Of a stretch of 50,581 nucleotides of DNA, positions 1 through 50,581 are shown in pieces; position 1 is the first letter of the stretch, and each line of letters begins with the position of its first letter. Under the pieces are notes generated by a model. That model was not told where the DNA came from, ran no database searches, and saw only the letters and a program-made list of their open reading frames with translations. Source of the DNA: Dactylosporangium sp. AC04546 (GTDB taxonomy: Bacteria > Actinomycetota > Actinomycetes > Mycobacteriales > Micromonosporaceae); assembly GCF_022095675.1 (NCBI RefSeq), contig NZ_JAHYSG010000088.1, positions 1-50,581 on the forward strand. Reading direction: 5' to 3'. The translations under genes were made by a program, and so were the position numbers.

Positions 1-1
1 G

Positions 2-739
2 CCCCCGGCGGCCGGCACCCTCCCGGCCGCCGACCTGCGCTCCACCGTGGCCGCGGTCGCGGGCGCCGCCTCCCGCGACGACGCCCTCCCCCTTTTCACC
101 GGCGTCCGCCTGCGCACGACGGCGTCGACCCTGTCCCTGCTCGCCACAGACCGCTACCGCCTGGCCGCCGCCACCCTCCCCTGGCCCTCCGCCACACCCC
201 TCGAGACGCTGGTCCCGGCCACGCTGCTGACCCGGGCCGCATCGGCCCCGTCCCGCGACGACGAGGTGACCCTGCACACGTCCGCGGACCTGTTCGCCGT
301 CTCCTGGCCGGCGGGCAGCCTCCTGACCCCGACGCTCGGCACGTCGTATCCGGACGCCCAGTTCGACCGCCTCCTGACGGTGACCCCCGAGTGCGTGGTG
401 GAGCTGGAGGCGGAGGCGCTGGCCGCGGCGGTCGACCGGGCGGCGCGCTACGCCGGCCCGCACGGCCGCATGGCCCTCCAGGTGATCGAGGGCGCGGTCC
501 TGGTCCAGGCTGCAGACCCGCTGCACGGCGAGTCGGAGGAGACGCTGAAGGCCACGGTCCACCACGGCCAGGCCACCCGCCACTACCAGTCCCGCCTCCT
601 GTCGGAGGCCGCCCGCGCGTTCCGCGACGCCCCGATCGCGTTACGCATCCAGGAGCTCAACCGCGCCACGGAGCTGACGTCCCCGACGACGACGCTGCGC
701 TACCTGGTCGTCCCCATGCGCCCCACCGACCCCACCTGA
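2..739 (+). CDS. DNA polymerase III beta-clamp-like protein, 5' end outside window
   Basis: The frame is open to the left edge, so only the C-terminal part is seen (about 245 residues). It resembles the second and third domains of the DnaN sliding clamp. A 'SRDDALPLFTGVRLR' segment is followed by 'LLATDRYRLA', the standard domain-2 signature, and the chain ends in 'YLVVPMRP', close to the clamp C-terminus 'YVVMPMRL'. DnaN forms the ring that tethers polymerases to DNA. The next gene is not a replication gene, so this may be a paralogue rather than the main dnaN. Some actinobacterial proteins fuse a MerR-type HTH to a clamp-like region, and the missing N-terminus would decide this. A GTG at 47 could be taken as a start, but similarity continues upstream of it. 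Confidence 0.75.
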   Translation, partial: PPAAGTLPAADLRSTVAAVAGAASRDDALPLFTGVRLRTTASTLSLLATDRYRLAAATLPWPSATPLETLVPATLLTRAASAPSRDDEVTLHTSADLFAVSWPAGSLLTPTLGTSYPDAQFDRLLTVTPECVVELEAEALAAAVDRAARYAGPHGRMALQVIEGAVLVQAADPLHGESEETLKATVHHGQATRHYQSRLLSEAARAFRDAPIALRIQELNRATELTSPTTTLRYLVVPMRPTDPT

Positions 740-848
740 CCAGCACGGGCACCCACAGGACGGGGCGCACCGGCGGCGGGTTCGACCCGGTCCACTTCGC
801 CACTGCGTTCCGCGGTGAGCCGCGCGCCGCCGCGACCGCTGTCTGCGC

Positions 849-1709
849 TTATCCGAGCTCGGGAACGATCAGGACCTTGCCGCGCACCTCGCCCGCCTCG
901 GCCGCGCGGTGCACGGCAGCGACGCCGTCGAAGTCCACCGTGTCCGAGATGTCCAGGCTCACCACGCCCGTGTCCACCAGCTCGACCAGCGCGGCCAGCT
1001 GGCCGGGATCGTTGCGCATCACGAAGTGGTCCGGGCCCGGGGTCGTCGCCGACACCAGCCTGCCGCCCGGACGCAGCACGCCCGCCGGCACCGGGGCCGG
1101 GGCCAGGTGCAGCAGGACATCGACCGGGGCCGACAGCAAGGCATCGAGAGGAGCCGACGTGTAGTCCAGCACCTCCCCGGCGCCCAGCGAGCGGACCTTC
1201 GCCGCGCTGCGGCCCGATGCCGTCGCCACCACCTGGGCGCCCGCGTGGCGGGCCAACTGGACCGCGAAACCGCCGATCCCGCCGCCCGCGCCGTTGACCA
1301 GGACGCGCTCGCCCGGGCGTACCCGGCCGTGGTCGAAGACCGCCTGCCAGGCCGTCAGGCCGGCCACCGGGAGGGCGGCGGCCTGCTCCAGCGGCACCGT
1401 CGTGGGGGCCGCCACCAGCAGGGAACGGTCCGCGGCGACGTACTGCGCCGCCGCCCCGCCGTCGACATGGCCGACCAGCCGCTCGCCGGTTGCCTCGACC
1501 GTGCCGGCCAGGTCCCAGCCCAGCGTGTGCGGCAGCGGCAGGTCGAACATGCCCCGCAGCAGGCCCATCCGCAGGCCGACCTCGGACGGGTTGAACGACG
1601 TCGCGGCGGTCCGCACCAGGACCTCGTTCGGGCGCGGGACCGGCACGGGGATCTCGTCGACGTGGATGACGGACGGGCCGCCGTAGGCGTGGATTCGCAC
1701 AGCTCTCAC
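849..1709 (-). CDS. Zinc-independent quinone-oxidoreductase-like NAD(P)H dehydrogenase (MDR superfamily)
   Basis: 286 residues. It has an N-terminal GroES-like fold ('MRAVRIHAYGGPSVIHVDE' opening, then 'PHTLGWDLAGTVEATG') and a Rossmann domain with the NADP-binding loop 'VNGAGGGIGGFAVQLA' near residues 140-155. The C-terminal 'GEVRGKVLIVPE' is typical of the quinone oxidoreductase branch. No catalytic zinc ligands are seen, so it is likely an NADPH-dependent reductase of quinones or enones. The substrate is unknown. The start is GTG at 1709. It is divergent from an AraC-family regulator that begins 60 bp away, a common regulator-target arrangement. A TAGGTT box 7 bases before the GTG suggests a leaderless message. 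Confidence 0.85.
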   Translation of the reverse strand: MRAVRIHAYGGPSVIHVDEIPVPVPRPNEVLVRTAATSFNPSEVGLRMGLLRGMFDLPLPHTLGWDLAGTVEATGERLVGHVDGGAAAQYVAADRSLLVAAPTTVPLEQAAALPVAGLTAWQAVFDHGRVRPGERVLVNGAGGGIGGFAVQLARHAGAQVVATASGRSAAKVRSLGAGEVLDYTSAPLDALLSAPVDVLLHLAPAPVPAGVLRPGGRLVSATTPGPDHFVMRNDPGQLAALVELVDTGVVSLDISDTVDFDGVAAVHRAAEAGEVRGKVLIVPELG

Positions 1710-1716
1710 CCGGACG

Positions 1717-1761
1717 AACCTAGGCGGGCCGGGCGAGACGATCCATGCGGCAGAGTACCGT
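1717..1761. promoter_or_regulatory. Divergent promoter region with two near-start -10 boxes
   Basis: On the minus strand TAGGTT (1722-1717) lies 7 bases before the GTG at 1709. On the plus strand TACCGT (1756-1761) lies 8 bases before the GTG at 1770. Both fit the actinobacterial TANNNT -10 pattern of leaderless genes. No convincing -35 is visible for either. Confidence 0.45.
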
Positions 1762-1769
1762 CTTCATAC

Positions 1770-2822
1770 GTGGACGTACTCAGCGACGTCATCGCGATCC
1801 TGCGGACCGGCCGGCCCGTGTCGGTCCGGCTGGCCTGGCGCGGCCGGTGGGGGCAGCGGTTCGCGTCGGTGCCCGGCGCGGCGGGCGTGCAGGTCATCCT
1901 CCGCGGTCAGTGCTGGCTGCTACCGGACGACGCCGAGCCGGCACCGCCCGCCCCCGACCGTCTGCCACCGGCCCTCGGCGGCGCGCCGCTCACACCCGAC
2001 CGCGTGCCGATCACGCGCGGGCCCGTGCCGCTCGCGCCCGGGGACGTCCTCTTCGCACCCCACGGTCGCGGGTACGCCCTCGCGGCCGATCCCGGAGCGC
2101 CGATCCAGCCGTGCGACATGGGGCTGCCGCCGCCCTCCACCGTGGACAGTCCGGACGGGATCGTCCTCTGCGGGGCGTACGAGCTCGATCCCCGGCAGAC
2201 CCACCCGCTGCTGCGCAGCCTGCCCGAGCTCATCCACCTGCCGGCCGAGCTGACCCGCAGCCCGGAGCTGCGGGCCACGGTCGGGCTGCTGGCCGGCGAG
2301 CTGGAGCGACCGCCGCGGCCCGGCGGGGAGGCGCTGGTGCCGGCGCTGCTCGAGCTGCTCCTGCTGTACATCATGCGCACCCGCATCGACGAGGACACCG
2401 GGCCGGGGTGGGCGGCGGCGCTGCGTGACCCGGCCGTCGGCGCGGCGCTGCACGCGATGCACGCCGATCCGGCCGCGCCGTGGACCGTCGCGTCGCTCGC
2501 GCGGGTCGCCGGGCTGTCCCGGGCACCCTTCGCGCGGCGGTTCAACGCGCTCGCCGGTCAGCCGCCGCTCACGTACCTCACCTGGTGGCGCATGACCACC
2601 GCCGCCCGCCTCCTGCGGGAGTCCGACGCACCCCTGCACGCCGTCGCCGCCCGGGTCGGCTACACGTCGGAGTTCGCCTTCGCGGCCGCGTTCAAGCGCC
2701 ACGTCGGCACCGCCCCGGGCCGCTTCCGCCGCACCCCGCCCGACACCGCGGCGAACGGCAGGGCGATGGAGGGCAGAACGATGGAAGACAGAGCGATGGA
2801 AGACAGCACACCGCGAGCCTGA
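1770..2822 (+). CDS. AraC-family regulator with cupin_6-type N-terminal domain
   Basis: 350 residues. The N-terminal part ('VDVLSDVIAILRTGRPVSV', then 'GQCWLLPDD') resembles the cupin_6 sensor domain of AraC-type regulators. The C-terminal 100 residues hold the two-helix HTH: 'WTVASLARVAGLSRAPFARRF' and 'LHAVAARVGYTSEFAFAAAFKRHVGTAPGRFR'. The frame is open far upstream, but homology begins at the GTG at 1770, which also has a TACCGT box just before it. It is divergent from the oxidoreductase at 849-1709 and probably controls it. The tail is odd: three tandem five-residue units of the form [G/D]R[A/T]ME precede the stop. Confidence 0.85.
   Translation: MDVLSDVIAILRTGRPVSVRLAWRGRWGQRFASVPGAAGVQVILRGQCWLLPDDAEPAPPAPDRLPPALGGAPLTPDRVPITRGPVPLAPGDVLFAPHGRGYALAADPGAPIQPCDMGLPPPSTVDSPDGIVLCGAYELDPRQTHPLLRSLPELIHLPAELTRSPELRATVGLLAGELERPPRPGGEALVPALLELLLLYIMRTRIDEDTGPGWAAALRDPAVGAALHAMHADPAAPWTVASLARVAGLSRAPFARRFNALAGQPPLTYLTWWRMTTAARLLRESDAPLHAVAARVGYTSEFAFAAAFKRHVGTAPGRFRRTPPDTAANGRAMEGRTMEDRAMEDSTPRA
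2757..2801 (+). repeat. Three tandem 15-bp coding repeats at the AraC C-terminus
   Basis: Three in-frame 15-bp units encode GRAME, GRTME and DRAME just before the end of the AraC gene. This is probably a recent slippage expansion in a dispensable tail. Confidence 0.7.
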
Positions 2823-2873
2823 GCCGCCGCGACCGGGCGAGCGCCACCGCGCCGCAGGCCACGCCGGGCCCGG

Positions 2874-2959
2874 GCGGACGACCCCGCGACCGGCCGTCGG
2901 CGCGTGCCGGGCCCACGCGGACGACCGCGCGACCGGGCGGCGGCGCGTGCCGGGCTCAG
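2874..2959. repeat. Two-copy tandem duplication of a 43-bp unit between convergent genes
   Basis: Unit 1 (2874-2916) and unit 2 (2917-2959) each begin GCGGACGACC and differ at about 5 of 43 positions. A partial third resemblance lies near 2826-2840. The second unit carries the stop codon of the minus-strand phosphatase gene (2956-2958). It fills most of the gap between the convergent AraC and phosphatase genes. Confidence 0.7.
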
Positions 2960-4851
2960 GTGTACGGCAGCGCGACCAGCGCCAGCACGTGGCGGGCCGG
3001 GCTGCCCGGCGGCGCCAGCAGGACCAGCTCGCTGGCCTGGGCGCGGTGGCGGTCGGCGATCGCGTGCAGGGCGGCGACGCCCGCGCTGGCCAGGTGGGTC
3101 ACGCCCGACAGGTCGAGGGTCAGGTCCAGCGTGCCGCCGCGCGAGCGGTACAGCAGCTCGTGCTGCATCCGGTCGGCGTTGGCCGCGTCGATCGGGCCGG
3201 TGACCGTCACGCTGCCCTTGCCCGTGTCCACGATGGACAGCTCGGCGGGCGGGCGTGGGCGCGGCACGGCGGACGGTGTCGGGGCGGCCGGGGTGAGCAT
3301 CGACGCCGGGCGGGTGAGGCGGTGGCGGACCTCGGCCACGGTGCCTTCGGCTCCCCGCTCCAGCCGCAGCGCGTCGACGAGCTGCGAGGTCACCGCCAGG
3401 CCGCGGCCCCGCTCGGAGACGTGGTCCGGCTCGCGCCAGTGACCCCGGTCGGCGACGCGGACGACGACCTCGCCCTCGGCGGTCAGCTCGCCCCGGACCG
3501 TGACGACGTCGTCGCTCAGCGAGTGCTCGATCGCGTTGGTGACCAGCTCACCGACCGCGTGCTGGACGAGGAACACGTCGTCGGCGGTGGTGCCGAACCC
3601 GGCGAACCAGGCCGACAGGGCGCGGCGCAGGGCGGAGAGGCGGGACAGGTCGGCCGGGAGGTCCAGGGTGAACGGGGCGGGGGGCTCGGTGCGCTGCACG
3701 GCGAGCAGCGTGATGTCGTCGCCGTGGCCGGTCGCCCGGACCAGCAGCTCGACCGGCTGGGTGGCGGCCCGCTCCGCCGGTGACGCGTCCGGCGCCTGCA
3801 GGGCCCGGCCGGCGACCGCGTCGGCGGCGACCCGGGCCAGCTCGGCGGCGCCCTCGGCGGCGGTGCGGCCGGGGCGCTCGACGATGCCGTCGGTGTACAG
3901 CAGCAGCACGCCGCCGGTGTCGAGGCGGGCCCGGAGCACGGGGAAGCCGCCGCCGGTGCCGAGCGGGCCGCCGCCGGTCGCGTCGAGGAACCCGGCGCCG
4001 CCGGTCGCCGGCACGACCAGGGGCGGCGGGTGGCCGGCGGTGCAGTACTCGACGGTGCCGTCGGCGGGGTGCAGCAGCGCCACGCACACGGTGGCCGCGT
4101 GGGCGGCGGGCAGCCGGCGGGCCAGCCGGTCGGCGGCGGCGAGGGCGTCGACCAGGCCGCCGTCGCCCTGGAGGCGGTCCTGGAGCACGGCCCGCAGCTG
4201 GCCCATGACCCCGGAGGCGGTCACACCGTGCCCGACGACGTCGCCCACGACGAGCGCGACGCTCCCGTCGGGGCGCACGACGGCGTCGAACCAGTCGCCG
4301 CCGGCCGAGGTGTCGGCGGCGGCGAGCAGGTAGCTGGCGGCGATCCGGGCAGCCGGCAGGACCGGCAGGCCGCGGGGCAGGAGGACCTGCTGCAGGGTGT
4401 CGACGACGTCGCGCGCCCGGCGGTACTGCTGCTGGAGCTCCTCGGCGTGCCGCTCGGCGGCGAGGCGGGCCCGGACGATCTCGGTGACGTCGGTGCCGCC
4501 GCCGATCACCCCGCGGATTCCACCGTCCGGGTGACGCCACGGCGTGATGCTGAAGTCGGCGTAGAGCTCCCTGGTGGAGCCGTCGGGCAGCGCGATGTGG
4601 GCCCGCCACTGCTGCCCGGTGATCGCCGTGCCCGTGCGATACACCTCGGCGTAGAGGTCGATCCACTGCTGGCCGGCGAGGTCGGCGAAGGCGTCCCGCA
4701 TGGGCTTCCCGGCCGGGTCACGGCCGGGGAACAGCGCGCGGGCGGTCCCATTGAGGGCGGCGATGCGCAGGTCCGGCCCCTCGCAGACGATCAGGATGTA
4801 CGGCGCCTGCTCGATGGCTGACTCAAGTGGCCCGGGCTCCATGTGGGTCAT
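2956..4851 (-). CDS. PAS - SpoIIE/PP2C phosphatase - HATPase - STAS multidomain regulator
   Basis: 631 residues, a partner-switching regulator in one chain. (1) A PAS domain lies at about 10-125, ending 'GVIGGGTDVTE'. (2) A SpoIIE-type PP2C Ser/Thr phosphatase lies at about 165-365, with metal-ligand motifs 'AGGDWFDAV', 'VGDVVGHG', 'LYTDGIVE' and 'GHGDDITLLAV'. (3) An anti-sigma-type HATPase lies at about 380-505, with N-box 'ELVTNAIEHS' and G-box 'GRGLAV'. (4) A STAS domain lies at about 530-631, with 'LSGVTHLASAGVAAL' around the phosphorylatable Ser. Such proteins usually act on anti-sigma antagonists, here with kinase, phosphatase and antagonist modules all present. No sigma-B-like gene is adjacent. 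The start is ATG 4851, with an alternative ATG at 4842. Confidence 0.92.
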   Translation of the reverse strand: MTHMEPGPLESAIEQAPYILIVCEGPDLRIAALNGTARALFPGRDPAGKPMRDAFADLAGQQWIDLYAEVYRTGTAITGQQWRAHIALPDGSTRELYADFSITPWRHPDGGIRGVIGGGTDVTEIVRARLAAERHAEELQQQYRRARDVVDTLQQVLLPRGLPVLPAARIAASYLLAAADTSAGGDWFDAVVRPDGSVALVVGDVVGHGVTASGVMGQLRAVLQDRLQGDGGLVDALAAADRLARRLPAAHAATVCVALLHPADGTVEYCTAGHPPPLVVPATGGAGFLDATGGGPLGTGGGFPVLRARLDTGGVLLLYTDGIVERPGRTAAEGAAELARVAADAVAGRALQAPDASPAERAATQPVELLVRATGHGDDITLLAVQRTEPPAPFTLDLPADLSRLSALRRALSAWFAGFGTTADDVFLVQHAVGELVTNAIEHSLSDDVVTVRGELTAEGEVVVRVADRGHWREPDHVSERGRGLAVTSQLVDALRLERGAEGTVAEVRHRLTRPASMLTPAAPTPSAVPRPRPPAELSIVDTGKGSVTVTGPIDAANADRMQHELLYRSRGGTLDLTLDLSGVTHLASAGVAALHAIADRHRAQASELVLLAPPGSPARHVLALVALPYT

Positions 4852-4960
4852 CCTGGCATCCGGCCGTACCGCCGGGCCAGACCACTCGTCCGTCGCGCGC
4901 TGTCTGTCCGGCCCCCGTCACTCGCAAGACGGCGGGGCCCGCCGGCCGCACCATGGCCGC

Positions 4961-5410
4961 ATGATCGGACGATTCAGGCGGCAGCCGGGCGACCCGGGCG
5001 GTCCACCGGACCTGTCCGCCCTGCCGCCGGTGCCGGTCGGTCACCCGCTCGGGCTCGCCGCCGTGCCCCCGGACCTGCTCAGCGCGTACCTGCGGCACCC
5101 AGTCACCGGGATCGGCTGGACGGTCCGCTTCGCCGACGGCACGAGCGCCGCGGTCGACGTCCAGCCGCACGGCGGCCCGAGCCTCTTCGAGCACCTGCGG
5201 GCCGGGTTCCGCCGGCAGCCGGCCGGCGCCGAGTTCGGGGTGGCGCCGGTCGCCGGGGCGCCGTACGAGACCTACCGCGAGGGCGACGTCGTGGCCGCCC
5301 GCGGCCGGGCCCACGACGTGGCCGTCCGCGCCGCCGGCCTGCGCTCCGGCCACGCGGGTGCGGTGCTGGCCGGGCTGGCCGCGGTCACCCTGCGGGCGCT
5401 CGGGAGCTGA
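4961..5410 (+). CDS. Hypothetical protein, 149 residues
   Basis: Not recognised. It starts at ATG 4961, divergent from the phosphatase gene at 4851. The protein is soluble in appearance, with a proline-rich N-terminus and a central beta-rich part ('GWTVRFADGTSAAVDV', 'APYETYREGDVVAARG'). It ends in a hydrophobic alanine/leucine-rich helix. Codon bias is typical of real genes here. It is convergent with the dynamin-like gene at 5430. Confidence 0.6.
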   Translation: MIGRFRRQPGDPGGPPDLSALPPVPVGHPLGLAAVPPDLLSAYLRHPVTGIGWTVRFADGTSAAVDVQPHGGPSLFEHLRAGFRRQPAGAEFGVAPVAGAPYETYREGDVVAARGRAHDVAVRAAGLRSGHAGAVLAGLAAVTLRALGS

Positions 5411-5429
5411 CCCGCACGCCGCGGCGCGG

Positions 5430-6980
5430 TCATCGGATGGTGCCGACCAGGCGCTCGTAGGAGCGGCGCAGGATCTGCACGGCGCGGCGGCTGCGGCCGG
5501 AGTAGGCCGGGTCGAGGTCGCGCTCGGCCCAGCCGCCGAGCCGCTCGCGGGCCGCGGCGGCCAGCTCGTCGCGGGACGCGCCGGGCGGCAGGCCGAGCCG
5601 GTCGGCCAGGCTGGTGCCGTGCTCGCCGGTGACCCGCAGCAGGTCGGCCGCGTCCTGCTCGGTGAACGTCAGCTCGCCGTCGTAGTAGTGCCGCAGCACG
5701 TCGAGCTCCTTGAACGCGTGCTCGTTGTGGTCGAGCGACAGCAGCGGGCCGACCGCGTCGAGCAGGGTCATCCGGTCGCGCGGCGGGAGCCGGTCGGTGA
5801 GGCCGTCGCGCAGCTGGTAGACGTGGTCGAGCATGCCGCGCAGCTTGATCAGGTCGGCGCGGTTGCCGAAGTGGTCGACGAGGAGCCGCTTGAACTCGGT
5901 CATGCCGCTGCGCGCGGTCATCTCGGCGCGCAGCGCGGCCGGGTCGGCGACGCCCTCGCGCAGCAGCCCGGTCGCCAGGGCGATGCCGTACTGGCCGAAC
6001 CGGCGCAGCAGCGGCGCCCGGCGCTGCGGTGGCACGGGCACGTCGTCGTACTCGCGGGTGGCGAAGTACGGGCCGCGGCGCAGCCGCTTCTCAAGGGTCT
6101 CGGCGTCCATCGTGGACAGCTCGGCGAGCGCGCCGAACTCGTCGTCGGTGAACGTGGCCGCGGCCGCGCCGACCAGGCTGGCGACCGGCCGCACGTCGTA
6201 GAGCACCCGCCGGGCGCTGGCCGCTGCCATGACCCGCTCGGCGAGGTGCCGGCCCTCGGCCATCGGGTCGGGGTGCTGCGGCCAGGCCAGCTCGACCTTG
6301 GTCAGCGCGGCGATCGTGGTGATCGGCCCGCTGCCGCCGAACCCGGGCCCGACGAAGTCGGCGAGCAGCTCCTCCTCGTTGGCCGCGAGCCCGCGGGCGA
6401 ACACCACGACGAGCGCGTCGGCCTTGCTGGCCTGCGCCTCGGACGCGGCCCGCACCTCGTCGCCGGTGCGGCCGAGGAACCGCAGCGTGTTCTGCGAGTC
6501 GTTGTGGAACACCGAGTCGAGGCCGGGCGTGTCGACCAGGTCGAACGCCTTGAGGTACGGGTTGGGATCGGTGATGACCAGGTAGTCGATGGCCTTGAGC
6601 AGGCGCTGCCGCTCGCGGTCGCCGTCGCGGGCGCGCACGGTCAGCTCGGCCAGCTCGACGGCGTCGCGCCGCTCGGGCCTGCGGCCGTCGCGGAAGTGCA
6701 CGGTCAGCTCGCGGCTGCTGCCGTACCGCAGCCAGTTCACGTTGAACGTGAGCTCCTCGACGCCGGTGGGCGCCAGCTCGCCGCCGAGCATGGCGTTGGC
6801 GAGCGTCGACTTGCCGGAGCTGACCCGCCCGACCAGCGCCACGCGCATCGGCGCGTCGAGCCGCTCGCGGTGCGCGGCGAGGGCTTCCCGGACGGGTCGC
6901 AGGGGTTCGCCGGTACCGAGGGCGGCCCCCGCCGTCGCGAACGCCGCCCGCGCCCGTTCCCGCAGCTCCGAGCCGCTCAT
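5430..6980 (-). CDS. Dynamin-like GTPase (516 residues)
   Basis: A large GTPase of the bacterial dynamin-like family. G1 is 'GRVSSGKST' at residues 51-59, a G2-type Thr lies near 72, G3 is 'DTPG' at 150-153, and the G4-like 'LTKVE' is slightly off the TKxD consensus. The long C-terminal part is helical and shows no clear membrane paddle. Bacterial dynamins remodel or stabilise membranes and often work as pairs. The ATG at 6980 overlaps the stop of the upstream 183-residue gene (6977) by four bases, so the two are translationally coupled. The second dynamin-like gene lies 1.3 kb upstream in the same cluster. Confidence 0.85.
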   Translation of the reverse strand: MSGSELRERARAAFATAGAALGTGEPLRPVREALAAHRERLDAPMRVALVGRVSSGKSTLANAMLGGELAPTGVEELTFNVNWLRYGSSRELTVHFRDGRRPERRDAVELAELTVRARDGDRERQRLLKAIDYLVITDPNPYLKAFDLVDTPGLDSVFHNDSQNTLRFLGRTGDEVRAASEAQASKADALVVVFARGLAANEEELLADFVGPGFGGSGPITTIAALTKVELAWPQHPDPMAEGRHLAERVMAAASARRVLYDVRPVASLVGAAAATFTDDEFGALAELSTMDAETLEKRLRRGPYFATREYDDVPVPPQRRAPLLRRFGQYGIALATGLLREGVADPAALRAEMTARSGMTEFKRLLVDHFGNRADLIKLRGMLDHVYQLRDGLTDRLPPRDRMTLLDAVGPLLSLDHNEHAFKELDVLRHYYDGELTFTEQDAADLLRVTGEHGTSLADRLGLPPGASRDELAAAARERLGGWAERDLDPAYSGRSRRAVQILRRSYERLVGTIR

Positions 6981-7528
6981 GCGGGACCCAGGAAGCGCTC
7001 GATGAACTTGCCGCCGAGGATCCGGTAGTACGGCAGGAGGCTCGGCTCCATCAGCCGCGACAGCGCCGCGCCGAACTCGTCGGCGGCCCCGAACGGCACG
7101 CCCTCGTGGAGTGCGTCGAGCATCTCGTCGTACAGCGCGAGCAGCGCCTCCTTCGCCGCGATGTACTCACGGACGCTGCCGCGGACGGCGTCGTGCGGGA
7201 ACGTGCCGACCGCACCTGGCCGGCCGCTCATCTCCCACGGCCTGGTGTACCGCAGATCGGCGTACTCCATCGGCCGGCCCGTCGCCCAGTCGACCGTCAG
7301 CGTCGCGAACGGCGGGTACAGCGAGGCGCCCTTGCCGTCGTCGGCGCGCTGGTACCCGTACAGCGGCAGCTTCAGGAACACCGCGGTCCCGCCGTGCCAG
7401 GCCGGGCGGTGCCGGATCGGGATCGGCCACCCCACCCCGGACTCCATCGGCGCCAGCTGCCGGAACAGCGGCATCTTGCGCACGTCGGCGAGCAGCTTGC
7501 CGGTGCGCGTGCTCGACGGTTCAGGCAT
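6977..7528 (-). CDS. Hypothetical protein, 183 residues, between GTPase and C39-like genes
   Basis: Function unknown. The sequence is rich in aromatic and proline motifs suggesting a compact fold: 'GVGWPIPIRHRPAWHGG', 'KLPLYGYQRADDGKG', 'YPPFATLTVDWATGRP', 'RYTRPWE'. A helical C-terminal half follows. No signal peptide or membrane span is present. It overlaps the C39-like gene upstream by 8 bases and the GTPase downstream by 4, so it is made with them. Confidence 0.75.
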   Translation of the reverse strand: MPEPSSTRTGKLLADVRKMPLFRQLAPMESGVGWPIPIRHRPAWHGGTAVFLKLPLYGYQRADDGKGASLYPPFATLTVDWATGRPMEYADLRYTRPWEMSGRPGAVGTFPHDAVRGSVREYIAAKEALLALYDEMLDALHEGVPFGAADEFGAALSRLMEPSLLPYYRILGGKFIERFLGPA

Positions 7529-8210
7529 GTCCGCTCCCCGCGGTCACCAGGTAGTTGCCGGAGTCCTCCCAGGCGTCGAGGAACGCCTCGAGCGCCACCC
7601 GCTCCCCGCCGCCGTCGGGCGTGCCGGGGTCGTTGAGGACGACGACCGGGTGGGCCGGGTCGCTGTAGTCGACCCCGGTGACCTGCACGGCGTGGTCGGC
7701 GCCCTGGCCGGGGATGCCGGGGTAGGCGTCGAGCGGCTCGTCGGGGTCGTGGCCCGGGGTCCAGATCTCGTCGGAGTCGACGCCGACGATCACCTTCTGC
7801 CCGCCGTCGAGGGCCTGCTGGAGGTCCTGGAACGTCGCGCCGTACTCGCGCTGCACCGGCACGCCGAAGTACTCCAGGATGTTGCCGACGTCGGCCATCG
7901 CGGTGCCGCCGCCGGGCTGGTACCAGCCGTGCGCCTCGGCGAGCTCGGTGAGCTGGGCCTCGCTGTGGTCGGCGCCGGTGAGCTCGTCGAGGATGAACTC
8001 CTGGCTGGCGACGGCGCAGGTGTCGGCGCGCTCCTGCATGTGCCAGTGCTCGGCCGCCGCGGCCGGCTCCCCCACGACGGCCGGGTCGTCGTCGTGGGGG
8101 TGGTCGGGCAGCGGCTCGGCGACGGTGTCCTGGTGATGGTCGTCGTCGCCGCCGGTGATGATGTCGATGAGGTCGTGCAGATGCTCGACCAAGTTCTCGA
8201 ACTCGCTCAT
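7521..8210 (-). CDS. C39-like papain-fold cysteine peptidase, cytoplasmic
   Basis: 229 residues. ATG 8210 is chosen because a GGAGG lies five bases upstream and the longer frame adds only an unlikely extension. Residues 1-55 are acidic and His-rich. The rest has a C39-like arrangement: Gln59 and Cys65 ('ERADTCAVASQ'), His173 ('GADHAVQVTG') and Asp194 ('VVLNDPGTP'). All expected catalytic residues are present, so it may be active. No secretion signal or ABC exporter domain exists, so it is not a bacteriocin-export peptidase. Its substrate may be a neighbour in this cluster. It lies between two dynamin-like GTPase genes. Confidence 0.75.
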   Translation of the reverse strand: MSEFENLVEHLHDLIDIITGGDDDHHQDTVAEPLPDHPHDDDPAVVGEPAAAAEHWHMQERADTCAVASQEFILDELTGADHSEAQLTELAEAHGWYQPGGGTAMADVGNILEYFGVPVQREYGATFQDLQQALDGGQKVIVGVDSDEIWTPGHDPDEPLDAYPGIPGQGADHAVQVTGVDYSDPAHPVVVLNDPGTPDGGGERVALEAFLDAWEDSGNYLVTAGSGHA

Positions 8211-8259
8211 GCGACCTCCGCTTCGCTCCGGCCGCACGAGCCCAAAGCTGAGCCCATGA

Positions 8260-8295
8260 TGAGCGGCCTCCTCCGCTTCGCTGCGGAACCGCTCA
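8260..8295. repeat. Inverted repeat across the end of the second dynamin gene
   Basis: TGAGCGG (8260-8266) pairs with CCGCTCA (8289-8295), with an inner CCGC/GCGG pairing. It sits in the gap after the 660-residue GTPase gene and includes its last codons. It could reduce read-through into the C39-like gene or stabilise the upstream mRNA. CCTCCGCTTCGCT occurs twice nearby (from 8214 and from 8270). Confidence 0.4.
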
Positions 8296-10275
8296 TGCGT
8301 CCGCCCAGTCGTCGTCGTGGGCGGCCGGGCGCTGGGCCGGGGCGGGCGCCGGGGCGTCCTTCGCCGGCGTGGCAGCGGTGGCGGTGGCCGCCGCGAGGCG
8401 GTCGACGTCGCGGGCCAGCGCCGTGATCCGGCCCCGGGCCCGCACGATCGGCGTCTTCTCGGCGTTGAGCTCGGCGGTGCGCTGCCGCGCCTTCTCCTGG
8501 GTGGCCTGCCGCGCGTCGGCGAGCCGCGGCAGCAGGTCGCGTACCGTCTCGCGCTCCTGCGCGATGCGGCTGTCGAGCTCGGCGACGACGGACCGGGCGA
8601 ACACCCGCATCGCCTCCTGCACCGCCGACGTGACGTGCCGGCGCTGCTCCTGCTCCAGCAGCCGCAGCTCGCTCTGCAGGCTGCTGCGGCGCGACTGCCG
8701 GTCGGCCTTGCGCTCGTCGACCTTGCCGCTGCGGTAGCCGACCGCGCTGCCGAAGAGGCTGCCGAGGGCGCTGCCGATGACGGTGCCGACGCCCGGCATG
8801 AGGATGCTGCCGAGGAAGCCGCCGATCGCCGCGCCGACGCCGCTGCCCAGGCCGGCGTCGCGCAGCTTGCGCTTCATCGCGTTGGGCCGGTTCTCGCCGT
8901 GCAGGTCGCCGTGGACGTCCAGGTGCGGCACCGGCGGGTCGGGCAGCCGCCCGAGCTGCGGGTGGCCCAGGTCGAGGCCGTTGCGGGCGGTGAAGTCGCG
9001 CAGCACGCCGGCGGCGGCCCGGCCGGCCTGCTCGTTGAGCTCGCCGATGACCTGGGCGGCGTCGGCGGTGAGCTGGCCGACGAGCCGGTCCGGGTTGTAC
9101 AGGTAGGTGTCGTCGCGCAGGTACTCGGTGTTGAACACCTGCCAGACCTTGTCGAGCCGCTGCTGGCCCTGGTTGGCCAGCTGCCGGCCGATGCCGCCCA
9201 GCTCGTCGGCGAGGTCGCGCCGCCAGCCGGCCGAGCCCTGCTGGAGCTCGGTGAGCTTGGCCTGGCGCTCCTCGGCCTGCTTGGTGAGCTCGCCGACCTT
9301 CTGCTTGGTCTCGTCGGCGAGCGCCTCGATCGCCTCGTCGAGCGGCGTCTGCAGGCCATGGGCGCCGCGCTCCAGCTCGCCGAGCGCGTCGCCGAGCAGC
9401 CGCTTGGCCCGCCACCGGCCGAGCGAGGTCCACAGCCGGGTCTCGAACTCGACGAAGTTCGACAGCTCCAGGTCCTCGTCCTCGCCGTCGACGAGGTAGT
9501 CGCGCTTGGCGTGCGCGGACACGGGGGTGATGACCACCCGCTCCAGCGGCCAGCCGAGCGTGTCGGCGATCTTCCGGCGGGCGTTGGCGAGCATCGTGGT
9601 GAAGTCGGCGACGCCGTCGGTCTTGGTGAGCACGAACTGCAGCGCGTCGGCCGAGTCGCCGGCCGCGACGGCGTCGGCGGCGCGGCCGAGGAACCGCAGC
9701 TCGCTCTCCAGCAGAGGCTGGGTCGCGTCGGCGACGAACACGATCGCGTCGGCGCTGGGCAGGAACGCCATGGTGATCGCGGTGTGCTCCTGGTGGACGC
9801 TGCCGACGCCGGGCGTGTCGACGAGCGTGAGGCCCGAGGCGAGCTTCGGGTTCGGCGTGGTCACGCTGAGCAGCCGGGCCCGGCGGGTGTTGTGCGGGTT
9901 GCCGCTCTCGGTGACGTACCTGGCGATCTCGTCGCGGCCGATCGACAGCGTCTCGGTCGCGCCCTTCGCGTCGATCAGGACGTCGATCTCCTCCTTCGGC
10001 CCGTACGAGACCGTCGTCACCGCGTTGGTGGCGATCTCGCCGGCCTCCGGGAAGAGCAGCGGCGCCCGCCACTCGTCGAGCAGCGCGTTGAGCAGGCTGG
10101 ACTTGCCCCGTTTGAACTCGCCGCAGACGACCACGGTCAGCCGCCCGTCGGCCAGGCGCTGGTGGGCGGCGTCGAGCCGGCCGACGGCCGTCGTCGCGCC
10201 GCGCCGCCGGGCCGTGTCCGTCAGCTCGCCGAAGAGGGCGAGCACGTCATCACGTACCGCGTCGAAATCCCGCAT
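8293..10275 (-). CDS. Dynamin-like GTPase with glycine-rich hydrophobic paddle (660 residues)
   Basis: G1 is 'GEFKRGKSS' at residues 52-60, G3 'DTPGVGS' at 153-159 and G4 'TKTD' at 217-220. A long coiled-coil stalk follows (about 300-370). A glycine-rich hydrophobic stretch at about 468-508 ('GVGAAIGGFLGSILMPG', 'GTVIGSALGSLFGSAVG') resembles the membrane-inserting paddle of bacterial dynamins such as BDLP and LeoA. A second coiled coil and an Ala/Pro tail end the protein. It probably assembles on the inner membrane. It is the first of two dynamin-like genes in the cluster. The second lacks a clear paddle, so the two may form a hetero-oligomer. Confidence 0.88.
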   Translation of the reverse strand: MRDFDAVRDDVLALFGELTDTARRRGATTAVGRLDAAHQRLADGRLTVVVCGEFKRGKSSLLNALLDEWRAPLLFPEAGEIATNAVTTVSYGPKEEIDVLIDAKGATETLSIGRDEIARYVTESGNPHNTRRARLLSVTTPNPKLASGLTLVDTPGVGSVHQEHTAITMAFLPSADAIVFVADATQPLLESELRFLGRAADAVAAGDSADALQFVLTKTDGVADFTTMLANARRKIADTLGWPLERVVITPVSAHAKRDYLVDGEDEDLELSNFVEFETRLWTSLGRWRAKRLLGDALGELERGAHGLQTPLDEAIEALADETKQKVGELTKQAEERQAKLTELQQGSAGWRRDLADELGGIGRQLANQGQQRLDKVWQVFNTEYLRDDTYLYNPDRLVGQLTADAAQVIGELNEQAGRAAAGVLRDFTARNGLDLGHPQLGRLPDPPVPHLDVHGDLHGENRPNAMKRKLRDAGLGSGVGAAIGGFLGSILMPGVGTVIGSALGSLFGSAVGYRSGKVDERKADRQSRRSSLQSELRLLEQEQRRHVTSAVQEAMRVFARSVVAELDSRIAQERETVRDLLPRLADARQATQEKARQRTAELNAEKTPIVRARGRITALARDVDRLAAATATAATPAKDAPAPAPAQRPAAHDDDWADA

Positions 10276-10338
10276 CCCCGAGACCCTTCCCTGTGGTGGT
10301 GCGGTTCAGATCGGCCCGGCCCCGCGGATTGTTCCCGG

Positions 10339-10626
10339 TCACCAGAGATCCTCGTCGTCGTGCTCGGTGCCGTCGTAGGCGCCGTCCGATCCGTCCTCGA
10401 CATCGGGCACGTCCTCGTACCCGGGGTCGTCGAAGCCGTCGGCGGCCACGTCGACGATGTCCTCGCCGGGGTCGAACGCCACGTCGAGCAGGTGCGCCCA
10501 GTCCTCCTCGGGCAGCTGCGGCACCGGCGCCCCGATGCCGTCGCGCAGCGCCGCGAGGTCCTGCGGGCTCACCGCCGTGTCGGGGTCGAGGTCGGGGAAC
10601 ACCGACATGTCCAGCCACTCGGTCAT
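10339..10626 (-). CDS. Small acidic protein coupled to the ECF sigma gene
   Basis: 95 residues, strongly acidic, with Asp/Glu runs near the C-terminus ('DDPGYEDVPDVEDG', 'EHDDEDLW'). Its ATG at 10626 overlaps the stop of the sigma-factor gene in an ATGA. An anti-sigma gene usually occupies this position, but it lacks Cys, the HxxxCxxC zinc motif and any membrane span. It might be an unusual sigma antagonist or a structural partner of the GTPases. There is no family assignment. Confidence 0.65.
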   Translation of the reverse strand: MTEWLDMSVFPDLDPDTAVSPQDLAALRDGIGAPVPQLPEEDWAHLLDVAFDPGEDIVDVAADGFDDPGYEDVPDVEDGSDGAYDGTEHDDEDLW

Positions 10627-11159
10627 GCGTCGGCCCCCCGCAGCAGTGCCACGAGCGCCTGGCGGGCCCGGGAGATGCGGCTCTTCACCGTGTTGAGCGG
10701 GATCTGGAGGATCTCGGCGATCTCCTCGTACGAGTGGTCGGCGCACTCGCGCAGCACGATCGCCGCCCGGTACTGCGGGGGCAGCCGGCGCAGCGCCGCC
10801 TGCACGGCGAGCCGGTCGGCGATCGCGTCGGCGTGCCCGGGCGCGCCGCTGGTCGGCGGGGTCAGCTCGAACGGGTCGACGGGCTGCGGCCGGTCGGCGC
10901 CGCGCTGCGCCTCGGCGACGGCGGCGTTCACCGCGATGCGGTACAGCCAGGTCGAGAACCGGGCGTCGCCGCGGAACTTCGGCAGCCCGCGCCATGCCCG
11001 GATGAGGGTCTCCTGGAGCGCGTCGGCGGCCGCCTGCGGCTCGCCGGTGATGCGCAGGCACACGGCGTGGATCATCGAGCGGTGCCGGGTGACGAGCTCG
11101 GCGAACGCCGCCTGGTCGCCGGCCGCGCCACGCGTGACCAGGGTCGTCTCGTCTTCCAC
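10623..11159 (-). CDS. ECF-type RNA polymerase sigma factor
   Basis: 178 residues with both expected regions. Sigma-2 includes 'DALQETLIRAWRGLPKFRG' and 'FSTWLYRIAVNAAV'. Sigma-4 includes 'LPPQYRAAIVLRECADHSY', 'EEIAEILQIPLNTVKSRISR'. The start is GTG 11159 with AGGTGA just upstream. It leads a minus-strand cluster with a small acidic protein, two dynamin-like GTPases and a C39-like protein, and probably drives expression of that cluster. Confidence 0.93.
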   Translation of the reverse strand: MEDETTLVTRGAAGDQAAFAELVTRHRSMIHAVCLRITGEPQAAADALQETLIRAWRGLPKFRGDARFSTWLYRIAVNAAVAEAQRGADRPQPVDPFELTPPTSGAPGHADAIADRLAVQAALRRLPPQYRAAIVLRECADHSYEEIAEILQIPLNTVKSRISRARQALVALLRGADA

Positions 11160-11242
11160 CCGTCACCTGACCGTGCGTGTGCCCGCCGAATGCTCGTGAT
11201 CACGGTAGCCGCCGCCCACCTGGAACACGGTCGCACGAGCGG

Positions 11243-11443
11243 TTACTTCGGCTCGACCGTCTCGCCGGTTACGGTGTCGTAGTACTCGTTGTACGAGGTC
11301 GACCAGGCGACCGGGTTGCCGTCCTCCGTCTGGCCGTCGACGTCGAGCGCCGTCCCCAGCAGCTGGTCCGGATCGTCCTCGGCGACCGGTTCGCTGTGGT
11401 CCTCGTGCACGTCGGCGAAGCCGTCGTCGTCCCAGTCCTGCAT
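11243..11443 (-). CDS. Small acidic protein, 66 residues
   Basis: It starts at ATG 11443 with AAGGAG seven bases upstream. Highly acidic, with 'WDDDGFADVHEDHSEP' and a C-terminal 'STSYNEYYDTVTGETVEP'. There is no Cys and no membrane span. The composition resembles the 95-residue protein at 10339-10626. It lies upstream of the sigma gene on the same strand, about 80 bp away, and is divergent from the XRE regulator. Function unknown. Confidence 0.6.
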   Translation of the reverse strand: MQDWDDDGFADVHEDHSEPVAEDDPDQLLGTALDVDGQTEDGNPVAWSTSYNEYYDTVTGETVEPK

Positions 11444-11482
11444 GTCAAGCTCCTTCCCCGTCGGGTCACTTCCGGTCTGATC

Positions 11483-11518
11483 GCAGCCGGCTCGGAAAAA
11501 GTTCCCGGCTGCTACCGT
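11483..11518 (+). promoter_or_regulatory. Operator-like inverted repeat and -10 box before the XRE regulator
   Basis: GCAGCCGG (11483-11490) pairs perfectly with CCGGCTGC (11505-11512), with 14 bases between. TACCGT (11513-11518) follows directly and lies 7 bases before the ATG at 11526, suggesting a leaderless, possibly autoregulated promoter. Confidence 0.5.
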
Positions 11519-11525
11519 CGGATCC

Positions 11526-12416
11526 ATGCCCGGTGACCGGCTCTCCCCGTCCGGTGCCCGGCGGCGGCTCCGCACGGCGCTGCGGGAGTCCCGCGAGGTC
11601 GCCAGCATGACGCAGCGGGAGGTCGCGGAGCGGCTCCAATGGTCGCTCTCCAAGCTCATGCGCATGGAGAGCGGCGCGGTGTCGATCGCGCCGCGGGACG
11701 TGCAGCTCCTGTGCGGCCTGTACGAGCTCGGTGCGGCCGTGACGGAGCGTCTGGCCGGACACGCGACGGCCGGGCAGGAGAAGTCCTGGTGGTTCGAGTA
11801 CCGCGAACACCTGACGCAGTCCAGCGCCGCGTTGATCGATCTGGAGTCGGATGCCGTCAGGATCCGTCAGTTCGCGACGCTGACGGTGCCCGGCCAGCTG
11901 CAGACCGCTCGATACGCCGAGGCGGTGCTGCGCTTCGCGGGCGAGCTCGTCACCGGAGCCGCCGACGAGCAACGCATCGCCACCGGCGTCGTGGTCCGGC
12001 AGCGACGCCGCAGCACGTACGAGGGCCCGGACGCACCCGAGCTGTCGGTCGTGCTCGACGAGGCGGTGCTCTACCGGCTGACGGGGTCCGCCGCCGTCAT
12101 GGCCGAGCAGCTCCTCCTGGTCGCCGAGTTCGCGCGGCGGCCGCGGATCGACATCCGCGTGCTGCCGCTGGAGGCCGGGGTGCACCTGGCGAACGGTGAC
12201 TTCGTCCTGGCCGACCTCGACGACGGCACCGCGGCCCTCTACCTGGAGGCCCTCACCGAGGACACCGCGGTGGAGAGCCCGTCACAGGTCGCAGCGTACT
12301 CCCGAGCGTTCGACGCGCTGCGGCGGCGGGCGCTCGATCCGACCCGGACGAACCACCTCCTGCACCGGGTCGCCGCCCAATACGCCGCCGGCGAGCACGT
12401 CCGGCCGTGGCTGTGA
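11526..12416 (+). CDS. XRE-family regulator with DUF5753 domain
   Basis: 296 residues. The N-terminal HTH (about 14-70) includes 'MTQREVAERLQWSLSKLMRM'. The rest matches the DUF5753 sensor typical of actinobacterial XRE regulators, with 'EYREHLTQSSAALIDLES', 'TLTVPGQLQTARYAEAVL' and the C-terminal 'YSRAFDALRRRALDP'. Such proteins often pair with a downstream DUF397 gene, and none is present here. Its 3' end overlaps the convergent NACHT NTPase gene by 135 bp. It may control that unit, which is inference from position only. Confidence 0.9.
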   Translation: MPGDRLSPSGARRRLRTALRESREVASMTQREVAERLQWSLSKLMRMESGAVSIAPRDVQLLCGLYELGAAVTERLAGHATAGQEKSWWFEYREHLTQSSAALIDLESDAVRIRQFATLTVPGQLQTARYAEAVLRFAGELVTGAADEQRIATGVVVRQRRRSTYEGPDAPELSVVLDEAVLYRLTGSAAVMAEQLLLVAEFARRPRIDIRVLPLEAGVHLANGDFVLADLDDGTAALYLEALTEDTAVESPSQVAAYSRAFDALRRRALDPTRTNHLLHRVAAQYAAGEHVRPWL

Positions 12417-15080
12417 GAAGCCGATCAACCGGTCGTCGTCCATGTCGTCGTCGGCGGCGTCGGGCTCCGCGTCCTGCCGGTCCGGGCTCAGCAGCACGTG
12501 CCACTGGCCACTGTCGGGGAAGCTGTCGGGGCGGCCGAGCAACAGGCCCTTCGCGACGCTGCGCCACGGCGCCGGTTCCAGCCCGGCCCGCCACAGCCGC
12601 ACCGACGAGCGCCACCAGCGAGCGCTGTCCTGACCGTCGGGCGTGAGCCGGTCGACCGGGCACGCGCGGCCCAGCGCCGCCGCGAGAGTGACGAGGTTGA
12701 CGCTGTACGCCGCCACCGCCCGCACGACGTCGGCCCCGGCCGGCTCGTAACGGGTGTACGCGCCGGCGGCTCGTTCCCGTGCCCGTCCGAGTAGCTCACA
12801 GACGACGCCCTCGAGTCGCTTGCGCCGTTCGGGCGGCAGGCTGTCGGCGATCTCCTCGACGAAGTCGACGATCTGACGGCGCTGCAGCAGTGGTTGGTAG
12901 GACAGCAGCGCGCGGAGCATGCTGTCGTCGGCCGGTTCGTGTGCCGACGGGTCGGAGGCGTACAGGTCGGCGGCGGCGAGGTAGCCGTCGACGAGCCTCA
13001 GTGACCGCTCGGCGATCAGGAACTCGCCGAAGGTGGCGTGCAGGAACTCGTAGGTGCGCCGTCCGTTGCCGCTGTTCTCGTCGGCCTCGGCGACGTGGAC
13101 GAAGAAGAAGTCGGCGACCGTCCGCTGGGCGAGGCTCAGCGGCGCGTTGAGCCCGGTCGCCGGGCGGGCCTCGGCGCCGCGGCCGAGGGCCTGGAGGTCG
13201 CGCTCCAGGTCGGCCTCGCGGGTGTGCTGCAGGCCCCGGTTGAACATCGCGAACGCTGCGACGCTGAGCCGCCAGCGCTGCTCCGCCAGCAGGCGGGGCA
13301 CGACCGCCGGATCGGGTGGACGCTCCGGCTTGTCGATCACCTGCCGGCGGATGAACGTGTCGAGGAGCCGCTCGTAGAGCGCCGCGGTGGACAGGCTCCG
13401 GTCCCGGCGCGACAGACCGCCGTGCCCGGCGGCGTAGATGGCGAGCATGGTCAGCAGCAGCGGCTGGCCGGCGAGGGCCCGGTGCGCGCCGACCGCGGCC
13501 GGGGTGAGCTGGCGGAATCCGGGGCGGCCCGCGTTGGCGGCGTTCCAGTTGCCGATCCACTCCGCGATCTGCTCGTCGCCGAAGTCCTCCAGCTTGACCA
13601 GCGTCGAACCGTCGGGGATGCGCGCCCGGTCGGCGACGAGGGTCCGGGAGGTGACGACGACCGCGACCGCGCGGCCCAGGTCGTGCTCCTCTTCCTGGAA
13701 GCGCTGTACCTCGGCCAGGTACCCGGACTGCGTCGCACCGGTCGCCTGGACCAGCTCGTCGAACCCGTCGAGCACGACGACCCGGGTGAGGTTCGCACTC
13801 TCGTCGGCGAGCCGGCCCCACGACACCGTGTCGTGCAGGATGTCCCGCAACGCGCTCTCGACCTGGCTGAGCACCCGGTCCTCCGGGTTCACCCGGCGCA
13901 GCTGCACCGGCACCACCATGAACCCCGCCGGTGGCAGCCGGGCCGCGAGGACCTCGCTCACCAGCGACTTGCCCGCACCGGGGTGGCCGAGCAGGAGGAG
14001 CGGGCGCAGCGCGGCGACGGGATGCGCGAGGTGTCCGGCCAGGAACTCGTCGAGGCCGGTCCGTACCGGCAGCTCCTCCCACCAGGTCTCCGACGACGCG
14101 ACGACGCCGGGGCCGGCGACCGCCGTCCGGAACGACGGCGTCACGAACCCCTCGGCGACCGACGGGAACGACAGGCCGTCCGGCACCATGGACGAGCGCA
14201 GCAGCGGCTTGCGCAGGACTGCACCGGCCGCGGCGACGAGCTTCGCGCGGTACGAGGTCCGCTCGGGCGTGGCGTCGGGAACGGTGAGGGCGAGCAGGTC
14301 GTAGAGCTTGCCGAGAGTCTCCGAATGCGCGTTCAGCGCCGAGGTCACCCGCGCGCCGACCGCGCCGACGTCGAACTGGGTCGCGGCGTGCGCGCCGAGC
14401 GCCGCCCAGATGAAGAACTCCGGCGCGTCGGTGGCGAGGCGCAGGTAGCGGTCGCGGTACAGCCGCTCCCAGCGGTCCAGGACGTCGGTCTGCAGCCGGG
14501 CCGAGTCGACCCGGAGGCGCTGCCACGCGGCCAGGCCCTCGAAGAACGCCACCGCACCGCCGATCAGCTCGCGGACCCTCGGCGCCAGCGCGTCGCGAAG
14601 GTTCTCCTCGAAGCCCCGGCTCGGTGCCGGCAGACTCAGCTCGGTGCGGTTGAGCTGGTCGATCCAGCTCACCTGGGTGATGACCGTGCCCCGGGATGTG
14701 GCCAGCCGCAGCTTCTCCTCGTCGGTCACGGCGAGCGTGCGGAACCGGGCCCCCGCGTGCTCCTCGATCGCGTCGAACAGTGCCGAGACGACGAGCGTCG
14801 TGTGGGCGGCGGCGATGAGGTCGTGCCGGTCGCGGCCGGTGCTGCCGCGCAGCCGGTCGGCGATACGCCCGGCCAGCCGGCTCAGGATGCCCTTCAGCTC
14901 CTGTTTGGCGTCGACCAGGGCGAGCGCGCCGGGGAACACGACAGCGCCGAGCAGGATACCGGCGCCGGCGAGCCGGTCCAGCGCCTCGACGAACGGCCGA
15001 TCCTGCCGTCCCAGCAGCGCCGTGGCACCGGCGTAGGTCAATGGAGTGACGCCCACGCGACCGACCGTAGCGTACGTCAC
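12282..15080 (-). CDS. NACHT/STAND NTPase
   Basis: 932 residues. The start is GTG 15080, whose GTGA overlaps the stop of the Hsp70-like gene (15077-15079). The longer open frame upstream is a shadow of that gene. The N-terminal ~330 residues are helical with a hydrophobic stretch ('AGAGILLGAVVFPGALAL'), resembling NACHT-associated N-terminal helical regions. The Walker A 'GHPGAGKS' is at 365-372. The NACHT-type Walker B 'VVVLDGFDEL' has its Asp at about 438. A sensor region includes 'VVVTSRT'. The part after the winged-helix region has no recognisable repeats. STAND NTPases act as switches that oligomerise on ligand sensing, often in defence or cell-death signalling. The last ~45 residues are encoded antisense to the XRE gene and have a different composition, so the original C-terminus may have been lost or altered. 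Confidence 0.87.
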   Translation of the reverse strand: MTYATVGRVGVTPLTYAGATALLGRQDRPFVEALDRLAGAGILLGAVVFPGALALVDAKQELKGILSRLAGRIADRLRGSTGRDRHDLIAAAHTTLVVSALFDAIEEHAGARFRTLAVTDEEKLRLATSRGTVITQVSWIDQLNRTELSLPAPSRGFEENLRDALAPRVRELIGGAVAFFEGLAAWQRLRVDSARLQTDVLDRWERLYRDRYLRLATDAPEFFIWAALGAHAATQFDVGAVGARVTSALNAHSETLGKLYDLLALTVPDATPERTSYRAKLVAAAGAVLRKPLLRSSMVPDGLSFPSVAEGFVTPSFRTAVAGPGVVASSETWWEELPVRTGLDEFLAGHLAHPVAALRPLLLLGHPGAGKSLVSEVLAARLPPAGFMVVPVQLRRVNPEDRVLSQVESALRDILHDTVSWGRLADESANLTRVVVLDGFDELVQATGATQSGYLAEVQRFQEEEHDLGRAVAVVVTSRTLVADRARIPDGSTLVKLEDFGDEQIAEWIGNWNAANAGRPGFRQLTPAAVGAHRALAGQPLLLTMLAIYAAGHGGLSRRDRSLSTAALYERLLDTFIRRQVIDKPERPPDPAVVPRLLAEQRWRLSVAAFAMFNRGLQHTREADLERDLQALGRGAEARPATGLNAPLSLAQRTVADFFFVHVAEADENSGNGRRTYEFLHATFGEFLIAERSLRLVDGYLAAADLYASDPSAHEPADDSMLRALLSYQPLLQRRQIVDFVEEIADSLPPERRKRLEGVVCELLGRARERAAGAYTRYEPAGADVVRAVAAYSVNLVTLAAALGRACPVDRLTPDGQDSARWWRSSVRLWRAGLEPAPWRSVAKGLLLGRPDSFPDSGQWHVLLSPDRQDAEPDAADDDMDDDRLIGFSQPRPDVLAGGVLGGDPVQEVVRPGRIERPPPQRVERSGVRCDL

Positions 15081-16936
15081 TCCGAAGTCGTCACCAGCCA
15101 GTCGCCGTCGGCCACCGGGCCGCCCGGGTCCGCGTGGTGGGCGAGCACCGTCCCGGCCCGGTCCGGGGCGGTGAGCCGCCACAGCGTGCCGTCGGCCGCG
15201 CGCACCAGGGCGAGCGGGGCGCCCGCGGCGTACCGCCCGTCCACCTCGACCAGCCAGCGCACCAGCCGCCCGCCGCCGGTCGGGACCGCCCAGCTCAGCG
15301 GCGTGCGGGCCGGCCGGGGCCGGTCGGCCGCGACCGTGCGCACCGTCCCGGCGCGGGTGGCGGCGCCCCGCACGACGGCGAGGTCGGGGTCCTCGGGCCG
15401 GCGCAGCGGCCGGGCGAGGCGGGCCGTGAGCCGGTCGGCGACGGCCGGCATCCGCGTCGTGCCGCCCACCAGCAGTACCGCGGTCAGGTCCGCCGCACCC
15501 ACGCCGCACCGATCGAGCAGGGCCTCGCAGCACTCGACGGTCCGGTCGAGCAGCGGCCGGACCAGCCGCTCGAACGCCACGCGGTCCAGCACCGCCGGCG
15601 GCGCGGCCGGTGAGGGGTAGTCCTCGACCCGGTCGGCCTCGCTGAGCTGGTGCTTGAGCCCGCGCACGAAGTCGGCGAGGTGGAGCCGGGCCCGCAGGGC
15701 GGCGTCGCCGGTGAGCCCGGGCGGCACGACGGCCGCGGTGAACTCCTCGCCGCCCGTGTCGCGCAGGTGGGCGGCGAGCAGGGCGTCGACGTCCCGGCCG
15801 CCGCAGTCGTCGAGGGCGGCGTGGCCGAGCACCTCGTGCCCGTCGCCGCCGGCGTGCCGGATGAGCGCGGCGTCGAAGGTGCCGCCGCCGAAGTCGTAGA
15901 CGAGCACCAGGTCGCCGGCCCCGAACGCGCTGCCGGTGAGCGGCCCGAGGCCCGCCGCGACCGGCTCGGCCAGCAGCTCCACCTCGGCGAAGCCGGCCGC
16001 CTCGCCGGCCGCGACCAGGTCCGCGGCGCGCGGGTCGCCGGGCCCGTGGCTGGCCGGGACGGTGAGCAGCAGCCGCCGCACGGGCCGCTCGGCCTGCTGC
16101 TCGGCGAGCGCGCCGAACTGCCGCAGCAGCGCCGCGACGAGCTCCCGCGGCGCGTACTCGCGGTCACCGAGCGGCACGGGCGCGGCCTGCCCGAGGTCGC
16201 GCTTGAACTCCGTCCGGTACGCGGTCGGCACCGCGCGCTTCCGCGCATTGGCCGCGCTGCCGACCACGAGCCCGTCCCCGTCCCGGCACACCGCGGACGG
16301 CCACGAGTACAGCCCGCTCGCCGGCTCCTTGATCAGCCGCACCTCCCCACCGATCACGACCGCGGCGGACGAGGCCGAGGTCCCGAAGTCCACGACGAGC
16401 ACCGCCTCGGGGCCCGGCGCGGCCTCGGCGGGCGGGGTCGGCAGCGCCGGGCGGGTGACGGTCGCGATCGCCGGACCGCGCTTCCCTCGTGTCACCTCGT
16501 TCACCTGCTGAACGACCGCGGCCAGCGGCAGGCCGATTCCCACCAGGATTCGCGCGCCGTCGCATCCAGGGTTGCGCGCGATGCCGAGCAGCACCTGCTC
16601 CCCACCCGGGACGGCCGCCGGCACCTTTGCCTTCGCCCTCCATGAGATCGTGTTGGTATCGCCGAGGAACGCGCCAAGGGCCAAGCCCACGGTGCCGCCG
16701 ATGATGGCGACCACCCCGCCGTCCCGCAGTTCCCAGTCCGCGCCGGCCACCGCCGCCCGCAGCAGGGTCAGGTCGGCGCCCATGAGCTCCAGCGTGGTCC
16801 AGGCCGCCCCGGTGCTCAGCCTGGACAGGCCCAACAGCAGGTGCGCGGTGCTGACCTGGTCGTGGCCGAGCTGGTCGGCCTCCTCCCGCGCAAGTTTGAG
16901 CACCCGATCGGTGACCATCCCGAAGCCCTGCGTCAT
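15077..16936 (-). CDS. Clp N-domain fused to Hsp70/actin-type ATPase
   Basis: 619 residues from ATG 16936. Residues 1-70 match a Clp_N (ClpR) repeat: 'VTDRVLKLAREEADQLGHD', 'STAHLLLGLSR'. A hydrophobic segment (74-91, 'GVVAIIGGTVGLALGAFL') follows, then a degenerate second Clp_N repeat (to about 150, 'GEQVLLGIARNPGCDGARIL'). After a Pro/Ala linker comes an Hsp70/actin ATPase: phosphate-1 'VVDFGTSASS' (Asp183), phosphate-2 'VYDFGGGTFD' (about 346-355) and adenosine motif 'VLLVGGTTRMP' (487-497). The usual Hsp70 substrate-binding domain is missing; only about 75 residues follow. It is translationally coupled to the downstream NACHT NTPase. This suggests a chaperone-like sensor feeding a STAND switch. 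An alternative in-frame ATG lies at 16957. Confidence 0.82.
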   Translation of the reverse strand: MTQGFGMVTDRVLKLAREEADQLGHDQVSTAHLLLGLSRLSTGAAWTTLELMGADLTLLRAAVAGADWELRDGGVVAIIGGTVGLALGAFLGDTNTISWRAKAKVPAAVPGGEQVLLGIARNPGCDGARILVGIGLPLAAVVQQVNEVTRGKRGPAIATVTRPALPTPPAEAAPGPEAVLVVDFGTSASSAAVVIGGEVRLIKEPASGLYSWPSAVCRDGDGLVVGSAANARKRAVPTAYRTEFKRDLGQAAPVPLGDREYAPRELVAALLRQFGALAEQQAERPVRRLLLTVPASHGPGDPRAADLVAAGEAAGFAEVELLAEPVAAGLGPLTGSAFGAGDLVLVYDFGGGTFDAALIRHAGGDGHEVLGHAALDDCGGRDVDALLAAHLRDTGGEEFTAAVVPPGLTGDAALRARLHLADFVRGLKHQLSEADRVEDYPSPAAPPAVLDRVAFERLVRPLLDRTVECCEALLDRCGVGAADLTAVLLVGGTTRMPAVADRLTARLARPLRRPEDPDLAVVRGAATRAGTVRTVAADRPRPARTPLSWAVPTGGGRLVRWLVEVDGRYAAGAPLALVRAADGTLWRLTAPDRAGTVLAHHADPGGPVADGDWLVTTSE

Positions 16937-17069
16937 AGCCGGCAGTCTCCCGATCATGGGCGCGGAACGCCATCGGGAACACCGGTGATTTCGCCGATCC
17001 CGGATGCTCCCTGTGCTGCACACACTGACGGACGTCGAAGTAAGACCCCGAGCCAGAGGGAGTGCAGCC

Positions 17070-17927
17070 TTGCAACGACAACACCCCGCCACCCGGTTCC
17101 TCGTCCGTGCCGCCATGGTGCTCGCACTCATGGGGGCCGGGATCACGGCCGCCGCCGCCCCGGCGGTCGCGGACGAGATCGGCCAGGCACCCACCGCCAG
17201 CAACATCACCGGCAACGGCAGTTTCGCCACCACGTCGGAGAGCATCTCCAGCCTGGTCAGCGGCTTCGGGGGCGGCCGCGTGTACTACCCGACCACCGCC
17301 GGCAAGTACCCGGTGATCGCGATCTCCCCCGGCTTCACCGCCACCTGGTCCAGCCTGAGCTGGATCGGGCCGCGGCTGTCGTCGTGGGGCTTCGTCGTGG
17401 TCGGCATCGAGACGAACAGCATCTACGACCAGCCCGCCAGCCGCGGCAGCCAACTGCTCGCCGCACTGAACTGGGCCGTCAACTCGTCGTCGACCGCGGT
17501 GCGCTCGCGGGCCGACGGCAGCCGCCGCGGCGTCGCCGGCCACTCGATGGGCGGCGGCGGCACCCTGGAGGCGCTCGCCGCGGACACCACCGGGCTGGTC
17601 AAGGCCGGTGTGCCGATCGCGCCGTGGAACAGCGACAAGACGTGGAACAACGTGAGCGAGCCGGTCATCATCGTCGGCGGCCAGTCCGACACGGTCGCCC
17701 CGGTCTCGTCCCACTCGATCCCGTTCTACAACACCCTCGCGGGTCCGAAGTCGTACGTCGAGCTGACCGGGGCGAGCCACTTCTTCCCGCAGTCGACGAA
17801 CGCCACCCTGTCCCGTGCCCTGGTGGCCTGGTTCAAGCGCTGGCTGAACCAGGACTCCCGCTTCACCCCGTACACCTGCGGCTTCTCCGGCGTCGCGGTG
17901 TCGGACTTCCGCAGCAACGCCTGCTAG
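17070..17927 (+). CDS. Secreted polyester hydrolase (cutinase / type I PET-hydrolase family)
   Basis: 285 residues from TTG 17070, which has AGAGGGAG upstream. The signal peptide ends at about residue 34 (AVA/DE). The mature part follows the actinobacterial cutinase/LCC pattern: 'VSGFGGGRVYYP', 'ISPGFTATWSSLSWIG' and the nucleophile motif 'GHSMGGGG' (Ser159). Asp207 lies in 'GGQSDTVAPV' and His237 in 'GASHFFP'. The oxyanion residues are Phe89 and Met160, and Trp186 lies in 'APWNSDKTW'. Cys270 and Cys285 form the single expected C-terminal disulfide. His before the catalytic Ser and one disulfide mark it as type I, not IsPETase-like. It should hydrolyse cutin-like or synthetic polyesters outside the cell; PET activity is not shown by sequence alone. 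Confidence 0.88.
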   Translation: MQRQHPATRFLVRAAMVLALMGAGITAAAAPAVADEIGQAPTASNITGNGSFATTSESISSLVSGFGGGRVYYPTTAGKYPVIAISPGFTATWSSLSWIGPRLSSWGFVVVGIETNSIYDQPASRGSQLLAALNWAVNSSSTAVRSRADGSRRGVAGHSMGGGGTLEALAADTTGLVKAGVPIAPWNSDKTWNNVSEPVIIVGGQSDTVAPVSSHSIPFYNTLAGPKSYVELTGASHFFPQSTNATLSRALVAWFKRWLNQDSRFTPYTCGFSGVAVSDFRSNAC

Positions 17928-18412
17928 AAGCGAGTCACATCGAGCAGATGGTGCTCGCCCTCGTGAACCGTGTGCCGGCCGAGCCACAGCAGTGTGCGCT
18001 CGGCCGGCTCCGGCCACGGGTACCGCCCGGTCCGCGCAAGCTCGGCGGTACTCAACACCTCGAACGAGGCCGCGAGCGCCGAGGCCGCGACCGACAGCGC
18101 GGCCAGCACCAGCGAAGGGTCCTGGTCGTTGTAGGCGTCGGCGACGACCCGCTCCTCCCGCCCCATCGGCGCGAACTCCGGCCGGTCCTCCCGCAGCCCC
18201 AGCATCAGCCGCTCCCGCTGCACCACGAACACGTCCCGCACGTGGCAGGTGTACTCCAGCGGCGACCAGACGTCCGGGGCCGGACGCCTGCGGGCCTCCG
18301 GCACCGCGGCGAGCGCCGCCGCGAACCGCGCACCGAAACCCCGCAGCCGCTGCGGCACCGCCCCGGCGGCGACGCCGGCATAGTCGAAGCCGCACTCCTC
18401 GCAGCGATCCAT
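17924..18412 (-). CDS. DinB-like (DfsB) four-helix protein
   Basis: 162 residues from ATG 18412 ('MDRCEECGFDY'); the longer frame adds an unconvincing basic extension. 'WSPLEYTCHVRDVFVVQRER' and the C-terminal 'LLWLGRHTVHEGEHHLLD' carry the spaced His residues that bind metal in the DinB superfamily. Some members are thiol-dependent transferases or isomerases (mycothiol S-transferases), which could apply in an actinobacterium. The N-terminal CxxC is notable. It is convergent with the polyester hydrolase, and both stops use the same CTAG. Confidence 0.78.
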   Translation of the reverse strand: MDRCEECGFDYAGVAAGAVPQRLRGFGARFAAALAAVPEARRRPAPDVWSPLEYTCHVRDVFVVQRERLMLGLREDRPEFAPMGREERVVADAYNDQDPSLVLAALSVAASALAASFEVLSTAELARTGRYPWPEPAERTLLWLGRHTVHEGEHHLLDVTRF

Positions 18413-18475
18413 CCCGCCACGGTACGGCCGGGTCCGCCGTCCCCGATCGGTCCAATCGGCGACGAGCGGACTCCG

Positions 18476-18486
18476 TGAAACTTTCG
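18476..18486. promoter_or_regulatory. GAAA-N-TTTC operator-like element
   Basis: TGAAACTTTCG lies between the DinB-like gene start (18412) and the LacI gene stop (18506). It differs at two positions from the perfect palindrome TGAAAGTTTCA at 25437-25447 upstream of the xylanase gene. Confidence 0.35.
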
Positions 18487-18505
18487 CGCCGAGCATGGCA
18501 ACATT

Positions 18506-19543
18506 TCAGAGCGGCGGGGCGGTGCTGCCGCGGACCACGAGGGTCGTCGCCAGCTCGACGCGGCCGGGGTCGGGCTCCTCGCCGGCGGCCAGCGCCAGGA
18601 CCATCCGGGCCGCGGCCGCCCCCATCTCGGCGAACGGCTGGCGGACGGTGGTCATGGGCGGGCCGCACCAGCGGGTGACCTCGATGTCGTCGAAGCCGAT
18701 GACGCTCAGCCGGTCCGGGATGGCGACGCCGAGCTGGCGGGCCGCCTCGTAGACGCCCAGGGCCTGCAGGTCGTCGCCGCAGAGGATCGCGGTCGGCGGG
18801 TCCGGCAGCCGCAGCAGCGACAACCCCAGCGCCAGGCCGTCCTCGAAGCAGAACGTGCCGTTGCGCACCAGCGACGGGTCGAACGGCACCCCCGCCGCGT
18901 CCATCGCCGCCCGGCAGGCCTCCAGGCGGGCCCGGGCGCACAGGTACTCGACCGGGCCGGTGATCACCGCGATCCGCCGGTGCCCCAGGTCGAGCAGGTG
19001 GCGGGTGGCGGCGATCCCGCCGCTCCAGTTCGTCGCGCCGACCGACGGCGTCGGGTGCATCGGCTCGCCGGTCGGGTCGAGCACGACGAGCGGGATGCCA
19101 CTGGCCGTGAGCTGCTCGTACTGCCGCGGGCTGAGCGCCGAGTGGACCGCGATCACGCCGGCCGGGCGGCGGGCGACGAGCCGGTCGGCGGTGAGCCGCC
19201 CGGCGCTGCCGCGGGCCTGCAGGTCGGTGAACCCGACGGCCAGGCCGCGGTCGCGCACGACCTCCTCGACCCCCCGCATGATCTCCATCGCGAGGTGGCT
19301 CTCCAGGCCGAAGAACGCCACCTCGACGCTCTTCGACGGGCTCGTCGCCTCCGGCCGCCGGTAGCCGTGCTCGCGCAGCAGGGCCTCGACCCGCTCGCGG
19401 GTGTCGACGGCGATGCCGGCCCGACCGTTCAGAACTTTCGAAACGGTCGGCGGCGACACCCCGGCCAGCTCCGCGATGGCCGCCACGGTGACCTCACCCC
19501 GGCGCCGCCCGGATCGCTGCTCGTGCGCGTTCTTCCCAGCCAC
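18506..19543 (-). CDS. LacI-family regulator of the xylan-type locus
   Basis: 345 residues. The HTH 'VTVAAIAELAGVSPPTVSKV' with hinge 'LNGRAGIAVDTRERVEALL' is followed by a periplasmic-binding-protein-like sensor ending 'PMTTVRQPFAEMGAAAARM', typical of LacI. It is divergent from the sugar ABC operon starting at 19731, whose start point carries two inverted repeats, so it is the likely repressor. The inducer is presumably a xylo-oligosaccharide or aldouronate, inferred from the xylanase at the end of the locus. Confidence 0.92.
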   Translation of the reverse strand: MAGKNAHEQRSGRRRGEVTVAAIAELAGVSPPTVSKVLNGRAGIAVDTRERVEALLREHGYRRPEATSPSKSVEVAFFGLESHLAMEIMRGVEEVVRDRGLAVGFTDLQARGSAGRLTADRLVARRPAGVIAVHSALSPRQYEQLTASGIPLVVLDPTGEPMHPTPSVGATNWSGGIAATRHLLDLGHRRIAVITGPVEYLCARARLEACRAAMDAAGVPFDPSLVRNGTFCFEDGLALGLSLLRLPDPPTAILCGDDLQALGVYEAARQLGVAIPDRLSVIGFDDIEVTRWCGPPMTTVRQPFAEMGAAAARMVLALAAGEEPDPGRVELATTLVVRGSTAPPL

Positions 19544-19617
19544 GACGGCATTCTAAGCACGTCCGGCCAACATCGAAGGGGCTCGCTGGGAAAGTCGGGC
19601 GAGCGGATCGACGGGCA

Positions 19618-19646
19618 TTGACGAAGACGGGCGTCGATCGTAGCGT
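19618..19646 (+). promoter_or_regulatory. Promoter of the first sugar ABC operon
   Basis: TTGACG (19618-19623), a 17-base spacer and TAGCGT (19641-19646) form a good housekeeping-type promoter. The expected start is near 19653, about 78 bases before the TTG at 19731. Confidence 0.65.
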
Positions 19647-19648
19647 GA

Positions 19649-19671
19649 GGAAACATTTCCGGAATCTTTCC
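19649..19671. promoter_or_regulatory. Tandem inverted repeats at the ABC operon start point (putative LacI operator)
   Basis: GGAAACATTTCC (19649-19660) and GGAATCTTTCC (19661-19671) are two adjacent inverted repeats covering the expected transcription start. This position suits repression by the divergent LacI protein. Confidence 0.6.
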
Positions 19672-19730
19672 GTGCGCCGGGGCCCGCCCAGCCCCGGCTG
19701 ATCACCCCTGCCCAGCGAAGGGAACGGGCC

Positions 19731-20708
19731 TTGACGCAGACGCAACGCCGGCCGGCGGTGACACCCACCGCGGCGGCCGAGACCCGGGGACGGCCGCGGT
19801 GGTACCGCCTGAGCCGCGACCGGGTGCTGCTGCTCGCCACGGTGCCCGGCCTGGCGGTGCTGCTCACGTTCCACTACCTGCCGCTGCTGGGCAACGTCAT
19901 CGCCTTCCAGGACTTCCAGCCGTACCTCGGGACCCTGCACAGCCCGTGGAACGGCTGGGCGAACTTCGAGGTGCTCACGAGCGGCGACCCGCAGTTCGTC
20001 ACGGCGCTGGGCAACACCCTGGTGATCATGCTGCTGCAGATCGGCGTGGTGTTCACCGTGCCGATCGCCCTGGCCCTGCTGCTCGACAGCCTGATCACCG
20101 AGCGGTGGAAGCGGATCGTGCAGACGGTGCTGTACCTGCCGCACTTCCTGTCCTGGGTGATCGTCGTGTCCATCTTCAACGAGCTGCTCGGCGGCAGCGG
20201 CCCGCTGAACACCTTCCTGCGCCGCCACGACCTGGCCACCGTCGACATCATCGGCAACGCCGCGGTGTTCCAGGAGCTCATCACCGGCCAGGTGCTGTGG
20301 AAGGAGGCCGGCTGGGCGATGATCCTGTTCCTGGCCGCGCTGTCGCGGATCGACCCGGAGCTCTACGAGGCGTCGGCCGTCGACGGCGCCGGCAAGGCCC
20401 GCCAGCTGTGGCACATCACGCTGCCCGGGTTGCGCAGCGTCATCGTCCTGCTGCTCATCCTGCGGCTCGGCGACGCGCTCACCGTCGGCTTCGAGCAGAT
20501 CCTGCTCCAGCAGCAGGCAGTCGGCGTCGACGCCAGCGAGGTCCTCGACACCTACGTCTACAACCACGGCGTCGTCATGGGCGACTGGGGCGTCAGCGCC
20601 GCCGTCGGCCTGGTCAAGGGCCTGGTCGGGGTGGTGCTGGTGCTGGGCGCCAACCGGCTCGCCCACGCGTTCGGCGAGCCCGGCCTCTACCAGCGGAGCC
20701 CACGGTGA
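19731..20708 (+). CDS. Sugar ABC transporter permease (LplB-like)
   Basis: 325 residues from TTG 19731 with AAGGGA upstream. It has about six membrane spans and the permease EAA-type loop 'YEASAVDGAGKARQLWHITLPG'. The opening 'LLLATVPGLAVLLTFHYLPLLGNVIAFQDF' is typical of LplB-type permeases, known in Paenibacillus xylan loci for aldouronate uptake. It is first in the operon and overlaps the next permease gene by GTGA. No ATPase gene is nearby. Confidence 0.92.
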   Translation: MTQTQRRPAVTPTAAAETRGRPRWYRLSRDRVLLLATVPGLAVLLTFHYLPLLGNVIAFQDFQPYLGTLHSPWNGWANFEVLTSGDPQFVTALGNTLVIMLLQIGVVFTVPIALALLLDSLITERWKRIVQTVLYLPHFLSWVIVVSIFNELLGGSGPLNTFLRRHDLATVDIIGNAAVFQELITGQVLWKEAGWAMILFLAALSRIDPELYEASAVDGAGKARQLWHITLPGLRSVIVLLLILRLGDALTVGFEQILLQQQAVGVDASEVLDTYVYNHGVVMGDWGVSAAVGLVKGLVGVVLVLGANRLAHAFGEPGLYQRSPR

Positions 20709-21547
20709 AAGCCCTCAAGGCCCTGGTCCTGACCCTGTGCTGCGCGCTGGTGGTGGTGCCGTTCGTCGGCATCGTCGCCACCAGCCTCTCCACCCGCGAA
20801 CAGATCGTCAACGCCGGTGGCTTCGTCATCGTCCCCGACGAGATCACCTTCGCCGCCTACGAAGCGCTGTTCACCGGCGGCGTGGTGCCCCGGGCCGTCG
20901 GCGTGAGCGTCTTCATCACGGTCGTCGGCACGGCGCTGAGCCTGGCGACGACCACGCTGCTGGCCTACGGGCTCAGCCGGCCGGGCTCGCTCGGGCACCG
21001 GCCGGTGCTCTCGCTCGTCGTCGGCGCGCTGCTGTTCACGCCCGGCATCATCCCGGGGTACCTCACCGTCAGCATCCTCGGCCTGCTCGACTCCTACTGG
21101 GCCGTGATCCTGCCGGCGGTGGTCAGCGCGTTCAACGTCGTGATCCTGCGCGCGTTCTTCATGGAGATCCCCGCCGAGCTTGTGGAGAGCGCCCGCATCG
21201 ACGGCGCCGGCGACTGGCAGATCCTCACCCGGATCGTGCTGCCGCTGTCCAAGGCGGTGCTGTCCGTCATCGGGCTGTTCTACGCCGTCGGCTACTGGAA
21301 CGCCTTCTTCACCGCGCTGCTGTACCTCAACGACGCGGCCAAATGGCCCGTCCAGCTCGTCCTGCGCACCTACGTCGTGAACCAGCAGCAGCTCGGCGTC
21401 GACCAGGTCGGCGCCGGGAGCCTGCCCCCGCAGGAGGCGCTGCAGATGGCGATCCTCGTCATCTCGATCGTGCCGATCCTGCTGGTCTACCCGTTCGTGC
21501 AACGCCACTTCACCAAGGGCGTCCTGGTGGGCGCCGTCAAGGGCTGA
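20705..21547 (+). CDS. Sugar ABC transporter permease (YtcP/LplC-like)
   Basis: 280 residues from GTG 20705, which overlaps the previous stop. About six membrane spans. The cytoplasmic loop 'VESARIDGAGDWQILTRIVLPL' contacts the ATPase. The ending 'PFVQRHFTKGVLVGAVKG' is a hallmark of this permease branch. It pairs with the preceding gene to form the channel for an oligosaccharide. Confidence 0.92.
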   Translation: MKALKALVLTLCCALVVVPFVGIVATSLSTREQIVNAGGFVIVPDEITFAAYEALFTGGVVPRAVGVSVFITVVGTALSLATTTLLAYGLSRPGSLGHRPVLSLVVGALLFTPGIIPGYLTVSILGLLDSYWAVILPAVVSAFNVVILRAFFMEIPAELVESARIDGAGDWQILTRIVLPLSKAVLSVIGLFYAVGYWNAFFTALLYLNDAAKWPVQLVLRTYVVNQQQLGVDQVGAGSLPPQEALQMAILVISIVPILLVYPFVQRHFTKGVLVGAVKG

Positions 21548-21588
21548 CCTCGCAGAGACCTTCGCAAGAACTTCGCAAAGGGAGAGCC

Positions 21589-23244
21589 ATGCCAACCAGA
21601 CGAACGCTGCTGCGCGGCGCCGCCGCCGCGGCCGTGAGCGGTCCGCTGCTCGCCGCCTGCGGCGACGGCGACACCGGCAGCCAGAACACCACCGAACGCA
21701 ACCAGGGCGTCAAGCTGCCCGCCTACGCGCCGTCGACCGTCGTCAAGCCCGACCTGCCGGGCAACGCCGACGGCCTGCTCGACGCGTTCCTGTCCTACCC
21801 CGACCCGCCGGTGCAGCAGTTCACCGGCCCGCCGCTCAAGGGCGGCACGGTGTCGGCGTTCGTGCTCACCGGCTCGCCGGTGCCGCCGCCCAAGGAGAAC
21901 AACCCGTTCTGGCAGGAGCTCGACAAGCGGCTCGGCACCGAGCTGAAGCTCACCATCACGCCGAGCGCCGAGATGGCGGCCAAGTTCTCCACCCTCATCA
22001 CCGGCGACGACCTGCCCGACCTCATCGTGCCGGCGCTGTTCCTGCCCAACGGGGTGCCCGCCGGCATCGGCAACCTGCCGCAGTGGATGGCGACGAAGTG
22101 CACCGACCTCACCGAGTACCTCGGCGGCGACGCGGTCAAGGAGTACCCGAACCTCGCCGCGATCTCGACCGCCGCCTGGAAGCAGTGCGTGTACAACGGC
22201 GGCATCTACGGCGTGCCCGTCCCCCGCGGCGTCGCCGGCACCCTCATGTTCCGCCGCGACGACCTCGTCCAGAAGCTCGGCGTCGACCCGGACCCGAAGA
22301 GCTTCGCCGAGTTCCGCGACTTCTGCCGCAAGGTGACCGACGCCAAGGCGAACCGGTGGGCGATCGTCAACGCCGGCGGCCTGATGTTCCTGGTCCAGCA
22401 GATGCTCGGCGGGCCCAACGGCTGGCGGTGGGACGGCACGAAGCTCACCCACCAGGTCGAGAGCGAGGAGTTCCGCAAGGCGCTGTCGGACGTGGTGGCG
22501 ATGTACAAGGAGGGCGTCGTCCACCCGGACAGCTTCGCCAACAACGCGCCGACGAAGCGCTGGTTCAACGCGGGCGAGGCGGTGCTCACCGCCGACCGGT
22601 ACACGGCCTGGCCGCAGTACTACGCCGAGAACGTCGCCGGCCCGGCCTTCAGGATCAGCGGGATGCGGCCGCCGAAGTACGACGGCGGCGGCTTCGCGTC
22701 GACCTGGCAGTCCAGCGCGGGCGCCACGAACAACTTCACCGTGTTCAAGAAGGCCGACAAGGGCCGGATCAAGGAGCTGCTGACCCTCTGCAACTACCTG
22801 GCCGCCCCGTTCGGCACCGCGGAGTTCCTGTTCCGCCGCTACGGCGTGGCCGGCACGCACTACACCATGCAGAACGGCGGGCCGGTCTACACGCAGGCCG
22901 GCGTCACGCAGACCGCGCTCGGTGTGCGGTACATCGTCGACGCGCCCGACGCCATCTTCATCCCCGGCAACCCGGAGGCGACGAAGAGCTCGTACGAGTA
23001 CCAGAAGGCCGTCATCGCCACCTCGGTCCCGGACCCGGTGATCGCGAACGGCCTCTTCTCCGACGAGTGGTCGCGCAAGCAGCCGGTGCTCGGCGGCATC
23101 GTCAACAACGGCCAGAACGACATCATCGCCGGCCGCCAGCCGCTGTCCCACCTCGACGAGATGATCAAGAACTGGCGGTCGCAGGGCGGCGACAAGGTCC
23201 GCCAGGAGTTCACCGAGCAGTTGCAGAAGCTCGGCGTCAAGTGA
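21589..23244 (+). CDS. Extracellular solute-binding lipoprotein (LplA-like, family 1)
   Basis: 551 residues from ATG 21589 with AAAGGGAG upstream. The signal peptide 'MPTRRTLLRGAAAAAVSG' carries a twin-arginine and leads to the lipobox 'LLAAC', so it is probably Tat-exported and lipid-anchored. Its length and internal motifs ('NNPFWQELDKRLG', 'TTGDDLPDL'-like region, 'YGVPVPRG') fit LplA-type binding proteins for long oligosaccharides. It is third in the operon and supplies substrate to the two permeases. Confidence 0.92.
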   Translation: MPTRRTLLRGAAAAAVSGPLLAACGDGDTGSQNTTERNQGVKLPAYAPSTVVKPDLPGNADGLLDAFLSYPDPPVQQFTGPPLKGGTVSAFVLTGSPVPPPKENNPFWQELDKRLGTELKLTITPSAEMAAKFSTLITGDDLPDLIVPALFLPNGVPAGIGNLPQWMATKCTDLTEYLGGDAVKEYPNLAAISTAAWKQCVYNGGIYGVPVPRGVAGTLMFRRDDLVQKLGVDPDPKSFAEFRDFCRKVTDAKANRWAIVNAGGLMFLVQQMLGGPNGWRWDGTKLTHQVESEEFRKALSDVVAMYKEGVVHPDSFANNAPTKRWFNAGEAVLTADRYTAWPQYYAENVAGPAFRISGMRPPKYDGGGFASTWQSSAGATNNFTVFKKADKGRIKELLTLCNYLAAPFGTAEFLFRRYGVAGTHYTMQNGGPVYTQAGVTQTALGVRYIVDAPDAIFIPGNPEATKSSYEYQKAVIATSVPDPVIANGLFSDEWSRKQPVLGGIVNNGQNDIIAGRQPLSHLDEMIKNWRSQGGDKVRQEFTEQLQKLGVK

Positions 23245-23267
23245 GCGTGCAAGTCAGGTGAGCGTGC
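23241..23267 (+). repeat. Short direct repeat around the oxidoreductase start
   Basis: GTGAGCGTGC occurs at 23241-23250 and again at 23258-23267. The second copy is the start codon region of the oxidoreductase gene. The first GTG only opens a six-codon frame ending at TGA. Confidence 0.6.
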
Positions 23268-24298
23268 GGATCGCGGTCGTCGGGACCGGCAACATCGCGC
23301 GGATCCACGTCGAGGCGCTGCGGGAGCTCGGCGACCGGGTCACCGTCGTGGCCGGGGTGGACATCGACGAGGCCCGGGCCCGCGAGTTCTGTGCGGCGCA
23401 CGGGATCCCGCGCGCCGGCGCGGACCTGCCGGCGGTCCTGGCCGCCACCCGCCCGGACCTCGTCCACGTGTGCACCCCGCCGGGCGCGCACCTGGACGCG
23501 GCCCGGGCCGCCCTCGCGGCCGGCGCGCACGTGCTGGTCGAGAAGCCGCCGACGCTGACCCTGCGGGAGTTCGACGAGCTCGCCGCGGCCGGCCCGGTCG
23601 CCACCGTCTTCCAGCACCGCTTCGGCGCCGGGGTACAGCGTCTCAGGGCGGCGGACTTCGGCCGCCCGCTCGTCGCCCAGTGCGACACGAGCTGGTTCCG
23701 GCCGCAGGAGTACTTCGACGTCCCGTGGCGCGGCAACTGGGACACCGAGGGCGGCGGCCCGACGATGGGCCACGGCATCCACCAGATGGACCTGCTGCTG
23801 GCCGTGCTCGGCGACTGGACCGAGGTGCGGGCCGTGGCCCGGCGGCAGGCCCGCCGGGTCGCGACCGAGGACCTGTCGCTCGCGCTCGTCGAGTTCGACA
23901 GCGGCGCCGTGGCGAGCGTGGTCAACAGCGTGCTGTCGCCGCGCGAGGAGAGCCGGCTGCGCTTCGACTTCGAGCGGGCCACCGTCGAGCTGACCCACCT
24001 CTACGGCTACGGCGACGACGACTGGCGGGTCACCCCGGCGCCGGGCCACGAGGCGGCGTGGACCGGCCCGAGCGGGGCGAGCGGGCACCGCGCGCAGTTC
24101 GCGGCGGTGCTCGACGCCCTGGTAGCCGGCGAGCCGCTGCCGGTGACCGCGGCCGAGGCCCGCCGGACGCTGAGCCTCGTCGCCGCCATCTACGCGTCGG
24201 CCTTCACCGGCCGGCCGGTCCGGCCCGCCGACGTCGGGCCGGGCAGCCCCTTCTACGACCGCATGCAGGGCTCCGGCCCGCCTTGGGAGGCACCGTGA
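23258..24298 (+). CDS. Gfo/Idh/MocA-family sugar oxidoreductase
   Basis: 346 residues from GTG 23258. The N-terminal Rossmann fold has 'VVGTGNIARIHVEAL' at 7-21. The family 'EKPPTL' with its catalytic Lys lies near residue 96. The C-terminal beta-sheet domain includes the conserved 'GHGIHQMDLLL' with a catalytic His. Such enzymes use NAD(P) to oxidise or reduce sugars or sugar acids. In this operon it probably processes imported sugars. It is coupled to the next gene through GTGA. Confidence 0.88.
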   Translation: MSVRIAVVGTGNIARIHVEALRELGDRVTVVAGVDIDEARAREFCAAHGIPRAGADLPAVLAATRPDLVHVCTPPGAHLDAARAALAAGAHVLVEKPPTLTLREFDELAAAGPVATVFQHRFGAGVQRLRAADFGRPLVAQCDTSWFRPQEYFDVPWRGNWDTEGGGPTMGHGIHQMDLLLAVLGDWTEVRAVARRQARRVATEDLSLALVEFDSGAVASVVNSVLSPREESRLRFDFERATVELTHLYGYGDDDWRVTPAPGHEAAWTGPSGASGHRAQFAAVLDALVAGEPLPVTAAEARRTLSLVAAIYASAFTGRPVRPADVGPGSPFYDRMQGSGPPWEAP

Positions 24299-25202
24299 CC
24301 GAACCTGTTCCCGCCGGGTTGGCGCTCACCCACGAGCACGACCGGTCGCTGCGCGTGTCGTGGCGCGGCGGCGAGCTGTTCCGCTACGTCCACGGGCCGT
24401 GGGACGCCCGCGTGGAGTCGCCGAAGCCGTACCTGCACCCGATCCGCACGCTGTCGGGGCGCGAGGTCAGCCTGTACCGCCCGCACGACCACGTGTGGCA
24501 CAAGGGCCTGTCGATCGCGCTCAGCAACGTCGGCCGGGAGAACTTCTGGGGCGGCCCGACCTACCTGCGCGACCTCGGCGGCTACGCGCAGCTGCCCAAC
24601 AACGGCAGCCAGGACCACGCCGGGTTCGAGGAGATCTCCACGGACGATTCGGCGGTACTGCTGGTGCAGCGCCTCGACTGGACCGCCGAGCGCGGCGGGC
24701 CGGTCCTCGCCGAGCGCCGCTCCCTCGCCGTGACCGTGCGGCCGGACGCCGGGGCCTGGCGCCTGGAGGTGGCGACCGAGCTGCGCAACGTCAGCGGCGC
24801 CGGCCTGGCGATCGGCAGCCCGCAGACGGAGGGGCGCGCGGGCGCCGCCTACAGCGGCCTGTTCTGGCGCGGCCCGCGCAGCTTCAGCGGCGGCACCGTG
24901 CGCACCGCGACCGCCGAGGGTACCGACGAGCTCAACGGCACGGCCGCGCCGTGGCTCGCCTTCACCGGCCGCCACGACACGGACGGGGCGTCCTCGACGC
25001 TCGTCTTCGCCGATCACCCGGACAACCCCGGCCACCCGACGCCGTGGTTCGTCCGCAGCGGCGTGTACGCCGTGGTCTGCCCGGCCCCGTTCGCCCTGCG
25101 CCCGGTCGAGCTGGCCGCGGGTGCCACTCTCGCCCTGCGCTACGCGGTGGTGGTGGCCGACGGCGAGTTCGACGCCCCGGCCTGCGAGCAGCTGGCCGCC
25201 TG

Positions 25203-25206
<4 letters not shown>
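24295..25206 (+). CDS. DUF6807 ('PmoA family') protein
   Basis: 303 residues from GTG 24295, which has GGGAGG upstream and overlaps the previous stop. It carries motifs of the family often mislabelled PmoA: 'RPHDHVWHKGLSIALSNVG', 'NNGSQDHAGFEEI', 'RNVSGAGLAIGSPQTEGR' and 'DHPDNPGHPTPWFVR'. It is not a methane mono-oxygenase subunit and has no membrane spans. The family is common in plant-polysaccharide loci beside Gfo/Idh/MocA genes, but its reaction is not established. It probably acts on the same sugar as the upstream oxidoreductase. Confidence 0.82.
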
Positions 25207-27045
<1,839 letters not shown>

Positions 27046-27061
27046 CGCAACCCCTCGAACC

Positions 27062-27098
27062 GCCGCCGCGGAGGCTCCACGGTCGCCTCCGCGGCGGC
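27062..27098 (+). terminator. Stem-loop terminator after the xylanase gene
   Basis: A 14-bp perfect inverted repeat (27062-27075 with 27085-27098) and a 9-base loop lie 17 bases past the stop. There is no strong U-tract, as is usual in actinobacteria. It may also serve the convergent AraC gene. Confidence 0.75.
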
Positions 27099-27148
27099 TC
27101 CGTGTCCGGGGACCGCGTCGCTGCTGAGGCGCACCGGCGCGGTGAGCC

Positions 27149-28111
27149 TCAGCGGCCGGCGGCGATGTTGCGCCAGTCGCGCGGGGTCACGCCGAACGCC
27201 GCCCGGAACCGGCGGGCGAAGTGGGCCGGGTCGCGGAAGCCGTGGCGGCGGGCGATCGTCGCCACGGTCCGGTGGTCGTTGGCCGGGTCGGCGAGGTCGG
27301 CCCGGGCCGCGTCGAGCCGCTGGCTGATGATCCACTGCTCGACGCTGAACTCGGCCGCGGCGCACACGCTGTAGAGGCGCCGGGTCGAGATGTTCAGCGC
27401 GGCCGCGATGCTGTTCGCGCCGAGCTCCGGGTCGCCGAGGTGCTGGCGGATGTACGCGCGGATCTGCGTGGGCAGCGTGTCCGCGGCGGCCGGGTGGCGC
27501 TCCTCGCCGGCCGCGGACAGCAGCACCGCCCGGGCCAGCTCCACGCTCGAGCGCCCGACGCCGGCCGCGACGCGCTCGTCGCTGAGCCGCTCGGGGTCCC
27601 GCGTGATCGCCGCGACGTGCACGGCCACCAGCTCGTACAGCGGGCTGCGCAGCAGGTTCGGCGCGGCCCGCCGGATCACGTCGGGCGGCAGGGCGAGCTC
27701 GTCGACCGGGATCTGCAGCGCCCGGCCGGCGCCCGGGCCGCCCCACGAGAAGTGGTACGGCTCGGTGAGGTCGGTACAGGTCAGCGTGCCCACCGGCACG
27801 GCACGGCCGAGGCCGAACTGCTCCTGCCGGCCGAGGTTGCGCTCCTGGACGGCGAACGACACCAGCGGGCCGCAGCCCTGCCGGACCTGCTTGGGACTGC
27901 GGGTGAGGCTCAGGCCGTGGCTCGACTCGGTGCGCACCGCCTGGATCGCGCCGATCTGCCAGAACTCCACCAGCGCCGCGACCGGGCGGCCGTCGTCGAG
28001 CCGCTCGGCCAGGCCGACGGTGGACGGCGCGGTGGCGTCGACGAGGACGGACCGCAGGGCCTCGATCCGCTCCCGCGGGGGCAGGGCGGACGTATCGAGG
28101 ATGACCGCCAT
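27149..28111 (-). CDS. AraC-family regulator (AraC_binding_2 / AraC-like ligand-binding type)
   Basis: 320 residues. The C-terminal HTH has 'NSIAAALNISTRRLYSVCAA' and 'TVATIARRHGFRDPAHFARR', then 'FGVTPRDWR'. The N-terminal ~180 residues match the sensor of NphR/FeaR-like actinobacterial AraC proteins ('FWQIGAIQAVRT', 'LVSFAVQERNLG'). The start is ATG 28111. TACAGT (28125-28120) lies 8 bases upstream, so the mRNA may be leaderless. No obvious target gene is adjacent. Confidence 0.88.
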   Translation of the reverse strand: MAVILDTSALPPRERIEALRSVLVDATAPSTVGLAERLDDGRPVAALVEFWQIGAIQAVRTESSHGLSLTRSPKQVRQGCGPLVSFAVQERNLGRQEQFGLGRAVPVGTLTCTDLTEPYHFSWGGPGAGRALQIPVDELALPPDVIRRAAPNLLRSPLYELVAVHVAAITRDPERLSDERVAAGVGRSSVELARAVLLSAAGEERHPAAADTLPTQIRAYIRQHLGDPELGANSIAAALNISTRRLYSVCAAAEFSVEQWIISQRLDAARADLADPANDHRTVATIARRHGFRDPAHFARRFRAAFGVTPRDWRNIAAGR

Positions 28112-28183
28112 GTGGCCCTACTGTAGCGAAGCGTGCGCCGGGCGCATCTCGGGCGAGCTGTCGGGTTTCAGTCCCCCGTCGCT

Positions 28184-31054
28184 TCAGTTGCCCGCTTCGA
28201 AGAGCGCGGCGAGCCGCGCGCGGCCGGCGACGCCGAGCCGCCGGTACACGCGGCCGAGCCGCGCGGCGACCGTGCGGTGCGACAGGTACAGCCGCTCGGC
28301 GATCTGCCGGTTGGTCAGGCCCTCGGCGGCGAGGCGGGCGATCCGCAGCTCCCAGGCGGGCAGCCGGCCGGCCGGGTGGGCCGGCGCCTCGGGCAGGCCG
28401 AGCGCGGCCCGGGCCCGCGCCGCCCACGGGGCGAGGCCGAGGTCGTCGAACACGGCGAGCGCGGCGCGCAACGCCTCCGGGTCCCGCCGCCGCTCGCCGT
28501 GGTGCAGCTGCAGGCGCGCCCGGAACAGCGGCCACCGGCCGAGCTCCCCGCGCAGGGCGCCGGCGTCCCGGTCTTCCCGCAGTACCGCTGCGGCATAGTC
28601 CGCACAGACGAGCATCATCGGCGCCGGGACGCGGCGCGCGGCCTCGGCGAGCTCTCCGAGCGCCTCCCGTGCCTCCGCGACGGCCCCCGCCGCCACCGCG
28701 GCGTCGGCGAGGTCCGGCGCGAGCCACCACCGCACCGTCGGGTGCCCGCCCCCCGCGAGCCCGTCCGTCAGCAGCCGCAGCGCGTCGCCGGGCCGCCCGT
28801 CGAGCAGCGCGAGCCGGGCCCGGATCTGCTGGAGGCCGCCGGGCAGCGACAGGTGCTCGATCCCGGCGAGGTGTACCTCCGCGCCGCCGGCGTCACCGCG
28901 GAGCGCGGCGACCATCGCCAGGTTGGTGCGGGCGAACATCTCGGCGATGTGCTCGCCGGTCTCGACCGCGAGCTCGCAGGCCTCGACCGAGTCGGCGACG
29001 ACCCGGTCGAGCTGCCCGAGCCAGATCCGCCCCCAGCCGCCGACCCCGAGCGACCGGGCGAGCGAGCCGAGCAGCCCCTGCGCACGGCTCGCGTCGGCCG
29101 CGCCGGCGTACCACCGGGCGGCCCGCGGCAGGTCGCCGAGGACGAACGCGGCGCTGGCGAGGTACCGCAGCTCCTCGACGCCCCGCGGCGCCTGCCGGGC
29201 GAGCCGCCGCAGCAGGTCGGCGCCGTGGGCATCGGGCGCGTTGAACGCCAGGATCGTCAGCCGCCGCCCGTCGTCGGCCCCGAGGGGCAGCGCGTCGAGC
29301 GCGTCGGCCACCGCCGCCCGCTCGGCGGCACCGCCGGCGAGGAAGAAGCACCGGGCCCCGGCCCGCCAGAGCAGCTCGGCGCCGACGTCGCTGCTGCCGC
29401 TGGCCCGGGCGGCGGCGGCGAGCTCCTGGATCCGGGGCGCACCGCCGCCGGGCTCGAACGCGACGGTCTCGGCCAGGCTGAGCAGCCTTCCGCGCCGCTC
29501 GGGATGGCCCGGCCGCTGGGTTGGCTGTGTTCCTCCCGCCTGTTGTGCTCCCTGCATCTGCTCGGCCTGCCCGGCCTGCCCGGCCTGCCCAGCTTGCTCG
29601 GCTTGCCCAGCTTGCTCGGCCTGTTCTGCCTGGGTGACCAGGGCGGCGGCCTCGGCGTGGGCGCCTACCCGCGCGGCGAGCTCGGCGGCCCGGACGAGGA
29701 GCCCACCGCGACGCCCGGCATCGCGGGTCAGCTCGGCGGCCCGGCGCAGGGCAGCGAGCGCAAGCCCGTCGCTCCGCCCGTTCGCGAACGTCTCCAGCCG
29801 CAGCGAGAGCCCTTCGTCGACCCCGGTGGCGGCGGCGGCCCGGTGCCACAGCTGCCGGTGCGGGTCGTCCCCGAGCACCTCGGCGAGCGCATCGTGGGCG
29901 GCGAGCCGTTCACCGGCACGGGCCCGGGCGTACACGGCCGACCGCACGAGCGGATGCCGGAACCGCAGCTCACCCCCGCCGGCGAGCAGCAGGTCAGCAC
30001 CGGCCACCTCCTGCGTCGTCGCCGACCCGACCGCCTCACCGGCAAGCGCGGAAGCCGCAAGCCGCAGCCGCCCCGCGTCACACCCGGGCTCGGCCGCCGC
30101 GACAAGCAACAACGCTCGGGCCGCCGAGCTGAGCGCCCCGGCCCGCGCCGCGAAAGCCACCTCGAGCCGCTCGGCGAGCGACACGACGGGTTCAGCGCCC
30201 GGCGCTTCCACCAGGCCCCCCGCTATCCCCTCAGCCGCGCTCCCCTCGACCACCCACGCCTCAACCGCACTCTCCGCACCCACCCGCGCCCCGGTCACTC
30301 GCTCCGCGCCAACCCGCGCCTCGGCCACACGCTCCGCACCCGCGAGCGGGACGCGCGGCGGCGGCGCCGGCGACCGCAGCGCCGCGGGCAGCTCGGCGAG
30401 GGCCAGCGGGTTCCCGCCGGCCCGGTCGAGCACGGCCTCCCGCAGACCCGCCGGAAGCCGCGGCACGGCCCGGTCGAGGAGCCGCTCGGCATCGGGCCGG
30501 GCCAGCCCGGCGAGGGTCAGCTCGGGCAGCCCCGGCACGGTCTCCCCACCGCGCTGGTCGGTCGCCGCGACCGCCAGAATCCGCAGGTCGCCGATGCGCC
30601 GGGCGACGAACGACAGCACGGTACGGGTGGCCCGGTCGACCCAGTGCAGATCGTCGACGAGCAGCGCGACGGGCGCGGCCTCGGCGAGCAGTTCGAGGGT
30701 GGCGAGCGCGACGGCATAGACGGCCGGCTCCGTGTCGTACCGCCCCAGCGCCGCCCGCAGCGCCTCCTGGTGCTGGGTCCCGAGCTCGCCGGCGTACGGA
30801 AGGAAGGGCTGCAGCAGCCGCCGCAGGCCGTCGTACGGCATCCGGCCCACCGAGTCGACCCCGGTGGCACCGGCGACGGCGAACCCGCCGAGCTCCGCGC
30901 GGACGGCGGCGAGCAGCGCGGTCTTGCCCATGCCGGCCTCACCGCGGATGATCACGGCCGCCCCGTGCCCGCTCCGGGCCCCGTCGGCGAGCCGTCGCAC
31001 GACGGCCAGCTCGGCGTCACGGCCGACAAGCTGCGGGGCACCGATGACCGACAC
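28184..31054 (-). CDS. Large ATP-binding LuxR-family regulator (LAL type)
   Basis: 956 residues from GTG 31054. An N-terminal AAA/STAND ATPase has Walker A 'GEAGMGKT' at 38-45 and Walker B 'VALLVDDLHWVD'. A long helical middle region follows, then a C-terminal LuxR HTH ('LAAEGLTNRQIAERLYLSHRTVAARL'-type region, split here: 'LTNRQIAERLYLS', 'RTVAARLGRVYRRLG'). LAL regulators often activate secondary metabolite or sugar genes. Two low-complexity stretches interrupt it: AGAERV-like repeats after the ATPase and a run of AEQAGQ units in the middle. GTG 31063 and TTG 31147 are alternative starts. Confidence 0.88.
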   Translation of the reverse strand: MSVIGAPQLVGRDAELAVVRRLADGARSGHGAAVIIRGEAGMGKTALLAAVRAELGGFAVAGATGVDSVGRMPYDGLRRLLQPFLPYAGELGTQHQEALRAALGRYDTEPAVYAVALATLELLAEAAPVALLVDDLHWVDRATRTVLSFVARRIGDLRILAVAATDQRGGETVPGLPELTLAGLARPDAERLLDRAVPRLPAGLREAVLDRAGGNPLALAELPAALRSPAPPPRVPLAGAERVAEARVGAERVTGARVGAESAVEAWVVEGSAAEGIAGGLVEAPGAEPVVSLAERLEVAFAARAGALSSAARALLLVAAAEPGCDAGRLRLAASALAGEAVGSATTQEVAGADLLLAGGGELRFRHPLVRSAVYARARAGERLAAHDALAEVLGDDPHRQLWHRAAAATGVDEGLSLRLETFANGRSDGLALAALRRAAELTRDAGRRGGLLVRAAELAARVGAHAEAAALVTQAEQAEQAGQAEQAGQAGQAGQAEQMQGAQQAGGTQPTQRPGHPERRGRLLSLAETVAFEPGGGAPRIQELAAAARASGSSDVGAELLWRAGARCFFLAGGAAERAAVADALDALPLGADDGRRLTILAFNAPDAHGADLLRRLARQAPRGVEELRYLASAAFVLGDLPRAARWYAGAADASRAQGLLGSLARSLGVGGWGRIWLGQLDRVVADSVEACELAVETGEHIAEMFARTNLAMVAALRGDAGGAEVHLAGIEHLSLPGGLQQIRARLALLDGRPGDALRLLTDGLAGGGHPTVRWWLAPDLADAAVAAGAVAEAREALGELAEAARRVPAPMMLVCADYAAAVLREDRDAGALRGELGRWPLFRARLQLHHGERRRDPEALRAALAVFDDLGLAPWAARARAALGLPEAPAHPAGRLPAWELRIARLAAEGLTNRQIAERLYLSHRTVAARLGRVYRRLGVAGRARLAALFEAGN
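29561..29632 (-). repeat. In-frame AEQ/AGQ tandem repeats in the LuxR gene
   Basis: About twelve three-residue units (AEQ, AGQ) are encoded by near-identical 9-bp repeats. They form a probable variable-length Ala/Gln/Glu linker. Confidence 0.75.
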
Positions 31055-31132
31055 GCCCGCCACTCTGGCAGACGCCGCGAGAGCGATTGGCGTGGACAGT
31101 GGTAAATGTCCGGATGGCAAGGCGAACTCCGC

Positions 31133-31198
31133 ACTGACAGACAACAACAGCGCAGCGTCAGTCAGAATCCACTGTCAGTCAACCACCCAGTCAGTACA
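31133..31198. repeat. Cluster of GTCAG/CTGAC half-sites upstream of the LuxR gene
   Basis: ACTGACAG (31133-31140) and CTGTCAGT (31172-31179) form an inverted repeat. GTCAGTCAG (about 31157-31165) and CAGTCAG (about 31188-31194) lie between and after them. This is a possible regulator-binding cluster between the LuxR gene and the gene ending at 31228. Confidence 0.35.
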
Positions 31199-31227
31199 TA
31201 CCGTCACCGCACAGCGACGCTCCATGA

Positions 31228-31650
31228 TCACGGACGTTCGTGCGTCGCGGCCGGCGGTATGAGGCGGCGCAGGACGGCCAGGGCGTACGTGTCCTCAGGG
31301 GTCGCGCCCAGCGCGTCCGGCTGGCCGTCCACCGTCACGCGCCACCCGTCCCCCGCCCGCTCCAGCCGGCGGAACCCCTCGCCCAGCAGCGACCGCAGCT
31401 GGTCCTCGCGCGGAAGCCAGATCGCCTCGTCGCGCTCGATGTCGTCGAGCGCCCACTCCGTCGTGCCGTTGAAACCGATCACCGTGCCGTGCGGGACCTC
31501 GTGGATCTGGATGATCATGTCGCTGAGGACGAAGGCCTGGTCGTCCAGGCCGCGGTCCGGGATGCCGAAGCGGTCGCCCGGCGCGGGTTCCCATACCAGG
31601 CCGGCGGCGCGCAGCTCGTGGGCGAGTTCGACGCTGATCACGCTTCCCAT
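31228..31650 (-). CDS. Conserved actinobacterial protein, often mislabelled CpaE
   Basis: 140 residues from ATG 31650. GTG 31641 has a better-placed GGAAGG upstream and is an alternative. Motifs include 'ISVELAHELRAAGLVWEP', 'GDRFGIPDRGLDDQAFVLSD', 'VIGFNGTTEWALDDIE' and 'IWLPREDQLRSLL'. I recognise this as a common actinobacterial family sometimes annotated as pilus assembly protein CpaE, but it lacks the ATPase and receiver domains of CpaE. Function unknown. It is divergent from the second ABC operon. Confidence 0.72.
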   Translation of the reverse strand: MGSVISVELAHELRAAGLVWEPAPGDRFGIPDRGLDDQAFVLSDMIIQIHEVPHGTVIGFNGTTEWALDDIERDEAIWLPREDQLRSLLGEGFRRLERAGDGWRVTVDGQPDALGATPEDTYALAVLRRLIPPAATHERP

Positions 31651-31700
31651 CCTTCCCTGTTACGCGGTTCAGGTGCACGCCCTGGCGGCCCGGCCCGCCA

Positions 31701-31729
31701 TTGACAGCATTAGACCGCACACCTACGTT
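31701..31729 (+). promoter_or_regulatory. Promoter of the second sugar ABC operon
   Basis: TTGACA (31701-31706), a 17-base spacer and TACGTT (31724-31729). The expected start is near 31736, exactly where the operator begins. Confidence 0.72.
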
Positions 31730-31735
31730 GATGGA

Positions 31736-31752
31736 ACTTATCCGGTTCAGTA
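31736..31752. promoter_or_regulatory. Putative LacI operator, copy 1
   Basis: ACTTATCCGGTTCAGTA matches, in inverted orientation, 38876-38892 at 16 of 17 positions. Its 16-base core is a pseudo-palindrome with a central CG, as LacI proteins prefer. It sits on the transcription start of the ABC operon. Confidence 0.75.
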
Positions 31753-31792
31753 CCCCGCGCCGACTTCCAACACCCCCTTGAAAGGAATCGAC

Positions 31793-33076
31793 GTGAAGAA
31801 ACCCCTCGCCGGGCTGCTGGCACTGGCCGCCACCGCACTCGCGCTCGCCGGGTGCGGCGGCGACGACGCCGGCGACGACGGCAAGATCGGCGGTGAGATC
31901 ACCGTCCTGACGCAGCGCACCGACATCGTGAACACGGTCTTCCAGGACTACAAGAAGAAGTTCGAAGCCAAGTATCCCGGCACGACCGTCAAGTTCGAGG
32001 CGATCACGGACTACGAGGGCGAGGTCCGGGTCCGGATGAACACCGACGACTACGGTGACGTCCTGCTCATCCCCAACTCCGTCAACGCCGACCAGCTCCC
32101 CTCGTTCTTCGAGCCGCTCGGCACCGTCGACGAACTGCAGGGCAAGTACCGCTTCGTGCGCACCGAGCAGACCTTCGGCGGGAAGGTGTACGGGCTGGCC
32201 ATCACCGGCAACGCCCAGGGGTACGTCTTCAACAGGAAGATCTGGACCCAGGCCGGCGTCACGCAGCCGCCGAAGACGCCGCAGGAGTTCCTCGACGCGC
32301 TCAAGGCGATCAAGGAGAAGACGAGCGCCACCCCGCTGTACACCAACTACAAGGACGGCTGGCCGCTCGGCCAGTGGGAGGGCTCGCGCGGCTCCGTGTC
32401 CGGTGACCCCGACGCCGCCATCAAGCTGGCCAAGGACGACAGCCCGTGGGCGGCCGGCAAGGAGCACTTCATCATCGACTCGCTGCTGTACGACGCGGTG
32501 AAGGCCGGGTACACCGAGGCCGACCCGACGACCACGAACTGGGAGCAGTCCAAGGGCCTGCTGGGCACCGGCAAGATCGCCACGATGATGCTCGGCTCCT
32601 GGTCGGTCGTGCAGATGCAGCAGGCCGCGCCGAGCGCGGACGACATCGGCTACTGGCCGTTCCCGAACCAGACCGGCGGTAAGTTCCACACCGTCGTCAG
32701 CGGCGACTACAAGAACGCGATCAACATCCACTCGAAGAACAAGGCCACCGCGCGGGCCTGGATCGACTGGTTCACCGACGAGTCGAACTACGCGACCGAC
32801 CAGGGCGGCGTCTCGCCGCTGAAGACGGCCGGCATGCCGAAGACCCTGGAGGGGCTGACCGCGGCGCAGACCGAGTTCATCGAGTTCAACCCGGCGCCGA
32901 AGGGCGAGGAGGGACTGGCCGAGAAGATCGGCAACGCGGCCGAGATCGCCCTCTACGACGGCAAGTACCGCCAGGGCATCGTCGACGCCGCCCGCGGCGC
33001 GAAGAACCAGTCGAAGGAGCAGATCTTCGCCGACCTGAACAAGAAGTGGGCCGACACCCGGGCCAAACTCAAGTAA
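31793..33076 (+). CDS. Extracellular solute-binding lipoprotein (family 1)
   Basis: 427 residues from GTG 31793 with AAGGA upstream. The signal peptide 'MKKPLAGLLALAATALA' ends in the lipobox 'LAGC'. The mature protein has the family-1 sugar-binding pattern, including 'YKKKFEAKYPGTTVKFEAI', 'GDVLLIPNSV' and 'LLGTGKIATMMLGSWSV'. It is first in an operon with two permeases. The operator shared with the beta-mannosidase gene suggests a beta-mannoside ligand. Confidence 0.93.
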   Translation: MKKPLAGLLALAATALALAGCGGDDAGDDGKIGGEITVLTQRTDIVNTVFQDYKKKFEAKYPGTTVKFEAITDYEGEVRVRMNTDDYGDVLLIPNSVNADQLPSFFEPLGTVDELQGKYRFVRTEQTFGGKVYGLAITGNAQGYVFNRKIWTQAGVTQPPKTPQEFLDALKAIKEKTSATPLYTNYKDGWPLGQWEGSRGSVSGDPDAAIKLAKDDSPWAAGKEHFIIDSLLYDAVKAGYTEADPTTTNWEQSKGLLGTGKIATMMLGSWSVVQMQQAAPSADDIGYWPFPNQTGGKFHTVVSGDYKNAINIHSKNKATARAWIDWFTDESNYATDQGGVSPLKTAGMPKTLEGLTAAQTEFIEFNPAPKGEEGLAEKIGNAAEIALYDGKYRQGIVDAARGAKNQSKEQIFADLNKKWADTRAKLK

Positions 33077-33087
33077 CCCTCGTCGAT

Positions 33088-33114
33088 GCGCGGGCGGGCC
33101 GCCCCCGCCCGCGC
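33088..33114 (+). promoter_or_regulatory. Intercistronic stem-loop between binding protein and permease genes
   Basis: An 11-bp perfect stem (33088-33098 with 33104-33114) and 5-base loop lie 12 bases after the stop. Such structures commonly raise binding-protein mRNA relative to the permease genes. Confidence 0.7.
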
Positions 33115-33138
33115 AAGGCTGCTGGAGAGTCGCCACAG

Positions 33139-34059
33139 ATGCTCACCGCCACGAAAACCGAGGCTCCGGCGCGGTCCCGCCAGCGCGGGAATCGCAAGCG
33201 CAGGACAAGCACCCCGTACGTGTTCCTGCTCGTGCCGCTCACCCTGCTCATCGTGTTCACCTACATCCCGGTGGTGAACATGTTCTGGTACAGCGTCACC
33301 TCCTGGGACGGGCTGAGCCCCACCCAGGAGTTCGTGGGCCTGGACAACTACGTCGAGATCGCTACGCGGCCCGAGCTGTTCGGCGTGCTCAAGGTGAGCC
33401 TCTACTACATCGGCGCCTCGGTCGTGCAGATCGTCCTCGCGCTCTACTTCGCCACGATCCTGAGCTTCCAGACCCGGTTCCGGAGCCTGTTCAAGGGCAT
33501 CATCTTCTTCCCGTACCTCATCAACGGCGTCGCCATCGGCATGATCTTCCTGTTCTTCTTCCAGCCGGGCGGGACCCTCGACGCGGCGCTGTCCTCGGTG
33601 GGGCTGGGCTCGCTGTCGCAGCAGTGGCTGGGCGACCCCGACGTCGTGAACTACTCCCTCGCCGGGACGTCGGTCTGGCGGTACCTCGGCCTCAACTTCG
33701 TGCTGTTCCTCGGCGCGATCCAGTCGATCCCGGCGCATCTCTACGAGGCCGCCGAGCTCGACGGCGCGAACCGCTGGGACCAGTTCCGCCACCTGATCCT
33801 GCCCGGCATCCGTCCCGTCGTCGGGCTGTCGTTCATCCTGGCGATCTCGGGTTCGCTGTCGGTGTTCGAGATCCCGTTCATCATGACCGGCGGCGCGAAC
33901 GAGAGCGAGACGTTCGTGATCCAGACGGTCAACATGGCCTTCAAGTACTACAAGCTCGGCCTGGCCTCCGCGATGGCGGTCGTGCTGCTGCTCATCATCC
34001 TGCTGGTGACGTGGGTGCAGCGGCGGGTCGCGCCCGACGAGAGGGTGGACCTGTCATGA
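33139..34059 (+). CDS. Sugar ABC transporter permease (MalF/UgpA-like)
   Basis: 306 residues from ATG 33139. About six membrane spans, the first at 'YVFLLVPLTLLIVFTYIPVV'. The ATPase-contact loop is 'YEAAELDGANRWDQFRHLIL'. It partners with the next permease through an ATGA overlap. Confidence 0.92.
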   Translation: MLTATKTEAPARSRQRGNRKRRTSTPYVFLLVPLTLLIVFTYIPVVNMFWYSVTSWDGLSPTQEFVGLDNYVEIATRPELFGVLKVSLYYIGASVVQIVLALYFATILSFQTRFRSLFKGIIFFPYLINGVAIGMIFLFFFQPGGTLDAALSSVGLGSLSQQWLGDPDVVNYSLAGTSVWRYLGLNFVLFLGAIQSIPAHLYEAAELDGANRWDQFRHLILPGIRPVVGLSFILAISGSLSVFEIPFIMTGGANESETFVIQTVNMAFKYYKLGLASAMAVVLLLIILLVTWVQRRVAPDERVDLS

Positions 34060-34877
34060 TCCGCGCGCTGGCCGTCACGTGGAAGTACGTCTCCCTCGTC
34101 GCCGCCTCGGTCGTGGTGCTGCTGCCGCCGGTCGTGCTGGTGCTGGCCTCGTTCAAGACGCACGACGAGTTCGCCACGACCGGCCCCTTCGACCTGCCGA
34201 GCCACTTCGACTTCGGCAACTACGTCACCGCGTTCACCAAGGGCAACATGCTGCGCGGCTTCGCCAACACGTCGATCATCCTCGCCGTGTCGCTGGCCGG
34301 GACGGTGCTCATCGGCTCGATGGCGGCCTACGCGATCGACCGCTTCGCGTTCCGCCTGCGCCGCCTCGTCGTGCTGCTGTTCCTGCTGGCCACGCTGGTG
34401 CCCGGGGTGACCACGCAGGTGGCGACGTTCAAGGTGGTCAACGCCCTGGAGCTGTACAACACCCGCTGGTCGGCGATCATCCTGTTCCTGGGCACCGACA
34501 TCATCGCGATCTACATCTTCCAGCAGTTCCTGCGGGGCGTGCCGATCGAGCTCGACGAGGCCGCCGCGATCGAGGGCGCGGGCCCGTTCACCGTGTACTG
34601 GCGGATCATCCTGCCGCTGCTGAAACCGGCCATCGCGACCGTGGTCATCATCAAGGGCATCGCCATCTACAACGAGTTCTACATCCCGTTCCTGTACATG
34701 CCGTCGCAGGAGCTGGGCGTGATCTCGACGTCGCTGTTCCGCTTCAAGGGCCCGTTCGGCGCCCAGTGGGAGGTCATCTCGGCCGGCGTCATCCTGGTGA
34801 TCATCCCGACCCTGGTCGTGTTCCTGTTCCTGCAGCGCTTCATCTACAACGGCTTCACCGCCGGCTCCGGCAAGTGA
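34056..34877 (+). CDS. Sugar ABC transporter permease (MalG/UgpE-like)
   Basis: 273 residues from ATG 34056, overlapping the previous stop by four bases. About six spans. The ATPase-contact loop is 'DEAAAIEGAGPFTVYWRIIL'. The C-terminus 'RFIYNGFTAGSGK' is typical of the family. No ATPase gene follows; the next gene is convergent and stops one base away. Confidence 0.92.
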   Translation: MIRALAVTWKYVSLVAASVVVLLPPVVLVLASFKTHDEFATTGPFDLPSHFDFGNYVTAFTKGNMLRGFANTSIILAVSLAGTVLIGSMAAYAIDRFAFRLRRLVVLLFLLATLVPGVTTQVATFKVVNALELYNTRWSAIILFLGTDIIAIYIFQQFLRGVPIELDEAAAIEGAGPFTVYWRIILPLLKPAIATVVIIKGIAIYNEFYIPFLYMPSQELGVISTSLFRFKGPFGAQWEVISAGVILVIIPTLVVFLFLQRFIYNGFTAGSGK

Positions 34878-34878
34878 G

Positions 34879-36201
34879 TCAGCCGCGCACGACCTCGTTC
34901 GCGGCGAGCAGCTCGGTGCGCTGGGCGATCAGGTCGCGCAGGCGGGCCGCCTCGGCGCCGGCGGCGCCGCCGGCCGCGGCCGCCACCTTGTCCACTGTGG
35001 ACAGGGCAAGACCCGACGCGAACAGCGTGCGGTAGAGGTCGCGGTAGGCGCGCTCGTACACCGGCCGGAACACCGCGCTGGCGAGGGCGCGCTCCTTCAG
35101 CGCGTTGCCGCCGCGCGGGCCGCCCATCCGGGCCGCGTCGTACGGGCCCTGGCCGGCGTTGCCGCTGAAGGTGAGGTTGTGGTCCCAGGCGACGACGGTG
35201 AACCGGCGGCGGCCCAGGTCGTACCAGAGGTAGTAGTTGTGGCCGGGTCCGGCCATGTCGTCGAAGTTCAGCAGCAGGTTCTGCAGCGCGGCGTACCGCG
35301 CGAACGCCTCGACGTCGACGTGCCCGGCGAGCTCCCGGTCGAAGGCGGCGTCGCTCGCCGTGGTCGCCCAGCGGATCAGGTCGATGACCGGCTGGAGGTC
35401 CTGGCTGCCCTTCATGGTGACCTGCTTGAAGTCGTCGGCGTAGTCGACCGGGTCGCCGCCCTGGTCGGCGAAGCGGCTGGTGCTCAGCGCCTTGTACAGC
35501 ACGCCGTCGGCGCCGAGCCGGGCGGCGAACTCCTTGTCGGGGTGCTCGACGACGAGCCGCGCGACGGCCGGGCGGTCGTTGACCTGCAAGCTGGCATAGG
35601 TGTACCGCTGGGCCGCCTCGCCGGCCGCGCGCAGCAGCTCCAGGGACACCGCCTCGTTGAGCACGGTGCCGGAGCCGACCCGCAGGGCGATCTCCTCGTG
35701 GCCCTGGAAGCGCCGGCCGGCGGCGAAGTGGTCGAAGCTGACCAGCCACGGCAGCGTCTCGGGCTCCTCGGCGCGCAGCGGGGTCCGCGCGAACCCGCCA
35801 CCACCGAAACCACCACCGCCACCGGGGAAGCGGCCGCGGGTCTCGCCGTTGCGCGACAGCGCGCCCAGCGTGGAGTTGCCCTTGAGCCGCACCCCGACGC
35901 TCGGCACGAGCACGCCGTCGACGACGAGGTCGGCCTCGAGGTACTCCTTGGCGCCCTCCTTGAAGTAGGCGTCGAGCATGCGCTGGTAGTCGGCGTCGCG
36001 GAAGGTCAGCCGCAGGGTGTGGGGCCGGCCGGCGTCGAACAGGTCGCCGCGCCCGGCGACGTCGACCTCGACCCGGTCGGTGGCGGCGGCGCCCGGGCTG
36101 GTGACGAACGGCCGGATCCGGGCGGACGCGAACGTGGCCAGGACCACCACGAACGCGGCGCACGCGGCCAGCAGCCGCCAGTACAGCCGGACCCGCACCA
36201 T
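34879..36201 (-). CDS. CotH-family kinase, membrane-anchored
   Basis: 440 residues from ATG 36201 (GTG 36204 is one codon earlier). A single N-terminal membrane segment ('LYWRLLAACAAFVVVLATFA') places the rest outside the membrane. Family motifs include 'VGVRLKGNSTLG', 'RVGSGTVLNEAVSLELLRAAG', 'LNFDDMAGPGHNYYLWYD' and 'VVAWDHNLTFSG', the last holding the expected metal or catalytic Asp. CotH proteins are atypical protein kinases. A Gly/Phe-rich loop ('GGGGGFGGGGFA') is unusual. Its ATG overlaps the TGA of a 40-codon upstream frame (TGATG), so it once followed another gene. Confidence 0.85.
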   Translation of the reverse strand: MVRVRLYWRLLAACAAFVVVLATFASARIRPFVTSPGAAATDRVEVDVAGRGDLFDAGRPHTLRLTFRDADYQRMLDAYFKEGAKEYLEADLVVDGVLVPSVGVRLKGNSTLGALSRNGETRGRFPGGGGGFGGGGFARTPLRAEEPETLPWLVSFDHFAAGRRFQGHEEIALRVGSGTVLNEAVSLELLRAAGEAAQRYTYASLQVNDRPAVARLVVEHPDKEFAARLGADGVLYKALSTSRFADQGGDPVDYADDFKQVTMKGSQDLQPVIDLIRWATTASDAAFDRELAGHVDVEAFARYAALQNLLLNFDDMAGPGHNYYLWYDLGRRRFTVVAWDHNLTFSGNAGQGPYDAARMGGPRGGNALKERALASAVFRPVYERAYRDLYRTLFASGLALSTVDKVAAAAGGAAGAEAARLRDLIAQRTELLAANEVVRG

Positions 36202-36323
36202 CACAGGTCCGTCTGGTCGTACCCGGTCAGGACGGTCACCCGCTGGCCGGCGGTGTGCTCGACCATGGCGCGCTCGTCGTTGAAGGTGCGCAGCGCGTGG
36301 CCCGCACGGTCGGGGGTCGACAC
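36201..36323 (-). pseudogene. Possible 3' remnant of a gene once upstream of the CotH gene
   Basis: A 40-codon frame from GTG 36323 ends in a TGA that overlaps the CotH ATG. The product has protein-like composition ('GHALRTFNDERAMVEHTAG', 'TVLTGYDQTDL'). An in-frame TAG lies 15 bases before the GTG. It is either a tiny gene or the tail of a truncated upstream gene. The family is not recognised. Confidence 0.35.
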
Positions 36324-36381
36324 CGCGACAGTGAACTACGGCAACCTCAGAGTTCCCTGTGAGTCATCTGCCGTTCACCGG

Positions 36382-38853
36382 CTATCGGACGAGGTCGTTG
36401 GCGGTGCGGAGCACCGGCGCCGCCGACCACGCTGCCGGGGGCAGCGCCGCCAGGGCCGGCGGGCCGGTGACCGCGAACGTCGCCGACTCGCCCGGCAGCA
36501 GGGTCACCAGCTGGCGGTCGACCGACGCCGCGGGGTCGAGGCGGTCGGGGAACAGGGTCAGGTCACGCAGCAGCGTGCGGGCCGTGACCCGGACCGCGAC
36601 ACCGTCCGCCGCCGGAGTGACCGCGACGTCCGCGGCCGGCGCCGGGTAGGCCAGGTCGACGTCCTCGGCGAACAGCCACAGCGCCCGGTCGGCGTCGGCG
36701 GTGTCGGCGACGACCAGTTCGCCGGCCGGGTCGTCGGGCGTGGCGACGTCGGCCGGCAGCGCCACGGTGACCGCGGCGCCCGGCGGCACGTCGACGGTGA
36801 GGGTCGCCTTGGCCCGCGGGTCGCCGCCGAAGGAGAGCCGCCGCACGTCGAACGACGCCAGCCACGGCGTGGCCGAGTCGTTCACCACGACCAGCGCCGG
36901 GGCGCCGTTGCGCGGCTGGAGGGTGGCGAAGCGCTCGGCGTAGACGCGGCGCAGCGCGTGCCACAGCGGCTTGCGCCGGCCGTCGCCGTCGACCGCCGAC
37001 CACGACGTCACCGGCCAGTTGTCGTTGAGCTGCCACACGATCGTGCCCATGCACAGCGGGCGCAGCGAACGGAAGTGGGCGATGCCGAACCCGATCGCGC
37101 GGGCCTGGTTGAGCTGGGTCGCCCAGTGCCAGTCGTCGAACGTCGCCGGCGGCGGGAAGTGGCCCTCCAGGCCGCGGGCGAGCTTGTCGTTGCCGCCGCC
37201 CGCCTTCTGGTGGTGGGCGATGCCGGGCGAGGACGGGGTGAGCGGCTCGTCGCTCACCGCGCGGCGCAGCGTGGCGTAGGCCGGCGGGGCCTGGAAGCCG
37301 AACTCGGCGACGAACCGCGGCCGGTAGGTGCCGTAGTGGCGGTAGTCCTCGCGGTTCCACACGTCCCAGATGTGCATCGTGCCGTGCGCCGGGTCGTTCG
37401 GGTGCAGGCCCCGCTCCAGCGAACCGTCGCCCGACCACGGGCTGCCGGGCCAGTACGGCCGGGTCGGGTCGGCCGCCGCGACGACGCCGGGCAGCACGCG
37501 CAGGTAGTAGCCGAGGCCCCAGGTGCGGCCCTCCAGCTCCTCGGGCCAGCCCCAGTCGTGGTAGCCCCAGATGTTCTCGTTGTTGCCGACCCACATCACG
37601 AGGCTCGGGTGCGGCATCAGCCGGACCACCTGCTCCCGCGCCTCGGCGGCCACCTCGGACCCGATCGGGTCCTCCTCCGGGTAGGCCGCGCACGCGAACA
37701 GGAAGTCCTGGCCGACGAGCACGCCGAGCTCGTCGGCCAGGTCGTAGAAGTCGTCGCTCTCGTACCGCCCGCCGCCCCACACCCGCAGGTAGTTCACGCC
37801 GGCGGCGACGGCCTGGCCGATCCGCTCGGCGTAGCGGGCCCGGTCGACGCGGGTGACGAACGCGTCGTCGGGGATCCAGTTGACCCCGCGGACGAAGACC
37901 GGGGTGCCGTTGACCCGCAGTGTGAACGGCGTGCCGTCGGCGTCGGGCGTGGTGTCGAGCTCGGCGGTGCGGAAGCCGATCCGCCGCTCCCAGCGGTCGT
38001 CCTCCAGGGTCACGACGAGGTCGTAGCGGTGCGGCTCGCCGAGGCCGCGGGGCCACCACAGCCGCACGTCGGGGACCTCGACCGCGACGACGGCCGCGGT
38101 CGCCCCGGCCGGCACCTCCACCGCCGCGCGCTGCCCGCCCACCTCGGCGGTCAGGGTGAGCGGCCGGTCGTTCGCCTGCCCCGACGCCCGCTCCACCGTC
38201 ACGTGCACCTCGACCCGGCCCGTCGTGCCGTCGACCGTCACCAGCGGCCGCACCTCGGCCAGCCGGGCGACGGACCACGCGTGCAGGCCGATCGGCTGCC
38301 AGATGCCGGCGGTGACGACGGTCGGACCCCAGTCCCAGCCGAAGTTGCAGGCCATCTTCCGGATGTACTGGAAGGGCTCGGGGTAGGCGTTCGGGCGGGT
38401 CCCGAGCGCGTCGCGGACCGTCTCGGCGTAGTCGTAGGCCGAGTCGAAGCGCACGCTGAGCCGGTTGCCGGTGGGGCGCAGCAGGTCGCGCACGTCGAAG
38501 CGGTAGCCGCGGTGCATGTTGGCGGTGCGGCCGAGCACGACGTCGTTGAGCACCACGGTCGCGACCGTGTCGAGGCCCTCGGCGACCAGCTGGACCCGGT
38601 CGGCGCCCTGGGCCGTCTCGGGGGCGTCGAACGTCGTCTCGTACCGCCACGCGGTGCGCCCGATCCAGTGCAGCCGCTCCTCGTTGTCGTCGAGGAACGG
38701 GTCGGGGATGCGCCCGGCGGCGAGCAGGTCGGTGTGCACGCACCCCGGCACCGAGGCCGGCACCGGGCCGTCGACCGAGGCGTCCTGCGGGGCATCCTCC
38801 GGGGCGTCGATCGCGCGCAGGGTCCACCCGGTGTGGAGGGGGCGTACAGGCAT
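36382..38853 (-). CDS. GH2 beta-mannosidase
   Basis: 823 residues from ATG 38853, which has AGGAG seven bases upstream. An N-terminal jelly-roll domain is followed by a beta-sandwich and a TIM barrel. Mannosidase-type motifs are 'CNFGWDWGP' (169-177), the acid/base Glu426 in 'WVGNNEN' and the nucleophile Glu517 in 'FVAEFGFQ'. No signal peptide, so it acts in the cytoplasm on imported beta-1,4-mannosides. It has its own promoter with an operator nearly identical to that of the ABC operon at 31793. It lies directly downstream of a LacI gene. Confidence 0.94.
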   Translation of the reverse strand: MPVRPLHTGWTLRAIDAPEDAPQDASVDGPVPASVPGCVHTDLLAAGRIPDPFLDDNEERLHWIGRTAWRYETTFDAPETAQGADRVQLVAEGLDTVATVVLNDVVLGRTANMHRGYRFDVRDLLRPTGNRLSVRFDSAYDYAETVRDALGTRPNAYPEPFQYIRKMACNFGWDWGPTVVTAGIWQPIGLHAWSVARLAEVRPLVTVDGTTGRVEVHVTVERASGQANDRPLTLTAEVGGQRAAVEVPAGATAAVVAVEVPDVRLWWPRGLGEPHRYDLVVTLEDDRWERRIGFRTAELDTTPDADGTPFTLRVNGTPVFVRGVNWIPDDAFVTRVDRARYAERIGQAVAAGVNYLRVWGGGRYESDDFYDLADELGVLVGQDFLFACAAYPEEDPIGSEVAAEAREQVVRLMPHPSLVMWVGNNENIWGYHDWGWPEELEGRTWGLGYYLRVLPGVVAAADPTRPYWPGSPWSGDGSLERGLHPNDPAHGTMHIWDVWNREDYRHYGTYRPRFVAEFGFQAPPAYATLRRAVSDEPLTPSSPGIAHHQKAGGGNDKLARGLEGHFPPPATFDDWHWATQLNQARAIGFGIAHFRSLRPLCMGTIVWQLNDNWPVTSWSAVDGDGRRKPLWHALRRVYAERFATLQPRNGAPALVVVNDSATPWLASFDVRRLSFGGDPRAKATLTVDVPPGAAVTVALPADVATPDDPAGELVVADTADADRALWLFAEDVDLAYPAPAADVAVTPAADGVAVRVTARTLLRDLTLFPDRLDPAASVDRQLVTLLPGESATFAVTGPPALAALPPAAWSAAPVLRTANDLVR

Positions 38854-38875
38854 GCGGTGCTCCTGCCGAACAGCG

Positions 38876-38892
38876 TACTGAAGCGGATAAGT
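38876..38892. promoter_or_regulatory. Putative LacI operator, copy 2
   Basis: TACTGAAGCGGATAAGT is the reverse complement of the operator at 31736-31752 with one mismatch. It lies 22 bases before the beta-mannosidase ATG and just downstream of its predicted start point. A partial match, CTGAACCG, lies at 38945-38952. Confidence 0.75.
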
Positions 38893-38904
38893 AACGGGAA
38901 CCTG

Positions 38905-38934
38905 ACAGTAGGGCCGATTGTTCGGCAGTGTCAA
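38905..38934 (-). promoter_or_regulatory. Promoter of the beta-mannosidase gene
   Basis: On the minus strand TTGACA (38934-38929), an 18-base spacer and TACTGT (38910-38905). The expected start is near 38898, a few bases before the operator. Confidence 0.7.
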
Positions 38935-38959
38935 CCAACAGGGGCTGAACCGCTTCGCC

Positions 38960-40024
38960 TCAGCGGCGGGCGGAGCGCAGCGGACGTGTCGACTCGCGCG
39001 GGTTGAGCGTGCCGGGCGGCAGCGTCACGTGGCGCACCTCACCGCCGTCGAGGGTGGCCAGCAGCGCCTGCGCCGCCAGCTCCGACTGCCGGGCCGGGGT
39101 CTGCTCGACCGCGGTGATCGACGGCATGGTGATCTGGCACAGGTCGGAGTCGTCCCAGGCGACGATCGACACGTCGTCGGGGACCGACAGGCCCATCTCG
39201 TGCACGACCTTGAGCGACGCCGCGGCCATCACGTCGTTGTCGAACACCACCGCCGTCGGCGGCTCGGCGCCGGTCATCAGCTCACGCATGGCGCGCATGC
39301 CGTCGACCGCGCTGTAGTTGGTGTACAGCACCGAGTATCGCAGCCCGGCCCGCTCGACCGCCGCCGTATAGGCCAGGTCGCGCTGGTGGGTGTGGAACAG
39401 CTCCTCGGTGCCGGCGACGCGGGCGACCGTGCGGTGGCCGAGGGCGCGCAGGTAGCCGACGATCGCGCCGGCGGTGCCGGCCACGTCGGCGTCGACGGTG
39501 CTGAACCCGGCCGGGTCGGGGCTGCCGCCGATGATCGCCGCGGGCAGCCCGATCTCCAGCAGCGCGGTGAGCCGCGGGTCGGTCTTGCGCAGGTCGGTGA
39601 GGATGACGCCGTCGACGTGCCGGCCGGCCCACCACTTGCGGTAGACGTCGACGGTGTCGTCGATGTCGTCGACGAGGTGCAGCACGAGCGCGATCTGGCG
39701 CCGGTTGAGCTCGGCCTCGACCCCGCTGAGCATCTGCGTGAACCACGAGTCGATGACCATCTGGCGGGGCGGGCGCACCAGCACCAGCCCGACCGCGTTG
39801 GCCCGGGCGGTGCCCAGCGAGCGGGCCGCGATGTTCGGCGCCCAGCCCAGGTCGCGGGCGGCGGCGAGGACCCGGGCGCGGGTCTGCTCGGAGACGCCCG
39901 GCCGGCCGTTGAGCGCGTAGGAGACGGCCGCCTCGGAGACGCCGGCGTGGATCGCGACCTGGCGGATGGTGACGCGGGTGGGCGCGGCGGCCTCCGCGCC
40001 GTCGTCCTTGCCCGCTGCCGCCAC
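38960..40024 (-). CDS. LacI-family regulator of the beta-mannoside genes
   Basis: 354 residues from GTG 40024. The HTH is 'VTIRQVAIHAGVSEAAVSYA' with hinge 'LNGRPGVSEQTRARVLAAA'. The sensor domain includes 'GFSTVDADVAGTAGAIVGYL' and ends with 'PSITAVEQTPARQSELAAQA'. It is immediately upstream of the beta-mannosidase gene and is the obvious candidate to bind the operator found both there and at the ABC operon. A separate dyad overlaps its own -10 box. Confidence 0.92.
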   Translation of the reverse strand: MAAAGKDDGAEAAAPTRVTIRQVAIHAGVSEAAVSYALNGRPGVSEQTRARVLAAARDLGWAPNIAARSLGTARANAVGLVLVRPPRQMVIDSWFTQMLSGVEAELNRRQIALVLHLVDDIDDTVDVYRKWWAGRHVDGVILTDLRKTDPRLTALLEIGLPAAIIGGSPDPAGFSTVDADVAGTAGAIVGYLRALGHRTVARVAGTEELFHTHQRDLAYTAAVERAGLRYSVLYTNYSAVDGMRAMRELMTGAEPPTAVVFDNDVMAAASLKVVHEMGLSVPDDVSIVAWDDSDLCQITMPSITAVEQTPARQSELAAQALLATLDGGEVRHVTLPPGTLNPRESTRPLRSARR

Positions 40025-40030
40025 GTCGTG

Positions 40031-40049
40031 ACACTACATGGCGCTGTAG
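40031..40049. promoter_or_regulatory. Promoter/operator between LacI and histidine kinase genes
   Basis: On the minus strand TAGTGT (40036-40031) lies 6 bases before the LacI GTG. It overlaps CTACA-N6-TGTAG (40034-40049), a 16-base dyad with central GC. This could be an autoregulatory site; it differs from the mannosidase operator. Confidence 0.5.
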
Positions 40050-40069
40050 CGTCTCCGGGGGAGGTGGGC

Positions 40070-41335
40070 ATGGCGCCCGAACGAGCGCGGGGCCGATCGC
40101 GCGGCAGACTGCGCGGCCGCGTCAGGGCCGCCCTCGACGGGGTCGAGCACCTCGCCGGCGGCCTCGCGACCGCCGTCCTCGCCCTCGTCGCGCTGGCCTG
40201 GCTCGTGGTCACCGCGGTCGCCTGCCTGGCCGGCGTGGGCCTGCTGCTGGTGCCGTCCGCCCTGCGCATGCTGCGCTCGGTCGCCGACCGGGAGCGGGCC
40301 CGGCTGTCGCGCTGGGCGGCGCCGCTCGCCGCCGCCGGGCCCGCCCCGCGCACGCTGCGGGCCGCGGCCGGTGATCCGGTGGTGCGGCGGGAGGCGCTGT
40401 GGCTGCCGCTGCACGCGACCCTGGGGCTGCTGCTCGGGCTGGCCGGGGTGACGCTGCCGCTGAGCGTGGTGCGGGACGGGGCGTTCCCGCTGTACTGGCA
40501 GTACCTGCCCGAAGGGGAGGCGACGTCCTCGATCGGCGTTCCCGTCGTACACACCCTGGCCGGATCGCTGCTGGTGACGCTCATCGGGGCCGGGTGGGTG
40601 GCCGTGCTGCTGGTCCTGGAGCCCGGGCTGGCCTGGCTGCAGGCGTGGCCGGGGCGGCGGCTGCTCGCCCCGGACCCGGCCGCCGACACCGCGCTGCGCA
40701 TCGCCCGCCTCACCGCCACGCGGGCCGCCGCGCTCGACGCGCACGCCGCCGAACTGCGGCGCATCGAGCGGTCGCTGCACGACGGCACCCAGAACCGGCT
40801 CGTCGCCGTCACCGTGCTGCTCGGCGCCGCCCGGCGGGCCCTGGACCGCGACCCGTCAGACCCCTCAGGCGCCGCGGCCGCCCTCGACCGGGCCCAGGAC
40901 GCGGCCGAGCAGGCGCTCGCCGAGCTGCGCTCGGTGGTGCGCGGCATCCTCCCGCCGGTGCTCGCCGACCGGAGCCTGCCGGACGCGCTGAGCGCCCTGG
41001 CCGCCGGCTGCCCGGTGCCGTGCGTGGTCGACGTGGGGCCGGTCGGGCGGTGCGCGGCGTCGGTCGAGGCGACCGCGTACCACGTCGTGGCCGAGGCGCT
41101 CACGAACGTCGCCAGGCACAGCGGGGCGTCCGCGGTGACGGTCTCGGTCGCCTCCGACGGCGCGGTGCTGCGGCTGCGCGTCACCGACGACGGCACCGGC
41201 GGCGCCGACGAGGGGGCCGGCTCGGGGCTGGCCGGCATCCGCGGCCGGGCGGAGGCCCACGACGGCACGTTCACGCTGGCCAGCCCGGCCGGCGGACCGA
41301 CCACCCTGGAGGTGACCCTGCCGTGCGGATCGTGA
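40070..41335 (+). CDS. Membrane histidine kinase (NarL-partner, HisKA_3)
   Basis: 421 residues from ATG 40070 with GGAGG upstream. An N-terminal sensor holds about four membrane spans ('ATAVLALVALAWLVVTAVAC', 'HATLGLLLGLAGVTLPL', 'LLVTLIGAGWVAVLLVL'). The HisKA_3 domain has the phosphoacceptor His237 in 'IERSLHDGTQNR'. The HATPase has the N-box 'ALTNVARHSGA' and the G-box 'GAGSGLAGIRGR'. The signal is unknown. Its gene overlaps the response regulator gene by 13 bp. Confidence 0.9.
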   Translation: MAPERARGRSRGRLRGRVRAALDGVEHLAGGLATAVLALVALAWLVVTAVACLAGVGLLLVPSALRMLRSVADRERARLSRWAAPLAAAGPAPRTLRAAAGDPVVRREALWLPLHATLGLLLGLAGVTLPLSVVRDGAFPLYWQYLPEGEATSSIGVPVVHTLAGSLLVTLIGAGWVAVLLVLEPGLAWLQAWPGRRLLAPDPAADTALRIARLTATRAAALDAHAAELRRIERSLHDGTQNRLVAVTVLLGAARRALDRDPSDPSGAAAALDRAQDAAEQALAELRSVVRGILPPVLADRSLPDALSALAAGCPVPCVVDVGPVGRCAASVEATAYHVVAEALTNVARHSGASAVTVSVASDGAVLRLRVTDDGTGGADEGAGSGLAGIRGRAEAHDGTFTLASPAGGPTTLEVTLPCGS

Positions 41336-41970
41336 TCGCCGAGGACGACCCGCTGCTGCGCGAGGGCCTGGCGCTGCTGCTGCGGGCCGAGTCGCTCGAC
41401 GTCGTGGCCACCGCCGCCACGCCGTCCGAGCTGCTCGCGGCGGTCGACGAGCACGAGCCGGACGTGGCGATCGTCGACGTGCGGATGCCGCCGACGCACA
41501 CCCGCGAGGGCATCGAAGCGGCGGTCGAGGCCCGCCGCCGGCGGCCCGGGCTGGCGGTGCTGGTGCTCTCGGCGTACGTCGAGCGGGCCTTCGCCACCGA
41601 GCTGCTCGCCGACGGCGGGGCGCGGCTGGGGTACCTGCTGAAGGAGCGCGTCGGCCGGGTCGAGGAGTTCCTGGCCGCGCTGCACCGCGTCGTCGAGGGC
41701 GGCACCGCGATCGACCCGGAGGTCGTCGCGCAGCTGCTCGTGCGCACCCGCGACGACGCCCGCCTCGACCGGCTGAGCCCGCGCGAGCTGGAGGTCCTGG
41801 CCCTCATGGCCGAGGGTCTGGGCAACACCGCGATCGCGGCGAAACTGGTCGTCAGCGACGGCGCCGTGCACAAGCACATCCGCAGCATCTTCGCCAAGCT
41901 CGACCTCGACCCGGCCGACGGCACCGACCGCCGGGTGGTCGCCGTGCTGCGCTACCTGGACCGCAGGTAG
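41323..41970 (+). CDS. NarL/FixJ-type response regulator
   Basis: 215 residues from GTG 41323. The receiver domain has 'AEDDPLLREG' and the phosphorylated Asp52 in 'IVDVRMPP'. The C-terminal LuxR HTH includes 'LSPRELEVLALMAEGLGN' and 'VVSDGAVHKHIRSIFAKL'. It is phosphorylated by the adjacent kinase. The target genes are not evident. Confidence 0.93.
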   Translation: MRIVIAEDDPLLREGLALLLRAESLDVVATAATPSELLAAVDEHEPDVAIVDVRMPPTHTREGIEAAVEARRRRPGLAVLVLSAYVERAFATELLADGGARLGYLLKERVGRVEEFLAALHRVVEGGTAIDPEVVAQLLVRTRDDARLDRLSPRELEVLALMAEGLGNTAIAAKLVVSDGAVHKHIRSIFAKLDLDPADGTDRRVVAVLRYLDRR

Positions 41971-41985
41971 CGCCTGCACCCAGGC

Positions 41986-42024
41986 GCCGTCCGGCGGCCC
42001 CCCTCGGCGGGACCGCCGGACGGC
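41986..42024 (+). terminator. Stem-loop terminator after the two-component genes
   Basis: A 12-bp perfect inverted repeat (41986-41997 with 42013-42024) with a 15-base loop, 16 bases past the response regulator stop. Confidence 0.75.
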
Positions 42025-42117
42025 AATCGGCATGCTACCGGCGCGAATGCCGGGTGTCCGCCCCGCGCAACCAGCCACAGGCCGCATGGCGGGCCCCGGG
42101 ATGGGTAACAGCAGCGC

Positions 42118-42507
42118 ATGGCTACTCGTAGGAAGCGCTCGAACGAGCTCGATGCCGCGGACCGCAACGCCATGCCCGCCGGCGCGTACGCGTTCCCGCG
42201 GCTGCGCAAGGAGCCGCTCAACGACGCCTCGCACGTCCGCAACGCCATCGCGCGGTTCGACCAGGTGCGCGACGCCAGCGACGCCGAACGGCAGGAGGCG
42301 TTCCGGCGGATCCGCCGCGCGGCGGCGAAGTACGACGTCGAGATGACCGCGGACCGCTGGCAGGACCTCGGCAAGCCGTCGGCGACGATGAGGTCCTCGG
42401 ACAAGGCGAAGTCCCGCGACCAGCTGTACGCCGAGGCGAAGCGGCGCAACATCAGGGGCCGCTCGACGATGACGAAGGACCAGCTGGCCAGGGCGATCAA
42501 CGGCTAG
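42118..42507 (+). CDS. DUF6582-like protein with Rho_N/SAP-like C-terminus
   Basis: 129 residues from ATG 42118. The first ~75 residues match the DUF6582 pattern ('MPAGAYAFPRLRKEPLNDAS', 'HVRNAIARFDQV'). The basic C-terminus ('SRDQLYAEAKRRNIRGRSTM', 'TKDQLARAI') resembles Rho N-terminal or SAP-like nucleic-acid-binding helices. Similar small proteins occur widely in actinobacteria and in phages. Function unknown. Confidence 0.72.
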   Translation: MATRRKRSNELDAADRNAMPAGAYAFPRLRKEPLNDASHVRNAIARFDQVRDASDAERQEAFRRIRRAAAKYDVEMTADRWQDLGKPSATMRSSDKAKSRDQLYAEAKRRNIRGRSTMTKDQLARAING

Positions 42508-42536
42508 CCGGGTCGCGGCGGTCGCCGCGACCCGGC
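42507..42536. terminator. Bidirectional terminator between convergent genes
   Basis: A 13-bp perfect stem (42507-42519 with 42524-42536) and a 4-base loop fill the gap between the DUF6582-like gene and the GH71/99-like gene. Confidence 0.8.
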
Positions 42537-42543
42537 GCGCGGC

Positions 42544-44175
42544 CTACACGACGTCGAACTGCTCCCAGGGGCCGATCGCGGTGCGGTTGGCGATGAGCGG
42601 GGCGGCGCCCGCGTTCTCCGCGCACACGTAGCGGCTGTTGACCGTGGCCTGGAAGCTGACCGTGCCGTTGGAGTTGCGGATCAGGCGGAACGTCTCCCAG
42701 CCCCCGACGGCGGTGCGGTTGGCGACCAGGTTGGCCGCGCCCGCGTTCTCGGCGCAGACGTAGCGGGAGTTGGACCGCGCCCGCAGGGCCACGTTGCCGC
42801 CGCCGAGGTCGACCTGGTCGAACCGCTCGCCGGCCCCGCCGGACGCGATGAGCACGCCGTCGGCGCGCAGCGACACGAGCTGGTTGTTCGCCCGGGAGCG
42901 CAGCCCGATGCCGCCGGTCGGCGGTGTCGTCGGGCCGCCGGCCACCGGCTGCGTCGGGCGGGTCGCGGTCAGCGCCGCCTGGCCCTTGAACATCCGGCCG
43001 CCGTCGGCGGTGATACGCAGGTAGTAGTCGGACGAGCAGGCCACGCCGTCCTCGTCGAGGGCGCGGTAGCCGAAGTCGACCGGCTGCATCGACGCGTTCT
43101 CCGCCGTCTTGGCGATCTGGTTGCCCTCGTTGAACTCGTCGAACATCGACACGTACAGGCCCTGGGCGCCGAGCCGGGTCATGTTGTAGATGTGCCGCCA
43201 GTAGAAGTCGCCGTGGTGGCGCGCGCCGGCGGAGAGGTCGCCGGGCATCACGCAGGGCTGGTAGTCGATGCCCCGCGCGTTGCACTCGGCCTGGTCGCCG
43301 GTGTTGACGTTGGTGTAGAACCAGTCGAGCCCGGCCAGGTCGCCGGTCCGGCCGACCATCCACGGCGAGATCATGTTGAACGCGCGGTACACGTCGGCGA
43401 AGCCGGCGCGGGAGTCGTTGACGCCGGTCCGCCAGTACGTCGGCACCCCGCCGATGACGTAGCAGCCCTGGCTCTTGAACCAGTTCACCACCTCGAGGCA
43501 CGGGCCGGGCGCGAACGGGCGGCCGGGGTCGTTGAAGCCGAAGCCCCAGATGCAGACCACCGGCTTGCCGTTCTGGCGCGCGTAGGACGGCGACGACGTG
43601 TACGCCGACATCTTCGTGGTCCAGTCGGTCTTCAGCTCCGACTGCATGTTCGTCCAGCTCGTGACGTCGTACATGATGTAGAACTTGCGGCCGGTCGCCT
43701 CGGCGGCCTGGCGCACCTTCGCGGTCATCGCGTCGCGGGTCGGTCCTTCGCCCCCGAACGGGTTGAACCGCTGCAGCGCGGCGGTGTCGACCCCGTACTG
43801 CTGCATCCACTTGAAGTGGGTGTCGACCGTCTGCTGGTCGTACGACGAGAACAGCCGGGCGGGCTGGCCGTTGCCGAGGTTGCCGTAGGCGGTGGTGTAG
43901 CCGCGCGTGAACTCGCGCATGTCCGGCCACGACACGATCGTCGTGTTCGACGGCGACGGCGGCTGCCCGCCGTTGCGGCTCCAGTGCCACCACTGGTTGA
44001 TCGGCGCGCCGTCGCCGGGGCAGGCGAACCAGCCCTGGTAGCCGACGGAGATCTTGCCGACGACGTCGCCGGGCGGGCTGGCCGCCTCGGCCGAGCCCAT
44101 CGTGAGGTATCCCGTGGCGCCGAGGCCGGCGGCGGCGATCCCACCGGCGAGGACGTTGCGTCGGGTGAGGCTCAT
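42544..44175 (-). CDS. Secreted GH71/99-like glycosidase with fascin-like domain
   Basis: 543 residues from ATG 44175 with AAGGGA upstream. A Tat-type signal ('TRRNVLAGGIAAAGLGATG') ends near residue 32. The catalytic part (about 40-365) has the opening 'VGYQGWFACPGDG' and a Glu-x-x-Glu pair at 347 and 350 in 'SMFDEFNEGNQI'. This pattern is seen in GH99-type endo-mannosidase relatives. The C-terminal 130 residues form a beta-trefoil-like (fascin-type) domain with repeated 'SRYVCAENAGA' units, probably sugar-binding. The substrate is unproven; alpha-mannan would fit the family. Its promoter has its own palindrome. Confidence 0.85.
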   Translation of the reverse strand: MSLTRRNVLAGGIAAAGLGATGYLTMGSAEAASPPGDVVGKISVGYQGWFACPGDGAPINQWWHWSRNGGQPPSPSNTTIVSWPDMREFTRGYTTAYGNLGNGQPARLFSSYDQQTVDTHFKWMQQYGVDTAALQRFNPFGGEGPTRDAMTAKVRQAAEATGRKFYIMYDVTSWTNMQSELKTDWTTKMSAYTSSPSYARQNGKPVVCIWGFGFNDPGRPFAPGPCLEVVNWFKSQGCYVIGGVPTYWRTGVNDSRAGFADVYRAFNMISPWMVGRTGDLAGLDWFYTNVNTGDQAECNARGIDYQPCVMPGDLSAGARHHGDFYWRHIYNMTRLGAQGLYVSMFDEFNEGNQIAKTAENASMQPVDFGYRALDEDGVACSSDYYLRITADGGRMFKGQAALTATRPTQPVAGGPTTPPTGGIGLRSRANNQLVSLRADGVLIASGGAGERFDQVDLGGGNVALRARSNSRYVCAENAGAANLVANRTAVGGWETFRLIRNSNGTVSFQATVNSRYVCAENAGAAPLIANRTAIGPWEQFDVV

Positions 44176-44299
44176 GCGGCACTTCCCTTTCGTCTGCGGG
44201 CGGCCACAGGCCACCGGCAGGCGAAGGGCGGCGCTCCACCGGGACCCGCGACCGGGTGTCGGACGCAAAGCCGCCGAGACTTTCGCCGTTGTCGATGTC

Positions 44300-44323
44300 A
44301 CTGTACCTCTGACATCGGATGTC
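44300..44323 (-). promoter_or_regulatory. Promoter with spacer palindrome for the GH71/99-like gene
   Basis: On the minus strand a TACAGT -10 box (44305-44300) is preceded by the 13-bp perfect palindrome GACATCNGATGTC (44311-44323) between -35 and -10. A TGCACA lies 18 bases before the -10. A further GATGTC half-site is at 44294-44299. Repressor binding is likely. Confidence 0.55.
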
Positions 44324-44428
44324 TGTGCACCCTTAACCCGGACTTGCGGCACATTTAAGCGACCTGAATGCTCCCGATCCGCACCGGTTCGGCGGTACTT
44401 CATGGGCACACTGGATCCACCGGATCAT

Positions 44429-44455
44429 CCGAGCACAGACCGGCCGAGCACAGAC
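44429..44455 (+). repeat. Direct repeat in the leader of the CheX-like gene
   Basis: CCGAGCACAGAC occurs at 44429-44440 and 44444-44455, a 15-base period. It lies just before the ribosome binding site of the CheX-like gene. Confidence 0.6.
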
Positions 44456-44464
44456 AGGAGGACG

Positions 44465-44941
44465 ATGGACCGACCGACCGTCGTCGCCGACGCCACGATC
44501 ACCGCGGACGACCTGCACGGCATCATCTGGCAGGTGTGGACCGCGTACCTCGGGACCACGCCGACGACCCCGCCCGGCAAGCCGCCGGCCGGCCGCGCCG
44601 AGCTCACCGCCAGCGTCTGCATCGCCGGCGCCTGGCTCGGCCACGTCGTGCTGCGCGCCGGCCTGCCGGCCGCGGGCGCGATCGCCGCCGCGATGCTCGA
44701 GCTCGACCCGGCCGGCGTGAAGCCCGAAGACGTCCAGGACGCGGCCGGCGAGCTGATGAACATCGTCACCGGCAACGTCAAGAGCCTACTGCCCCAGCCC
44801 AGCCACGTCGCCCTGCCGCAGGTGGTGGTCGGCGCGGCCGACGTGCTGTGGCCGGGCACCGAGCCGGTGTGCTCGGTCCCGGTGGCCTGGGACGACCACG
44901 TCGTCACGATCGAGGTGCTGCGCGGGACCCCTAACCCTTGA
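44465..44941 (+). CDS. CheX/CheC-like chemotaxis phosphatase domain protein
   Basis: 158 residues from ATG 44465 with GGAGG upstream. It carries the CheC/CheX active-site pattern ExxNxxxxN: Glu96, Asn99 and Asn104 in 'GELMNIVTGNVKSLLP'. CheX dephosphorylates CheY-P. Only one such motif is present, as in CheX. It stands alone, with no che genes nearby, so it may act on another response regulator. It is convergent with rtcB and overlaps it by 11 bp. Confidence 0.82.
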   Translation: MDRPTVVADATITADDLHGIIWQVWTAYLGTTPTTPPGKPPAGRAELTASVCIAGAWLGHVVLRAGLPAAGAIAAAMLELDPAGVKPEDVQDAAGELMNIVTGNVKSLLPQPSHVALPQVVVGAADVLWPGTEPVCSVPVAWDDHVVTIEVLRGTPNP

Positions 44942-46391
44942 CGGTGAGGATCGGGCGCAGCTCGGCGACCGGCTCGGCGACCCCCGCCGTGCGCAGGCTG
45001 TCGACGACCGGGCCGACCTCCTTGTACGCCCAGGGCGCCTCCTGCTTGAGGTCGCGCCGCCACGCCTCGATGACGTCGCGGCGGCCGGCCACCGCCGGGT
45101 CGCGCGGGTTCACCGGGGTCACGACCCGAAACTCGCGCAGGAACGCGTCGAGCTCGGCGTCGCCGCCCCGCGCCGTCGCACCGCGCGGGATGCTGCGCCC
45201 GGCGCCGTGGCAGGCGCTGCCGAGGGCCCGCTCGCTGCCCAGGCCGCGCAGCAGGTAGCTCGGCGCGCCCATCGAGCCGGGCACGATGACCGGCTCGCCG
45301 AACGGGTGGTCCGCGTCGGCGCCGCCCGCCGGGGTCGCGCCCTTGCGGTGCAGGACCGTGCCCGCGTCCTCGTCCCACAGCAGGTTGTGCGGGGACTCGT
45401 AGACGAGCCGCGACTCCAGCTCCCCGACCGCCGCCGCGAGACCGGTCCGCAGCATCCGCGCGAGGAAGAACCGGTTGCCGATCGCGAAGTTCGCCGCGTT
45501 CGCGAAGGCGGTGTGGTACCGCTGGATCCGAGGCTGCGAAGCCTCGCCGAGCAGGATCGGCAGGATCCGGTTGGCCGGGGCCGGCACGCCCTTGGGCCAC
45601 AGCGCCCGCGCCTGGTCCTGCCCGGTCGCGTTGGCCTGGTGCCCGAGGGACAGCGAGCCGCTGTGCACCATGAGGACGACCCGGCCGGGCACCAGGCCCC
45701 AGGCGTAGGCGGCGGCCCCGTCGTGGACCGCGGCGACGTACTGCAGCTCGGCGAAGTGGTTGCCGCCGCCGACGCTGCCGATGATGCTGTCGTAGCTCGT
45801 GCCGCCGCCGCTGGTGACCCAGTCGCGGAACGCCTCCGCGTCGGGGGCCGGCCAGGCGGCCGCGTGCATCGGGTCCGCGTCGCCGACCTGCGCGCCCGCG
45901 TCGAGCAGGCCCGGCAGGCCGTCACGCAGCAGCCCCTCGCGCTGCGCCGGGGTCAGGCCGATGCGCCGCCCGCCCTCGAAGAACAGGTGCCGCAGCCGCG
46001 CCTCGAGCGCGTCGAGCCGCGGCCGGACCCGCTCCACGGTGAGCGAGGTGACCTCGACCCGCATCCCGCAGTTGATGTCGTTGCCGACCGCCTGCGGGAT
46101 GAGCGCGCCGCTCGTGCGCAGCACGGTGCCGATCGGGATGCCCGCACCCTTGTGGAAGTCGGGCGTGCACACGACCCGGTCGATGCGCGGCTCCCGGTCG
46201 AGGCCCGGCACCGCGTCGGCGAGGGTGCGCAGCGTGCGGGCGGTGTCCAGGACGGTGAGCAGCTCGTCGACGGCGGCCGGCTCGATCGGCACGTCGGGGC
46301 CGGCGCACAGCTCCACGGGGACGCCGTGCGGGTTGTCGAGGACGGCCCAGGCGTCGTCGAGGCGGGCCAGGCGGTGGTCGGTTCGTGGCAT
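44931..46391 (-). CDS. rtcB: RtcB-type RNA ligase
   Basis: 486 residues from ATG 46391. It has all the RtcB signatures: 'TPDFHKGAGIPIGTVL', metal ligands Asp105 and Cys108 in 'GNDINCGMR', 'SVGGGNHFAELQ', 'MVHSGSLSLGH', 'ESPHNLLW' and the guanylylated His in 'ACHGAGR'. RtcB joins 2',3'-cyclic-phosphate or 3'-phosphate RNA ends to 5'-OH ends using GTP and Mn2+, for RNA repair or tRNA healing. No archease or RtcR gene is adjacent. It is divergent from a MerR gene. A TATCGT box lies 8 bases before the ATG. Confidence 0.95.
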   Translation of the reverse strand: MPRTDHRLARLDDAWAVLDNPHGVPVELCAGPDVPIEPAAVDELLTVLDTARTLRTLADAVPGLDREPRIDRVVCTPDFHKGAGIPIGTVLRTSGALIPQAVGNDINCGMRVEVTSLTVERVRPRLDALEARLRHLFFEGGRRIGLTPAQREGLLRDGLPGLLDAGAQVGDADPMHAAAWPAPDAEAFRDWVTSGGGTSYDSIIGSVGGGNHFAELQYVAAVHDGAAAYAWGLVPGRVVLMVHSGSLSLGHQANATGQDQARALWPKGVPAPANRILPILLGEASQPRIQRYHTAFANAANFAIGNRFFLARMLRTGLAAAVGELESRLVYESPHNLLWDEDAGTVLHRKGATPAGGADADHPFGEPVIVPGSMGAPSYLLRGLGSERALGSACHGAGRSIPRGATARGGDAELDAFLREFRVVTPVNPRDPAVAGRRDVIEAWRRDLKQEAPWAYKEVGPVVDSLRTAGVAEPVAELRPILTVKG

Positions 46392-46399
46392 CGACCCAG

Positions 46400-46417
46400 A
46401 CGATACGGTTCCGGAAC
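46400..46417 (-). promoter_or_regulatory. Promoter of rtcB with adjacent palindrome
   Basis: On the minus strand TATCGT (46405-46400) lies 8 bases before the ATG at 46391. The 10-bp palindrome GTTCCGGAAC (46408-46417) lies immediately upstream of the -10 box. Confidence 0.45.
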
Positions 46418-46438
46418 GTTTTTGCAGACCGGATTTCG

Positions 46439-46469
46439 TTGACCTGGCCCCAAGGGCACGGTCCAGACT
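46439..46469 (+). promoter_or_regulatory. MerR-type promoter with 19-base spacer and dyad operator
   Basis: TTGACC (46439-46444), a 19-base spacer and CAGACT (46464-46469). Within this, GACCTGGCCC (46441-46450) and GGGCACGGTC (46454-46463) form a dyad of pattern GACC-N2-GCCC / GGGC-N2-GGTC. The long spacer and centred dyad are the hallmark of MerR-activated promoters. The predicted start lies at or next to the GTG at 46477. Confidence 0.7.
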
Positions 46470-46476
46470 GGGCCGC

Positions 46477-47268
46477 GTGAACGACCGTCACCTGCGGGCC
46501 GGGGAGTTCGGCGCCGCCGCGCAGCTGTCGCCGAAGGCCCTGCGCCTCTACGCCGAGCAGGGCCTGCTGCTGCCGGCCGCCGTCGACCCCGCCACCGGGT
46601 ACCGGTCCTACTCCGTCGACCAGCTCCCCCGCGCCCGGGTCATCGCCCGGCTGCGCCGGCTCGGGCTGCCGCTCGCCCGGATCGGCTTCCTCGCCGACCT
46701 CACGCCCGAGGCCCGCGCGCTGGAGCTGCGCGGCTGGCTGCACGCCCAGCGGCGGCTGCTCGACGAGCGGGCCGCCGGCGTCGAGGCCGTCCAGGGCGAG
46801 GGCGCCGACGCCGGGCTCGTCTCGCTCGTCGGGCTGCGGGAGGTACCGGCGACGAAGGTCCTCTGCCGCAGCGCCCGGATCACCTCCGGCGAGCTGTCCG
46901 ACCTCATCCAGGGCGGCGACCGCGACATCCGCGCCCACCAGCGCGCCTCCGGCCTGCCCGGCGACGGCCGGCGCATCGTCACGTTCTTCGAGCTCGTCAC
47001 CCCCGACAGCGAGGGCCTCGTCGAGGTCGCCGTCGCCTACGCCGGCAGCCTCGAACCCGTCGGCGACCTGTGCATCCGGCTCGCCGCCGCGCACACCGAG
47101 GCCTACCTGCCCGTGCCCGCGTCGCACGAGGACCTGCCACGCATCCTGCGGGTCTACGACGCCGTCGAGGCGTGGACCGACGCGAACGGCGTGCTGTGCA
47201 CCGGCGCGCCGTGCGAGGTCACACCCGGCACCGGCGGCGCCTCCTTCGACGTCGCCTACCCCGTCTGA
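46477..47268 (+). CDS. MerR-family regulator with GyrI-like effector domain
   Basis: 263 residues from GTG 46477. The N-terminal winged HTH has 'LRAGEFGAAAQLSPKALRLY' and 'GYRSYSVDQLPRARVIARLR'. A short coiled coil and a C-terminal effector-binding domain of the BmrR/GyrI type follow. Its own promoter is MerR-like, so it probably autoregulates. The next gene starts 15 bp downstream and is likely its target. There is no Shine-Dalgarno before the GTG, which fits a leaderless mRNA. Confidence 0.88.
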   Translation: MNDRHLRAGEFGAAAQLSPKALRLYAEQGLLLPAAVDPATGYRSYSVDQLPRARVIARLRRLGLPLARIGFLADLTPEARALELRGWLHAQRRLLDERAAGVEAVQGEGADAGLVSLVGLREVPATKVLCRSARITSGELSDLIQGGDRDIRAHQRASGLPGDGRRIVTFFELVTPDSEGLVEVAVAYAGSLEPVGDLCIRLAAAHTEAYLPVPASHEDLPRILRVYDAVEAWTDANGVLCTGAPCEVTPGTGGASFDVAYPV

Positions 47269-47283
47269 CTTGGAGGTTCCCAG

Positions 47284-48258
47284 GTGTACCACCACCCGTA
47301 CGTCGGCAGCGGCCCGTACTGCTACGCCAACGCGTTCGCCATGCTCCTCGGGCCGGCGTCGCCGTCCACCGCGGTCATCGAGGTCGCCACCACCGGACCG
47401 TTCGGCATGCAGCTCATCGGGGGCCGGACCGCCTACTTCGACGCCTACGGCTGGAACCCGGAACAGGGCTTCGACCAGGCTCTCGCCGCGATCGGCTGGG
47501 CATCCGACACGCACCGCGGCGCGACCCTCGACCAGCTGCGCGACGCCGCCGCCGAGGGGCCGGTGTGGGTCGGGCCCCTCGAGATGGGGCACCTGCGCCA
47601 CCAGCCCGAGATGAACGGCCCGATCGGCGCCGACCACTTCGTCGTCGTGCTCGACGTCTCCCCCACCCGGGTCCTCGTGCACGACCCGCAGGGCTACCCG
47701 TACGCCGAGGTGCCCGTCGAGGACTTCCTCGCCGCGTGGGAGGCCACGACCGTCGACTACGGCAGCCCGTACACGATGCGGACCGGCTTCCGGAAGGTCG
47801 CCGACGTGTCCGACGCCGACGCGATCCGCGCGATCGTGCCCGCCGCGATCGACCGGCTCGGCATGGTCACCGACACGCCCATGCCGCCCGGCAGCCTCGG
47901 CAACGGCGTCGCCGCCGAGCGGCTCGCCGCGATGGTCGAGGCCGGGGCCGGCGAAGGGGTGCGCGAGCACCTGATGTGGTTCGCGATCCGGGTCGGCGCC
48001 CGGCGGCTCGCCGACACCGCCGACTGCCTGCGCCTGGCCGGCTTCGAGGGCGCGGCCGAGGTCGCCGCCCGGCAGGCCCGGCTCGTCGGGTCGCTGCAGC
48101 ACCCGATGGTCGTCGGCGACCTCCCGCGGGCCGCGGCGGCGCTGCGTTCGCTCGCCCCGACCTACGACGAGCTGCGCGATCAGCTCGTCGCGTTCGCTGC
48201 GCGGGTCGACGCCGTCGCGTCCACGACCCTCGTCGACCAGCGCAGCGCGTCCAGGTAG
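47284..48258 (+). CDS. C39/BtrH-like papain-fold protein
   Basis: 324 residues from GTG 47284 with GGAGG upstream. The N-terminal ~165 residues look like a C39/BtrH-type fold: Cys13 in 'GPYCYANAFAMLLG', a His in 'GADHFVVVLDV' and an Asp in 'LVHDPQGYPY'. BtrH-type enzymes are acyltransferases rather than peptidases, and the 'YCYANA' opening fits that. The rest is helical and unassigned. It is in a probable operon with the MerR gene. Its 3' end overlaps the EAL-HDOD gene by 79 bp. Confidence 0.72.
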   Translation: MYHHPYVGSGPYCYANAFAMLLGPASPSTAVIEVATTGPFGMQLIGGRTAYFDAYGWNPEQGFDQALAAIGWASDTHRGATLDQLRDAAAEGPVWVGPLEMGHLRHQPEMNGPIGADHFVVVLDVSPTRVLVHDPQGYPYAEVPVEDFLAAWEATTVDYGSPYTMRTGFRKVADVSDADAIRAIVPAAIDRLGMVTDTPMPPGSLGNGVAAERLAAMVEAGAGEGVREHLMWFAIRVGARRLADTADCLRLAGFEGAAEVAARQARLVGSLQHPMVVGDLPRAAAALRSLAPTYDELRDQLVAFAARVDAVASTTLVDQRSASR

Positions 48259-49424
48259 GACCGCGCCGGATCGGCGGCCGCGACGGCGCCGCCGGACAGG
48301 TAGGCGTCGGCGAGGCCGAGGGCCCGACCGACCGGGCCGTCGCCGGTGGTGATCGCGTCGACGAGGTCGGCGGCGAGGGGCAGCTGGGCGGCGAGCGCGG
48401 CCGGCGTGGTGTCAAGCAGCCCGGCGATGCTGCTGATGAGCCCGGCCGTGAACGCCGTCTCGGGCGCCGCGCCGACGTCGCCGGCGAGGTGCTGGCACAG
48501 CCGGGCCCGGGTCACCGCGTCGGTGAGCTGGTCCACGGTACCGGTGGCGACGTCATCGACGATCATCAGCATGGCCCACTGCCGCACGTGCGTCAGCCCC
48601 AGCAGTACCACCGCCTGGCGCAGCGACGTCACCGGCCGCGACGGCGCCACCGCCGCCGAGTTGCAGGCACGCAGCAGCCGGATGGCGAGGGCCGGGTCGT
48701 CGGCGATGACCCGCAGCACCTCGTCGAGGTTGCTGTCGGCCGCCCCGAGCGCACCGAGCAGCTGCAGCCGCGACAGGCGCGACGGGGCGAGGCTGGCCGC
48801 CGTGAGGACCTCGGGCCGGCTCAGCGCATAGCCCTGCAGGAGCTCACACTCGAAGCGGTCGGCCAGGGCGCGTTCCCGGCCGGACTCGATGCGCTCCCCG
48901 ACGAAGCGGATCGAGTGGTACCGCCGGCAGGCCGCGACGATCTCCTCCAGCTGCGCCTCAGGGGTGTCGAGCAGGTCGAGCTTGACGTACGTGGCGAGCC
49001 CGAGCAGCCGCTCGTGCCCGGCACCGAACACGAAGTCGTCGAGCGCGATGCGGTACCCCTCGTGCCTGAGCCGCGCCACGCCCTGCTCGACGGCGTCGTC
49101 GACGGTCACCGTCTCCAGCACCTCGAGCACCACCCGTTCCGGCCCGAACGGCAGCGGCAGCTCCCCGACGAGGAACTCCCGCGTCAGGTTGATGAAGCAC
49201 GGCCGGTCCCCGGCGATCTCGTTCACCCCGAACTCGGTGAACGTGTTGGTGATCACCTGACTGGTCGCGAACGTGTCCCGCCGCCCGGCCTCGACGGCGT
49301 CGAGCCGCCCCCGGAACAGCAGTTCGTACGCGGCGACGCCACCGGCGCGGTCGTAGATCGGCTGCCGACCGACGTGGACGAGCTGCGCGCTCGGCGCGGC
49401 GGCGTGGGGGGCGGGTGAGGTCAC
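48180..49424 (-). CDS. EAL-HDOD signalling protein (YuxH/CdgJ type)
   Basis: 414 residues from GTG 49424. The N-terminal EAL domain has 'GRQPIYDRAGGVAAYELLFR', 'INLTREFL', 'VVLEVLETV', 'ALDDF' and 'YVKLDLLD', ending 'LLQGYALSRPE'. Many metal and c-di-GMP ligands are kept, although the motif reads ELL and DDF lacks the usual following Gly. The HDOD domain (about 200-400) includes 'LLRACNSAAVAP' and 'LRQAVVLLGLTHVRQWAML'. Such proteins link cyclic-di-GMP or unknown signals to motility and are usually not active diesterases. The start has only a weak ribosome site. Confidence 0.85.
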   Translation of the reverse strand: MTSPAPHAAAPSAQLVHVGRQPIYDRAGGVAAYELLFRGRLDAVEAGRRDTFATSQVITNTFTEFGVNEIAGDRPCFINLTREFLVGELPLPFGPERVVLEVLETVTVDDAVEQGVARLRHEGYRIALDDFVFGAGHERLLGLATYVKLDLLDTPEAQLEEIVAACRRYHSIRFVGERIESGRERALADRFECELLQGYALSRPEVLTAASLAPSRLSRLQLLGALGAADSNLDEVLRVIADDPALAIRLLRACNSAAVAPSRPVTSLRQAVVLLGLTHVRQWAMLMIVDDVATGTVDQLTDAVTRARLCQHLAGDVGAAPETAFTAGLISSIAGLLDTTPAALAAQLPLAADLVDAITTGDGPVGRALGLADAYLSGGAVAAADPARSYLDALRWSTRVVDATASTRAANATS

Positions 49425-49485
49425 GCCGCGGACATCGGCACGCGCGCTCCGGGCTTTCGGGTTTTTGTCGTACCCGGGTTGCAGG

Positions 49486-50559
49486 ATGGGGGGCGTGGAA
49501 GAGTCGCAGGGGTTCGCTTCGCCTTCGTCGCCGGGGCCTTCGTCGCGGTTCGCCAGCGACAACACCGCGGGGGTCCATCCCGCCGTCCTCGCGGCGATCG
49601 CGGCCGCCAACGCCTCGACGGCCCCGTCCTACGGCCTGGACGCGGTCACGTCGAAGGCGGTCGCGCTCCTGCGCGCCCACTTCGGCCGGGCGGTGGAGGT
49701 GGCCTTCGCCCTGACAGGCACCGCGGCGAACATCATCGCCCTGGCCGCCCTGCTGCGCCCTCACGAGGCCGCCCTGTGCGCGAGCACGGCCCACGTCCTG
49801 ACCGACGAGGCCGGCGCCCCGGAGCGCTTCCTCGGCAGCAAGCTGGTCGGCGTCCCGACCCCGGACGGCCGCCTGACGGTCCCGTTACTCGCGGCGGCCA
49901 CCTGGCCGCCCGACGACCCGCACCGCCCGGTCCCCCGCGCGGTCTCCCTGGCCCAGCCGACCGAGCTGGGCACGGTCTACTCCATGGAGGCCCTGCGCGA
50001 GATAGCGGCCTGGACCCACGCCAACGACATGCTCCTGCACGTCGACGGCGCCCGCCTGTCCAACGCGGCGGTGTCCCTGGACGTGGACCTGCAGGCCTTC
50101 GCGTCGTGCGGCATCGACGTGCTGACCTTCGGCGGCACGAAGAACGGCGCGCTGGGCGCCGAGGCGGTCCTGTTCCTGAACCCGTCACTGGCCGCGCCGC
50201 GCCACCACCTCCAGAAGCAGACGATGCAACTGACGTCGAAGATGCGCTTCGTGGCCGCCCAGCTGGCCGCGCTGCTGGAGGACGACCTCTGGCGGACGAA
50301 CGCCACCCAGGCCAACACCACGGCGGCGGCACTGTCGGCCGCGGCGTCCGCCCTGCCTGCCGTGACGCTGGCCTACCCGACGCAGTCCAATGCGGTCTTC
50401 GCGACGCTCCCGCCGGCGGCCGCCGCACACCTCCACGGGACGTACACCTTCGAGTGGCACCCCGCCTCCTCCACCGCCCGCTGGATGACCGCCTTCGACA
50501 CGACCCCGTCGGAGGTGGAAGCCTTCGCGGAGGCCCTGCAAGCCTCGCTCCCCCACTGA
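49486..50559 (+). CDS. Threonine-aldolase-like PLP enzyme (beta-eliminating lyase family)
   Basis: 357 residues from ATG 49486; GTG 49495 is an equally possible start. The family pattern is clear: 'RFASDNTAGVHPAVLAAIA', 'PSYGLDAVTSKAVALLR', 'LTGTAANIIALAALL', the cofactor Asp in 'LLHVDGARLSNAAVSL' and the PLP Lys at about 219 in 'TFGGTKNGALGAEAV'. Low-specificity L-threonine aldolases cleave beta-hydroxy amino acids to glycine and an aldehyde. The next gene lies outside the window. It is divergent from the EAL-HDOD gene. Confidence 0.9.
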   Translation: MGGVEESQGFASPSSPGPSSRFASDNTAGVHPAVLAAIAAANASTAPSYGLDAVTSKAVALLRAHFGRAVEVAFALTGTAANIIALAALLRPHEAALCASTAHVLTDEAGAPERFLGSKLVGVPTPDGRLTVPLLAAATWPPDDPHRPVPRAVSLAQPTELGTVYSMEALREIAAWTHANDMLLHVDGARLSNAAVSLDVDLQAFASCGIDVLTFGGTKNGALGAEAVLFLNPSLAAPRHHLQKQTMQLTSKMRFVAAQLAALLEDDLWRTNATQANTTAAALSAAASALPAVTLAYPTQSNAVFATLPPAAAAHLHGTYTFEWHPASSTARWMTAFDTTPSEVEAFAEALQASLPH

Positions 50560-50581
50560 GCCCACCAGCCCCGCCCACAAG

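What the first reader, a model, noticed from the sequence alone, without database searches (positions are those of the whole stretch)
12282..16936. Clp N-domain-Hsp70/actin fusion translationally coupled to a NACHT/STAND NTPase
Seen: a 619-residue protein joins a ClpR-type N-terminal region to an Hsp70/actin ATPase without the usual substrate-binding domain. Its stop overlaps the GTG start of a 932-residue NACHT protein (GTGA at 15077-15080). Known: Clp N-domains recognise unfolded or tagged proteins, Hsp70 ATPases sense protein state, and NACHT NTPases switch on by oligomerising. Inference: a sensor for damaged or foreign proteins that triggers a STAND switch, possibly in phage defence or programmed death. 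A hydrophobic segment between the two Clp repeats may hold the sensor at the membrane.
Basis: partly seen in the sequence, partly recalled or inferred. Interest (0 to 1): 0.82.

Follow-up and report, generated by a model that had tools for sequence, protein, structure and literature searches.

The report
NLR-like switch cassette with Hsp70 fusion
A soil actinobacterium carries, in one removable 5.5-kb block, an immune-receptor-like switch gene, a DNA-binding regulator and an odd chaperone-like fusion; switch and regulator recur together in relatives, but the fusion stands beside them only here among the genomes that could be read.

Summary
The two genes are real, on the minus strand. P0002 (15080 or 15056 to 12282) is an NNH7 STAND protein with an NLRC4/NOD2/NLRP3-like fold. 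GTGA is in the sequence, but relatives start at the GTG 24 bp further in, so coupling is doubtful.
About 46 Hsp70 genes in this genome make one chance neighbour unremarkable (about 0.10). The conserved partner is another gene, a convergent HTH_31-DUF5753 regulator (8 of 8 orthologous loci plus the window).
Best reading: NLR-like switch/regulator cassette with a lineage-specific add-on; a dedicated proteostasis sensor remains possible (0.25).

The parts
11508..16973 (.). variable block (indel) holding exactly three genes, which span 99% of it; absent from sister genome G005, whose matching flanks lie 37 bp apart (edges blurred over some tens of bases)
11526..12416 (+). HTH_31-DUF5753 (XRE-type) regulator, 296 aa, convergent with the NACHT gene and overlapping its 3' end; conserved partner of this NACHT clade
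12282..15080 (-). NNH7 NACHT-type STAND protein P0002 (932 aa from GTG 15080; the start at GTG 15056 is better supported by relatives)
14394..15044 (-). NNH7 domain (residues 13-229)
14913..14969 (-). hydrophobic segment in NNH7 (residues 38-56, KD19 2.15)
13965..13988 (-). Walker A GHPGAGKS (residues 365-372)
   Evidence: motif name from established knowledge
13752..13781 (-). Walker B VVVLDGFDEL (residues 434-443)
   Evidence: motif name from established knowledge
15077..16936 (-). Clp_N - Hsp70 NBD - barrel-sandwich fusion P0001 (619 aa, ATG)
16748..16891 (-). Clp_N repeat 1 (residues 16-63)
16484..16603 (-). degenerate Clp_N repeat 2 (about residues 112-151)
   Evidence: (second stretch), alignment with P0005, helices
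16664..16720 (-). hydrophobic, glycine-rich segment (residues 73-91)
15332..16405 (-). Hsp70 nucleotide-binding domain (residues 178-535)
15083..15307 (-). barrel-sandwich hybrid (biotinyl/lipoyl-like) domain without the carrier lysine (residues 544-618)

Best explanation
The block 11508-16973 is an accessory, immune-type cassette. Its conserved core is an NLR-like NACHT-type switch (P0002) with a convergent XRE-type HTH_31-DUF5753 regulator. In this Dactylosporangium lineage a third gene, a Clp_N-Hsp70-barrel-sandwich fusion (P0001), stands upstream of the switch in the same orientation and was gained or lost with it. Shown: domains, intact nucleotide-binding motifs, the NLR-like fold, the conserved HTH partner, and the three-gene indel. 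Inferred from the STAND class: P0002 rests in a closed, nucleotide-bound state, is triggered, oligomerises, and brings its NNH7 domains together; the hydrophobic NNH7 segment suggests an output at the membrane (cell death or arrest). Inferred: the HTH protein keeps expression low. P0001 is taken here as an add-on and not an obligate part: one of a large actinobacterial family of SBD-less Hsp70-barrel-sandwich proteins with exchangeable modules, here a fast-evolving Clp_N module.
For: NNH7 7e-58; Foldseek best hits NAIP/NLRC4, NOD2 and NLRP3, best E 2.8e-9 (TM-scores mostly under 0.35, so fold class only); core Walker A and B residues (G365, P367-K371, D438, G439, D441, E442) invariant in 58 rows. 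Convergent HTH_31-DUF5753 gene at the 3' end in 8 of 8 orthologous loci L194-L201 plus the window, against 10 such genes among 1163 called in the 80 wider loci, 4 of the 10 being those of clade members. Empty site in G005 at 91-94% flank identity. No Hsp70-core gene in 80, 10 and 4 loci. Hsp70-BSH relatives without Clp_N and with other modules; 0 of 12 such loci with an NNH7-type NACHT.
Against: All three genes share one indel, and P0001 and P0002 are 20 bp apart or overlapping, which favours a working link. The direction of the indel (insertion here or loss in G005) is unresolved. The defence role is inferred from the protein class; no neighbouring defence genes were shown, and the PADLOC scan of P0001 and P0002 gave only a weak mad8 match (0.041) for P0002. 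Pfam's NACHT model does not match P0002. L202 and L203, more distant NACHTs (44-47% identity), lack the HTH partner, as do the 4 own-genome NNH7 loci, so it marks this clade only.
Confidence: 0.5

Rival explanations
1. Sensor-switch pair: the Clp_N end of P0001 binds misfolded, tagged or foreign protein, the Hsp70 ATPase changes state, and this triggers the NACHT-type switch next door; a built-in version of chaperone guarding.
For: One indel carries both genes. The N part of P0001 and P0004 is 51.5% identical (86 of 167) while Hsp70-BSH is 94.6% (417 of 441), with another Hsp70-BSH ortholog pair of the same two strains at 84.4%: fast sensor, frozen switch. NBD positions K245, E324, D348, T353, D355 are invariant in 56 rows. 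Precedent: E. coli bNACHT25 needs DnaJ, and mutations breaking the DnaJ-DnaK interaction also break defence (PMC12169576, abstract and Discussion read).
Against: No recurrence. No protein named from the P0004 strain among the 120 of 272 P0002 relatives listed. The C15 fusion copy has metabolic neighbours and no STAND gene among 9 ORFs scanned. Adjacency alone has a chance of about 0.10.
Confidence: 0.25
2. Chaperone-type restraint: P0001 holds P0002 in its inactive state, much as Hsp90 stabilises plant and animal NLRs, and its loss or titration frees the switch.
For: Catalytic positions of the NBD intact, same orientation and close spacing; Hsp90-NLR precedent as told in the Discussion of PMC12169576.
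Against: SBD absent; orthologous NACHTs do without such a gene.
Confidence: 0.1
3. Not defence: a developmental or stress-regulatory cassette. DUF5753 HTH proteins are common actinobacterial regulators (recalled, from no call), and the switch could serve differentiation.
For: NCBIfam matches the regulator to the Sco1979 family below its cut-off (147.3 of 350 bits).
Against: Variable presence between close genomes and restriction to 18 of 354 family genomes at E <= 1e-150 fit an accessory function better.
Confidence: 0.15

Closest known systems
Bacterial NLR-related NACHT proteins (bNACHT25; PMC12169576, abstract and Discussion read)
   Same: NLR-like NTPase switch; a functional tie of a bacterial NACHT protein to DnaJ/DnaK is known for bNACHT25
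   Different: NNH7 N-terminus and actinobacterial clade; here the chaperone-like protein is encoded next door and lacks an SBD, whereas DnaJ is a general host factor in the known case
NTP-dependent conflict systems of Kaur et al. 2020 (PMC7159879; passages read)
   Same: Hsp70 lacking the peptide-binding domain in GAP1-N2 GTPase systems; ClpN repeats fused to vWA in FtsH ternary systems
   Different: the passages shown (12 of 40 places, 9 of 9) do not join ClpN to Hsp70, or Hsp70 to a NACHT; no MoxR or vWA family appeared in the Pfam matches of the 10 window neighbours scanned
LypABC with repressor CdxB (PMC13236601; abstract and four passages read)
   Same: NLR-like system, toxic when overproduced, held down by an XRE-family repressor: a model for the conserved HTH-NACHT pair
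   Different: CdxB is 132 aa with an HTH and a putative dimerisation domain; the LypA and LypC peptidases have no counterpart among the three genes here
Actinobacterial Hsp70-barrel-sandwich family (sources name them 'Hsp70 family protein')
   Same: P0001 residues 178-618
   Different: 117 of the 120 listed proteins have no Clp_N match; some carry WD40, membrane or coiled-coil-like modules, and some stand as tandem Hsp70 pairs

Membership tests
NACHT-type STAND (NLR-like) | Walker A and Walker B (LDG[FL]DE) motifs | tested here: met
   core residues invariant in 58 rows
NACHT-type STAND (NLR-like) | NLR NTPase fold | tested here: met
   model pLDDT 84.5; Foldseek NLRC4, NOD2, NLRP3, best E 2.8e-9
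NACHT-type STAND (NLR-like) | match to Pfam NACHT model PF05729 | tested here: not met
   no match; its place is absent from the 25 own-genome matches. Several relatives carry PF05729 in their precomputed list (for example P0127-P0130), so I keep 'NACHT-type' and rest it on motifs and fold
NACHT-type STAND (NLR-like) | C-terminal sensor repeats | tested here: inconclusive
   helical region after the NTPase, no LRR, WD40 or TPR family in Pfam
NNH7 NACHTs | N-terminal NNH7 domain | tested here: met
   7e-58, 196.9 bits against cut-off 27
Antiphage bNACHT | protection against phage | not testable with these tools
   needs plating assays
Hsp70 chaperones (DnaK) | intact NBD | tested here: met
   (2.1e-37), invariant positions (their catalytic naming is from established knowledge)
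Hsp70 chaperones (DnaK) | substrate-binding domain | tested here: not met
   C-terminal domain is not SBD-beta (hhalign prob 0.1) and matches biotinyl/lipoyl domains; prok_dnaK 124.6 of 822.55 bits
Clp_N | Clp_N repeat over the curated cut-off | tested here: met
   42.3 bits against 20.7
Biotin/lipoyl carrier proteins | modifiable lysine in the hairpin | tested here: not met
   Gly in 55 of 56 rows at residue 583; no Lys among the residues shown for columns 580-587 (all 56 rows accounted for except 3 at 581)
Kaur et al. GAP1-N2 Hsp70 systems | DO-GTPase and GAP1 genes alongside | tested here: inconclusive
   not named among Pfam matches of the 10 neighbouring genes scanned, but no GAP1-specific model was run; two dynamin-family GTPases are nearby
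Clp_N-Hsp70/NACHT as one system | recurrent neighbourhood in other genomes | tested here: not met
   neighbours of P0004 and P0005 unreadable

The most novel reading that the evidence does not exclude
A bacterial NLR with its own dedicated proteostasis sensor: a Clp_N-Hsp70-barrel-sandwich protein with a frozen ATPase body and a fast-evolving Clp_N recognition end, packed with an NNH7 NACHT-type switch and a repressor in a 5.5-kb cassette; a hard-wired counterpart of the DnaJ/DnaK guarding used by bNACHT25.
Probability: 0.25. Interest if true: 0.8.

Novelty: new variant of a known kind. Interest (0 to 1): 0.45.

Why it matters
If the fusion does gate the switch, it would give a compact, genetically tractable case in which an NLR reads the protein-folding state through a private Hsp70, and the chaperone-guard idea raised for bNACHT25 could be tested directly. 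Even if not, two results are usable: an NLR-like clade with a conserved convergent HTH_31-DUF5753 partner, and an actinobacterial Hsp70-barrel-sandwich family with exchangeable modules.

Tried and rejected
Hsp70 C-terminus as a shortened SBD-beta (suggested by a shared TPLS motif): rejected by profile comparison (the SBD profile held only two sequences). Recurrent Hsp70-NNH7 coupling: not found. STAND neighbours of the Hsp70-BSH family: no NNH7-type NACHT in 12 loci; other STAND types were not modelled there. A Clp_N gene near an NNH7 NACHT: 1 of 80 loci (L071, other strand, about 1.4 kb away, without Hsp70), not pursued. Terminal repeats or target duplications at the indel edges: longest exact direct repeat 8 bp within the edges examined, no inverted match of 8 or more. 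Promoter/terminator scan of 10500-17300: 0 promoter-like sites, and 1 terminator-like site at 17058-17046 on the minus strand, against 0.8 expected. Glycine zipper GxxxGxxxGxxxG in P0001/P0004: also in about 10% of shuffled sequences (191 and 215 of 2000), so not used. Empty-site test for the HTH-NACHT pair in Actinoplanes relatives: too divergent, inconclusive. Search for the P0243 ortholog in the P0004 strain: not among the 56 found, but the partners of L194-L201 were not recognisable there either, so the negative is weak. Literature: the listings (titles and starts of abstracts) showed no paper on a Clp_N-Hsp70 fusion or on NNH7 function.

Limits: genes in relatives were called by a simple GC-position script, which missed the focal gene in 3 of 80 loci (L026, L031, L038) and the C15 remnant; the six-frame repeat finds a NACHT frame in all 80 loci and leaves the Hsp70 count at 0. 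Some of the 80 loci are cut short by contig ends. The 12 Hsp70-BSH loci were picked by me from the 50 matches, partly because they showed pairs, so 10 of 12 tandem arrangements is not a rate. The 97 NACHT genes hold three duplicated genomes (L016/L199, L017/L195, L021/L201, judged from equal contig lengths); of the 14 with an HTH neighbour three are such duplicates, and the other 11 are the 9 of the clade plus L037 and L040. In L200 and L201 the HTH gene is doubled, and in L201 the immediate neighbour is a 201-aa piece. The HTH model was trained on these partners. For the count of about 46 HSP70 genes I merged pieces of one gene and dropped one weak match from the 50 matches.
Full report
What is there. 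Both genes lie on the minus strand. P0001 (16936-15077, 619 aa) has Clp_N at 16-63 and an HSP70 match at 257-534; TIGR02350 covers residues 179-557 against DnaK 2-398, far below its cut-off. When the first 165 residues are scanned alone, two Clp_N stretches pass, so the second repeat is degenerate but present. P0002 (15080-12282, 932 aa) has an NNH7 domain at 13-229 and, over the P-loop region, AAA_5 just over its cut-off plus weaker matches to general NTPase families. Pfam's NACHT model does not match it; 'NACHT-type' rests on NNH7, the LDGFDE Walker B, the fold, and relatives that do match PF05729 or bear the name. AlphaFold models have mean pLDDT 84.5 each. In P0001 residues 42-54, 67-110 and 153-172 fall below 50; the NBD and a C-terminal all-beta domain are confident. 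Foldseek puts P0001 with DnaK and P0002 with NAIP/NLRC4, NOD2 and NLRP3.

The missed domain. Residues 544-618 align to biotin/lipoyl domains of the same genome with hhalign probability 97.0 (E 1.2e-10, one comparison) and to DnaK SBD-beta (two sequences) with 0.1. At the place of the carrier lysine stands glycine in 55 of 56 rows. So this is a barrel-sandwich domain that cannot be a lipoyl or biotin carrier in the usual way. K245, E324, D348, T353 and D355 are invariant in the same 56 rows, which by analogy with DnaK (established knowledge) means an ATPase-competent NBD.

The overlap. GTGA is at 15080-15077. In the alignment of 20 relatives most proteins begin a few residues before PLTY; in the window that is the GTG of residue 9 at 15056. 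With that start the genes are 20 bp apart. Translational coupling is therefore unproven.

Is the pair recurrent? No, as far as could be read. A scan of genome contigs with the NACHT alignment gave 80 loci with up to 8 kb of flank: none holds an Hsp70-core gene (and six-frame, where all 80 show a NACHT frame). Ten nearer loci, L194-L203, hold none, nor do four other NNH7 loci of the window's genome (L141-L144). From the other side, P0005 searched in 354 family genomes gave 50 matches at E <= 1e-70 in 32 genomes; only the window's own covers the Clp_N part, and the other 49 begin at residue 144 or later (at most 3 candidates scored per genome). The Clp_N half of P0001 has no close match in 300 family genomes beyond its own: own 342 bits, next 39 bits. 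Among the 120 listed of 372 relatives of P0001, only P0001, P0004 and P0005 carry Clp_N. A decayed relative of P0005, its ATPase core internally shortened, lies at C15 in the same genome; 9 ORFs scanned around it are metabolic (oxidoreductase, AMP-binding, ATP-grasp), a globin, another HSP70 gene, or without a family, and none is STAND. No protein listed (120 of 272) is named from the P0004 strain. The genome has about 46 HSP70 genes, so at least one within 3 kb of five NNH7 genes is expected with a chance of about 0.10.

The conserved partner. Downstream of the NACHT gene and convergent with it lies an HTH_31-DUF5753 gene, 11526-12416(+). The same arrangement is present in all 8 orthologous loci, L194-L201 (55-59% NACHT identity), and not in the two more distant ones, L202 and L203. 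Such genes are 10 of 1163 called in the 80 wider loci, 4 of them those of clade members, so this is far from chance. In Caulobacter the NLR-like LypABC is toxic when overproduced and is held down by the XRE-family repressor CdxB (PMC13236601, abstract and passages), which suggests the same role here by analogy.

One indel. In the same-genus genome G005 the window stretches 8290-11507 and 16974-18460 adjoin, at 91-92% identity, with 37 bp between; the outer flanks match at 93-94%. The 5,466-bp block between them runs from 18 bp before the HTH start codon to 37 bp before the P0001 start codon and holds exactly the three genes; the edges are blurred over some tens of bases. No repeats mark them. 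Insertion and loss cannot be told apart.

Sensor-like evolution. P0001 and P0004 are 94.6% identical over Hsp70-BSH (417 of 441) but 51.5% over the N-terminal part (86 of 167), with a sharp step near residue 170. Another Hsp70-BSH ortholog pair of the two strains, P0013/P0015, is 84.4% identical (529 of 627). In the decayed lineage the N part is 83.8% (134 of 160). This fits a recognition module under change, or relaxed constraint; DNA of P0004 was not available for a dN/dS test.

How it most likely works. Shown: the domain order, intact nucleotide sites, the conserved HTH partner and the shared indel. Inferred from the STAND class: P0002 is a latent switch that oligomerises and acts through NNH7, whose hydrophobic segment (KD19 2.15 at 38-56; at least 1.6 within the first 120 aa in 85 of 116 relatives, against 46 of 116 in the part after residue 250) hints at a membrane output. 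Inferred: the HTH protein limits expression. Open: whether P0001 reports protein damage to P0002. The bNACHT25 work, where DnaJ is needed and mutations breaking the DnaJ-DnaK interaction lose defence (PMC12169576, abstract and Discussion), makes the sensor idea credible but does not test it here.

Known or new. Kaur et al. (PMC7159879, passages) describe Hsp70 without the peptide-binding domain in GAP1-N2 systems and ClpN repeats in FtsH systems; the passages shown do not describe ClpN with Hsp70, or Hsp70 with a NACHT. I rate it a new variant of a known kind: an NLR-like NACHT-type switch with its regulator, plus a lineage-specific fusion.

Noticed in passing
whole genome (G000): About 46 HSP70-family genes in one 13-Mb genome (50 matches), most matched over part of the NBD and not the SBD.
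   Followed up: partly
L241-L250: Hsp70-barrel-sandwich genes stand as tandem pairs or triplets in Micromonosporaceae (10 of 12 loci looked at, chosen partly for this), suggesting an unexplored two-Hsp70 system.
   Followed up: partly
L126 8534-9703 (own genome C15; start inferred from the MFERF residue of the printed frame 8534-9958): Decayed second Clp_N-Hsp70 fusion with a shortened ATPase core; in G005 the matching site keeps both ends but lacks the body.
   Followed up: partly
window 5430-6980 and 8293-10275 (-): Two dynamin-family genes beside the block, one with a glycine-zipper match; the stretch is shared with G005.
   Followed up: no
window about 8198-8306: A roughly 100-bp dispersed repeat with dozens of copies at 80-93% identity in this genus, in places tandem at about 86-bp steps.
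   Followed up: no
window 17004-17927 (+): PETase-like hydrolase (PF12740, 306 bits) next to the block; its DNA also matches in other Dactylosporangium genomes at 84-87%.
   Followed up: no
L035, L036, L061, L075, L095: Two NNH7-NACHT genes within one locus on the same strand.
   Followed up: no
L071 5461-6258 (-): A Clp_N frame about 1.4 kb from an NNH7 NACHT gene, on the other strand and without Hsp70.
   Followed up: no
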